From Ulota crispa (lineage: Eukaryota > Streptophyta > Bryopsida > Orthotrichales > Orthotrichaceae): a DNA stretch of 64,000 nt. Below are positions 1 to 64,000 of the stretch, one piece after another. The stretch spans positions 19,812,471 through 19,876,470 of the forward strand of contig OY987247.1 of NCBI GenBank assembly GCA_963920765.1. Direction: 5' to 3'. Within the stretch, counting starts at the first letter, position 1. Every line of letters begins with the position of its first letter. A program made the position numbers and the translations under genes. The notes below the pieces were generated by a model. The model did no database searches. It was not told the DNA's origin and saw nothing but the letters and a program-made list of their open reading frames with translations.

Positions 1-147
1 AGCCATCCTTTGTGAAAAAAATGAGACAAACTGTTCCACAAACTCAGGTCCCTTTGTCCACCCACACAGTATTTTAGTCCAATTTCTAGATATTGAAGAC
101 ACATCCTTCTATTCCAAATACTTGCTAATGTACCTACTTGTTGCAGT

Positions 148-2743
148 TGCATCATGGGATCTTGTGTGAGTTGCGGAGTGAAGACATTTCCACTATGTCC
201 AATGGAAAGAGTGGATGGGCCAAATCGTTTGCTAAAATGGAAAAAATTTGAGTACGTAATTGAGGCAACACCAGGCTCACCAAAGCCAATGAAGCAAATA
301 AAGGAGGTGGAGCAGCACACTATGTTCTCCATGTTCTTGGATTACATGAGGCCAATGCTACAGGCATTTGTCATGCATAATTTTTGCACTAGGTGGCAAG
401 CGGACCAAGCAAAGCTAGCAAAGGAGTGTCTACCTCAAGGATCAATTCTAACTCAAATAGATTTTGCAAAAAATTCCTCGTTCCAAATTCAAATTGAGAT
501 TCAATCAATGTACTACCACTCAATGCAAGTGACTATAATGGTCCAAGTGGTTTACCAAGTTGATGTTGTGGATGACCAAGAAGGTGCCAATCTGGTGCTC
601 AACCAAGAGCCACACTATTGGATTTCAAATGATAAAGAGCACAACACCTTATTTGTGCAGCACTGCATGCTCTAGCACTGGCGTTGGTTGGTGGATAGAC
701 ATTGCATCCCTGACATGCACTTTATCTTCAGCAACGGGTGCGCTGCGCAGTTTAAAGGTGCTAGATCTTTGTATTTTGTTGGAAGATACTACCACCTATT
801 TCAATTCCTATAACCTCCGCTTCATGATGTCACTTTCTCCATGCTGTTTATTTATTGCAAAGTGTCCCTTGGCATTGTTTGTTTTTTTCCTGTCAAGTAC
901 CCCTCTCTTACTGGTGGCTGCCACATGATTTGGAACTTCCACAATTCTGGCCACGGGAAAGGGGAATGGGATGGCGTGGGCGCCATTATGAAAAGGGCAC
1001 TGAGGCAAGAACAAATCAGATTCATGAATTGGCCACTACAGGATGCCAAGGATTGCGTGGCCTTCTTGGTAAGCTCCATGGGTAGGCCAATTCTAATCAA
1101 GCATGGGCGGATGAGGTATCTACACCATATCCATGAGCAGCTACATTGGATTGCCTCTGCTTGTGCTTTTTCTTGTATTAGTACCCCAACAATTGTTGAA
1201 ACCACCCACACCTAATCACAAAACCAAGAAAACTTCTCATGGGTGAGGACCTACTATTAAGCAAATGAATATGACAATTACAGCATGTCAAACTAGAATT
1301 TTTGCCTAAATAAATGCAAATACACATTTGGATTACTTATTTTTGCCAAAGTTTGGTATGGATGGGTTCTAGGGGCTGCTGGGGGTTATCATGGGTGGGA
1401 GTAGGGCATGCAAGGGTGGTCATGGTTGGTAGGAGGTGCTTGGAAAGTTCCATTTGTATTGGTTGTTGGAAAAGCCAAAATATAATCTCTTTGAAGTGAA
1501 ATTTTTTTCTTAATCCATAATGATTTGGTACAAGTCCCCTGATGTTATGGAATACAATTTCTTTAGATTTAGGGATGTGTGCCAAAAAAGCAATGGACAC
1601 ATTTTGTACAACATGATGTACTTACAGCACATTGCCCCTTACGCCCTTTCTTGGCTCATAGAAATTCATTGTAAATTGCACCTTAATCCGAACTACGTAG
1701 TGACAGGCAAATTTAGAAAAACCCAAAGAGAACTTGCCCATCTCAATGCTAAGAGTACCAATTCATTGAGATAAAACTAGCGATAAACCAAGCAACTAGT
1801 ACACTACTTAATCATTTCTCAATTGAGGAGTCCAAGCTTGCTCTTGGGTCTGAATATTCAAGGTAAGAAAATGGCTTACTTTGCAATACTGTAAACAAGT
1901 TTTACATTACAAACTCTAATGCCATTACTAAATGCTCTGGAAAAATACTTTACCAGGCATACATTCCCAATGTTTACTTGACCTTCAAAAAATTCTCATT
2001 GATTGTGCTGATCTTTGTATAGGTCATACAGGTATTTCCATCTTGTTAGCGTCAATGATGTTGACAATAGCAATAGTCATGCATGCCATCAGATACCAGG
2101 TTCTTCAAAATTTCATTCTATCTACACCTCAGATTCCAAGGACCCTACAAAGCTCTTGATGCACCCCTTGAGTTGCTTTTGTTGGTCATGTTTAGAGGAA
2201 GACTTTGCAAGCTGCAAGCAAAAGCACTACGTCCCAAAGTGAAAGGTCCACAAGGTCTAGCCAATCAATGTCAGTTACGCACAAGCAGTTCTAGAGATTG
2301 AGGACAACAACGGCACAAGAAATTGGGAGTACAAGGAGAACAAGGAAAGCATGTCCAACTCGGTGGAACCAAGTGATAATTTTGCCATACCAACCAAAGT
2401 AGAGAACGCCAAAGGTGTTTCTCTCTACGTTCTTCAATACCAAATAGGGAAACATGTGGTGGAGGAGGACTTTGAGTGTTCTTGGGGTGGGATTTTCAAG
2501 GCAAGGGATTTCATCATCATTGCCACGTATTACTAGAAGTAGGGAAGACCTAGGACTCAAAACTATATATACTTGAAAAATTTAAGACCAGCTCACGTGG
2601 ACACTGACATTGTCCTAGCCTGCAAGTTCCAAATGATTCCACGTGCTTACAATGTTGAAGGACGAGACCTGGTGTATTTGCTGCCACTCAAGAGCGTGCA
2701 CATAATTACCTACGCTTTAGAAGAGTACCACAAAAGCAATTAA
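148..2743 (+). pseudogene. Decayed DDE-like transposase (DFA.N / NGCAAQFK / HGKG..DG family)
   Basis: One reading frame runs from an ATG at 154 to 1215 with only two stops, TAG at 673-675 and TAA at 811-813. It carries three ordered blocks: IDFAKNSSFQIQIEIQS (about residues 102-118), FSNGCAAQFKGARS just after the TAG, and GHGKGEWDGVGAIMKRAL further on. From memory, this order (acidic DFAEN, SDGC..QFK, then HGK..DG) is typical of a DDE-like transposase family spread as repeats in animals and plants; the superfamily name is uncertain. In the second block an Asn replaces the usual Asp. A C-terminal piece in another frame (about 2290-2743) holds EDFECSWGG and a stretch ending EEYHKSN before TAA at 2741; two TAGs lie inside it. 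The segment between, 1216-2290, holds shorter frames that may belong to it. A TTGTTGCAG acceptor-like site at 139-147 suggests an upstream exon outside the window. Broken; not expressed as a whole protein. Confidence 0.7.
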
Positions 2744-3490
2744 GTCCTTTATAGTGTGCTTGCCGTTTACATCTTCATTAGTAGAGAGTTAGATTTTGTT
2801 TAGTTACAAAGCATAGAAATAGTTAGAATTTACTCTCACCCAAAACTACTTCAACATTTTGTACTCAAATTTACTACTAAATGATGCAAAGTACTATACA
2901 GTGTAACAATTTCCCCAGGTACTACCAGATACAACTATAGTACTCATGTTAACTTACACAGCATACAAGACGTTATAATGTACTACCATCCAATTGCACT
3001 TCAGGGTTACAAACTTAGTATTACTACTTCCTAACGCATAGTACTCTATACTGTTACATATTTGCCTAGTTATTACAAGTGATCGTTACAGTATTCAGCA
3101 GTACTACAACGTCTAGAATAGTATTATGAGATGAGTGAACTCACAGTACGCAGCGCTAAAGAAGGTAGCAATACTTCACTGACATAAAAAACTTTATAAA
3201 TGAATGACACTACACACCTTCCAGGCGTTTATTCAAGAATGGCAAAACAATTCTTTGTGTTACAAGAGAACAAATTCAATGTCTCTGCATATGGTTCATT
3301 CTATACAAGTTGCGACTACCTCCTATAAAATTTTGTCAAGTAATGTTGTTATTAAATAGTACAACACAAAACCAATAACTCAAAGCCAATGGTGTCACTA
3401 CAACACTTCTTCTCAGGGATTTAAATCCACACACACTAGCCCTATTGCGTTGTCGGATGTGTGTATAATATAATCTCAGACACCATACAA
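2744..3490. other. Non-coding spacer with a GTAC/GTATTAC-dense tract
   Basis: No gene is seen. From about 2840 to 3160 the sequence is unusually rich in short motifs such as AGTACT, TAGTAC, GTACTACC and GTATTAC or their complements, roughly one every 20-30 bases. A similar tract occurs at 36.54-37.16 kb. Such arrays can be subterminal transposase-binding repeats, but no terminal inverted repeat was found here, so the role is open. Confidence 0.4.
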
Positions 3491-3499
3491 TTGGGGTCC

Positions 3500-4880
3500 C
3501 TATCGCCTACAGCACCAACTGCCACACACGCAATCAAAAGGAAGAATCTTTGTTTCAGCACTATCAAATTCTACCCTGTAATACCATGTCAACTCCTCCC
3601 CCGCTAGAATGTCTCGGTTGGCAAAGAACCTGACTTGTATTAGGTGTCACAATTAGAATAAGGAGGAACTTCTATTAATAAAATGTTGCATTGCGTGCTG
3701 AAATTTTTAGATCAAAAAGTGCCTTCCTCTATCTCTTACATGATACAACGTCGGGTTGGTACTGTCAATCCACACTGGCATCTCCATGACGTTGGCATTG
3801 CAACACCTGCAACGTCATGCAAGATTAACAAATTTGTAACCAATACTTTCACATTCCCTACAAACATGTTAATGTGGATGCATACCTATGGTTCATCCAT
3901 CGAGCTATGTTGGTGAAGTTCCTTGCATTGATGCAAAGGAGGTCGTCATCCCCTTGGTACACTCGGATGGCAAATGCGCGTCAAGGAGAAAGGTGAATTT
4001 ATAGCCATGATCATGTCTAATCAATTCCTCGTTTGTGACTACCTCTCCGCCAATCTTGAATAAGTAAGACCCTTTGGAAATGGGCTGCGTGGACTTGATG
4101 CCCCAACCTTTTTCACTGCTTGCAAAGAAGACCTACTTTCCCAACTGTCATGTGCAATTCTAGAAGCACCTCTTAGACAATGGCAAATGCAAATTTCACA
4201 AACTTGGCGTTGTGAGTATTGGAACAAACCTCAAATGGAAGAGTCATTCCTCTCTGCGTAACTCGATTCAGGCATCTCGGGCCACAGTTGCATTTGGAAG
4301 AGTACTCCTTAATGTATACATGTTAAATGTGGCGAGGGCAGACTCCCTCCCAGTAATCAGTGCAAAGGAACTCCCCAAAATAATGCACCACAAAGGCTGT
4401 GCCTCCATCTTTAGAATCCAGAAACTGTCAAAAGGGATGGTAACCTCAAAAAGCTTAGCACTCTCCAATAATACCCATTCACTTCCAATTCTCAAAGTTC
4501 AAAAGTAGATACAATTTGGCCATCTATGAAAATGAAATTCTAATTACTTTGCATGAAATGAAGACAAAAAGTGAGCATTATCTAGCATATTATCTGATCT
4601 TTGAGTAGACAATCTTTGCCATAAGCGCTACCGCCAGTCAATATGCAACATGAGCACACTCCAGGCTGCTGCATACACAAACTTGTACAAGTGCAGGCTT
4701 TATGTGCAGTAGGGGACGCGACTACGGGTCTGGACAACACCAATGAGTGCAAAACGGGAAATTTTGTATACTTGTATGTGGACATGTCCAAAAGTGGGGC
4801 TTTATAGATGCCACCACGTTGAGAGCAGCAGATAAGAATGTTCTCAACACCCTGGGACAAGTCAAACTCGATGCCATCCT
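3500..4880 (-). pseudogene. SUVR4-type SET-domain histone H3K9 methyltransferase sequence, intron-bearing and probably degenerate
   Basis: The family methylates histone H3 lysine 9 in plant nuclei. Reading leftward: a pre-SET block at 4880-4600 with DLSQGVENI and the metal cluster CTCTSLCMQQPGVCSC; the pre-SET end at about 4335-4265, IKEYSSKCNCGPRCLNRV then TQRG; a probable short intron (GAG/GTTTGT ... GTAG/GTCTTC); the SET start GWGIKSTQPISKGSYLF and GEVVTNEEL; ARNFTNIARWMNHR, ending at a GTATGC donor (intron 3807-3885); CCNANV..MPVWIDSTNP in exon 3740-3806; and GEELTWYYRVEF with post-SET CVCGSWCCRR before TAG at 3500-3502. The NHRC and ELTW forms are those of SUVR1/2/4 rather than SUVH. Damage seen: a TAA in the pre-SET part near 4345, a one-base frame change near 3975, and Tyr where ELTWDY has Asp. 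The last splice phase does not fit cleanly. N-terminal exons were not identified; 4890-5610 may hold some. Family call is strong; functional status is doubtful. Confidence 0.8.
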
Positions 4881-5610
4881 GTGACGGTAACTAGAGCTTG
4901 AGAGATTGGGAGCAATGCATAAAATGACTACAAATATGCAGATGAAAACTTAGACCTTGAAAAGAAATGGAGACATCAATGTCTACTACAAGAACGCATG
5001 TGTTTCCGTCCTTCATACAAAGCAAGAAGAGGCTAGATGATGCCACTGGTGCGGTCAGGTAGCAACAACTCCAGAATAACAAGCAGTGAAGGTATACCCA
5101 GTCATATGCAATGTCTGGAACAAGTGATTGCGATACTTTGAATTGGTTTTCCATTTCAAAGTAGACCTCAGCAATTGCAAAAGCTTTAGACGTGAACAAT
5201 GTCCTACCAAAAAAATTTGAAAACAAATTGAGCACCAATCATCTAAATAGATGGCATGCCGCGTCACATTTTGGTTGGTGATCGGCATTTGCCTTGCATC
5301 ACACTCTCTTCTTGCATTTAGGATTTTAGGTGGACAAGTCTCACTTCCTTGTTACCTTTATATTCCACGTTCCACGTCCAGCTCAAAGACCCTTCACTTT
5401 TGGAGGCAATGACGGCGCCCACAACTGCTTTGAAGTTTGAAGAGAGCGCTTGTAGTTTGGGGAGCCGCAACCTCGCTGTGAAGAAGGTGGAATTTGCTCA
5501 AGCTCCACAATGCTGTCGATGCCTTTGTGCACTACTGCTAGGTATGGAATATCTTGCTCTTCCGATTGGATAACCTTATCCAATGCTGGTGGGGAAGCTG
5601 CTCCCTTCAA

Positions 5611-6885
5611 GGACTCAATTGTGGACCACCACCGGCATACTTCCCTTTAAAATAAGGAATTTAATAATTCTCTTGATGAACTGAAAGGAAGAAATACTGA
5701 TAGGGACATGACAACATACGCTTCTTACACCTCACTAGTTCATTACTCTACAATAGTTTAGGTTAGTAAGTCCAGACATAGCAATTTGTTTTTAGGTTTT
5801 ACCTACACGATAATACAAGTCTGACACATCTTTGATCTTTAGAAAGTTTTTCTTCTTTTCTAGGGAAATGCTTGAACAAAATTAGTTTGTAGTTCAATTA
5901 TGTCTCTTACCATGCATCAAGAATCTTTCTTTTTGCTGTGTTTGTAAGAACTGTTCCCTATCCTGACAATAGTAGCTGGATTATTAGTAAAGGATTTTCA
6001 GGAAGAACCATTAAGGCGCACATTACACAAGGTCAACAATAAGCAACAACATGTTATACTACTGAGACATTATTTATGGATGCTACTAGTAGTAAAGTTC
6101 CTGTTTACTTCTATGTAGGGATGCTGTTCTACTTGTAGGCAAATTACATAAGTGGAATACCATAATAAAGAATTCATTTGGAAGACTTAATCAACAAAAA
6201 GAAGTGATAAAGGCAAAAAATTTAGGTATTTGCTTAGTTTTTGGATCTTAGCCATTTGTGATGTAATAATTGCAAAGGAAAGTCATTGATCATTACCAAC
6301 CCTGAAGATCTAGATTGAAAGTACCAGAGGTGATGACACCGCTCTAATACTGAGTCCTAGATTCCACCCTAGTAAATTGTATCAGTTCCAATTCTAGTGG
6401 GGCTTCAACAACAAGTATAATGTCCTAGAGGCTTCATGTCATGAGAACCTTAACCCTAGACTACTTATTAATATGCGAGCTTTTGTAATACTATACCACT
6501 ATAGTGAGTATTGGTCTCAATGATAGCATCTTTGGAGTTTTGAAACAATAGCAGGAGTTCTTCTTATTTTATTCTTAGCTTCTTTAACAAATTTCTAATT
6601 GATAACTCTTGCTTGAAAGAGAGCTATGTTGAATAGCGTTATGACGTTGCTCCAATCATTAATAGGCTGAGGGTGACTTCAAGAACTCTTGAATTTGATT
6701 ATGCCATTCTCTTTACCAACATGAGCTTTACATGATTTAGTTTTCTAGTACAGAAATACAAAGTCAACCCACTACCATTGCATGACGTATTTGGCTGTGG
6801 ACCAATACAATACTCATGGTCCACACTTCAAATAATTCATGCATATGAACAACATAGGAATTAGACTAGAAGGAAAAGTGAGAAA
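5611..6885. other. No gene recognised
   Basis: AT-rich sequence without a persuasive frame or repeat end. A stretch around 6325-6480 has slightly higher complexity but no coding signal that I can name. Confidence 0.5.
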
Positions 6886-7600
6886 CTAAAGCAAGGAATT
6901 TTGTATCAAAATATGCGTACTTGTATGTTGCCTCTGAGAAGCTTTAAGGGCTTCTTCCTCAAAATACTCCATGTACGCATCCTTTTTTGGCTGTACAATA
7001 CTATCACAAAGTGCGGAGTCCAAAGTAGTGGGGACCAAGGATGCATTGGGCACAACCACATGATCCTTGCCGCAAACCTTTGTAGGCGGACAACAAGCAG
7101 TCATTGTATTGAATTAGAATCCTAGTTACTATGGGTACTAGTCCTAGACAACAATAATCACTTTGGGCAAAGAGTAGACACCTACCGAACTATCATGAGC
7201 CATTGGCTCTGCGTTAATCACTGACAATTCCTCCTCTATAAGGAGCGGTTTTGGCCTTTGGAGAAGCAAGGTTGCCTACATCCATGTTGATTGCACCCAA
7301 GACATCCGTCGGAGGAGTTGCGGTAAGTGGCATTGCAGCTGCTCTGGTGAAACGTGCAGCAAGAGCTTCTTTGCATGGAACTGAGTGCAAGGAATGTGGA
7401 GCAAATATTGGAGAGGGGCTATTCAAGTCGCCTTGGGAAGTCATTGTCTGTGGCTGCCCGGGAAGCCGCATTCTAGGGTCGACAACTTTGGCAATGGACA
7501 CCAAAAATGTGTTGCCAGATGCTAAAGCTGTTCCCGCTCTCGCTTCAGCCATACCTGTACATGCACCCTCAAAAAGAAGCAGCCTTAAAGTGAGTGACAC
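6886..7600 (-). pseudogene. Unrecognised coding-like segments downstream of the Cys-rich finger locus
   Basis: Two leftward frames, 7214-7600 (128 residues, Ala/Pro/Thr-rich) and 6886-7104 (72 residues, with KKDAYMEYFEEEALKASQR), have higher GC than their surroundings and follow the finger exon on the same strand. They may be later exons of the same gene. The strand is uncertain for 7214-7600, because the plus strand is also open there (7251-7649). No domain is recognised. Confidence 0.3.
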
Positions 7601-7709
7601 GCATGGACAAAGAGCATTGTACAGTCTAATTCAAAGTGCGAGTGTGTAATTTTTGAACCAAAGAAATTAAGTCAATGAATAAAAAGTAAAGGGAGACTCC
7701 GCATTTTAT

Positions 7710-8478
7710 TCACTTATCCAACCCGTCTTGAACCCCCATCAATTGGAATTGCGTGAAGTCTAAACTAGATCTTGGAGTGACACTATGACGTGTGGCTACT
7801 CTCTTATCAGTGTTGTCAACTCTGGCAAATCCACATGCCTTCAACCACATAGGTGAAGCTTGTCCGCATTCACCAGCTGTGCAATCAGATGTTTCCTTGA
7901 ACCATGAAGTGGCGCACCATGGATGGTACAGGTGCTTGCAACTGCAAAGTAGCGCATGCCAATAAGGAAAACCATCCGAGCAAACAACACAAGTTGGGGC
8001 CGGTGGCATCTCTCCAATGTCTGGCATTGACGAAATGTCAATTCCTGGTGACAGCAGAGGCACTAGGTGCATCATGCAACCAAGGTATCTAGACTAAAGC
8101 ACTGAGCGCTCTTCCTTTAAAGCTAACAAGTAATGGCTTGCAAACTTCAATTGGCAACCAGTTCTTACTTGCTCCACCACTAGAAGCCGTTTCCGCTGTG
8201 CTAGGCTAACGTGTTCCTTGAGGTTTGTGCGTAGCATGTTGTGCATGGAGCTGTCTCTGCTCACTTTATCGCACCACTTGTCCATTTCTTGGTCCTTGGG
8301 AAGGTCAATTGTAGTACCACACTTTGCTAATTGTTTGACTAACTAATCCTCCATGGCGCTGCAGAAAGAGGCCTCCTTGTAGGCGTTGTTGAGCCTTTTT
8401 GCAATGTCATCGGCCTCGTCGACAAGGCAGTCTACCTCTCCCTCCACCTTACTCAATATAGTCTCCATATTGGAATCC
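7710..8478 (-). pseudogene. Unknown protein exon with RING/PHD-like Cys/His finger
   Basis: A single leftward frame spans this stretch with two TAG stops, at 8343-8345 and 8094-8096, and ends at about 7710. After the second TAG it encodes CVVCSDGFPYWHALLCSC then KHLYHPWC and later CTAGECG, a spacing of Cys and His (C-x2-C, C-x-C, H-x2-H/C, C-x4-C) like a RING or PHD cross-brace finger, followed by WLKACGF. The first part is charged and helical in character (residues such as KWCDKVSRDSSMHN and LAQRKRLLVVEQVR). A CAAG acceptor-like site lies just upstream at 8479. I do not know the family; ubiquitin ligase or chromatin-reader roles are only analogies. Both stops are TAG, compatible with decay of CAG. 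Confidence 0.5.
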
Positions 8479-8617
8479 TTGTGAAGAGAAAAGTGACCTT
8501 GAGCTTTCTAATTTTGGAAGAACCTTAAGAGCATAACTATTCAATTAGAAATTCCTAATCTTGAACAAGTAGAAGTAGAACTCAAGAAATGAACCTAAAC
8601 TACACATATCAACTTAC

Positions 8618-9330
8618 CTGGTAGAGAGCATATCAAAATCAAATGCAAGCATAGTGAAAGCCAATTGAGAGGTCGGCTTGTTTGCTTGTGGAACTTCTAC
8701 ATCAACGGGATGCCTGAAAGCCTTCTTGACATTGAGTTTGTTGTCCCCGGCCGTCCTGCCCTGGACAATAGAGTTTGTCTCCAAAGTGACATTGATGTTG
8801 CTCTTCTCTGCAAATTTCAAGTGAGTCAGCTAAGTCTTCACGCACGTCCTATAATTGCTTTGCTAGAGGTGGTTGGTGCTGGCGGCAAAGTCTGCCTAGT
8901 CTATCTATTCCCCCTTCTTGCGTTCCAAGACCCATCCCATTGCTAACTCCTTAGCAACGTGGTGAGTTGGAATCTCCTTCTGGTAAACAAGGCAGTAAAG
9001 GAACTCCACCTCTTGGCGCTCTGCAATTGTCAATTTCTTTGCCAAGCTGTAGCCATTGCGGTTCTTATTTGCCCCAAAGACGTATTCTATTTCAAAGGCT
9101 TGGATATGCTTACCCAATTTTAGTTTGTGTGGGTTGATGCCGGAGCTATTAAGCTTGAATTGCTTCTAGAAATCCTCCTTCAATAGAACACCTGGTGGCC
9201 TTTTTGACCGCATTTGAAGACCTTCAAGCATCTTCTTGCACTGGTCGGCACCATACTTCTTCTTTGCTCGCTTTATTGGAGTCTCCTAGGACCAGTTTGA
9301 CATTTCCTTTGGTTTTGGTTCATCATTACT
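8618..9330 (-). pseudogene. Unrecognised upstream exons of the Cys-rich finger locus
   Basis: Leftward frames at 9330-8905 (containing KHIQAFEIEYVFGANKNRNG and RQEVEFLYCLVYQKEIPTHH, with two TAG interruptions toward its start) and 8820-8614 (ending FDFDMLSTR at a perfect GTAAGT donor, 8617-8612). The donor pairs with a CAAG acceptor at 8479 to make a 139-base intron, linking this to the finger exon, although the phases as read do not match. No known domain. Confidence 0.4.
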
Positions 9331-9429
9331 GGTTTTCTTCAAAATGTCATATTGCCTCAAATTTGATCCTTTGTGCTAAAATGTCTTTCACACATTTGTA
9401 GTGCTAAAGTGCAAAATGATGTTACAAAT

Positions 9430-9979
9430 GTTGCATCCACTTACATATATCCTCCATAGCACCATGCAAGTGCTGGTTGACGTTCAATATTGCTAGGTTC
9501 AAGTTTCAAAAATGTAGCATCAACTCTTTTATCCAAGCCCGCACTTTGTATCCAAATATTTTGCTAATGTGCAGATGTGCTTGTTCATTGACAACTCATT
9601 TGCTGTCAAACATTTTTTTTAACGCTTGTCACATTCTCTTTTGCATTTTTTTTACTCTTGTTGTCTGTCCCTTCTCATTTCTATCTCTCTTTTGCAAGAA
9701 AGTTGTAATGTCCCCATCTTCACATGCACCCAATATGATCTCATGGTTTGCAAGTAGGCCCTTTTTGTCAACGCACTTGTACTTCATATCATTGTCATAG
9801 ATTTTATTGTCTTCATAGAGACGTGCATACGTGTCATAGTCCTTGTCATCCTCAAAATTATTGGCATTGTTTGCTCCATAGAATTTATGGAGTTGGGATT
9901 CTACTTGTAAAAGTGTATTGTAAAGCAATAAGTATGCTATGTGAGACTCACAAGTTGCCAATTTAATGAATTTTACCAA
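9430..9979 (-). pseudogene. Unrecognised coding-like frame, interrupted
   Basis: A leftward frame of 116 residues (9979-9629) continues in the same frame past stops into DSK.VVNEQAHLHISKIFG and RAWIKELMLHF, to about 9430. It is Asp/Asn/Lys-rich in the first half (NNANNFEDDKDYDTYARL). The interruptions here are TGA rather than TAG. No domain recognised; a transposon-derived protein is likely from the setting. Confidence 0.35.
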
Positions 9980-10251
9980 ACATTTAGGTTACATTTTAAA
10001 TTTGATATAAACTAATTCTAAACATATATAATTATTAAAAATACCCTCAATTCTTGAACATTGAAATTGTTATATCAACATCACAAAGTGGCAAAACTTG
10101 CTAAAGATTTGCCTACAATGTTGGTTGCAATGGTTGATATTCAAAAAACATTGGACATTTGTGGTTGTTGTGCTGGGAAACCAATTGAAGCATCTCCTAT
10201 TTGTTATTCTCAATCTCTTGTCCTTTTAAAGATCTTGCTTTGATTTCATGC

Positions 10252-10468
10252 CACTAGTAGAAAACTGCGTTGAAATCCACTAAATTATGTCTAGTTGTTT
10301 TTGTTGAGTTCCTTGTTCCTAGTGCAAATTTTTGAGTTGGAATGAGTTTTTGCATTAAAATTTTGCGGAATTTTGCCTTGTTCTACTGAATTTTGCATTG
10401 GAAACAAAGAACTCAACAAAATCAACTAGACATAATTTAGTGGATTTCAATGCAGTTTTCTACTAGTG
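10252..10468. mobile_element. CACTA-type MITE, 217 bp, with 3-bp target duplication
   Basis: Starts CACTAGTAGAAAACTGC and ends in its near-perfect reverse complement (GCAGTTTTCTACTAGTG). The inverted repeats extend about 46 bases (through ATTATGTCTAGTTG on the left). The flanks are TGC on both sides (10249-10251 and 10469-10471), the 3-bp duplication expected of CACTA. There is no coding capacity. Recent insertion is likely because the ends agree so well. Confidence 0.92.
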
Positions 10469-10671
10469 TGCAAAATCCTTTGTTGGCGTTCCACAATGTC
10501 AATTTTTTGGATGTTACTATGTTGCTTTCTAGCAATTGCTAATGTGTAGACTTTGTTTATTAAGAGTAATTTGAACAATTCTGCACTTCTTTTTAGAAGC
10601 ACAGTGGAGTCACCACTTATTTGTATGAGCAATTTTTCTTCCATCCATGAGGTAAAAGCAAACACAACCAA

Positions 10672-11302
10672 ATTTTAGATAATTTTGTAAAAAACTTCTA
10701 AGCTTGGGTGTCTAACATTTTGTTTGAACTTTGTCTTCCACTCAATAAACAATTATTTGTTTCAATTACTACTTGTTGTAATTATAAGAAACACTTATGT
10801 AACTATGATTCAAAACCAATTAAACTTTTCTAAACTAAAAAAAGATAAAAGACAAGGATAGCACTTCCATGTTCATTTTAGGTAACACCTGACTCTCATC
10901 AATTTTTTCCTCCATAAGAAACTGTCCTAAATTTCCAATGGATCACAGTATAATTTTTTCAATTTTATTTTTAAATTTGATTTTGATTTGAATTTTGATT
11001 TGAATTTTGTTTTTTAACTTTTGATTTCTAATTTGCTTCACAAACCTTGATCTATATTTTGGGCTACTGTAAATTAATCATACAATAGAAGAGAGACTGT
11101 CTTAATCTAAAATATATCCAAATTTGGCATAAACCTCAACTTTTTTGCCACTCCCATTATTATTTTGTATTATGTAATAGAATTGTTTGCTTGGTATTGG
11201 GCACCGAGCTGTAGGATAAGGCTCACCTTCCAGTTGATCGTTGTTTAAATTGATTTTTTCCAATTACCAAACTTGTACAAGCCTCATGTTGTTATTTATG
11301 GT
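10672..11302. other. No gene recognised
   Basis: AT-rich spacer with a short imperfect run of TTTGATTTGAATTTTG units near 10970-11030. Nothing else seen. Confidence 0.5.
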
Positions 11303-11376
11303 CACTACCTCTTCTTGTCAAACTACCTCTTCTTGTCAAACTACCTCTTCTTGTCAAACTACCTCTTCTTGTCAAA
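11303..11376. repeat. 18-bp tandem repeat, about four copies
   Basis: Four nearly identical copies of AACTACCTCTTCTTGTCA in direct head-to-tail array. A simple minisatellite in non-coding sequence. Confidence 0.95.
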
Positions 11377-12454
11377 TTTAGTAATTTACGTGCCTATTGC
11401 TGCTCCCTAGTTGCTCAAACTTTGGGACTTTGTTGCTATGCTTATTACTCATTAGACAGCCATGTGGCTAAAACTTGTTGGTAACTTTTGGAGCTAATCC
11501 TTGTTGCCATACTTAGGCACTGCTAGTGCTCATAGTTCCCTTGACGCTTGTTGGTTTACTCCAGCTTGAACCTTGTGCAGCTCTTGTACTTTTGGTCACT
11601 TTTGGCCTTTGTTAGCTGCTAGTTTGGCTCAATCCTTGTAGCTGTTACTTTTTTCCTACTGTTCACAAGCTTCTGGCTGCTATACTGAGTTGGCGCTTCC
11701 AACTTTGTCATTTTTCCATTTTTGGATGTTGGTACTTTTTCCTTGGGCTATTGTTGTTGGTCATTTACAAGATGGAGTTTTGTCTTGAGGTTGTTTTTCA
11801 CAAGGCTTGAGTACTTGCTGTCCCTATGAGTTAGCTGTTGCTTGCTCCTTTTTTACATGAATACAGCTGAAACCATATATTACTAAACAGGAAAATAAGA
11901 GGAATGTCTTATAAAGTTTGGAACCTAATTGTCATGGTATGTTTGACACCAGCTGCTAGTTATGCGGGTGTTGAGGTTTTTGTTAAATTTGTTTTGGAGG
12001 AATGAACAAGCTTGTGTAAAGGCCTAGCTTTGTATATTTTGTAATATTAAGAAGAAATCTCAAAGACTAGAGAATGAGAGAGTTTTGAGTGGTCATAATA
12101 TACTTAAGATAAATCAAGTTAAAACTAAAAACAAATAAAGAAACACTCAATAATTTTGCACATTTACTTAACTTAAAATCCAAGAAAAAACTAGATAAAC
12201 TCTAGAAGGTCTTGGCAAGCACATAGCCATGAAATAGTCAAAACTTTCTTTAAATTATACAATTCGTTCAATATATGGAAAAAATGTTAATGACTAGTAA
12301 ACTACAAATGTTTATTATAAATTTATCAAGTACAAGTAATAAAGAACTATGGCATAGACGGATTAGTTCAAAATAAGGAAATAAGCACAATAGAGACACT
12401 TAGTGTCTTGAAAAGATTTCCAAGTTCTTCAAGAAAGCAAAGAAATCTCAACAA
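11377..12454. other. No gene recognised
   Basis: AT-rich spacer, with T/G-rich pyrimidine-biased sequence from 11400 to 11850. No frame or terminal repeat is convincing. Confidence 0.5.
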
Positions 12455-12652
12455 CAATCCAGAAGGAAACTGCCTTGGAACCCATTAAATTATGTAAGGT
12501 AATATATGTTGAGTTATGTGTTTCCAATGTAAATTAATCCTAGATAGCGCAAAATTTTGCGTCGTTCATCAAAATTTTGCGTTGGAAATATAGGACTCAA
12601 CATAAATTATCCTACATCTTTTAGTGGGTTCTAATGCAGTTTTCTATTAGTG
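12455..12652. mobile_element. Second, older copy of the CACTA MITE family
   Basis: The right end (GCAGTTTTCTATTAGTG, ending 12652) and inner inverted repeat match the element at 10252-10468: GTGGGTTCTAATGCAG against GTGGATTTCAATGCAG. The left end is worn (CAATCCAGAAGGAAACTGC). The inverted repeats continue inward with GTTGAGT on one side and ACTCAAC on the other. More divergent ends than the first copy imply greater age. Confidence 0.8.
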
Positions 12653-13022
12653 ATTAATAAACACTCTAAAAACAACCATAGACACAAAATATCAAAAAAT
12701 ACACATAAAAACATAATCCTCATATTAACAAAGGTGTGCAATGGATGAAAAAGTGTAGCCTTAAATTCTAATTTTCAAGGGATACAAGATTTTACCTCAA
12801 ATTCCCTCACAAATTCAAACTTTCTAAAATTTCTAACCTAAAATAATACATGACTTTTGGGGAAATCTTTCAAAGCACAAGCAAGCTACGCCATTGGCTT
12901 TCTAAGACCAAAAATAGCTTATTTTGTTATCCTATTATACTTCTAGAGGTCTTTGGAGCTAAAAGCCTATAATGATTAAGATTTGAGAGTTGTAAAATTT
13001 CAAATGAAGAATTTTACTTTTT

Positions 13023-14371
13023 TTAATTTGACTGGACTATCTTGACTCTTTGAATAAAGTTACTCTTTACTCTCACCTGGTTTGGTTTTTCCATGCTCCC
13101 AAAATATTGGTCAAAATTCAAGACAATTTTAATGCAATAAGAATTGCTGAAATTGTTTGTTGAAGTTTTGCCCATGATCAAAATGTTTTGAGACTTGTCT
13201 TTGCAATTTATTGACATACAATGTTTTATCCTAAAAAATTGTGGAATTTTGTCACAACCTACTAAATTCTTAGAAATATTCTTTTCACAAGCCTTGTGGT
13301 TGATTGTCCAAACAAAAACTTTTGATAGTTTAAGTAGTTTGAAATTTTTTATTGAAACCTCCATACAATCACACTACAATTGTGCAAGTTCAATTTTTTA
13401 CTTTGCATTTTTCCATCATGATTGATTTAAAGTTTACTCTAGTTTTAACTCACTATTTTGAATTTGCTAAAAGAAACCCATGTTTTTTATGACATCTCAA
13501 AAAACACATGATTGTGTTATTTTGGATGTTGCTCATGCCAATCTAAATGTAAAAAATAATTTATCAACATAGATTAGCAAAAAAATGTCACCAATTTACA
13601 AAAAACATACAAACGTTCTTTCATAAACATCAATTTAAATGTGACTTTGAAGGTAAAAGAATTGCCCACTATGCACATGGGTAGTGCCTACCTCAACAAA
13701 TTTCTTCCAGTTGATGTTTTCTTTGTCTAGTCAAACTTTGTCATCAAATATAATATGCTTGCTTTCCAAAATTTGACGTGGCAATTCTAGAGAGGGTCGC
13801 TTTAACCAATTTGGACATACACAAAAGCATCCATTGAGATGTCTTACTTAGTGTCACAATGTCATTTAGAACATCAAAAATAAAAGAATTTGTGTCTCGA
13901 TTGATGTCAAAACACACATTATCATGATCTTCCAAAGTGTCCACCTTTATGTTAATGAAGACATGTTGATGTTGGGCTAATGAAATGTATATTCCTTTCA
14001 AGGTCCTCACATATCTACTTTCTTTTAATTATGGAAGTAAAAAAATACTTATAATGTACTAGGTTGTTCCTAAATGTGAATAAATTAGCACATGAATGTT
14101 GGTTCCATAGATTTTGTTGACATTGCATTGACCATGCATGGTTTATCTTCACATTTATCTCTACAACATTAGACTTCACATAGATGTTTGTCTTGTCCAT
14201 TGTAGCATTGGATGTGACATGGACCATGTGCATTGCCCTATAAATCACGTATACTCTAGTATACAATTGCAAGGAATAGTGATTTGATTGACACATTATT
14301 TGACATTGATTGTTCCCTATGACAACCTTTAAGACGTGACACATATTTGCATGACAATCTAGTCTAACCAT
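13023..14371 (-). other. Unrecognised leftward frames, weak coding evidence
   Basis: Three leftward frames of 88-118 residues lie here (14371-14015, 14010-13744, 13364-13023). The first continues upstream past a stop into NARVYMLKDNTLNFF. They are rich in Asn, Ile and Lys, as random AT-rich DNA would be, and contain no known motif. They may be remnants of a transposon gene; I cannot tell. Confidence 0.2.
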
Positions 14372-15089
14372 TATGGCAATGCACTATGTCTTGAAAAAGT
14401 TCAATGTATTGTCTTTGAGCATGTAAACTCTTGCATTTAATTGTTTCAAAAATGACTTCATTGATAAACACATTTTCAAATTCTTGTACATCTCAGCATT
14501 ATCTACAATAAAACAAGTGTCTAATTAGATGATGTTCCCAAGTTCCATTGCATTGCCTTCTCCATGTAGCATGTTCACATAATGTCGCCAAGCATGCACA
14601 ATTTAGCATGTGATTTCTTGTTACAATGTCTTGTAGAACAATACATTCACAGCGTAGTGTTCCTCTTGATATGCATTAAATCAAAATAAGGGCACAATTC
14701 AATGCTTGTCCTTGTCCCCATGGTGTTGCATTAGAGAAGTTTTAAGGTGAGTGAGACGCCTTTTGGAAGCAAATTGGGGCAACAGTTTAGGGTTTAGATG
14801 GTAGAAGCCACTATTGCAAAGTGGGTTAGCACAAAATGTGCTACATTGCTTTTGTACTACAGCCCTTTTTCAAGATCTGCCAATTAGCGGTTTGTAAATC
14901 AAGTGCCTATGTTATAACTTGGTGAGGGTTTGTTGATTATTTTACTATAGCAAGTTTACTTTATCACATTAAAATAATATGGGTTGTCTCTGCCATACCA
15001 AAAAAAACTAAGTGTATATCTATGGAGGAAAAGTTGATGACAAGGATTAAACCACACAATGCATGGGTTTCATCATTGTCTTGCTGATT

Positions 15090-16355
15090 TCTTCTAGCTG
15101 CCAAGAGACGTCTTACTTTGTAGTAGCAAGGATGTCTAAGTTTGTGGAAGAGGTGCTCAGTGTTGTGCTTTACAACAATGTAGATGCACGTGGAAAGTGG
15201 ATTCCCTTGTAGGTAGATATTGAATTGTGGGTCACATTGAGAGCAGCAAATAGAGGTCCATGGTCCCGAGATGCTAAGGTTCATGGTTTCAACTTTTTTG
15301 CTAATGGATGGAAGGCTTAGATTTTAGAGTTTTAGTTCAAAGTGATGGCACAATGGAGAAAAGACATGCTTCAGCTTGACGCTGTCAAGGTGTAGCATGC
15401 TTATCAGCGCTGACAACTACAGCTTGACGCAAGAGCCGCTGGCAATAAGCCTTGTGCATGTAACTTGTTGTATCAATCCTACTAGGATGATTGGATTGCT
15501 TTGTTGGCGTTGATGGATGTCATTATTATGCTACAATATGAGGTTGGAGAGGTTGTATGCAATGGCCGTAGTCATAAGCAATTGTTGGAGAATGGCGCTT
15601 TTTTCTTCAAAGCTGTGTATGTTCCCTAGTCTGGATCTTGCTCATACAGGAGTCTAGAAGAGTTGCCAGTGCCCACTCTTAACAGTCTTCATTGGCCCCT
15701 CCCGGACATGCACACATCAGAGTCTTTTATAGCAAAGCTTGCAAGGGACATTGTAGAAGCAATGAAAGGGGGAATTTGGAGAAAAGCGGCGCATGTGAAG
15801 TAGTTCATGCTTGTGCTTGTCATGGTGGATTTGTTTGCCGTAGCAAACAACATACGCTGCACTACCACAATGTACATCTTTAAGACACCGCCAACTACAA
15901 TTTTGAAATGTTTGATGGATGCTAGATGGGATGAGAAGTTTCAAGCAAAGCAAAATGTGCTAAAACTCATCGTTAGCAAGGCCAGCATGGTCTTCCGCTA
16001 TCATTTAGCGTGTCAAGTTTTGTATCTTAATTTCTAGTACATGCACTAAAAAAAAGAGGGCAGTGCTTGGGTGCCCAGCAATCAGGTGGTGATTTTGCAC
16101 ATGATGCCCATCATAATAGAGTTTGGAGGAAACAAGTTGCCTAGGTTTGAAGTCGGTTTGCTTTGGCCCGTGTTGCACATTCAAGATGAGATTTCCATTT
16201 TGCTTCTGCTAGAGGTCCTCCCCAAGTACCATGATCTTGTTGTGAAGCACCTTGGTTTTGCTGATTCCAAAATCAATGTCTGTTCCAAACAAAGCACAAA
16301 GATTAGAATGCTCTTGGTAGGGAAGTCTAGTACATTGAAAATGGTCTCATGCTAA
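15090..16355 (+). pseudogene. Unknown protein frame of about 315 codons, interrupted mainly by TAG
   Basis: One frame stays readable from about 15090 to 16040 and looks protein-like (for example SFIAKLARDIVEAMKGGIW, GSCSYRSLEELPVPTL, LMDARWDEKFQAKQNVLKL). It is interrupted about ten times, eight by TAG, once by TGA and once by TAA at the end. A further open piece follows (16071-16355: LPRFEVGLLWPVLHIQD). Gln is coded mostly by CAA, few CAG remain. This fits C-to-T decay at CAG. I recognise no domain. The frame stops just before the foldback element at 16363, which may have cut it. Confidence 0.5.
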
Positions 16356-16362
16356 TGTTTAT

Positions 16363-17238
16363 GTACAGTCAGGTACTGAAGACTTACAAATTGTTAATAA
16401 AAGCTAGTTAGCTTTTTTGTTTGAACATGGTGTAAAATTGATCCGCTTTGGTAGGAAATTTATCATTGCATCCTTATGCAATACCAAGCAAGTGTACCAA
16501 ATTTCAATTCTTGAAAATTAAAACTCCATTTCTGATGAATTGTTTTGTAAGAAATTCATGGTTTTACATAGTGATTTATTGAAAAATATTAGTGATGAAT
16601 TTTCAAGACTTGATTCCACAGATATGTAGGAAACATCCATATGCACGTCTTCCATGCTAAAAAACACCCTCTTAAGTAACAAAAATTTTACTAGCAAAAG
16701 ATTCAATGAAACTTGTAACAAGCCCAAATTTTGTAAAATATATTTTTTTGTTTTTTAAGTAGCTTTTCATCAAGTACACAAAATATGATATTTGGAGATA
16801 AAAACTTAATTGCAATGTTTGAGTCAAGAAACAAAATTTTATTTTCATAGAAAAATATGTATTTTACAAAATTTAAGCCTATCACAAGTTTCATTGAATC
16901 TTTTGCTAGTAAAATTTTTGTTGCTTAAGGGGGTGTTTTTTAGCATGGAAGATGTGCATATGGATGTTTTGTACATATCCATGGAATCAAATCTCAAAAA
17001 TTCATCTCCAATATTTTTCAATAAATCATTATGTAAAACCTTGAATTTCTTACAAAACAATTCACCAAAAATGGAGCTTTAATTTTCAAGAACTGAAATT
17101 TGGTACACTTGCTTGGTATTGCATAAAGATGCAATGATAAATTTTCCTACCAAAATGGATCAATTTTACACCATGTTCAAACAAAAAAGCTGACTGAGAT
17201 ATACTAGCAATTCGTAAGACTTCAGTACCCGACTGTAC
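16363..17238. mobile_element. 876-bp foldback element with long inverted arms
   Basis: Left arm about 16363-16760 and right arm about 16830-17238 are inverted copies: GTACAGTCAGGTACTGAAG at the left end against CTTCAGTACCCGACTGTAC at the right. Shared inner landmarks include AACATGGTGTAAAATTGAT and GATTCAATGAAACTTGT. The open frames on both strands here are products of the arms, not genes. The family is unknown and no clear target duplication is seen. Confidence 0.85.
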
Positions 17239-18237
17239 ATCACATCAAATTATAGGCACAAGCTTGCCATAGACATGGAAATGAGGTTTTAAGATTGCAA
17301 TTGTACTCAATTTTAAAATTGTGTTTGCAATTGTGAATCAACGCCTCCATGGCTTAAGCATTTCTTTCTTCTTTTTTGTGGAATTAATTACATTACTTTA
17401 GACTTTCAACAATTGTTTCTAAGACCATCTCCACTGGTTGGCCAATGGAATGACACGCCATATGGCTCAGCTTGGCCCCTTTGTGGAGAATCGGCTTGTT
17501 ATATAATTCTTGTATCTACCAGATTGAATTCAAGAGGACGCGTTACAAGGTTTGGAATTAAAAGCTATGCCAAAAATAGCTACAATTTATGGATGCTCCA
17601 AGCATCTTTGCCATTGCAGCATGGAATGCTCTAGGCATCTTTGCCACAACAACATGGGCAAATCAATAGTTTACACTTTGAAGAATCAATGGCAAATAAA
17701 TTGGGGCCTCACTAACCATCAAGGCAATAAATAAAAGTGTCAGAGCCACAATTCAAGCACTTTGCAAATGAAAACTACCACGGCAGCTGAGAGTGCCTAG
17801 AGCCTTCTTTGACGCGGCTGGGCAAAAATTTGCCATCATAGTGTCTACGTTGGACACTTTAAATTAGTAACAATCCTAAGGCCATGGTAAATGACAGGTT
17901 GGAGCCAATTGGTGGAGATGCTCTAAATTTTTTGTTATCTTTCAAAACACTTCAACTTAACTGCTAAACATAAATGACAATCTTCTTTCCTTCAACAAGG
18001 ATTTTGCATTAATTGCCCCAAAGTAAGTTAGTATGCTTTAAAACCATCACTTTAAGAGCATGTATGGTTGATATTTTTTATAGCATGATTGAATTGTTGA
18101 CAAACTTTCAAAGTTTTTATGATAAACATATATTTGTGACTCTCTTGCAACTTCTAAGAAGATGAAGAGAAACCAAGGAATATGATTGGTTCTTACAATA
18201 GAATGTACATTTTCTCTTATGAAATGAAGAGCTCCAT
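17239..18237. other. No gene recognised
   Basis: Unique sequence of moderate complexity, some of it higher GC (17410-17930), without a recognisable protein or repeat end. Confidence 0.45.
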
Positions 18238-19193
18238 TTAATCCCTAAAAAACCATGCCCTTTTTTCTTTGAAAATCATTGAAAATTGCCACTCTTAGAA
18301 GAATGACTATAAAGGTAGGAAGATAAGTTATTTTGAAAATTCAATTGTAATATCTTGCTCTAGACAATGGGAGGTACTTGTGGGAAAAATTCAACTTGAT
18401 CTAGAAGTAGAGAAGTGAGATATTGACATTTGAAGTGAATTTTTTTTTTTTTATCCCTATTGCCAAAAAATTTCAGAAGCCTTTGACGGCTCCTATATCA
18501 ATAAAATTGCTCTATGCAAAGTTAAGGTTTATTTTTCCCATATAGAAGACCAAGTTAGGTAAATGTGGGAGAATTTTGAAATGAACTAGAGGTGTGAATC
18601 ATACTTTATAATATCTTGCAATGCCATAAGGCCATGAAATTTGAGTATACACTAGGCAAGATTGAAGGATTTATGTAAAATTTAGAAATCTAAATTACTT
18701 TGATCCAAATGGTAAAATCCAAGGAGTATTAGTCTACTACAACTTGGAAAAAAAAATCAAAAGAAATATACACAAAGAGCTAAAAATAGTAAAATAAAAA
18801 AGTTTACAAGGGACAAAAGGAATGGAGGTTTGGAAGTCCCATACCTACTTGCAAACTTAAACTTCTCATAACTTTCATCTCATCTATCAAAATTGAATGA
18901 TTCAAAGATTTCCACATACATAAAAATTTAAAGAACCAATTTCAGATTTTTATTTTTAAAAAATGCATTTTTGATTATTTTTTGGGCTACCCATCCTCAT
19001 CTTTTTTTTTAAAGTTCATGCAAAACTTCTTCAATAAATGTCAAAATGAAGAAAAAATTAGATGCCCATGTAGATCTTTGAATTGTCCACCTCCAATAAA
19101 AGTTTCATAAAATCATAAAAAGTAGATTAGCCATAGGTACATGCTCAAAATCCATTTGTCTCCCAAAGGGACAGTTGGTCCTTTAGGGGTTAA
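18238..19193. mobile_element. TTAA-bounded non-autonomous element A (TTAA/CCCCTAAAAG family)
   Basis: Left end TTAATCCCTAAAAAACC, right end GGTCCTTTAGGGGTTAA. The right half is close to the inverted left half of the copy starting at 21469, sharing ATCTTTGAAT, TACATGCTCAAAATCC and TGTCTCCCAAAGGGACAG-like blocks. TTAA at both tips followed by CCC/CCCC resembles the piggyBac target and tip, but no transposase is present, so the superfamily is inference. Confidence 0.6.
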
Positions 19194-19454
19194 AGACTTG
19201 AATATGACCATCTTTGAAAACCTTCTATTTGCTACACGCGACAAGGGTTGCAATACAAACTGTGTACTTGACTTTCAATGGTATTTTTGGTATTTGTATG
19301 ACATAAATGCTTTATCATAGCAACAAGGACTATCCTCCAATAAAAAAATTTATGTAAAAGTGTTATATTTGCTCAAAATATCTAGATTCCCTAAGTATTT
19401 ATAGTCAAAGTATGAAAATGATTGCAAATATTTATATATAATGTTTAACTATCG

Positions 19455-20495
19455 AGGAAGAACAAAAGTGACATGCATAAAAAAACAAATGCTTGAAATA
19501 TTTGGACCAAGGGTATTTGAGTAATTTTTGGAAAAGCAGGCATATCTATGTACATACTACAAACTTGAGGGTTATCATTGAAATACTAAAAAAAAAACAA
19601 AATATTAAAAAATAGGGATATCTACGCAGATATAGCAAGCTTCAAGGGTACCTATGAAATATAAAAAATATAGAAAATATTAAAAATATTAAAAACCCTA
19701 CAACTAGACAAGACAACATGGACTAGACAAGACGCGAGACAAGGTATAGGATGAACAATGGGCGTCGTGTAGCAAGCCATGTGGAGAAGCTTGTAGCCTA
19801 TACTAGCCAAATTCATGAAAGATGATTTATAGAAGTAGAAGCAGAGGGCCACCTCCTATATATAGAACCCCCATTCATCCAACTAACCATATGGGATAAT
19901 TCCCTTTGGTTGCACCTTCCTTGGGTTGCTATAGTATTGCCGCCACATGTCTTTCATCCATGCACATCTCAAACTTTATCAAATCAATCCAAGTGCAGCT
20001 CTAATAATTTTAAAATCAATGTGCATGTGATATTGGTGAGGGGTGGATGTGACATTAGAAAAATGCAAAAGTGCGGGTATGATATTACAGAAGTGTGGAT
20101 ACTATGTTACAATAAAAAGTGGACAATGCAACTATAAGTAATACAAGAGCGATTTCAAGATTATTTTCAATTAAATTTGATTCTTTGGAGAATCATAGGG
20201 GGGGTTTTTCCAAAATCATAATAGTAAAAAAGAAAGGGAAAATTTAATGGATACCTTGAGGTTTGAAATATTTGCATACATACCCTTGCCTTTTCAAAAA
20301 CTATACAAATATCTTTGGACCGTCATTTTTTGGCATTTATTTGTTGTGCCAATGTTGAAGAAGGCAGTGCAATAAAACAAAAAATAAGCAACAAGCGCAT
20401 AAAGAAAGAACAAAAGTGACATGCACAACAAAACAAATGTCAAAAGAATTTGGTCCAAGGGCATTTGTGTAACTCTTGAAAAAACAAGGATATCT
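19455..20495. repeat. Dispersed repeat module in direct and inverted copies
   Basis: A module of about 80-90 bases with GAACAAAAGTGACATGCA and GGACCAAGGGTATTTG occurs at 19455-19545, again in direct orientation at 20404-20495, and as an inverted copy of its second half at about 20232-20320. The spacing suggests nested or rearranged copies of one element. No coding content. Confidence 0.6.
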
Positions 20496-20522
20496 TGTTA
20501 AACTTGTATTATACTATGTTTT

Positions 20523-20770
20523 GTTTTTCATCCAATACAAGATGCGTGTACTCTATTCTTTTGTACTTTTCATCCAATATGGGATTGCTCTACTCTATTG
20601 TGCTTTTCATCTAGTATGGAATTGCTTTGCTCTATTGTGCTTTTCATCTAATATGAAATTCATCTACTCTATTATGCTTTTCATCTAAAATGGGATTGCT
20701 CTATTTTACTTTTCATCCAATATGGAATTGATCTAGTCTATTGTAATTTTCATCCAATATGGGATTTTTT
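20523..20770. repeat. Imperfect 37-40-bp tandem repeat, about six copies
   Basis: Repeated unit resembling TTTTCATCCAATATGGGATT followed by GCTCTACTCTATTGTGC, with drift between copies. A stray copy lies at 21230-21265. The small rightward frame over it (Phe/Tyr-rich) follows the repeat and is not a gene. Confidence 0.85.
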
Positions 20771-20885
20771 TTATATAAGACATAAACTCAATTCCTAAAT
20801 GTATCTAACATATCTCAGTAGGAACTATTCATACAAAAAGCTATTTATGAAAAGAAGTTATTTATGAAAAGAAGGTACTTATGTA

Positions 20886-21015
20886 TACTACAAGATAACC
20901 ATGGTTGAATCTACAAAAAGTTGACAAAGATTGTGACCTAATCTACAATATGCTATAGATTAGGTCACTATCTTTGTTAATTCTTTGTAGATTTGACCAT
21001 GGTTTTCTTGTAGAT
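20886..21015. mobile_element. 130-bp hairpin MITE
   Basis: Near-perfect inverted repeat: CTACAAGATAACCATGG ... AATCTACAAAAAGTTGACAA ... central TGCTATA ... then TTGTTAATTCTTTGTAGATT ... CCATGGTTTTCTTGTAG. Stem of about 60 bases with a tiny loop. Most likely a MITE; a small-RNA-producing hairpin is possible. Confidence 0.8.
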
Positions 21016-21468
21016 TAGATTTCTATAACCAATGTCTATTTTTTGTGTATATATTTCCAATGGGTTGAAGAGGTGATGCATCAATTGTATGCCACATCAC
21101 GTTTTATGCCACATCACATTTTATGCCACATCACCTCCTATCTCCGTGTCCTATATCCTTTTGCCCCCTATCCTTGTGCCCCCAAATTTTACTCTATTCC
21201 CTTGATAAACTTTGTTAAATCAGTACTCTACTCTTTTTTACATTTCATCCAATATGAAAGTCTCTTAAGGTAGCAGCAATGATTTCAAATATGATTTTCA
21301 CTTTTAGAACAAGTAGCTAAAAATACTGCTAAAAAGCTAATATTTTCAAATTTAACACTGGAAAGTTTACATTTTTTTTAGCTACATAAAAAAATTGTTA
21401 GCAATCCTGCTAAATTTAGCCAATTTAGAGAATGCTAAGTAGCAGCATCAAAAATTGTAAAAAGGGTT

Positions 21469-22796
21469 TTAACCCCTAAAAGTCCAAGTGTCTCGACAAG
21501 GAACAAATGGACCTCAGGCATGTATTTATGACTAAACCAATTTTTATAATTTTTTCAAAATTTTTGTGGATGGTGGGAAATTCAAAGATGTACATGCACA
21601 TCCAATTTTTCCTTCATTTCAACAATTATTCAAGAAGTTATGCATGAACTTCTGAACAACAGGGGAGGGCAGGCAGTCAAGGAAGCCCAAAAAACTGCTA
21701 TAAAAATTGTATTTTTTATTAAAAAAATCTGAAATTGGTACTTTCTATTACTATACATGTGGAAAGCTTTGAATTATTTGATTTTGATTGATGAGTGAGA
21801 AGTTTTAGTTTGCGGGTAGGTATTGGATTCCCAAATTTCCATTTCTTTTGCCCTTTGTAAAATTTTGTGCTTTATTTTTTTTTTTACTTTTTTTCTTCCA
21901 AGTCGGAGTAGACTAAGATTCCTTATTTGCATACTCCATATTGATCAAATATTCTATTCAAGACTATGCATTCTAGTGTACAAAGTTTGGAAAAAGTAAG
22001 TTAGAGACATTGAATCCAACTTTCTAGTAGACATGATATTTGCATGGTGAACAAAAAGAGATGCTAGCATTCACTTATTTATTCCCTTAAAACCCTTGTA
22101 CACATGCATTGATGTCTAACTATGATAATTTTAGTTTTAATCCCAAAACAACCATGGAATTTCTTGAGCTTCTAGAAAGACGGTCTAATCTGAACAAAAA
22201 GCCAACATTTTCATAACTTGGATGAATTTTTTGGAATTGTAATTGTATAAAATCAAACTAGAAATGTTAGGGATCATCATTAGAAAAGAAAACACAACAA
22301 TACCTTGTATGGATTAAAAGATTATAATGTTTTATCACGAGGGTGTTAAAAAGTTTTGTGAAAGTGATTTGAAGTCCTTCAATCTTCTTTTCACATGTCA
22401 AATTTAAAAAGTTGGTCACCAAAAAAATATGAGATTCAAGGGCCTAACGTGCATAATCCCAATGAATTTATGACTTCTCAAAGTCTACTCTACAATTTTT
22501 TGTAAATGAGTTTTTTGATATTAGTTTTTCTCAAAGATTTAATGTATTTGTGGCTCATTCACAAGAGCCCTCAAATCTACATCAAGTCAATATTGCAATG
22601 GACACCCGTGCACAAAATTATGAATAGGAAAATTATAATAAATCATTTGCAAAATAAAATTGTTAAAGCTAAAACTAATCTTCAAAAATAAATTTTCAAT
22701 AACATAAACAACTAAAGTAGTAATTTGGTATGGTTTTATTTAACTTCAAAAATTGATCAAGAACACATTCTATCTTTAGGGTTGTTTTGGGGTTAA
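21469..22796. mobile_element. TTAA-bounded non-autonomous element B (same family as A, inverted)
   Basis: Left tip TTAACCCCTAAAAGTCCAAG at 21469; the first 400 bases are the inverted counterpart of the right half of element A. The right end at 22796 (TTTTGGGGTTAA) is tentative. If right, B is longer than A and D, so it may carry an insertion. No coding capacity. Confidence 0.5.
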
Positions 22797-22799
22797 TGA

Positions 22800-23780
22800 G
22801 GACTACAAAAATGGAAAATACTAATGGGGTGAAAGATTTAGAATGCGTAAGGGCAATTGACATGTACCTTCTTTTCCTAGTGAAGATGATAAGACAACAA
22901 ATATGTATCTTTTATTGAGCCCTTTTAAAGAACAATACTTTACAAAAACAATATATAGTCCAAATTTCACAACGCTATTTTCCTATGATGAATTTTGAGA
23001 AATGTAGATGCTACTTATGATTCAACCAACTTGTATGACTAGAAAGATACACATACTTGCACAACGCTTGTGAACGAGATAAAAACAACAACAATATAAG
23101 GAAGTCTAGGTCATGTATAATCATTAGAGTGATCTTCAATTTCAACTAAGATTGGATTGTTATAAAGACAAGGAATGGACATGCAAGGAAACATACATAT
23201 AGAGGTGGAGGAAGCACAATCTTTTGTGATGAGCTGCAAGTATCAAAAGGAGAAGAATTGATGTCCAAGAGATTCTACAAAAGTAATATTGCTTACAAAC
23301 CCAAAGACAGAGATGAACGCCAAAATGCAACATTGCCACTCACTAATTCTGGCAATCAATGAATGCGACATTACATAGAAAAAAGAGATGGTAGTTTACA
23401 ACGTAAGAGAAGTGAATTTTTGGAAGGAGTTCAGACAACAAGAATCCTCCAACTCTCTGTCTTAGGAATTCATCTTGTTGCTTACAAAAAACGGCAACGT
23501 CATCAAGAAGCCTAAAATCACACTCAAAAGAAGAAGAGGTAGTGGCTTTTGAGCAAATAAATAGATTCATGAGTTCCACAAAGCAATCATGTCTAAGTTG
23601 CATTGTGTCTAAACAAGGTATGTTATATGCATGGATTCCTTAACATATCATTCATGGGAATAGAACATATAACTTAGAAGATGTCAAATTATTGTTAGGC
23701 ATTTGTAGTGTTTGCCTATTCAATACGATGACTACTTTGAATACTGCAGCATGATATTATAGAAGCCAATTATCTTAAGC
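22800..23780. other. No gene recognised
   Basis: AT-rich sequence. A leftward 86-residue frame at 23343-23603 has a slightly protein-like composition, but no motif. It could be an intron or 5' part of the locus that follows. Confidence 0.4.
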
Positions 23781-23788
23781 ATTTGAGG

Positions 23789-24491
23789 ATGGAAGATCTT
23801 GACATCAATTCTACATATGCTGCTAACAAAGGTGACAATAGCTCCAATTACTCAAGCAATTATGAAGACAATGATAATAGAAACAAAGAATTCAACTATG
23901 GTGGTCATGAAATGCATACTAAGCACCATACACAAAACTTTGTAGATAATGACTAGCAGACAAAGCACCCTATTTATGAACAATGACAACTAAGCGCAGC
24001 ACATAATGTTTACAAATTTGAAGCCAAGAATAGGCGGGCTTGTAGACATATGCAACTTGAACAAAAAAAAGAGGGTGACCGGCGTTGGCAATAGGGGCTC
24101 CCAAGAAACAAACTTGCAATGGACAAGTATACAAAGAAGCCATACAGCCCTAGCTGGGTCCTTAGCATGAGGAGTTGATGCTGTTGTCAAGGAATTTAGA
24201 CCTAACAATTAGTTCTATAAAACAGCAACCTAAGTATGTTGTGAGAGAAGTTAGTGAGTGGGTCTAGCACACTTGGGAATATACTTCACCTATAAAATTT
24301 CAGTGTGTCAAAGAAGGGATTGCTAGGGGCTTAACTTTGAGGTGTGGTGACTTGATGAGGAGATTTTGTGCAAGTGAGTTGAAGCCAAAAGATGTTAGTA
24401 ATCTATTATGGTGCATGTTATGTGAGCAATTTGACAGTGCAAAAATGAAGAAGACATATGAAGATTGTAGCAAAGCAAACGTAAGTTGAAT
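23789..24491 (+). pseudogene. Copy 1 of an unknown protein module (acidic leader plus IARG/TLRC domain)
   Basis: An acidic, Asn-rich leader (23789-23956, starting MEDLDINSTY) is followed by a domain at 24190-24491: RNLDLTISSIKQQP, HTWEYTSPIKFQCVKEGIAR, GLTLRCGDL, KPKDVSNLLWCMLCEQF, YEDCSKANVS. The same order of blocks appears in the copy at 63692-63997 with roughly one third identity, so this is a real coding module. One TAG stands where the other copy has Gln (before HT). The AACGTAAGT at 24485 could be a splice donor, but the homologous end of copy 2 reads through. I do not recognise the family; it behaves like a transposon-borne or multicopy plant protein. Confidence 0.6.
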
Positions 24492-24524
24492 TTTTTTTGG
24501 GAACAACTGGTCCTTAAGAAGAGG

Positions 24525-25148
24525 TCAAAGTGCGTGAATGTTTGAGGAGGGAACTTGAAAGATCTCTAGAGTTACATGAAGTACAAGCAGAAATGACTTG
24601 CAACTAATGTAATGGAGGGGGCACTCAAAGCGTGCATCTGCGGTTAAAAGTATCATGCACTGGAGTAGACTAGTGGCATTACAAAAAGAATTAATGTGTG
24701 CCCCCAAAGAAGGAGGCATCCTAAACTTCACAACAAGTAAAATGTATGTCCCAATCAAGTTAATTGGATCTGCATGTGTTTTCAAGAGTTCCAATTCTAG
24801 ATGCATAGAAGCTCTTGCATCAAATACCATGACATTAGGAGGGCAACTAGTATAGTTAGAGACTTGCTTGCACATCCATTTGTAAAGAGCTTGATGGAAA
24901 AATTAGCATCTATGCAAGCATTGCCAAATACGATCTCTGCAGCTGATAATGCTGAAGAAACTCAAGTAGAATCTAGTACAGGTAGGCAAGAAGAAGTGGA
25001 TTTGGATGTCAATGCACTGGCAACAGTATGTGTAGATGCACATATGAAGTCTTCAATGCCTGAAGATGAATCACATCATCATGAAGAAGCAATAGCCCCT
25101 CTTGAATTGCAAATATCAATGAAAAAAACAAAGATGGCCGCACCATAG
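24525..25148 (+). other. Coding-like frames downstream of module copy 1
   Basis: Short rightward frames: 24655-24855 (ALQKELMCAPKEGGILNF, SRCIEALASN) and, overlapping in another frame, 24801-25148 with an acidic tail (NAEETQVESSTGRQEEVDLD, EDESHHHEEAIAPLEL). They may be later exons of the same locus. No domain recognised. Confidence 0.35.
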
Positions 25149-26566
25149 AAGTTACAATCGCCAGTTGAAGGAATTTGGTTCATTATCCTAGAATTTGCGA
25201 ATGGAGTGTCATAGTAGGTACAAAATCTCCTTTGCTTGTGTGCAAAGTAAGAACACTTGACAGGTAGCAACAAATTGTTTCCATACAAGTAGTAGGTGAT
25301 CTTATAATTTTTTTGGTTTTTCTTGAAAACCTTCAAGTTTGCAATATCCTTGTGAAACGCAAAGTCTATATGTATTAAAAAAATTAGAAATATCCGCAAC
25401 TAATACCAAAATATGAGTGACGCACCATTCAAACATGGGTAGTGACAGGGTGATGTGGTTGTGCAATGTTAAAATAAAATTGTGATTAATGTCATTCTAC
25501 ACTATGAATATTATACTTTAACCAACTGAACTAGAGTTGCTAAATTGTGAGCAAGGAGCAATGAGCATTAAGGGTTGAATAGCAAGCATTGAGTGGTGGG
25601 CATATTTTTTATGAAACTTTGAAAATTGGAAATCATATTTTAGGGAGTTCCGTATGATTGTAAATAGACAAAAGTGATCACTACATGAATAAAAAAATTG
25701 GATTGTGTTTGATATTCATCCATTGAAACAAACAAATGGAAAAATGTGTTGGATGAATGAAAATTGAAATGGATGAATGTGAGTAAAAAGAAGACAACAA
25801 ATATGATGCAAACCCGTTTAAAAGAGATATATCACAAATACAAATCAAGACAGTGGATTTTGATTGTACGTTCTAGGACCCTTCTCAAAACCCAAAAGGC
25901 CCACATTAGAAAAAATATGAATCCTCTACAAGGCCCTTTAGAATGGTCACTTTTAACATTTATTGGGCCTAGAGTGTGTACATTAAAAGCTTGTGTGAAG
26001 TGTCTCTACCTTGTATGAATTTCCTATTATACATCACTAAAACTATGAATAGAAAATGGCAATCTAGTACCATGTCACAATTTCTTAATTATTCTCCTAC
26101 TATTGTACTGAATCATAACTAATGTTACCCTCACAAGTACTAGGTTAAAGATTTTAATATAGGGAAAAATGACCATGGTAACATGTACATGTAATTGTAG
26201 CTCCCAATGAAAATTGGACATGCCAAAGTGAGCCATGATTGTACTCAAAGGCATAGTAGGGTGTAATGTTGTCCCAAAATACAAATTAAAATAATTAAAG
26301 AGACCCCTTGAAAGGGGTTTTTATGGGCTTTGTGGAGGGCTCATATTTTCTCTTATACTTCTAGTGGTTTTGGATATCATGAAGGGCTCGTCAGATTCCG
26401 AGGAGCACTCCTAAAAATAACAATTTTTTTTGGATAAAAAGATTATTTTTTTGTTTATTTTACACATTTTGTTTTTGCAAATTAGGATCTTCCTTGGAAC
26501 CCAAGAGGCCTACTTGAGCACCTTATGGATTTTGCAAAGGGCTTCTCGGAATTCGAGGAGCACTTC

Positions 26567-26571
<5 letters not shown>

Positions 26572-26609
<38 letters not shown>
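26572..26609. repeat. (AT)n microsatellite
   Basis: About 18 uninterrupted AT dinucleotides inside the foldback arm. Confidence 0.97.
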
Positions 26610-26610
<1 letters not shown>

Positions 26611-27212
26611 TAAATATTTTCTCAAATTTTTTTTACACGTTTTGATTTTGTGTTTTAGGACCCTCTTTGGAACCAAAGAAATCTAAAAATAGTTATTTTA
26701 TTTTATTTTATTTTTATTTTTTTGCTTCAAAATTTTGGTTTTTTTTTTTTTACACATTTTGTTTTTGTGTTTTAGGACCCTCATTGGAACCAAAGAGGCC
26801 TACTTGTGCACGTTACGGATTTTGTAAAAGAGTCATAAAATTTGTCAATTACACAATTCATTAGAATGATTGCATTTACAATGCAATTAAGGGATAAATT
26901 TGACAATTTTCTCTCTAAATAGGTCATTTTAACATATTATTATAATAAACAACCAAGATTCTCATTAAATACTTTAACTATTGTTAGGGGTTCATGAATT
27001 GTGCAATTAACAAATATTTTGACTTTTTTACAAAATCCATAACATCCACAAGTAGGCCTCTTGAGTTGAGAGGAGGGTCTTAAATCACAAAAACAAAATG
27101 CTTAAAAAAAATAACCAATTTTTTAAGCAAAAAAAAAAAAAAAAAACTTTTTTGGGCCTCTTGGGTTCTGAGGAGGGTCCTAAAACACAAAAACAAAATG
27201 TGTAAAAAAAAA

Positions 27213-27522
27213 ACTACACCAAATAGTGCATCCAAGTTGCCCCATACGAATTTCTTGACATTCCACACTATTTAAATAATTACTGCTGCTACATGTATTT
27301 TCAGCAATAGTTATTGTAACAAATCATTTTTAAAAGACTTGGCAAGTACTGCAAAGTTGTAGAAAGACAAACTAGCAATATTCAAGTTGTAAACCAATTG
27401 AAATCTAAATACGTAAAGAGTTGCATGCACTTCCAAGTGGGCAAGTGGTGAGTCATGAGGTAACTTTCCAAGGTAAGGCAACCTAATTGTTGAGGCAACC
27501 TAAATGCACTATTTGGTGTAGT
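27213..27522. mobile_element. 310-bp MITE nested in the foldback element
   Basis: Inverted termini ACTACACCAAATAGTGCAT and ATGCACTATTTGGTGTAGT, extending inward to about 30 bases (AGTTGCC / GGCAACC). It interrupts a module copy of the surrounding foldback and is therefore younger. No clear target duplication because the flanks are poly-A and poly-T. Confidence 0.88.
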
Positions 27523-28745
27523 TTTTCAAGCAAAAAAAAGAAACAAGAAAAAAGAAAAAATATTGTTTTTAGAATTTTTGGGTTTTGAAGAGGGTCCTAA
27601 AACACAAAAACAAAACGTGTAAAAAAAACTAGGAAAATAAAAATAATAAAAAATTAAAAAAATAAAAAACCATTTTGAGAAGTGCTCCTGAAATTCCGAG
27701 AAGCCCTTTGCAAAATCCATAAGGTGCTCAAGTAGGCCTCCTTGGTTCCAAGGATGGTCCTAAATCACAAATACAAAATGTGTAAAAAAAAATTTTAGGA
27801 AAAAGAAAACAAATAATAAATTAAACATTAAGAAAAATTGGTATTTTTAGAAGTGTTTCTTAGATTCTAAGGATTCCTTTACAAAATCCAAAACCGCCAA
27901 AATTGGGCCTTCTAGGTTTCAGGCAGGGTCTGAAACCACAAAAATAAAATCAATAAAAAATAAAAGAAATAATTTTTTTAGCAAAAAAAAAGAATTAGTA
28001 AAAAAAAAGAAAGTTATTTTTAGAATTGTTGGTATCAAGGAGGGGGTTTAGTATGTGCCAATGAATTTGTCAATATGAACTTATCATAGTCTGCAGCCTC
28101 CTTGAAATCCAAGGAGGTTGTCTAAAATTCAAAATTATGAATGTATGTCTAGTTGTATAACCTTTAACAATTCACATGGCAAGTTATGTAAGACCTATTT
28201 GGTTCCAAAGAGGGGGTCTGAAGTGCGCAAGTGAATTTGTAAATGTTAGTATATCATAACTTGAAGCCTCTTCAAAATCTAAGGAAATGGGCTTAATTTC
28301 ATATTTATGCACGCCTATTCATTATGTACCCAAAATCCATGTCATAATCTCATTTGCTGGATGATACTTGGATGAATGATTTGATGAATGACTTTTAATT
28401 TTGGATGACTGAAATTTGTATTTCATCCAATTCAAAGTTCTCTTCATGTGCTTAAAATATAATTTCTACCATTTTTGCTTTAAATACAATTAAGACATTA
28501 AATGAATTTATAAAAGTTCTTTTCTTCCAAGTTTATCTAATAATTTGTCAGTTTTATTAGTTTTTTCATTACTATTTTTTGGCTTAACCTCACTTTTTTT
28601 TGTTTGATTTTTTTTATAGTAAAATGTGAATTTTCACTGCTCAAATCTAAGTGCTCATTGCTCAATGCTCAACTGTCATTGCTCCCCGCTCAACTCTCAT
28701 TGCTCTCTGCTCACACTTTAGCATTGTTGCTAATTGAAGTATAGT

Positions 28746-29401
28746 ATGATGTATTAATTGTAAAAAGGATGCAAGGGTAGCTGAAGATGATTGTCAATTC
28801 CGACTAAGTGTGTAATTCTAAAAAGGGTAGTTCTTAAAAAGAGTAGTTGTTGTTTGTTTTCCCTCACATAGGAAAAGGTTTTGAGTATTTTGAAATGTGT
28901 CTATGCTATCTATGTAGTAATATGTGTGAATTGTGGATTACCCTTATAGTAACCTAATGTTGTGAAATATGCAGGAATATGCATTTGCAATGGTATGTAT
29001 GGACAATTCTGCAATTCAAGGACAAGGCTGCCTAAGAAAAAAACCAAACATGAATGACTGCCACAACTTATCTTTTGCTTTTTTGCAAGTGATAGTGTTA
29101 TAGTGTTATACTATTATTGTAATCCCTCATGATGTTGATGTCCAATTGTATTTTTTAATACATAATGTTCATGATTAAGTTTGGCATGAATTGCATATAC
29201 TCTCCTAATTTCTAACAATAAGTAATGAGCAGGGGCCACGGTTTGTGAAAGTTGAATAAAACATTAATGAGTATATATGAAGCAAGACATGCGCGTATAT
29301 ATAATAATATTTTATTGGAATTATATTCATCAAAATGTAGTATACATTATTTGGTGTGTATTGATTGAATGGAGGCAAAATTACAAAATTGTTTGATGAT
29401 C
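28746..29401. other. No gene recognised
   Basis: AT-rich unique sequence between two elements, no convincing frame. Confidence 0.5.
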
Positions 29402-30126
29402 TTAATCCCTAAAGGACCAAGACCCTATTTGGGGACAAATGAGATTTTAGGCATGTACCTATGGCTAAATACTTTGCATGATTTTTTGAAACTTTTATGG
29501 AAAATGGGGAACTTAAAGATCTACGTGGGCATCTAATTTTTTTCTTCATTTTGACGTTTATTAAAGAAGTTAAAAATGAATTTCTGCAAAAATATCTAGA
29601 TCAAGCAGCTAAAAAAATTCTTAAAAATTGCTTAAAAAATAAATAAAAACATGAGTTAGGTTCCTTAGACTTATATATAGATGGGGAGCTTTGAATTATT
29701 CAATTTTCATTGATGAGACAAAAGTTAAGAGAAGTTTTTGTTTGCGGGTAGATGTGATTTTTAGAGAAACCATACCTACACACAAACAAATACTTCTCAT
29801 AACTTTCATCTCATCTATGAAAATTGAATGATTCAAAACCCCCCATCTATATATAAGTCTGAAGAACCTATTTCATATTTTTATTTATTTTTGATGCAAT
29901 TTTTAAGAATTTTTAAGGCTGCCCAATCTAGACCTTTTTGCAAAAATTCATTTTTAAATTCTTCAATAATTGTCAGAATGAACAAAAAATTAGATGCCCA
30001 CTTAGATCTTTGAGTTCCCCATCTTCTATAAAGGTTTCAAAAAATCACTCAAAGTAGTTTAGCCATAGGTACATGCCCAAAATCTTGCTTGTCTCCCGAG
30101 GGGACAGTTGGTCTTTTAGGGGTTAA
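29402..30126. mobile_element. TTAA-bounded element C, long inverted arms
   Basis: Left tip TTAATCCCTAAAGGACCAAG, right tip TTGGTCTTTTAGGGGTTAA. The two halves are inverted repeats along most of their length (about 350 bases each), with matching TGGGCATCTAATTTTTT, ATGTACCTATGGCTAAA and TATATATAGATGGGG blocks. It is the clearest full copy of this family in the window. Confidence 0.8.
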
Positions 30127-30233
30127 GGGTAGCCCAAATTTATAAAAAAGCAGAAACTAAATATAGATTGGAGTTATCAATATATTGCTACTACAAAGCT
30201 CCGCATGTTTAAAGTAACCGACAGTGTTGATTC

Positions 30234-31158
30234 TTAACCCCTAAAAGTCCAAATAGTGTTTTTTGGCAACTTAGTGATTTTGGGCAGCTTACTACAAATG
30301 GATTTTACATTTTTTTTCTTTGAAATTTTCCCATATGATGTGTCCAAAGAGTAACTTTAAGGCCCAACAAATTTCATAACTTTTGACTTCATGGTTCAAA
30401 AGTTATTGCATGATATGTAGTTTTCTTTGTTTGAGGGCAGCTTGGGCAGCTCAAAAAACTTCTTTAAAAATTGCATTTTTTGAATTTTGTTTTTTGAAAT
30501 TGGTTCTTTAGATATATATATCCTTGAGAAGCTTTGAATCATTCAATTTTCATTAATGAGATGAAAGTTATGAGGAGATTTTGTTTGCAAGCAGTTATGG
30601 ATTCCCTACTCTAAAAAAACTTTTAAGTCCTATGTTTTACTCAATTTTTAATATTTTGGAAAAAAAATAAAGCCCAAGTATGTAGAACATTTGACCATTG
30701 GATTGGAATTTTTGTTTTTCATAATTAAATTCTTAACAATGAAGTATTTTGTATCGTTCTCTACTTCATTTTACTTACTACTTTTTTCCTATGTGTTATA
30801 CATTTCTAAATGATTTGAAATTTTTCAAGTGTGTGCCTGACTTGCCTTGAAGAATGAATACAAAAAATTACAACCATTTTGAAACTTTTTCAAACAAATA
30901 TGACCTTGTGAAGTGCAGCTGCTCGGATTTTTGCAGGGACAAAAAACAACTTTTTGTCAATTCAAACTCAATCACCTAACAATCCACACAGCAAAATTTT
31001 TTGAATTTTTTTCCACATCTTTGGATAGTAGTGTACTACAAGATCTTACAATTAGATGTGCCCAAAAAAAAAATTATCTAAAATTTGATACTAGCACTAC
31101 AAATAGCAGTTTTGGGGCAATTTTGATGAAAACATAGTCAAAAGCCTTTAGGGGTTAA
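30234..31158. mobile_element. TTAA-bounded element D
   Basis: Left tip TTAACCCCTAAAAGTCCAAA, right tip AAAGCCTTTAGGGGTTAA. At 925 bp it is close in length to element A. The left half shares the GCTTTGAATCATTCAATTTT and GATGAAAGTTATGAG blocks with C. No coding content. Confidence 0.75.
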
Positions 31159-31267
31159 AGGGTACAAAAGTAGCTGGAACTCCTAAAAATTGCATTTCAT
31201 ATATTTCCCAATTTACACATGCTACTCCATTAGTGGTTGCAATTGACCTACAATATCAATCTTTACA

Positions 31268-31596
31268 TCTATACTAAAAATAGGCTTGGTTCCAGTAGTT
31301 GGGTAGTTGGGTGTCTTTAATAGAATAAAATCTCTATTAGTTGGGTAGTTGGGTGTTGCTCCAAGAAGATTAAGTGGTGGTTATGTGGCAATTATTCTTA
31401 TATTTATGGTTATGTAGCGGTTATGGTCATCATTGAGGATGGGGTTTACACGGGAATAGGGGGTGGTTGCCTGGAGAAGGAGGCAAAGCGTGTAAGTAGG
31501 CATAATACAGGTAAGCTCAAGTCATGTTAATTTTTTTGCAAGGAACCCCTCTTGTGATGGCCCTCCGCCAAAACGGCCGGTATAAGGGTCCACTAG
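31268..31596 (+). mobile_element. Small Helitron-like element (candidate)
   Basis: 5' end TCTATACTAAAAATAGG fits the TCTMTAYTA start known for many plant Helitrons. The 3' end has a GC-rich imperfect hairpin (CCCTCCGCC ... GGCCGGTATAAGGG) about a dozen bases before CTAG. The flanks are A before TC and T after CTAG, as expected for insertion between A and T. A 19-base direct repeat (TAGTTGGGTAGTTGGGTGT) occurs twice inside. No RepHel gene; non-autonomous. The call rests on the ends only. Confidence 0.55.
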
Positions 31597-32237
31597 TAAT
31601 AATAGAATACATTCAAAGGTTTGGCAACATAACATTATTAATCTTCATTAGGGGTTCCTTTTTGCTCCCCCAATATGAAGAGCCCCCAACAAATGGCATT
31701 CATGAGTTGTGCAATTGAAATCTATAATTGAACTCCCCAGGTATTGTGGGGGGAATATCCCTCCACCTAGGGGGAAGTATAGTCGCTGGTAAACAATGTT
31801 ATGAATCCTTTATTTGTGAGTATTCATTGATAATGCATTTACCTGCCTTGGTAAAAGCAAGTAGGTCACGTTGATCTGAGATGTATTAATCATCATGATT
31901 GTCACTATAGTACTCAGGCAAAATTGCTTTGGGATAAATTGTTGCAGCAAGAGAAATTTGTTGCAGTGAGAAAATCTTGAGAATTACTGCAAGGGTTTGT
32001 TGGTGAGAAAAATCAACGGAGTTTTGCATTGTGAAGGACTAATTTGGGTTTTGCGCTGGTAATTCTTGAATTGTTCTCACTCTGCCATGTAAAAAATGAT
32101 TTGCATGATTTTGCATGATGAAGAAATTCAGAAAATTGCTTTGCATGATTTGCATTGTCTTGCTGGTAACGACGCTATGAGAAAATCGATTTGTGTTCTC
32201 TCGCTTTATTAAATCTCAACTTTCTAGTTACTTTGAG
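31597..32237. other. No gene recognised
   Basis: Spacer of mixed complexity leading into the UXS fragment. Repeats of TTTGCATGATTTTGCATGAT near 32100-32150. Confidence 0.5.
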
Positions 32238-32488
32238 CTTCATCTGACAACTTGCACAAGCAAAAGCGGGACATCTCAAAGGCTAAAGAATTGCTGGGGT
32301 GGAAGCCAAAGGTGGCTTTGAGGGAAGGTCTCTCTCAGATGCTCAAAGATTTTCGAAAGCATATTTTTGGTGATAATAAGGAAAAAGAGTCCTCCAACTT
32401 TAAATTTTGTTTTGCCCACCTAAGGTTAGAATACAACATAAGTATGTTGGCTATTGAGTTCACAGCAAGAGGCTTGAATCCAACATAG
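32238..32488 (+). pseudogene. UDP-xylose synthase (UDP-glucuronate decarboxylase) 3'-end fragment
   Basis: Encodes the C-terminal end of UXS, the SDR-family enzyme that converts UDP-glucuronate to UDP-xylose for cell-wall polymers: SSDNLHKQKRDISKAKELL, then GWKPKVALREGLSQMLKDF and RKHIFGDNKE, close to the plant family's PDITKAKELLGWEPKV..REGL..M..DFRKRIFGD. The frame is unbroken and ends at TAG 32486, about 45 codons beyond the usual C-terminus. The catalytic and NAD-binding parts (about 90 per cent of the enzyme) are absent upstream, so this is an isolated last-exon fragment. Confidence 0.88.
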
Positions 32489-33231
32489 AGCTTTCTGATT
32501 TCAAAGTTTCAAAAGAATAATTTATTGAGTTTGACAAGATTGAGCAGGTATGTCACAAACCTAAACTGATGAAGTAGGCCTTTGGTGAATTTGCAAAAAA
32601 CAAACATTTTTCACTCTTTCTGCTTCTTGATAATGAACAATTTTCTTTGATCAAATGCCATGGATTACACCTAAAAAGAGGGTGTTTGAAAAAAATGTGG
32701 ACTATGCTTTGTGCAATTTGCTTTGTTTGGGTTTTACAAATGTAGCGGGTTTTGCAAGCCTAATGCTAAAACTGGTAATTTTTGTAACCCTCTATGCTCA
32801 ATCCATTCCTGCAAAATGCCGCCAACTTTGTAAACGTCTTTGTTTGTATTCCAACATATTGTGGTGGTAGAGATTGCAATCACGGCAACATGTTGTTGCT
32901 GAGTGGACATGACAATTTTGGTAACCCTAAACACAATGGACATTCGGAATGGGGTTCTAGAAGCTCTTGGCGGTGCAGTCACATTTGTAAGCAAGAAAGA
33001 GAATGGCGATCAAGGGACAAATTAAGGTTGGTGTGTCTCATTGCATTCTTTGTTAGTCAAGGTGTATGGCCCATGGAATCCATGACTTGCAAGGAGAACA
33101 AAAATATGTTAGTGGTACTGAATTCAATATTCTTTTGTATTGGCATGAGATTCTCCTAATCAGGGTTGTTGTTTGAAGATTGTGCTTTCTAGAGCTATTT
33201 TCTTGGTAGAATCATTGTAATTGATGAATTT
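32489..33231 (+). other. Uncertain exon-like pieces between UXS and RPL36a fragments
   Basis: Possible fragments of further genes: FIEFDKIEQ ending at a GTATGT donor near 32550; a Cys-rich piece near 32700-32820 (CKPNAKTGNFCNPLCSIHSC); and NTMDIRNGVLEALGGAVTF ending at GTAAG near 32990. I cannot identify their sources. Confidence 0.25.
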
Positions 33232-33311
33232 TTGAATGTGGTAGATAAGAGGCGTTATAACAAGAAACAATTGGATTATGGAGGTCAAACCAAGTAAGTC
33301 TTCACAAGAAG
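33232..33311 (+). pseudogene. 60S ribosomal protein eL42 (L36a/L44) internal exon fragment
   Basis: Reads NVVDKRRYNKKQLDYGGQTK, matching the near-invariant GKRRYDRKQSGYGGQTK of this small zinc-binding large-subunit protein. A TAA follows where PVFHKK is expected, then GTCTTCACAAGAAG reaches a GTATGT splice donor at 33312, with one base fewer than the expected codons. The N-terminal exon and the CQGCKH part are not found nearby. So this is a lone, damaged exon with its intron donor, pointing to capture from genomic DNA rather than from mRNA. Confidence 0.65.
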
Positions 33312-35289
33312 GTATGTTTAAGTAAGTTCATAATTATTGTTTTCTAAAAGTAGTATCATTCCTATGAACATGCTGCTTTGTGAGGATTTGGTTTAAGCAA
33401 ACTTAGAGTGGTAGCTGTGTGATGATACGCAAGTCTATACTTAGGGTTTTTGATTCATGAGAGCTTGATCAAGAATTTGAACGCTTGCAGCTTCTAACAA
33501 ATTTTGAGACTTTATTGCTGACGTTGGTAAGCTACATTCAAAGAACAATTGTAGCATAATTGAAACATGTGTCTTTAGCAAGGATAAAATCAAATGCTTT
33601 TAGATTATTGACTTTTGTGCTCCCATTTGCCTCTTTCTTTTTGGATTATTTGTTATTCAAGTTGATGCTTTTTACTTACAAGAGCAGAATCATGCAAATT
33701 TTGGAGAGTGCAGTGTTTCTCTACAATTACAGTCAAGCAATGGACAATAATAAATCAAATTAGGGTTGGTGATTCATGCCAACTTGATTAAGAAATTGAA
33801 TGTTCTAAATAAGTCATTGTGCAAGTAAGATTATCAGGTATGAGGGATGCTTTGAATGCATTCCACAATTGGCTGCTTAACTTAAAGCTAGCAAGAATTT
33901 TCTAAATAAGTGATTCTTTTTGTTTCTTTTGTCAACAAAGAGGTGTTTACGTACAAAGCATGAGGTTTGTTTCTTTTGGTGTTTTCAATAACAAAAGTTT
34001 TTTTTTTGAACATGTTGAAAGCAAGGGAAGAAGCGAGAAAGAAAGCTGAGGAGAAAGATTAATAACGCCCCTCCTCCAATATCTAGGCTTCAATGACAAA
34101 GAAACCAATAGCGCAAGATATGTAAGTTGGCTACTTAGCTTGACGCAACAAGCAAGATTATCAAGTACAGCGGTGCTTTGAACGCATTCCACGTATATGT
34201 TAATATATTTTAGAATGACACTTTGTAATTTCATGAGCAAATGTCATTAATATGTGAATAGTCTTAAATCTGGTTTAGTTTAAAGTTCTGAAGAATATAT
34301 TTGCTTAAAGGAATAATAAAAACAAGCAATCTTTAGTTCCTTGCATTTGGTTAAGAGCAGTAGAATTTGGTGCAAATAAAGCCAAAAATTTAATGTCCAA
34401 TTTATTCTTTACCAATTGCACAATATTGGTTTTTTCAAGCTAGAATCATATGGCACAAAAACATAATTTTTTTGGTCGTTTTGCAAAAAACACTAGAAAA
34501 TTTGATTCTTAGGAATTTCAAATCATTTTCTAGAAGAATTGAATCCTCAAAAAAGGTTCAAGGAAAAACATAATATGCATGCATGGAATTTTGGCTCTTG
34601 CTTTTTAAGCTAATATGCAAAAATTGCAGCTTTTCTTGTGTTTAAACTTAATAATATGTTTGATGGCTAAGTGTAGTGTGTTTTACCAAAGTAATACAAA
34701 AATATTGAAGAATATTAGTTGCCTCAAGAGTTTGGTACGCTTTTTGAGAAGAATCCATGCTATATGAAAATGTCCTTGGTAGTTTTTCTTACTTCTATTT
34801 GCGTACTATTGTTCAAGACATATTGAATATTTGTTTCATCCGTAACAGTGGAAGAGAACTTTAAACATTACAACTTCTGATCATAGATTTTATTGGTATG
34901 TTGAATTTATGTCTTATTCTATTAGAAAATTGGCATCAGTTAACACTATCATACTTTGGGATGAGTAGAATATATTATCTTCTTTTTGCAAATGTGTGTT
35001 GGAGTTGTTTGGATCATTTAGGGGTTGTGACTAAAGTATGGTTGGAATTTTGGATTACAAGCAGGATCATCTCAAGCAAAGTCAAAGTTTCAACACCCTT
35101 TTTTTGCTAAAACCACAAATGTCAATGGACATCACTTTTGCCTCTACCTCCATCTAGGGAGTGGGGCATCATTTTCATGATGTACTGTTGATGTCTACAT
35201 CCCCCCTCCTACCTTGACATCCACAACCCACACATTTTGACTTTCTAATGCACACGTGAGCATGTTTTAACAAGACTCTCATGTTACAG
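33312..35289. other. No gene recognised; weak 320-bp direct duplication
   Basis: TTAGGGTT..TGATTCATG..ACTTGAT.AAGAA blocks at about 33440 and 33760, and AAGATTATCA..GCTTTGAA.GCATTCCAC at 33829 and 34153, suggest a worn tandem duplication with a period near 320. A short Lys/Glu-rich frame (MLKAREEARKKAEEKD) at about 34010-34063 is possibly the tail of another gene fragment. Confidence 0.35.
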
Positions 35290-35590
35290 ATGTTTTTGAG
35301 GGAAATGCAAGCTACACAAGGGGTTTTTATTGGTGGATCAGCTTTAAACAACATCCTTGGATTTAATGGCCTTTAATTTGGGGAATTACTTAGAGGTATT
35401 GTTTTTGCATTCAAAAAATTCTATCAAAGCATTTGTAGCAAAAATCCTCTTGCTATTAAGTTTGTTGCTTTGTAGAGACAAGCCATTATTGTCAGCTATG
35501 ACGCTCTAGACTTTTTTGTGTTGCAACTACGTGTCCCATTGACATTGCTCCTACAACTACAATTGTGGGCTTGGGACTCTTTGAGCAAGG
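35290..35590 (+). pseudogene. Nucleobase-ascorbate transporter (NAT/SLC23) gene fragment, two exons
   Basis: NAT proteins are multi-pass membrane carriers of purines, uracil or ascorbate. A first exon begins after a TTACAG acceptor at 35289: REMQATQGVFIGGSALNNIL, GFNGL, one TAA, FGELLR, then a GTATTG donor near 35396. The second piece reads CPIDIAPTTTIVGLGLFEQG and ends at a GTGAGT donor (35591). This matches the family order TMRAIQGA..ILG..GLWG..R, SP...P...LVGLGLF. The remaining exons are absent. The intron is retained, so it is a genomic fragment. Confidence 0.72.
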
Positions 35591-35849
35591 GTGAGTGTTT
35601 GTCTTTCTGTCTCATTCCGCTGCTATTTTAAGACATGGCTTAGCTTTTTGTACTCACAAACAGACCAACGTTGACATGAGCAAGAAGTGCACCTCAATGT
35701 TTTCTTATGGATTACTTTTGCTTCAAAATTTCTTATTGATGGCTTTTGCAAATGATATCAATGACAAAACAAGTGAGTGCAAAGGTAGGAAGCAGTACAA
35801 TGGATAGCGGAGAAGGATGCTGGCATGCGCATATTGCAATCTTGAAATC

Positions 35850-36537
35850 AACATTTGTAGAAATTAAGGTGAGCTTTTGAAGTGCAACTTACTTGCAAAT
35901 CCGCTATCCTATCAAGGGAGGAAATGCTGTCTGCCTCCTCTTCTTTGTTCTAGTAGTCGGAGCAGTTTGAAGTCTCCTTCCTCTTGGACCCAGTTTGCTT
36001 CCCTGGCGGGTGGCATACTCCTGCCAATTGTGCTGGAGTGGCATCCAACAAATTAGCATTTCGAACGTTAGAAGCAGAAATAGACAACTGCAGCATGGTT
36101 GTGCGAGCGTCTCCCCCTAAACTACAGTCCCTCAAGGTAGCACTCCCCTTACGGCGTAGATCAGAGGTAGCTTTGGTTGCCGTAGTCTTTGGCAATCGCT
36201 TCTCCACCTTGGAGGAGCCCTCCTCCATGGTGCTCTTCCCCTTAGACCAAAAAGTCCTCTTGAAGGTGAGTAGGGAAGCATCAACATTGCTGTCGTTGAC
36301 TAAGAGATGAGCTTCCCCATAAGTGGTCTTCTTTGCTGATGCTACCTATTGAGCCAGGTCTTGTGGACCGCCCCCAGAATGCAACTCCACGATCTCAGGT
36401 TTCTTAGACTCCCGAGATGTGGGAAGCGGTTGACCAATTTGAATGCATTTAAATTCAATCCACGCAAAAGTCAATGCTAGGTAGGTACTAACCATGACAA
36501 AGTATTTTGCTTTGACAAGGAAAAAGGAGGAATACAA
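35850..36537 (-). pseudogene. Unrecognised coding-like segment, Lys/Ser/Thr-rich
   Basis: A leftward frame covers 36537-35850 with TAG at about 36346 (after QDLAQ) and at 35950 (before NKEEEADS). GC is higher than in the flanks. It includes EEGSSKVEKRLPKTTATKAT and GGDARTTMLQLSISASNVRN. Basic, low-complexity, possibly a disordered nuclear protein. Both breaks are TAG. No family recognised. Confidence 0.4.
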
Positions 36538-36539
36538 GG

Positions 36540-37160
36540 TTCAATGTGAAATTGTAACACTGCACTGCCAATATGAAATACCGTGCAGTATTACATTATT
36601 GCAATGTACCACTAACAAGTATTGAATGACACTATATTAATAATCAATCAGTACTTCGTGAGGTATCTACAAAGCACTAAATAGCGTTGATAGCGTTGGT
36701 GACCTGACACTTCAGTGAAGAGTTTATAGCGGCGATTCATTTAGCACAGCACTAGAGAGTACAAAAATGGTTTGAAGTGAATATGAATCCTCAAAGGTAC
36801 TACCGTATGAAGAGAGGAAACACCGGTAATATAAGTCAATATTAGAGTAATACGTAGTACCCTCACACCATAGACTCATTGTGCTCTACAATTCCAGTGC
36901 ACTTTTAGCTTCAGTGGAAGACTATTGCAATGGTACTTGCAGCAATAGAGAACGAGGTAAATGTTGCAAAACAACTCAGTAATACTACTAACAACACTAG
37001 TAGGTTGTACCACACAATTGGAAAGGGGATCCTCATGATATTGATAGTCTAAACTAGCAGTATGAATGACTTTTGTAATGTAGGTAAGTGCTGCATGCAA
37101 GACAGGAAGGAATAGAAGGAGGGTATTGTTGGTAATCATGTGACTTTGCTAATACAGTGT
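36540..37160. other. GTAC/GTAATAC-dense tract
   Basis: Many copies of AGTACT, GTACTACC, GTAATAC and CAGTATTAC-like words, as at 2.84-3.16 kb; AGGTACTACC occurs in both. No gene. Confidence 0.35.
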
Positions 37161-37221
37161 AGGATTGCAAGTAGGACTACTTATACCATGAAGCCCAAAA
37201 TGCGTAGAAAGGGTGGGATTT

Positions 37222-37233
37222 GGGGGGGGGGGG
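37222..37233 (+). repeat. Run of 12 G
   Basis: Uninterrupted G run with GGG and GGGG runs on either side (37211-37241); could form a quadruplex. Otherwise unremarkable. Confidence 0.95.
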
Positions 37234-37240
37234 TGAAGGG

Positions 37241-40200
37241 GTTTGTTAGGTAATGCACAAAACAACAAAAGTGGGCATCAAGCAAGAGAGAACTTTACGT
37301 CTAACACATTTGACTATTGATTACCGTAACCAACCCTTGTACACCATGGACTATAATTGGCAAGGTAATGGACAACTATAACAAAAGACCTTGCCCGGTT
37401 ATTGAAGGAGTGGCTCTATACAATGGCAAAACAAATCCCACTTCCCTAAATCAAAGAGAAGTAAATAACAACAACTAGGACTTTTATTGTAGAGCTAGTC
37501 ATCAATAGGTGCAACTGCACTTAAGTTTGGGTTATAGAGAAGATATATGGGTGCAGGTTTCATTGCATCATCTACCAGTTCAAAAGGGACAGCACTCAAT
37601 TCCGTAGTAGTTGGGGCTAGGACGTGAGGGCCTAATGTCATTTTGAGTAAGCCTGATTATGATAGATTTAAAGGAATCTGGATGCATCTAAACCTACAAT
37701 TCATTTTGCCTTAGCAATTACCTATTGTATGTAATGAAGTGATTTTCTACCAGTACTATAGGAATGTACAATTTTACGGAAATTCTTATTTACAGAAATT
37801 AAAAATTTTGGAGCCAAAAATAATGATGCTAAGAGGAGGCGCACTAGAAAAAAACTTGCAGAGACTAATTACCGGCGGATACATTTACATTGGAAAAGAA
37901 AGGAATGGAAGTGGAGTGCAGTTCTAAGAGGTCAAGAAAGGCTGCAGAGAATAGTTTTATCCATTAATATGGATGGAGATAGGGTATAAGGGTGATGTTG
38001 GTCGGGTCCTACACTTGTTAAAACCCAAATTGTTCAACTAATTATGGCCAAACCTTGATGCCATGACACGCATTCTTTATTGATTAGCCGGTTTGTAATG
38101 GAACAACCATGATTTATTGTTTTGGATTGGTGAGGAAACTAATAGAGAACAATAGAAAGAAGTCATGCTAGTTACTTAAATTCTTGCTTTTTTTGGACGG
38201 TACTTTTTTCATCTTACTAAAAAAGTGATCCTTTTTTGAGTGTTGATTTACCAAATCCTAAATGTCTTCATCAAAGTGAAAGTGGTAGTCATTGGAGATA
38301 CTATGTGGTGAGTACAGAAGTAGTGCTGGTTATGAACCAAATCAATCTTGCCATTTTATTATGCCAAATGGCAAATTATTGTATGAAATGAATGCAAAGT
38401 AATGCAGGTGAATTGCCCTAAATTTCCTGACTGTGATTTCAGTGCAGGTGAGAGTAACTGAAGGATAGGTTTTAGAATTTCATGACCCTTATTGAGAAAT
38501 GTGACAGTAATTATTATTTGGGTATTAGGCAATAGCTATAATCATATGGGAAAAATGGAACTTAAAATGTGATGCGAAGTGATTTAAATGACGCAATTCA
38601 TTATAAGTCCATAAACAGGTTCTTGAAGGGAACCCAAAAAAGAAGAGGAACGACTACGTAAATGTCTAGAGTTACATTCATTCATCCTTGTGAAGGTGTA
38701 TGATCCTATTGGGTGTTTGTAATTAGAGGACAAATGCTATTTCAGCAACCATTAAACCCAGGAAACCAAAAGGCCCGGGAAATGGTTACAAAAACCACAT
38801 GGGTCCAATTATCAAGTTATTGGCTAGTCCACCTCATTCAATCTAAAGCCCTTCAAAACCTGAAGGACAAGTGGGGAAAAACATGAGGTGATTGGGAAAG
38901 GAATCTACTCCAACTAGAAAGCATTATTCTAGAACTCTAAAGGAAGGACCACTCTACATCGGTATGTACGACCTAGTATTGACCCCTACAAAAACCTGCG
39001 GAAGTCACCTAAACAGACAATGGATACAATTTAAGTTAAACCCTAGAACGTGACCTTAGAAGAAGGAATTAGCATGTCTCTTTATGCAAGAAACCCTAAA
39101 CCAACGTGTTGGTGTAGATACGCAGAAGCCTACGTAGCAGAACTGAAACTGAAGGGTGAGGAGGGATTTCAATGACAAATTACCTCTGCCATTTTTGGAT
39201 GCTCTTCATTGACTATGGGAACCACTCAATCTCTCTCCAATTATGCAAAACTGCTGAAGGCACTTGGAAAGCGTCCACTAAGAAGCAAACTCCAATTGCC
39301 GCAAAACCATTCCAATTGTCACATTCTTGTCTAATTGAAACTGTAGGCCTTGCAAGTTCTCTCCACCTGAACAAGTAAACCTTAACCACACTAAAACCTA
39401 AACCCAGCAAAACAAACTAAATTGCCTAAACCGTAAAGTAAAACATGCACCTCCCTCCTTTGCAATTGGAAGAAAGTGAAATGGAAATTGTAAAGACCCC
39501 TGGATTGCGAGGAAGAATCCATCCAAAGTAAACCCTTTCCCGTTGTGGCAGTGGATGAAGCCAGCGTTAGTACAAGTAATGCGCCGGTGCATGGACAGAA
39601 GCTGACATGACCATAAAAGCCACCTTAGTTGAGAGCGTGACACCTATTGCTTGTGCAAAAGATCTGGGAATGCACAAACAATGAGGATTTGTACTATCAA
39701 AACCTCTTGTAGTACTGCTAGCGCTGGTAGCATCACCACCGCCCAGAAAAGACCCATTTTGAGACAAAACAGTGAAGTATTTCTTGGAATCACCCAAGTA
39801 TCCACGGAATTTTTTTAATTCTTCTGCACAATGGAAAAATTGGTTTTGGACTATCAATTAGTCAAATATTTGGTTTAAATATTGCAGGAGTTTAGCATTC
39901 AACAGTAAGATCTTGCTCAAATTCTAGATTTGTTTTACAAAATTTCTTTGAGATCATTGACAAATTTCAAAAGGTTTCGTTTGTGACAAGGGCCCCAATA
40001 AGCAACTGTGACTATTTTTTGGCTACTTTCCAAGTGTTGACCGCATTTTGCAAAGAGATTACGACCAATTTGGATATGCAAAGAGCACTTTACGGCTCCC
40101 ACAATACTTTTGAGCAAGACAATGAAGTTAGAAGTGTCAAAGTAGGAAAATTTCTTTGGTTGGAATTTTACATCTTTTTTCTACGTATGGTCGTTTAAAA

Positions 40201-40267
40201 GTTATTGGCAATTTGAATACTAAACATAGCAAAGTCTCATCTCTAAACTAACTAATTTGGCCCTTAA
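37241..40267. other. No gene recognised
   Basis: About 3 kb of AT-rich sequence. Leftward frames at 39398-39857 overlap and look slightly protein-like (HCAEELKKFRGYLGDSKKYF), but I see no motif or family. Confidence 0.4.
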
Positions 40268-42412
40268 CACTAGTAGGAAATGGGGCAAAACACAATTGCA
40301 CCTTTACAACTCCCTGTCAAAAACAATTGCATGGCAACTAAAAAGAAAATTGAATAGTAAAAACGCTAATGCAGACTCTCTCAAATTGTATTGCAGTCAT
40401 GTTTACAACTACGCAAAACTATGATACAATTGCATGTGACAACATTGTCCCTCACCAATGATTTTAGTGAGTTTGCGGATGAAAATTAGTGATGTAGTCC
40501 ATTAATTTCATCATAGTTGTCTTAACTTGTCTCTTGATTCTACTGCAATACTACTCACTAACAACTGTGTTACAATTGTAATTCATTTCTTTTATTACAT
40601 TCTCTTTACTTCAATCATGTAAATGAATTTTTGCAATTTCTTTTTGCCCTAGACAGTTGTTTATGCTTGAACTTACCTTTTTGAGGTTAGTGTGAATGGG
40701 TTATGTTGAGGTGTTGGTAATGCAGTTGTAATGTAATTGTTGTAGCATTTCTCTGCTATTGTGCGACAACTAAAGAATGATTGAAGTACAACTATATATG
40801 TTTTTAAATTCCCTAATTTTAAAAATCGTATTAAGTAACTTATTTTTGACATTCTTAGATGTCATGGGCAGCAATGTCAAATGCAATTACGCCTTTTCAA
40901 GGTCAGTGTGAATGGGTTATATTAGAGCATTGGTGATGCAATTGCAATGTAGTTATCCTAGCATTTCTACATAATTGTGGGGCAACTAAACAATAATTGA
41001 AGTACAATTGTTTTTTTTTAAAGTCCCTTAATTTTTAAATTTGGCTTAAGTAACCTATTTCCAACATTCTTAGATGTCCTAAGCAACAATGTTAAGTGCA
41101 ATTACGCCTTTTCAAGGTTAGCATGAATGGATTATGTTAGGATATTAGTGATGCAATTGCATCGTAGTTGTTCTTGGGTTTTCCTATTCATGTTTTACTA
41201 CTTAGAAACGACTGCATCACAAATATCACTCACATTTTTTTAAACTTTCTTTATTCTTTGCTCTTCTAAAATTTCCATTGCATTATTTATTACCACAGGC
41301 AAGAAGGTCAATTGCAATTATGTCTCTTGATGTCAATGTGAATGCACTCTTTTAGAGTAGTTGTACAGCAATTGCTTTTTAGTTTTTCATGAACTCTTTT
41401 TGCTACTGACTACTATTCAAATACAACTAGACTATGAGTGCCATTTTTTGGGAATTTTTTTTAAAATTTTTTGGTTTGTGTAAATTTTTATTGACATATT
41501 TTTGCGATCTTGGATAACAAATTCTATTGCAAGTATGTTTTCTAGTATAATACATTTTGTTAAAGTAATTGTATTGTAGTTACATCCTAGTTGTTTTTGG
41601 ATTCTATTTATTACTATAGTATCACTCAAAAATAATTGTATCATGACTGGCACTCATTTTATTGGCAATGGTATTTTTTTTTTTGTCCATGTAAATTTTT
41701 TTTGCGACATTTTGCTGCCAAAGCCATTAAAGTCCATTCCAATCATATTTGTGTTGTTGCTTTGCATCAAAGATGAATGATCAAAGTCTTAAAGTGATTG
41801 AATTTTAATTTTAAGAATTTTTAAACCCTTTTATATAGATAATTGTTATACAACTTATACTCCTATCCACTAACAAAACATTTAAAATTTAGAAACAATT
41901 TTTTAACAAATATTTGCAAATTCATAGCTAATGAATCTTTTGTTGAAAAAAGTTTAAAATTTCTAATTTCTGTATAAGCATATTATTTTTTTTGAAGACT
42001 TTTTTTACATATTAACAAACCTTTCATGTTTTTAACATTTATTATGTCAATCATTTTTTTTTTAAATTTTCCATTTAAAAAAATACAATATTTAGATTAA
42101 TTTCCATTTTCAACTTTTACATTTTACAAATATGTGATCTTATTGATTAAAACATAGTTTGCAAAGTCAAGCATCGCAAACCTCATTGCATATTGCCAGT
42201 AGTAATTGCTTTATAATTGCATTCGTTTCAATACCATTCTTATATTTGTGTTATAATTGATTTTGAGTTGCAAATGTAAAGTGACAAACATACAATTAAC
42301 TAAACAGTTGCATCACAATTGTAATTATTTGCAATATTATTAATTGCAACTATATCCTAATTATTTTACAGCTGTAAATAAGTGGTAATAAGCATGCAAA
42401 CAAATAAACTAG

Positions 42413-42830
42413 GGAATTGATATGTGCACATCCAAGGTTTGATATATGTCTACTTGAAGGGGGGGCAAATTTTAGATATTTATCATCAATAAGCAGAATT
42501 TGGAAAGTTCAAATTCAAACTTCAATTTGGAGACCTTGATTTAGTCTGTATCCACAAAGAAAGATAGAAATAAACAATGCCTAGTAGAATGGCTTAGTTA
42601 AGGGGCAAATTATTATTTTTACCCTTGTTTATAAAAAAACTAAACATTTCCATTGGGCGTTGTTCAATTGTATCATTCTTTGTAGCTCTAGGCAAAATCA
42701 AGATCTCTAAGTCCAAATTTGAAATCAAACTTTCCAAATTCAACATTTTGATGATAAGTATCTAAAATCTAGCCTCCCTCCCCCTTTAGATGTGCATATA
42801 TCAAACCCTGGATATGCACACATCAATTCC
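42413..42830. mobile_element. 418-bp MITE with TIRs over 100 bp, nested in the CACTA element
   Basis: Termini GGAATTGATATGTGCACATC and its counterpart GATATGCACACATCAATTCC; matching continues through GGTTTGATATATG and AGATA.TTATCATCAA to GAATTTGGAAAGTT. The immediate flanks ATAAACTAG and ATAAACAAT agree at 6 of 9 bases, hinting at a worn 9-bp duplication as in Mutator-like elements. Confidence 0.8.
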
Positions 42831-44441
42831 ATAAACAATTGCACTATAATTATCAGTGTTCAACTTAATAATATTTAAAGCTTTCAATAAAAATTATGAT
42901 CATTAATACAAAATCCATATAATTTTTTATGATTACCCTGCTTGTTTTCAAATTAGTTTTTCTCACAAAAATTATCTTCACTAAAAACTACCTATTTCCT
43001 TTCATATTAATTTAAAAACATATTCAAGTATTAGTATAGGCTTTTAAAATTTAGATATTAAGTCTAAATCAGTTATGATTGTGATCTAAAATTTACATAA
43101 TTTTTTTTGCATATTAATAAATTTTAATAAGTATAAATTAAAACATCACTAATAGCACTATTATTTAATTATGCATTTTTATTTGTTAAATTTATTAACG
43201 TGAAGCTTCAAAAATCTCAATTTAGTAAATAGTAATGTTAACTGGATTTTTGTATGTTAAATTAATAATAAAGGAAACGTAAAATATGGTGAGTTCATTT
43301 TAAAACAAGAAAAAATTACTTTGAAAAATTTCTTAGTATATTGAAAATTTTAATTAATTATGTTGTTTTAGAATAATCAACCAATCAACTTCTCAAAAGC
43401 AATTGCCATTGATTTAAGTTAATTGAAATTTTTGTAATTGATAAACTATTGGCTTTATTTATCAAAATCAATTTTCTAAATGTTCTAAATTTCAAATTTT
43501 TCCAAAAAAATAATTTGAAGTTCTAAAAGGTTTAAAACTATATGTGTGTTTTAAAAAAATAATATTGAAATAATTTAAAAACACTTTACAATAGATTATA
43601 AAGTTCATTTAATCCAAAAATAAAATCATGTATTAGCCCAAATTATTAATTGAGAGTTATGCATTCTCTAAAATTTATCTTTGTTCTTCTAATTTTTTGG
43701 AAAATCACAAAAAGTATTAATTAAATGCTTTAGTTAAAAAAAATTCAATTTAGATATGTAGAAGATATAAAGCAGTTACTAATTTCATAACAATGTTTGA
43801 ATTTAAATGCTACTTTATTAACTAAAATTCAAATGCAATTAATGATTGTAATAAATGAATTAAAAGACATGCAAGTATGAAACTATCGCAAATTTAGTTT
43901 GCCCCTTTTTAAATTGTATTTCGAAGTTTAATCACCTTAACCTTGTAGTGTACTTCAAATCTTACAAAAGGCTAAATTAGATTGCAATAGCAATATTAAA
44001 AGAAGCAATATCACTAAAAGTTTATAATTAATGATTTTGAAAGGTTAAATGAATTAGGTTCCAAAAAACGCTAATATTACCAATAATTTTAGTTATTTTT
44101 TGAAGATAGAAGATCTAGAGTACAAATTTCACTTCTTCCAAAATAATTCACTAGATTCAAGTATTAAATATTAGAACTTCAAAAATCGCAAACTAATTTG
44201 TTTTTATGCTTCACAGTTTAGATTTTAAAATGTAAGTAATTCATTTTGAGGTAAAAATGTGTTTTAAGTACATTTGTTATGTTAAATTTGCCAAAAACAC
44301 ATTGTCCTTGGAATTATAAAAGCATGCAACCCTAAAATTGGATTGTATTTTTAGACTTAATCACTTGAAGAAAAATATGCAATACATGACTATGCTGCAA
44401 CAACTATACAACAACTGCACAATTGTAATAAAATTATTTTG

Positions 44442-44565
44442 CAGTTGTTTCACAGTTGTTTCACAGTTGTTTCACAGTTGATTCACAGTTGTTTCACACT
44501 TGTTTCACACTTGTTTCACACTTGTTTCACAGTTGTTTCACAATTGTTTCACAATTGTTTTATAG
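44442..44565. repeat. 11-bp tandem repeat, about 11 copies
   Basis: CAGTTGTTTCA repeated with drift (CACTTGTTTCA, CAATTGTTTCA). It is part of the right subterminal array of the CACTA element. The rightward frame MFHSCFTVDSQLFHTCF is only this repeat translated. Confidence 0.93.
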
Positions 44566-46589
44566 TCATTTAGTTTTTGTACAGTTCTGGGGAGTTGTTT
44601 ATTGCTTGTTTTCTTCTAGTGAATGTGGACTCTTGATTCAAGTTAGGGTTTGTAGTTTGGAAGGTGGAGATGTGGCCGCCACCCTTGAACCCTAGGATCC
44701 AAGGATAAAAAGGCTTGGATGGTTCCTCTCTTCCACTCATTCTTCTCACTTGTAAGGCAAAGCTATGCCAAGATTTTTTTGGGAATGAAAGTCCCTTCTC
44801 TTTTGTATTAGCTTGTTTCATTTGCTTGCTATAAGTTCAAATTTGATCTTTATTTTTTGAAATTTTTAGGGTTCTTCCTTATGCTAGTAGCTTTTCAATG
44901 ACACCAAGCACTTTGGATTTTGAGTTTTGAGGAGTTTTTGGTAGAATTTCTAATAGAAGGATGTTTACTACAATGGCAATTTTCAACCCAACTTCAAAAA
45001 TCTACATCTTGGTGAGTTTTAGCTCAATTTTTGTGCAAGTTTGTATGCTAGATATGTGGTAGAGTCTAGTTTTTGAAAAAAAAACTAAAACCCTTATCTT
45101 GAATTATTAGTGAAGTGTTGATTGCTTCTTGAATGCATAGTGGTTTTCAACTCTATGTGTGCAATGAGGTAACTTTTAGAAAACTATATCTCATTGTGTA
45201 TATAGAATCTTGTGATGTGGCTTATATGGTTGCTAATCCTTGTTGATCTAAATTTTAGAAGTGGTTTTTTGCAACTTTTAGGTTCATTTTGAAGTTTTGA
45301 CAAGAGTTCAAAGAAATTAGGGTTTTGTGCTTATATCATACTATTAGCAAGAGTTTGCAATTTATAGAAGCACAATGTGCAATTAGAGTGCAACTACAGT
45401 AGATTTTAGGATCTAGGTTAATTCCTATTGCAATTGGTTTGCAATTAAATTTCAATGTATTGACTACCAATTTTTGCAAATAATTTGTGACATTGTCGAA
45501 ATTGGTTGACAATTGTATTGCAATTGGTTATCAATCGTGCTATAATTGTAGCATAACTGTGTTGCACTGATGATTCATCCCTTTACAAGTGCTTTACAAT
45601 TGCATTATAGCTACATTACAATTGCGTTACAACTACATTACAACTACATTGTTGGATTTTCATGTGAAACTTTTGGATTACAATTGAAGAACAATTGAAA
45701 CTTGTTAATTGTTTATTGTTGTATGGTAGTTGTACACATGATTGTAATTACTTAGTGTACATTTTCCTACAAAAAATATTTATAACAAAATAAATAAAGA
45801 ACAAGTAAAATAACTACAAAGTACCTATTAAAATAGTCAAATATCAATATTTACAAAATTAGTGTAAATAATCACAGTACAACTACACCACAATTACACT
45901 ACAATTGCATTACAAATGTGCTACAATTATAAAACAACTAAACTACAAGTATACAACAATTACATTACAACTATATATCAACCATAATACAATTGCATTA
46001 CACAATCACAATACAACTACAATACAACTAAACATTATATACACATAAACCAAAGTACAACCAGATTACAACAATACAATAATTTATTACAACTTGACAA
46101 CAACTGCATAATAATTGCACTATAATTGCATTACAATTGTCTTGCAACTATCTTACAACTGTGTCTGACATGTGTCATATTTTTCAAAAAAAATCTAAGT
46201 AAAAATAATAATAAAAATTTGATATTAACAAATGAAAATTTGACATATGTCATAGGTGAGTCCCTTTGACAAGTATGTATGAGAGGGATTTTACTGCAAC
46301 ATTAGGAACCATGCAAAAGATTTTTTGGCTACAAAGGAAAAAGAATGGCAAGGGGGCTGAGGTAGTGAAAGTTTTGAAGGGTAGAGGATGATTTTCATAC
46401 AGATGAAATATTTGCAGTTGTAAAAATGTGTCTTCACTAAAATAAGTCCAAGAATGACTAAGAAGTGACTATAAGACAATTGCGTTAGTGATACAACTGT
46501 TGGGAGTCATTTAAAAGTCATGCCATGTCCTTTACAACTCTTAAGCAGTTGTAAAATGATAGTTGTCTTTTCCCCCAACTCTACTAGTG

Positions 46590-49500
46590 TATGTGTGAGG
46601 AGTGTTTTTTGTCCAAATGTATGTTTAGTCTACTTTGATGTAGACAACGATGGGAAGGTCAAGTGCACCCCACTTGGAGAGGCATACCTAAAGAACTACA
46701 ACATCTAGTGGCAAGCTCTTTTGGAAGACTATGTTGAATTGTATTAAAACAACTATAAGGTGCAAGGCAGGGGATATTTGTGATATACTCCCCCACGCAT
46801 TTGATGTGAACTTGAAAGAATGAAGTAGGTATTGTGTATGGCAAATGTAAATGAGTTATTGCCAGATCATGTTGTTGTTTAACATCTGTCGTGATGTTGA
46901 CTCTATGTTGTGGAGCAGTCCTTGAATGTACTAACTAATTGAACAATGTATTAGATTGTATGTGTTAAGGACAAAGAACAGTAAGGATTATTTCATTTTC
47001 TGTCAATGGATTATGAATGTTAGATACATGTAATATATGATATGATAGTTATATTACAAAAGGGAGTGAGGAACCAGCTATCAATGCATGGTATTTAGTT
47101 ATGGTTACAATTGCTGCAGTTCAAAAAAGGAAGTATGTGGTATGTGATTTCCCAAGATTTGTAGAGATGCTGATAATGTTATGTTTACTGCAATCTCTGA
47201 TAATTGCTAATGTAATTACTAATTATATGCAACACGACTAATTTTTTGTGAATTCCCATAGTCTAAAAGTATTGTCATTTGATTGCGACATTTTCTTTTG
47301 AACTGAATGAATTGGAATTGAAGTAATTGATTCAGGTTGTGTGAAGGGAAAACTAGTTTGTTAATTGTTTATGGGATTTATGAATAAATTATCAAGATAG
47401 TTGCGAATAATGAAAGGATTGCTTGACATGGAATTTTTACTCAATGATCGCAAAGTCAGGTGAACTTGCATAATCTCCAGTACTTGCTTCTTTATTGTTA
47501 CAGGAAGAACCAATCCAGTTGTATCAATTACATGCTAGAAAGGTTACTTACCATACAGTAATTATATGAAGGATGTGCACATATGGAAATTAAGCAGTCC
47601 AGTTGGATTATAATTACACACTGAGTTAAACTTGTAATCTTTTGATAGCTAGCATTCCATAGAAATGCTTAGTAGATGAAGTGAAAAGCCACTGTAATGG
47701 TAGTTTTCATTAGTACAGGCAATGTTAATTTTAAGTGCTACTTCTGACCTGGTGGTGAGGACTTGTTTGTCTTATTTTTACGTATTTACATATTTGAATA
47801 ATGGTATTGCAATGCTTGTAAGAAGTCATGGTGAAAAAATGTAATGAAGAGTAGTGACTGGCGCTTTTGTGTACTGACATTAGCTATGGATATGTCAGAG
47901 TAAAATGAAAGTGACTATTTTCATGTGGTATTGACCATCATTGTTAATATGTGGCCCCTAATGTTTTCTGGGTACAAAAAAGAAAATGACTTGAGAATTT
48001 CCATATTCTTTTGAGAAGATAGAGTAATGAATGAAGGTCTTTGGTCTAGAATTTGGCATATGACATGAACTAACCATGTACTGGGCTTTAGCATTTTAGA
48101 GTTGAAGGTAATAGAGTTTCTTTTAATAAAGTCAATATTTTTTGCGAGTCGTACGTATTTACATGATAATTTCTTGATGGGAAAATTTGTGTGGGGGTTT
48201 TATAAGTTATGTATAGTTGAGTATTGAGAACTTATGTCCAATTTTTGAATAATATGTACCAGATGCAATTATTGAAAATGTATTAACCAAATGGGCTGCT
48301 ATAGTAGATGTATATTGTAAACGTCATATTCATTAATTTGGGAAAAATGGTACATTTCGGGACTTTCAAATGTTGATCTAAAAGTTTTAGGAGACCTCCT
48401 AAAACCGACTGCAATGTTTTCTTTGTACACATGTCTTCACCTAAGAGGAGGAATTTGTGAAGGAACAAATCTTAGTGGCTCAAACTAAATCTGATACCTT
48501 CAAATCTGGTTTAAGGTGATTTTTTTGGTTTTAGGTTGAGTACAAAGTGGGGCACTTGTTTTTCCCAAATTAACAAATATGGCAAGTGTCTAGAATTTTT
48601 TGGTTTATTATGGGGCAATGTTAAAAGATTAAGCGCTTACATTGAAATGTGAATGTTCATTTTAAGCAGTGTGTAGTATTGTTAATGTTGTGGCCTAAAA
48701 ATATGTATCAAGTTTTTCTTATAGAATGACTTGTTTCATAAAGATGTATATTTCAAAACTAATTTTGTTGTAGTAAAGGAGTGTTCTTAGCTGAAGTCAA
48801 ACTTTGAATTAGTAGGTACTTAGTTTGTCCAAATTTATAAACAATGTTGCATGCAAAGGTGGAGGACATTTTGTTGATGACAACCTAGTGGTATGTGTAA
48901 TTTAGTAAAATAATGAAGGAACATTTTTGCATTTGTTGGTGATGTGATAGTGACGGTATGTAGAATGTTAGATGTTGGGATTGTAATTTTAATTGAACTT
49001 GGGCAGATATCGCTTTCATATTTGAAAATTTTTGAATGGCTTGGTTCAAGTCTAGTGTTGTTGTTGTTGCAAATTTGATCAAGGAAGTTACATATGAAAG
49101 GATATTATTGAATAGATAGGTTGGACTAAGATTTGTACTTGTTACTAGTGGTGTATGGCAGTGGAAGCAATATTTTATGTCATGGAAAAGGTCATCTTTG
49201 TAATTGCAAAATCAAATTTAATGAAATTCTTTTTGCTTAGTAACATTTTCTGTTTATGAATTTTACAAGAAACTGTTGTTATAATATACAAGGAAAGATA
49301 TGATGATGACATACAAATAGAAGCATTTGAAAGGTAAGTACTGAAGACACGTATTGCCTAGAAATGGCGGTCATGTTAGTGTGTTAGTTGATTTCAGTGT
49401 TTGGGTACTGTTAACTGTGAAGCACAAAGAATGGCAATTGCTAAGTGTGTAACTATGTTTCTCCAATTGTTGTATATGTTGAAAGAGGTCCTTAAAGAAA

Positions 49501-51904
49501 TTATTTGCAAATTGGAATTGAGGTAAAGGATATGTGAATGAAGAGTTTATATTTCAATAATTGAATGAATTATTAAGTGTTCAATGAATGAATACTAAAG
49601 CAAGGGTGGACATTCTTCTTTGTTGTAATTCACATATATAATGGGAGTTGTGGAGAAATGCTCTTGAAGAGAATGCATTGAAAATTATCCGTGGAATTTG
49701 GAGGAATCTGTAGTGAAGCAGACATTATGTGGCATGGCATGTGCTCATGGTAATTGTTGAATGTCTGTATTTGGGTAATGAAATGTTGTGCTAGAATGGT
49801 TACATGTAACTGAGTACTTATATATCAGTAGTGACTTGAATTTTGTTGTAATGGTAAGCGACAACTTTAATTGTAATAAGATGTAGTCATAGCCATGTAT
49901 GCTATGTAACTTTATTGCTTTAATACAAGTTTAACATTTATGAGAATTGAATGATGAAATGCATGGTATTGGTAACCTGGTCAGCCAAATAATTAAAGAA
50001 GTAATACTCGTGAGAAGTAGGGTAAACCAATACATATTGTAATTATTATTAAATGAGGGAATGTGGACTTCAAAATGAATAGTAAGTGTCATGCAAATGA
50101 AATGTTACTCAAGATTGCTTAAAATGTTGACATGGATTCAATTAATTCATGTATTAGAGGTCATCGGCAGAGGAAGTTTATTTTATGGTGAATATACATG
50201 TACAACATGTATGTTGTAAATGTCATATGTAACATGACGTTATCTTTTGTATAACACATCTTAGTAACATAGGTATAAAACTATTCTTTACATAGTGATT
50301 AGGTTTAAAAAATGGTAAGAGAAAATTTCCTTTGCAAAGAGTATTGTTTAAAAAAAATAAGTCATAGCCAACGTTCAGGGGCAATCACAGGTATTTCATG
50401 GAATAGAATGAAGGATGAACTAAGCTTAGTTGGAGAATGGCATGAGGCACATTGTAGGTCTGTCTTGAAGAAAATTCATGTGCACTTCATCTACCTAACC
50501 GTACAAGGCAAAAGAAGCAACATCAAAACCTCCATAGCTAGTGATCAATTGAGTGGGTTGATTTTGATTGTTATTAATGGATTGAAGTGTAGGTTCTTTA
50601 TTCAAAGGGTGGAGAAGATTGAGCAAACACCGGCAACATAGGGACGTCATTGAGATGAGGAAATGAAGGATGTCATAGTCATAAACCACATGGGCAATTA
50701 TTTCTGAGGCTGAAGTAGTAGCAACAAGAGTGAAGGAGAAGATGAAGAAGGAATGGAATTTCAAATTCTACTAATTTATCTAAGAAAATGGGTACAGACG
50801 GACATAAACAATTCATTTTGGTGTAATAGTCTTTTTGGGTGATTGAAAATAAGTGGTGTTTTTCAAAAAATAGGCATGAAGTTGCAGAAGGTGTAGTTCT
50901 ATTTTTCAAATTTGTTATAAAGGGCTGCATTGTAAACTTGTATATTCTCCATCTGGAGTGAAGTCAAATTACATGTTGTCTGTCATGCCTTCCATTGTAC
51001 CAGGATTGCTTGAAATCAAACATAGTGTAAGAAAAAACACTATATGTGTGAACTCATAATGTTTGAAGTGATAATTGGAGAAGGTGACCCATGATATTTT
51101 CATGCCTTGTATGTATGGAACATGCCATTTCTAGTGTACAGAGAGAACATGGTTGAGAGACATTGTATTAGTCATCATTGTTACATCCATTTTTCAAAAA
51201 TATTGGATGAAATGTAGAGTTCATCGTGGAGAAATGGATACTCTACATGAATAATGCATGAAATGATGATGGTCAACTTGACACAAGTTGGCGTTATGAG
51301 AAACATATCGTAGTTCCACGTAACAAGAACTATACATGTTCTAAACAAGGAATGCACTAGAGACTGTTTATTCATAACAAAATTTGATCAGATTTTACGT
51401 TCAAGAACATACAAGAATACAGTAAATGCATTAATTTGTATTCACTGATATGTTCAAAACAAGGCAATACTGCGTTTGTAACAAGAAAGAACTAAATAAA
51501 ACAAGATTTAAGTGCTCATTCAAAATAGACATATAATGATCCAACACGTGTCAAGACAACCTAGGAATATGAAATGCAAAGTTTGACAAAAAGTTTCAAA
51601 ACCAACAATTCTCGGGACATGTTAGCTCTGGTATAAAGTTAGAAGCCCATACAAATCCAGCCATGTGGAAGTAACTCAGAACTCACCACAAAATACATGG
51701 AATACACGTGGATGGTCAACTTAGAATTGAATTCCACTCAATAAATGCACAAACATGGAAGGTAGAACTTGAAATTTTATATTAAACAAGACTCGCTGCA
51801 TGCGTTTCTAATAGAGAAGTGAACTAAAACCACTGGTTGCACTTGTGTTAGCAGGATACGTCAAAGATAACTCAAAATCTACGTTTCCATCATGTAATGT
51901 TGAA
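46590..51904. other. 5.3 kb without a recognisable gene
   Basis: AT-rich, T/G-biased sequence. The longest frame is 109 residues (50312-50641), without a motif. No terminal repeat pairs were noticed. Confidence 0.45.
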
Positions 51905-51922
51905 CAAGTTTTTCTACTAGTG
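51905..51922. repeat. Isolated CACTA-type right end
   Basis: CAAGTTTTTCTACTAGTG is a typical CACTA terminus reading outward (CACTAGTAGAAAAACTTG on the other strand). The matching left end was not found nearby. Confidence 0.4.
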
Positions 51923-52242
51923 AATACAATGGATGATGCTGAGACACGTTAATTGGCTACGATCTTGGTGGTTATCTTTTGGAGTTGCATCAAAAGATGC
52001 TCTAACTCATCTTAATCATTGGCTAGACTTCTAGCACTATCGTTACAAGCAATGGGGTGGATCTTCCCAAATGGTATTTATTCCTAGGCCTTATCATTGT
52101 GAATTATTCACTTTTGCTTATCTACAAAATGCTTGTGGTATCAGGAACAGTCAAAATGGTGTAACTAGAATGTTTTGGGGCAGCTCTCTTGACTTAGGAT
52201 TAGTTTTTCTATTGGTTATTTCAAAGGTCATATGTGGCTCCC

Positions 52243-52564
52243 TGAACGTTTGTCCAAGAATGATGTCCATGCTAGTAGACAATCCGTGTGAATATTTCCA
52301 ATTTTTTGTAGAAGTCCCTTGACCAACGTATCTATGAGTTGAACATTCTTCCAAGAATGATATCCTAGGATACCAATTGCGTATGAATAATTTAAATAGA
52401 ACACTAATCTTGTAAGGATCTTGTGCGGTGGCTACTGTCTTTGAAGAGACCCACTTGAACATTCTTGCAAGAATGATGTCCAAGGGAGACCACTGTCCAA
52501 GAATATATGAACCTCCTTTCATTCAAGTTTATTGGAAATGAACATTCTGCCAAGAATGATGTTT
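52243..52564. repeat. Four-copy array of a 26-bp repeat with a 16-bp palindrome core
   Basis: Copies at 52243-52268, 52340-52365, 52456-52481 and 52539-52564, spaced 97, 116 and 83 bases, all in one orientation. The core of copy 3 is the perfect palindrome CATTCTTGCAAGAATG; the others differ at 1-4 bases. The 3' flank GATGTCC or GATATCC is also shared. The array ends 40 bases before the start of the SWIM-domain frame. It looks like a cluster of dimeric-protein binding sites, such as a promoter or subterminal transposase sites. Confidence 0.85.
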
Positions 52565-52603
52565 TGAGGTTATCACAGCCCATTTGAATGTTTAGCAAAT
52601 GTT

Positions 52604-54031
52604 TTGAAAAAAAGTTCACCTCCTCCTGTGTGCTGCATTCAGAACTTGAGCTTGGAGGAGCTGGCAAATATGCCTACCTATAATTTGTCCAAGACCGTCT
52701 ACAACAAGTGGCTGCAAATGTTTGGAAATTGTGGAGGTAATACATTTGAAGCTACATGTGACGACGTCGTACGAGCATGGCAACAAATGACAAACTTTCA
52801 GGCATATTTACACCACATCAATGCTTTGGGTTCTAGTCCTTCTACTACCAAATTGAAACTACGGGCTGCAAGGCAAAGCGACAATCCTTGGAAAATTGCT
52901 GACGCAGTAAATATGCTGCCTAGAACAAAGAATCTTGGAACTTGCATTCCCCATCTAGAAGGCAAAGAGGTTTTTGGTAGTACTAAGAGGAAAATAGTTA
53001 CACCAATTGGTGATGAGGGGGAATCCCATTGACTTGATATGGTAAATTTTTCAAAACCTTGTGTGAAAAGGAGGTCCTCAAGCAACTTTGAAGTCACCCA
53101 AAGTGGATCCAATACTATGCTAGAGGTCACTAAGTCCAGCTATGTAGCTGTGCCTTTTGAGAGTGACTGTGACACATCAAAATGGCACTTAGCTAGGACA
53201 AAACCTAAGTCCACTGTCAAGTGTTATGCTCAACAGCGCAAATCCAATTTGAAATGTATTGCTAAAGTTGGCAAAGGTTCAAAGGGTACTCTTCCTCCGA
53301 CATATCATGGAAGGAAAGTTGATTATGGACGTTGTGAGGTAGTCATTGATTTCTAGTTTTGTGCTAATGACATTGAACGTTGTGTGAAAGGCTCTAAGTG
53401 ACAGTTTGTAATTGACTGGCCCAAAGTTCCTAAAGTTTGGCCAGTATTGTCCGATACAAAACTTACTCGTGAGGAGTCTATTCTACTACAACATGCAGGT
53501 TTTTGCTTGCAGGAGCAGCCTTCATTGTCCCCATGTTAACTATTTGGCATGTCCGCTTGCTTTGAAAGCACCCTATATGATGAAGTGGATCTGCTCAACC
53601 TTGACTCATACCCGACAAGGAGGCAAAACTCCACAATTCAATGTTCCACCAATGTGCCAACTCTTGAACAAAGGAATAAATGGGAAAGTGCAAGTAATGT
53701 ACGCGGTTCAATTCTTGGAGTTACTATGCTTCCTTTGCCTGCCTTAGGGGCAGTTGTTACCTTTCAAACAAGATCTGAGGGGCACTTGAATGTCTACCGC
53801 ATGACAATGGAAATTTTACTTGCTTGCGATTGCCTCGACTTCACTAGCATGGCTGTAGGTGCCATTGGAAGTCATCGGCAGTACGTGAACTGCAAACATT
53901 TGTATTACCTTTTTTGTTACCATTGCAAGATGGACTCTATGAAAGACACTTTCATTCATGCACCTAGCTTTAGCTACTCCAAGGTTAAAACCCTCCTCAT
54001 TCAAGCTGGGATCATAAAAATGAAGGAGTAG
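52604..54031 (+). pseudogene. SWIM zinc-finger protein, transposon- or host-derived, decayed
   Basis: A frame from ATG 52604 runs to 53356 with one TGA (53030-53032), continues past a TAG and a TGA to about 53530 (containing DWPKVPKVWPVL), and a second frame, 53549-54031, completes it. The C-terminal part has the SWIM signature C-x-C-x(n)-C-x-H: LACDCLDFTSMAVGAIGSHR then QYVNCKHLYYLFCYHC, followed by FIHAPSFSYSKVKTLL. SWIM fingers bind DNA or partners and are common in Mutator-like and related plant transposases and in MuDR-derived host factors. The N-terminal part (NKWLQMFGNCGG, WQQMTNFQAYLHHI) is unrecognised. The palindrome array lies directly upstream. No DDE core was seen, so it may be an accessory protein. 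Confidence 0.6.
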
Positions 54032-54825
54032 ATGAACTTGTGCCTTTGCTTATTATTGTTTTCTTCCTCTGTAATGACATCAATATCCTTGTCGTAAGTT
54101 ACGAACCAATGTTTATTTGTCTATGTGGTGCTTGTATGTTGAGTGAGAATGATGCTACCATTGCAATTCTTTTAAGTATAAGTCAATATATGCCTAAACC
54201 ATGATAATTACTGTACTATGTACAAAGGTTCCTTTTTGTAAATTCTTTTGAAGGTGAATACTTAACCTTTTCAAGCTCTTAGCATTAGTATGGTGCATGG
54301 ATTTTGCTTGACCTAAATCTTGTGGCCCTTCCCTTGACGTTCATGTTCCTTTTTGCCTAAACCCCAAACATGTAAGTTGATTGGGAACTGCAAACCCTTC
54401 AAACTTGCACTTTTGTTTTGTTCTTCTTTATTTGAACCCAAATTATAACACCCATAAGTATGCCTTTACTATTGATCAACATATAAAAACTTTCTCTTCC
54501 TAAATTCCTAAACACCACAAAGTGATACTCCACTAAATTCCCCTAATTTTAGGACATTCTCTTCATTTCATTGAATACTGCTTACTTTGTTTAATTAATG
54601 CCAAGTCACGTGCTACAATGATTTATCTAAATCCAAAAAATTCAACCTAAACCACTCCAACTACACGATCATGGTTCTAAACCAATATCTGTGGTAATAG
54701 AACCCCATTTTTAATTTCAATACTTTTTTCATCTAAATAGTATAAAACCCAAAAGTCATCAATGCAATGTTATATTTTTTCTTCAAATGTTTAGGATTTT
54801 GGATATACGCTTATGACTTTCCTGC
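54032..54825. other. No gene recognised
   Basis: AT-rich spacer between the SWIM frame and the tnp2 relic, which point toward each other. Confidence 0.5.
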
Positions 54826-54882
54826 TCTTGGCTCACAAGCTCACTGCTCACCGCTCCCTCAATAGCGTCATTGCCCCATGCT
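54826..54882. repeat. GCTCA-word cluster
   Basis: Several GCTCA/GCTCAC words within 57 bases, like those inside the ends of the element at 25.5-28.7 kb. It lies just past the 3' end of the tnp2 relic and may be its subterminal repeat. Confidence 0.4.
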
Positions 54883-57182
54883 CATAAATATTGGTGCCAG
54901 TCTGACAAATAGGCTAGTCACGTATTTTGATGTTGCCATCAAAATCCGCCCTCTCAGTCTTCCATGGGTGAGTTTCTGGCAACCACCTCCAATGCCCCAT
55001 ATACAACATCTTGTCTGCCTCAATCAAATGTTCAGCAATAGTTTTTGGACCAGAGACAGGACAGCCACCATATCCTTTGCTAGCTTGTTTAGAAACCAGA
55101 ATGTACGCCGGAAAATCATTAATGGTCCATAGCAAAATTCCTTTGAGTTTGAATTGTTGCTCTGGTCCCACGGGTTTGGACATGTCAATTGCAAAGACCC
55201 CCCTCCACAGCTTCTTCAGGTCATTAACCAATAGATGTAGAAAAACATCAATGTGGTCCTCTGTTGGTGATGATGGGCCGAGCATTAACATTGTCAATGA
55301 CATGAAGAACCTCTTAGTTACTAAATAAGGGGGTAGGTTGTAAAGTACTATGAGAATGGGCCAAACACAATGTTTACTTGATTGTAAACTGTGAGGGTTC
55401 ACGCCATCTAAGGAAATCCTCATCCTGACATTCCTTTCCTCTCTTGAAAATGTTGGATATGTCATGTCAATGTGACTCCACTATGGACTGTCTACAATAG
55501 ACCTCATTTTACTATCACGTGAATGGTTGTTTTTATGCCAAGTTAAATGTTTGGCAATTTCAAGACATCTATACAACCGTCTTAATCTTTTGATGATAGA
55601 GAAATACCTCAAAACCCTAACCAACACTGTCTTAGACCCCTAAAAGTATTGTGATTTCTGGCATGCTGGACAATCAACCAGATCACTTTTCTCTCTCCAG
55701 TACAACATTTGATCGCATTCATAGCAGTGAATGGTCTCATGTGCCAGTCCAAGTTTCATGAGGAGGCTCTTAAGATCATACAAGTTCTTAGAGCATTTGT
55801 TCCTTGCTGGTAGAACATTGTACTTCAAAAATTTAAGGATTTCATCCAAGCATCAATGACTCACTGAGAATAAAGTGCAGAGCACCATGATCACTACTCT
55901 AAATTGTAAGCAACTTGTAGTGGCTCTAGGGTATAACAGCTCACTTGCACTACTCATGAGGGACTCTAGGAGGTCGCTGTGGTGGACGTCTCCTTTGCTG
56001 CAAACAAGTCATTGAAATTGACAGCAGTGCCATTGTCTTCAAAGCCTGACTCATGAATTTTGTCGGCCCTAGTGAAGAAATTTTGCACCATGTCCTCTAG
56101 GTGAACATTCGGGTTGGCCTGTTCATCCTATGAAGAGTGGGAATTGTCATTTTCAATAAAGGTGTCATCCCCGGTTATAATGAGAGCACCTTCTTCTTGG
56201 TCGTCTGTGTCATCAACAGGGTACATGTCATTCACATGCAGTACATTGAAACATTTATAAGGTTAGGAGCATACATATTTGAAAACATTGATTCATACTC
56301 TGGATAGTATGATGAAGCACATTAGCAACATAATTTATTTTTTAATTGTTCATACTTCATGATTTTCATTTGGAGACTATAATCATTCAGTGATAGTAGA
56401 ATCTGGAGTGTCTTTGCTTATTACATACACAATAACAAGGAATGAACAATTTTGAATACCATGTATGAACCACTGAAGATGTGAACGTCAATTATTAAAT
56501 GCAATTCCTTATTTTCAGATGCCTTACATATGTAATAAGGCAGTATTGCAAGTAAATTATCAACGTAACAAGTGGTGATTCTGACAGAGTACACTTAGAC
56601 AACTTGGAATTGCATTATTTATTGTTGCAAGTAATCGTTATTGACAAGATTATGAAAATTAAAATATGGTAGGACTATAATTAGAATTTCATTGATTATG
56701 AAAGCATATGTGCTCATATTATCATGTCTGGCACTATAAATTATACAATGTTGTATTGGATTTGAGAGTTGTTATATACAAATGCTATGTCTCATTAACA
56801 AAATGCAAGATCTTTATATCATGAATAATGACAATATTCACAAACACAAATCACGTAATAATTCAATTGTTAACCTATTACCATTTTCATACACATTGCT
56901 GGATTTTTTATTCGTACATTATTGAAGTATAGGAGTATATCTCAATTGACTTAATTACACAATGTGGTGAACAAATAAGTAGAACATTGATGTACTCACT
57001 AAGAGAGGGTCAACCAAAAATACATCTAAATTGTAAAGTCAATGGTGATGTTGCACAACGTGGCGTTGCTGAACTATAAGTCCATGGCACTTCAGGCATT
57101 TGCACGTATATCTCTTGAGTCCTTCTTGGCACGCTATAGCACATTCAATGTGGTAAGCTTGATTTAGACGCAAAGTATCCAT
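54883..57182 (-). pseudogene. CACTA (En/Spm) transposase Tnp2 relic
   Basis: Leftward. An N-terminal piece from ATG 57182 has a Cys/His finger-like segment (ECAIACQEGLKRYTCKCLKC). Next come acidic pieces (56240-55980) and LLYPRATTSC. 55849-55640 encodes NKCSKNLYDLKSLLMKLGL and HCYECDQMLYW..KSDLVDC, the zinc-binding block that precedes the core. 55465-54914 encodes the Transposase_21 core start: RISLDGVNPHSLQSSK, WPILIVLYNLPPYL, GPSSPTEDHIDVFLHLL, LLWTINDFPAY, GGCPVSGP, MGHWRWLPETHPW. This order is diagnostic of Tnp2. The rest of the catalytic region is missing and several stops and frame changes interrupt it, so it is inactive. Confidence 0.9.
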
Positions 57183-58243
57183 GCTGTGAAACCTTCAAGA
57201 CCAAATTTTGCGTAAGTTTTGTTAACTTTAAAATATCTTGTTCTGTATAATTTTACATGGACAGAATAGGGTATGTTTCAACACTTAGTAAGAAGCCGCA
57301 CTTTAACAAATGTAACCTACATTTTTTGGATGTTTCCAACAAAGCAATTTACAAGAGTAGTGCATGCAAGTACCTCTATTTCCTTCAAAAATAATTCTAC
57401 TCAATCACTACTAGGTAGTGGTCGATTAGGAGTTCACATGTGGCAATCCATGTTCAAGCTCAAGAGAGCTTCAATAGATCCTTTGAATTTAAACGCCAGA
57501 CCTTACTAAGTAGAGATTTGAACATAATATTGAGTGAGACTTATCAAAAGCTGAACTTTGGTGATGCTTAAGAAGAAATAGCTGAAACACAAAATTTTCA
57601 AAGGTCACCTCTTGCGGAGCACTGTCAATCCAAAATAATTGGTCATTCCTGCAGATTGCAAAGTCACAAATAAGTGCCGATAACATCTTCCTCAGTGTAC
57701 ATGGCATTCCATTCCTTACTAAATTCTATTGTACTATTATATTGCAAAATCTAGCACTTAACATAAATGCCATTTCAAGTTGTGAAAACATGTGCACAAC
57801 ATTCACTCCTGCCAAAAATGAGCATTTGCAGCCTTGAGGTTTACAAAAATGAGATAAAGTAATATATTTGAGACTAAAGTGTATAGAAGAGCTTTGGAAT
57901 TTTTAGTATCCATTTATACAATGCCCTCTCAGAAGTGGGTTTCTCTGGAATACATGAGGTAGAAGACCTAATGAAATTGAATGTGCTTGATGTAATGTTC
58001 ATTACAATCATTAATGCCCAAATCATTCAAATCTTTGAAATGATTAGTAGGAATGTTGAGTAGACGTTTTCCTATCACTAGTAATCATGGATAAGCACTA
58101 AGGGTAGATAGGGCATTCATGGAATTACGTAGGGGTAAGGTCATGTTCCAAGGCAGGGTTACATCCAGAAATTAATTGTAGGAAATCATAGTTGCACTTC
58201 AACATCATCTTTAGGGTTGAGATAGATACAATACTTTGTTTTC
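57183..58243. other. No gene recognised
   Basis: AT-rich, with short frames only. A CACTAGTAATCATGG word at about 58076 resembles a CACTA left tip but has no partner. Confidence 0.4.
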
Positions 58244-58813
58244 TTGTGTTTTCTTCTCACTCTCTTCTTCTCAGAAGCATACAATTGTGCACATCCTTCG
58301 CTGCTGTACTTAGGGAGCCATGTTTGTAAAAATTGTCATTTGCATGTGGTGGGAGGTAAGGCTGGAAGATTTTGTTCATGCCATGAAGCTGAAGAAGTGG
58401 AAGAGGTGTACGACGGGAGTAATGAAGGAGGAATCCAAACTTCGGCAATGTATGGGTAAGTCTAGAAAATATTTGTTTCTGCATGAAACTTGCAGTTTGG
58501 CGTACCAAATTTATTAAAGGTAGAAGGTCATGACAATTTTGGGATCAATTTTCCAATTATCATGCAATACTACAAATACCTTACTAGTTGCGGAAGACAA
58601 AATGGATTTTACTATGTCAATGGCATAGTGAATTCCTTACAATCTGGTTTGTTTGGCGTTTTGCTAGTTCTTGATAAGGATGAGATCACATCCCTCCAAT
58701 ATTTTCCTCTAGAACTATTGATGTTTGTTGTAGAACACTTTTCCCGTAAGTTTTACTTTACCTTGCCTTCCCAATTTTTGAAATCACAGTTATCAAATTT
58801 ACCCACACTTTGA
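58244..58813 (+). other. Unrecognised coding-like frames
   Basis: Rightward frames 58320-58517 and 58490-58813 (107 residues, with LLKVEGHDNFGINFP and VNSLQSGLFGVLLVLDKDE) overlap. The second has a protein-like mix of residues, but no motif is recognised. Confidence 0.25.
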
Positions 58814-61172
58814 TGTATAATCACCGTCTGTCATTTATCATTAACAAAATTTGCAAGGTTGTCGTTTTTTCTATCTTTGTCAGTTTTTTTCAATAGGTGG
58901 CTACTGCAACAAAGAAAGGAATTTTTAGTGAGGCGGAAGAGGCACTTTTGATGTAGGCATGCCCCCCATCATCTTCTTCTTTGTCTGTGCAATTGCTAGC
59001 AAAGAGTATTGGGTTTTGTCGTTGAAAAGAAGGATGTCCAAATTTTTGATTAATGTAAGTTTAACAATCCTCTGTCACAGTAGTTGTACTCACTTATTCA
59101 AATACCTATTGAATTGTTTGAAGTGACAAACAAACCTGGTGGACTGAAATTAATGGAATTCCCTGCATTTGCAGGTAGAAGGGTTAAATTCCAATGGTTT
59201 TTGTTGTTTCTTGCATTCAATATGTTGGACTAGTACTTTGAAGTTTAACCATGTGTGACACGTTGAATTAAAGTCCTTGAATTATAAGGTATAAGGTATA
59301 GGAACGTTTGATGCATTATATGGGAATGGCATGGTGAGAGCTGCAGAAAATAGAATATTTTAGCTTGGCGTGAACACCGTATTTAAAGCAATAGTACAAG
59401 AAGCAAGAGAGATTGTCCACTTTGCTTACAAAGTATCAAGCAAACCAAAAACATTCAGGCAACAATAAGGAGCTGTTGAAGAGGTGAGTATAAAAGTTTC
59501 AAAGAAAGTACATAATGAAATCTAAATAACATGAACTTCATTAAGTGAATGGAAGAGTAATTATGTACCATACTGTATAGAGGTGATTCTAAAAGCTAGA
59601 ATGGATATGCATTAGGCTGATGTACATACAAGTAATCAATCTAACGTTGTGTTGGGGACATCTTAGAATTTGTTTGAAAGACCTATAATTCCTACAAATA
59701 AAGCAAGTTACAGCACTTTCTTTTTCTTTTTCAACCAAGAATTTGTAATTGTATTGTAAATACCATGACGTAAGAGCTTTATGTCATTATATTGAAACGT
59801 ACATGTTCATGTAAATGCTATTATTTGGATTAAGGACTCACTTCAAATAAAAATGAAGTAGAGGATAAACAATTATGAATATGTGCACATTGATGCCATT
59901 TGAGAGTTTGTCTATGGTTTAAAACTATAATATTTTTTTTACATAGAAATTGTAATTGTGAGTTGCAAATTATGAAATACAGGAAATATGTAGATGTCAA
60001 AAAAATATTCAAATTGAAAGGAACTAAATTATGTTAGGCTAATTAAACTTTAATATTTTTCAAATAATGATTTGTTATGATATAAAAAATATATATTGAG
60101 TTCAATACAGTGAATTGTTTATTTGAAATAAATAATGAGTTTGACATGAAGATGAACTTGAACAATATTGAAGTCCATGGCTATCAAAAATGGCATGTCA
60201 TGTGGAACAAATGGAGTGTAATGAACGTTAGGTAATTATCGGACAAAATTGAAGTTGAACTTCTATATTTCAAAGTATAGAACAAATTTGTCGTTTTGTA
60301 CTTTGTTAGTGATGAAACATATGAATAAGTGTCTTCTTAAATGCAAGAAAATTTGAAGTAGACATAATAGAAGGAAATATGTAAATGAGAAAGTGAATTT
60401 CACCAATTTTGTATATAAATTATATGGATTATGTTAATTTGTTGAACATGAACAAATAGTAGTGGCATGCATACTATACATGTAGTGAGGTATCTCATAT
60501 TATGGACAGCCAAGTTGTTAAAGTCATTTCAAATCTAATGTTTGCGCCATTACTATACTTAGAATTGAAAGATGATAACTTCAATTCCCAGGGAAAGTGT
60601 ATTCCCATATGTGATTTTTGAACTTATCCTTCAAATATGTACATGTGATAAATTTCTATTACATGAAGTGCCAGTGCATTCATGTTTGACACAATGTCTT
60701 TAAGTGCTACCAGGGTGAGATGAGTAGAAGTGGCAGTGGTGTTCCAAAATAGTTTATTGTATTTATTGTGAATGAATTTGAAATTTTAAACAAAATATAA
60801 TTACATTGGAACAGGATGCAATGTTAAACAAGTTGTATCAAACAAGTGAAGGAATATATATTCCTATGTTATGAGCAATGGATTTAAAAAAATCATTCAC
60901 ATTTAACTTTAGAGTATGCAGTCATGTAGTCTTTAAATTTTATTTTATGGAAGACGTGACCATTATTGTAATTCCTCTAATCTGTTGTGGTTTGGCTAGT
61001 ACAATGTGTGGTACAACTTAATCTATACAATATGTATTCAAAGACAATAATGTACTATACTTCCTACTTTATTCATATGTGGCAAAATTAACTAAACAAT
61101 AATCAACATAGTAGTGAGTAGTCTTATTGTTCAATTAATTGATTGGCAAGTAGAATTGTTTAATAGTAGGTA
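58814..61172. other. No gene recognised
   Basis: AT-rich sequence without persuasive frames or repeat ends. Confidence 0.45.
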
Positions 61173-62577
61173 ATGAGTAGTTCTTGTTATCAAGACATGG
61201 TGCAATCTATGAATACATGCACAACAAAACACATGATGATGCACATTGAAGATGGAGGACAGGTTGGACAATCATATATGAGTGCCAAGTACGGAAGTGT
61301 AGAAAATTCTAGAACATTCCATGGAGTGAAGAGGGGATATTATAATCGGAATTCCACTACTGCCATGCCAGTTACCTCTTTCATGGGTTTTCTAGAGGGA
61401 CAAATTAACAGAGGAGTTGAGGGAATACCAAGGTTTATAGACAGCCATGGACATCCTATATTGCGAACTCAGCATAACGTAGTGAAGTTCAATGTTGGAA
61501 GGAGGAGAATAAGATTTGTTGATTCACAATCATCAAGACTATTATTGAAGAACATTGGAGGACAACAAGAAGGGGGTGAATATAGTGAGGGACATGATAA
61601 GCATGTGTACGGCCAAGCACACACCAACTATGCAGATGTACCATCAAAAGAAGGTCTGGTCCACATTTTGATATCTATAGTGTTGATTAGAAGGAACGAG
61701 TTGGTAGAGTCTGAAGAATGAACAATATCAGATTAATACAATGTACATGTGTACATGTTGTGAGAAAGATTTATGTGTCATTGTTAGTGAGTATTTAAGG
61801 TAATTTTTTTATGGTATAGCAATGTGTTGAAAACGACAGTGTCAATTTTTTAAATGGGTATTGTACATGTCAAGGTAGTAACTGATGACATGAATATATA
61901 ATTTTGCACAATAAATACAATATTCAAGGAAGCAGTTAAACAAATGAGAATACAATAAAGAAGGATGAGTCAAAGCATTTGACAATGACATGAGATATTC
62001 ATATAAATACATTGTTCGAGTATAAATTATATTTGTTACTAATGAAATGCTTAAAAATTGTGAGGACTTTGAATACATGTGATTATTGTACATCAGCATT
62101 GACTTTTGTGGCTACAATGCTGTGTATAGTATGAAATAAAATCAAAACAATAGGCAGCAGAATGTTGTGTAAGCTGTGGGTAATAAACGTAGCGTCACAT
62201 GATCATTCTACAGTATTTGCAGTGAATACGTGTGGATTTTGTCATTTTCAGGATGCACTTTGCCATCCACGTCTAGTGCAATAGTTACCAATGCAAGTAA
62301 GGTGCGTATAGAGATCTTAAAGCACAACGTATCGCGAGAGACCGCAATGAGATCATTGGTGGTTGCAAGGCAATTGTTTGCCGGTTACGTTACTTGTAGT
62401 CAATGAGAGAGACAATTTTGTGGTATTCCTTCTTCATTCAACCAACAGCAAAGCCTGAAAGTTGTTCTTAGTGAAGGTGGTCAAGTACATGAATGTCCAA
62501 TGGAAGAGCAATTAGCATATCAAAGTACAAGAAGTCATCATATGCAGAATTACAGAAGTATGCCCTCCCCACCACTA
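61173..62577 (+). CDS. Upstream exons of the module copy 2 locus, unknown protein
   Basis: An open frame of 182 codons (61173-61721) is the longest uninterrupted frame in this part. It has no known motif (HIEDGGQVGQSYMSAKYG, FMGFLEGQINRGVEGIPRF, FNVGRRRIRFVDSQSSRLL). A second exon-like frame at about 62457-62577 (EGGQVHECPMEEQLAYQSTR) ends PSPPL at a perfect GTAAGT donor (62578). It shares the word EDGGQV/EGGQV with the first, hinting at a repeated segment. Joining 61721 to the second exon is unproven. Confidence 0.4.
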
Positions 62578-63309
62578 GTAAGTCAAGTGCGCACATTGGT
62601 AAGGAAGACTATAGTTGTAATTAAAAGATATAATAATTCATTTCCATCATTTGAACTTATATATGATGTTTGGTACCAAAAACTATTTACCTAAAGCTGA
62701 TTGACCATACTCTATGCTTATGTAGTATCTATTAGGCATAATTTTTTAGTAAATATTGTCCTAAGTATGGAATATCTTTTTGTTGTTGAAGAGTGTTTGA
62801 ATAATTATCTAGATTTCATTTGAACTCTTACATCTTTTATATTGAGGTTGGTGTATGTGAAATTGTATCAGAACTGACGAAATTAAAGTTGGATAGTGTT
62901 ATTTAAGGGGAACTGAACTATAGCATTGAATAGTCAATTGTATTCCCGTATTGAAAGTTCAAGTTAAAAAAAGGAAAGGAAATAAAGTCCTGTAATCAAA
63001 AAATGCCAGAGATACTACTAGAGTTATAATCAATCTCTTTTGGACTTGGTGAAAGGATATTCTTTGTACAAAGAGTGAGATTTTGGTTTTTCAATTGGAA
63101 TGTGATTGGAATAAATTATAATGGAAGTGAGAGTTTGCTAATGACTGGATTGCAATACATTACATTAATTTTTTAGATACTCTATAATACTAAATAATGT
63201 ACTTGTTATACATATTGCATGTCTATTTTTTGAGTGTTAGATTTCATTTAGTTTATCAAATTTTTTGTGTTTTATTCTAATATATGTTTTGAATAAGTAT
63301 GAAAAGCAG

Positions 63310-64000
63310 GATGAAGACAGCAAATTTGTATACCAACCTTATTACAAAGGCAATGAAAGTAACCGTTTTCAAGGTGTATACATGAACAAACCTTACCCTG
63401 AAGATGAATTGGTATATCATGATGGAAATGAAGATCACGATGGACAGGATGAAACACAGAAGGATCGGGACTTGCAGTATCAGGAAACTCGACTACCACA
63501 TGCAATAACTACAAAACATGAAGTGGAAAAGCGTAGGATTAGAAGACAATCACAAGCTGCTTGAAGGAAAGAAGGTGCGCAGCATTTATGAGAGGGTCTT
63601 ACATGGCATTTTTTAGAAGTAGACAAATATTCCAGAGAGCCTTGCGGTGATAAGGTCGGAGATTGGAAAAAAGAACTAAAGCTATTGCCTAGGAGACCAG
63701 ACCTAGCCATAGGGAATATAAAACACCAACCACTACCAGCCCTTAAGGAAATAGAGCAATCGATTCAGCATACCTAGGAATATCAATTCCCTATGAGATT
63801 TGAAATCATAAGATTTGCCATTGCTAGGGGTGTGACATTGAAATGTGTGGAGTTGTTTGAGGCAATCCACTTGAATATGTCAAGACTAGAGGATGTGAGT
63901 CTTGTTTCATGGAGCAACATGTTGAACAAAATTAATAGCCCGTCCTACACTCAAAAATCTAGGGATTGTAGCAACGCAAACGCAAGCTGCAAGAATTTTG
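63310..64000 (+). CDS. Copy 2 of the unknown module (acidic leader plus IARG/TLKC domain), cut by window end
   Basis: The acceptor AAAGCAG at 63309 follows a phase-0 donor at 62578, giving a 732-base intron. The leader is charged (DEDSKFVYQPYYKGNESNRF, EDELVYHDGNEDHDGQDE, then basic RRIRRQS), ending at TGA 63562. In another frame, 63692-63997 encodes RRPDLAIGNIKHQPLPALKE, FPMRFEIIRFAIARGVTLKC, SRLEDVSLVSWSNMLNK, SRDCSNANASC. It aligns along its length with copy 1 at 24190-24491 (shared IARG.TL.C, DVS..W..ML, DCS.AN.S). One TAG replaces Trp of HTWEY. Function unknown. The frame change at 63562-63692 may be an intron or a break. Confidence 0.55.

Follow-up and report, generated by a model that had tools for sequence, protein, structure and literature searches.

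A protein module present in the 64-kb stretch of Ulota crispa DNA analysed here (the window; G000:C6:19812471-19876470 in a genome of 274.8 Mb and 157 contigs) is probably the core of a TnpA-like second protein, encoded by a large, old and diverse family of CACTA (En/Spm) transposons in a gene that points away from the transposase gene. The preliminary description of this DNA had proposed an accessory protein of a multicopy transposon. That proposal is supported by transposase (TNP2) genes lying beside the module in a fixed divergent geometry and by a CACTA terminus on one side of the element.

Module copies in the window and across the genome

Direct reading of the window revealed two module copies on the + strand with common ordered blocks, which in copy 1 run EL.LLS..LDL.I..IK.QP ... 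HTWEY ... IARGLTLRC ... DVS ... DCSKAN.S. Two-sequence blastp with X at stops gave an ungapped alignment of 118 residues, 34% of them identical (E 2e-23). A module profile was built from 15 fetched relatives, with window copy 2 excluded; it recovered both copies and a third one. As a control, 20 windows were shuffled within blocks of 200 bases, and the profile found nothing in them at E up to 10. These results confirm that the blocks reported for the two loci are truly shared. The copies and their adjoining parts are as follows, with profile E values where a match was obtained:

23789..23953, + strand: leader of copy 1, acidic and Asn-rich (D+E 0.20, N 0.20), in a frame that differs from the module's
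24061..24522, + strand: module copy 1, stop-broken (3.5e-46)
24437..24769, + strand: C-terminal part of copy 1, shifted into the next frame (8.1e-8; covers profile positions 151-193)
63298..63498, + strand: leader of copy 2, acidic (D+E 0.25)
63550..64000, + strand: module copy 2, stop-broken (3.5e-53)
9314..9670, - strand: third module copy, strongly degraded (1.5e-11)
9671..9988, - strand: leader of the third copy, Asp/Asn-rich and open, within the ORF at 9629-9988

Both loci had been described as encoding stretches of about 100 residues preceded by an acidic, Asn/Asp-rich leader. The leaders are present, that of copy 1 in another frame, and the two stretches do carry the same module, but both are broken by stops and copy 1 is also frameshifted. 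The extent assigned to the module was too short: it is longer, and the domain of copy 2 continues past the window end to about G000:C6:19876604 (locus L001). The start given for copy 2, 63692, falls outside the module's frame. All three window copies carry stops or frameshifts and are dead remnants. At the DNA level, copies 1 and 2 are 54% identical over 354 bases, with identities of 0.58, 0.61 and 0.43 at the first, second and third codon positions. Third positions are thus the most diverged, which indicates that the module sequence was kept as protein and bears out the coding history deduced earlier from protein similarity combined with DNA divergence.

The supposed duplicated pair proved to be part of a family. 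With a 76-residue query from copy 2, we obtained at least 113 genome matches at E up to 0.001, both window copies included, of which at least one pair represents two pieces of a single copy. Apart from the query itself, these matches share 29-63% identity, and some belong to open frames as long as 437 residues. A second search used a distant relative (L031) as query and considered the best 150 scored of 276 candidates. It separated a younger branch at ~50-100% identity from an older branch at 23-38%, with some short intermediate pieces.

In open copies, the module forms the middle of a ~210-residue domain that extends from a basic RRERR-like stretch to RDKGYGGRSKK, and I194, W224 and G254 (numbering of member L012) are invariant across 16 aligned members. 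The domain is followed in several members (L010, L021, L031) by a coiled-coil-like stretch, as judged by eye. The leaders of six older-branch members carry a net charge of -1 to -7 over 70 residues, whereas the younger protein L031 (1360-2622, - strand) has an Arg/Ser-rich leader with a charge of +11. This leader is reminiscent of the RS regions in splicing factors. When 22 stretches were compared at the protein level, none of the nine inspected contained another + strand segment within ~4 kb of the module that matched at least three other stretches.

We estimated dN/dS by the Nei-Gojobori method for seven younger copies (21 pairs). The 6 pairs formed by the four closest copies gave values of 0.61-1.49, and pairs of the remaining three gave 0.21-0.43; the 12 pairs that combine one copy from each group gave 0.33-0.55. 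The older branch is too diverged for this kind of estimate. A ratio near 1 across all copies was therefore not found, as 15 pairs gave 0.21-0.55. Transposon genes typically show constraint on the deeper branches and near-neutral evolution at the tips: working copies are selected and dead ones drift. Judged from these sequences, the pattern of the younger copies appears as expected for such genes.

Position relative to the transposase gene

The hallmark transposase of the CACTA superfamily, TNP2, was found beside the module. In the window, the Transposase_21/TNP2 model (PF02992) matches positions 54914-55480 on the - strand at 9.9e-53, and tblastn extended this match to the following feature:

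54872..56017, - strand: remnant of Transposase_21 (TNP2), interrupted by in-frame stops and paired with copy 2

The remnant lies 8.26 kb upstream of copy 2 on the opposite strand. No such remnant was detected near copy 1 within the window by tblastn with 11 TNP2 queries.

We then compared module and TNP2 positions genome-wide, taking the best 150 scored of 596 TNP2 candidates. Among the TNP2 matches listed, 54 of the 113 module matches have a TNP2 within 15 kb; the other 59 have none within that distance among these best 150 of 596. In 52 of the 54 cases, window copy 2 included, TNP2 lies upstream on the opposite strand at a distance of 6.7-14.7 kb (median 7.94 kb), and in the remaining two it lies upstream on the same strand. 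In 1000 random placements of 113 copies, with rounded approximate sizes for contigs C7 and C11, the number of copies that had any TNP2 within 15 kb averaged 2.6 and never exceeded 10. With four geometries taken as equally likely, a binomial test gave 4e-29 for copies that share ancestry and hence are not independent.

The younger branch shows the same arrangement. The younger set comprised 34 matches of the L031 search at ≥50% identity, one per copy, after seven second fragments had been dropped and matches below 50% excluded. Ten of these have a TNP2 within 15 kb among the TNP2 matches listed, and nine of the ten are divergent; in the tenth, TNP2 is on the opposite strand but downstream. Module-TNP2 spacing is 9.04-9.17 kb in four close younger copies. 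When the older and younger sets are added, 64 module copies have a nearby TNP2 among those listed, and in 61 of them the two genes are divergent. The expectation that many copies would lie next to transposase genes was thus borne out in both query sets, in one divergent geometry.

Two further domains occur downstream of TNP2 on its own strand. DUF4218 (PF13960) matches at 3.6e-30 in locus L058, with 104.6 bits against a cut-off of 27. DUF4216 (PF13952) matches at 8.9e-5 in locus L060, its 23.4 bits lying below the cut-off of 30.6.

Borders of the element

To delimit the element, we used a younger copy on contig C5, whose DNA homology with seven other close copies spans the start of locus L031 and all of locus L057. 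The homology ends within locus L059: matches to six of the seven close copies start at positions 1649-1663, and C2 has an additional match of 134 bases that starts at position 1657. This comparison considered the best 40 of 4117 candidates scored, and the seventh close copy (C4) is absent among the matches listed. Position 1657, which lies 6.6 kb past the 3' side of the module, begins CACTAGTAGAAAAATTTGC. In the younger subfamily, the element is thus bounded on the module side by CACTAGTAGAAAA, at which the homology of six other copies also stops. A repeat of ~918 bp (L059 149-1067), present at 89-94% identity in more than 30 places among the same best 40 of 4117, lies ~0.6 kb outside this border.

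On the TNP2 side, the homology extends via L058 and L060 to at least 17266200 on C5. Measured from the L059 border, the younger element would therefore exceed 23 kb. No complete module-bearing element with both CACTA ends and a target duplication was delimited, the TNP2-side end presumably lying beyond the sequence compared. A 15-base pattern consisting of the terminus and its CAT flank occurs at 780 places with at most one mismatch, compared with 27 for the reversed pattern; none of the places listed by the pattern searches (2 places in all in one search; the first places of 780 in the other, with no C5 one-mismatch place among them) was an opposite end with a CAT duplication near the C5 element. 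The earlier expectation that copies would lie inside shared termini is thus borne out on the module side only, with its CACTA terminus common to six other copies.

Neither CACTA nor general inverted termini were convincing around copy 2 and four other old elements, for the latter in a search that covered ~3.7-4.0 kb beyond the module. These termini may have been missed in part because, in the younger subfamily, the element extends 6.6 kb past the module on this side.

The terminus of the younger subfamily also bounds three short elements:

Window 10252-10468: 217 bp, CACTA-type miniature with 80-nt inverted ends that are 91% complementary and start CACTAGTAGAAAACTG; 3-bp flanks TGC match
L026 7554-7728: short element with one mismatch in one end; 3-bp flanks TGT match
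L047 2969-3100: short element; 3-bp flanks AGA match

An end related to that of the first of these elements lies at window position 12652, and an exact TTTTCTACTAGTG terminus in right-end orientation occurs at 51910-51922, with no partner identified.

Several other features were noted in the window. The stretch at 40268-46589 is dense in direct and inverted 11-bp repeats of the ACAACTG type. We considered the repeats at 40.3-46.2 kb as subterminal repeats of the copy 2 element and dropped this idea, as no such clusters occur at 20 module loci. The stretch has a CACTA-like end at 40268 and TCTACTAGTG ending at 46589 (by eye), with 3-bp flanks that do not match, and could be a separate non-autonomous CACTA element. 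Nested long inverted repeats at 16361-17240, with 294-nt arms 91% complementary and 101-nt arms 86% complementary, make up a foldback-like structure. An open frame at 7710-8093 (- strand) has a sub-threshold RING finger match (PF13639, 1.7e-4, 22.2 bits against 27.3).

Relation to TnpA proteins and possible function

We searched the module against Pfam and solved structures. The window fragments had no Pfam match. In longer relatives, Transposase_24 (PF03004; gathering cut-off 28.7 bits) recurred at low scores, with E-values of 0.25 in L012, 0.018 and 0.0067 in L031 (whole protein and domain), 0.017 in L055 and 0.069 in L056. The four alignments cover model positions 1-2 to 66-67 and coincide in their location within the domain; for the whole of L031 the match extends to model position 113. 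The invariant Trp corresponds to model position 5 in L012 and L031, as counted by hand. The best scores, 19.8 bits for a 94-residue piece of L032 and 17.0 bits for L031, are below the cut-off, as are all others. The family was seen in 1 of 16 members in one scan and in 3 of 7 close relatives in another, and in none of seven reversed controls. A genome-wide PF03004 search (E up to 1) gave seven places, all of them below the cut-off. Three of these (L029, L031, L033) are clear module-family members by the A1 profile and L032 matches the module-family profile weakly (14.1 bits); L030, L034 and L035 gave no match to it.

Other families appeared at similar levels. DUF4041 was found in 3 and HVO_2248 in 2 of the 7 close relatives with E-values like those of Transposase_24, and the 16-member scan listed twelve further families, none in more than two members, with DUF7356 scoring best (0.0034, 1 of 16). 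A comparison of the module profile with solved structures produced chance-level matches (best E 0.3). AlphaFold models of the two window fragments contained helices only and were too poor to use (mean pLDDT 51.5, pTM 0.28); no DNA-binding fold was identified by the structure search or in this low-confidence model. In our judgement, the domain is likely to be remotely related to Transposase_24. The module had been called unrecognised, which remains correct in that no family exceeds the Pfam cut-offs, but Transposase_24 now provides a weak sub-threshold lead.

In maize Spm, TnpA, which binds the subterminal repeats, is needed alongside TnpD (PMC2613891), and it can act on the element's own promoter (PMC1636069). 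TnpA-type proteins are described as differing strongly between elements, and this fast divergence reportedly makes them hard to find by sequence (PMC2613891, PMC8195511). Transposase_24 is the domain by which tnpA homologues were selected in lettuce (PMC8195511) and has been described in ORF 2 of CACTA elements (PMC8978399). The module family resembles these proteins in belonging to the CACTA superfamily, in occupying the slot of the TNP2 partner, in the weak Pfam matches of some members and in its fast divergence, as reported for TnpA (PMC2613891, PMC8195511). It differs from them in staying below the Pfam cut-off in every member scanned. We assign the module to the TnpA slot because it lies beside TNP2, is constrained between clades and diverges fast outside one domain.

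The gene arrangement sets the family apart from the systems with which we compared it. In Spm, tnpA and tnpD derive from one transcription unit (PMC1636069), and lettuce has contiguous tnpD-tnpA transcripts (PMC8195511), whereas the module gene points away from TNP2. Soybean Tgmt* (20.5 kb) and snapdragon Tam1 (17 kb) are large CACTA elements, as is the present one at an estimated >23 kb, and likewise combine TNP2 with a poorly conserved DNA-binding partner (PMC2613891), DNA binding being putative for the module. In Tgmt*, however, one large gene encodes both functions, and the Tam1 arrangement is described merely as parallel to Spm in the same account (PMC2613891). SmTRC1 and related animal CACTA elements also carry TNP2 and a second protein whose sequence shows no detectable similarity with plant TnpA, but that protein comes from alternatively spliced or tandem ORFs and not from a gene on the other strand (PMC1636069). 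In the published descriptions consulted, Spm, Tgmt*, the lettuce pair and SmTRC1 hold tnpA and tnpD in one unit or gene or in tandem, and the divergence seen here differs. In the parts of the open-access literature that we searched, we found no description of CACTA genes on opposite strands; we do not claim that the arrangement is unpublished.

An unlikely alternative is that the second gene encodes an anti-silencing or regulatory factor rather than a TnpA partner needed for excision, in the manner described for the VANC proteins of VANDAL elements (PMC10398659). The location of the gene on its own strand and the failure of its domain to reach the Transposase_24 cut-off would suit such a factor, but the weak Transposase_24 placement points to TnpA. 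The two readings also overlap, since TnpA itself is described as both reactivating and repressing the Spm promoter (PMC1636069). It is very improbable that a host gene or domain was captured repeatedly by CACTA elements. These elements often capture host fragments (PMC8195511), but the position and strand relative to TNP2 are near-fixed in copies that are ~25-50% identical, too constant for repeated capture. Moreover, none of the members scanned gave an above-cut-off Pfam match to a host domain, and no single-copy host locus was seen. A chance resemblance or AT-rich compositional artefact, which could be suspected from the stop-interrupted window copies and the frameshift in copy 1, is practically excluded by the pairwise E of 2e-23, the 20 empty shuffles and the at least 113 genome matches.

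We therefore favor the TnpA-like reading, in which the element would carry two genes pointing apart. One would encode a TNPD-type transposase with Transposase_21, DUF4218 and a weak DUF4216. The other, ~8-9 kb away on the other strand, would be the TnpA-like gene, presumably transcribed and with a putative exon structure, specifying a variable charged leader and the ~210-residue conserved domain, followed in some members by the coiled-coil-like stretch. By analogy with maize TnpA, the protein most likely binds the subterminal repeats of the element, perhaps as a dimer, and once bound may help the transposase at the element ends or regulate the element's promoters.

What sets these CACTA elements apart is a second gene that is remotely TnpA-like and placed divergently. 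A broader proposal, to which we give somewhat less than an even chance, is that partner and transposase are separate, divergently transcribed genes of a deep plant CACTA branch, and that the partner domain is new and remotely related or unrelated to Transposase_24. If so, the partner would be under its own promoter instead of arising by alternative splicing. A divergent pair would mean that the two CACTA proteins need no splicing balance, unlike those of maize Spm. With at least 113 matches in near-fixed place and strand and with both old and young branches, the family lends itself to alignments from which one could study the domain, the sites it binds and how it co-evolves with subterminal repeats. 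It also provides a handle for annotating genes that would otherwise be mistaken for unknown host proteins.
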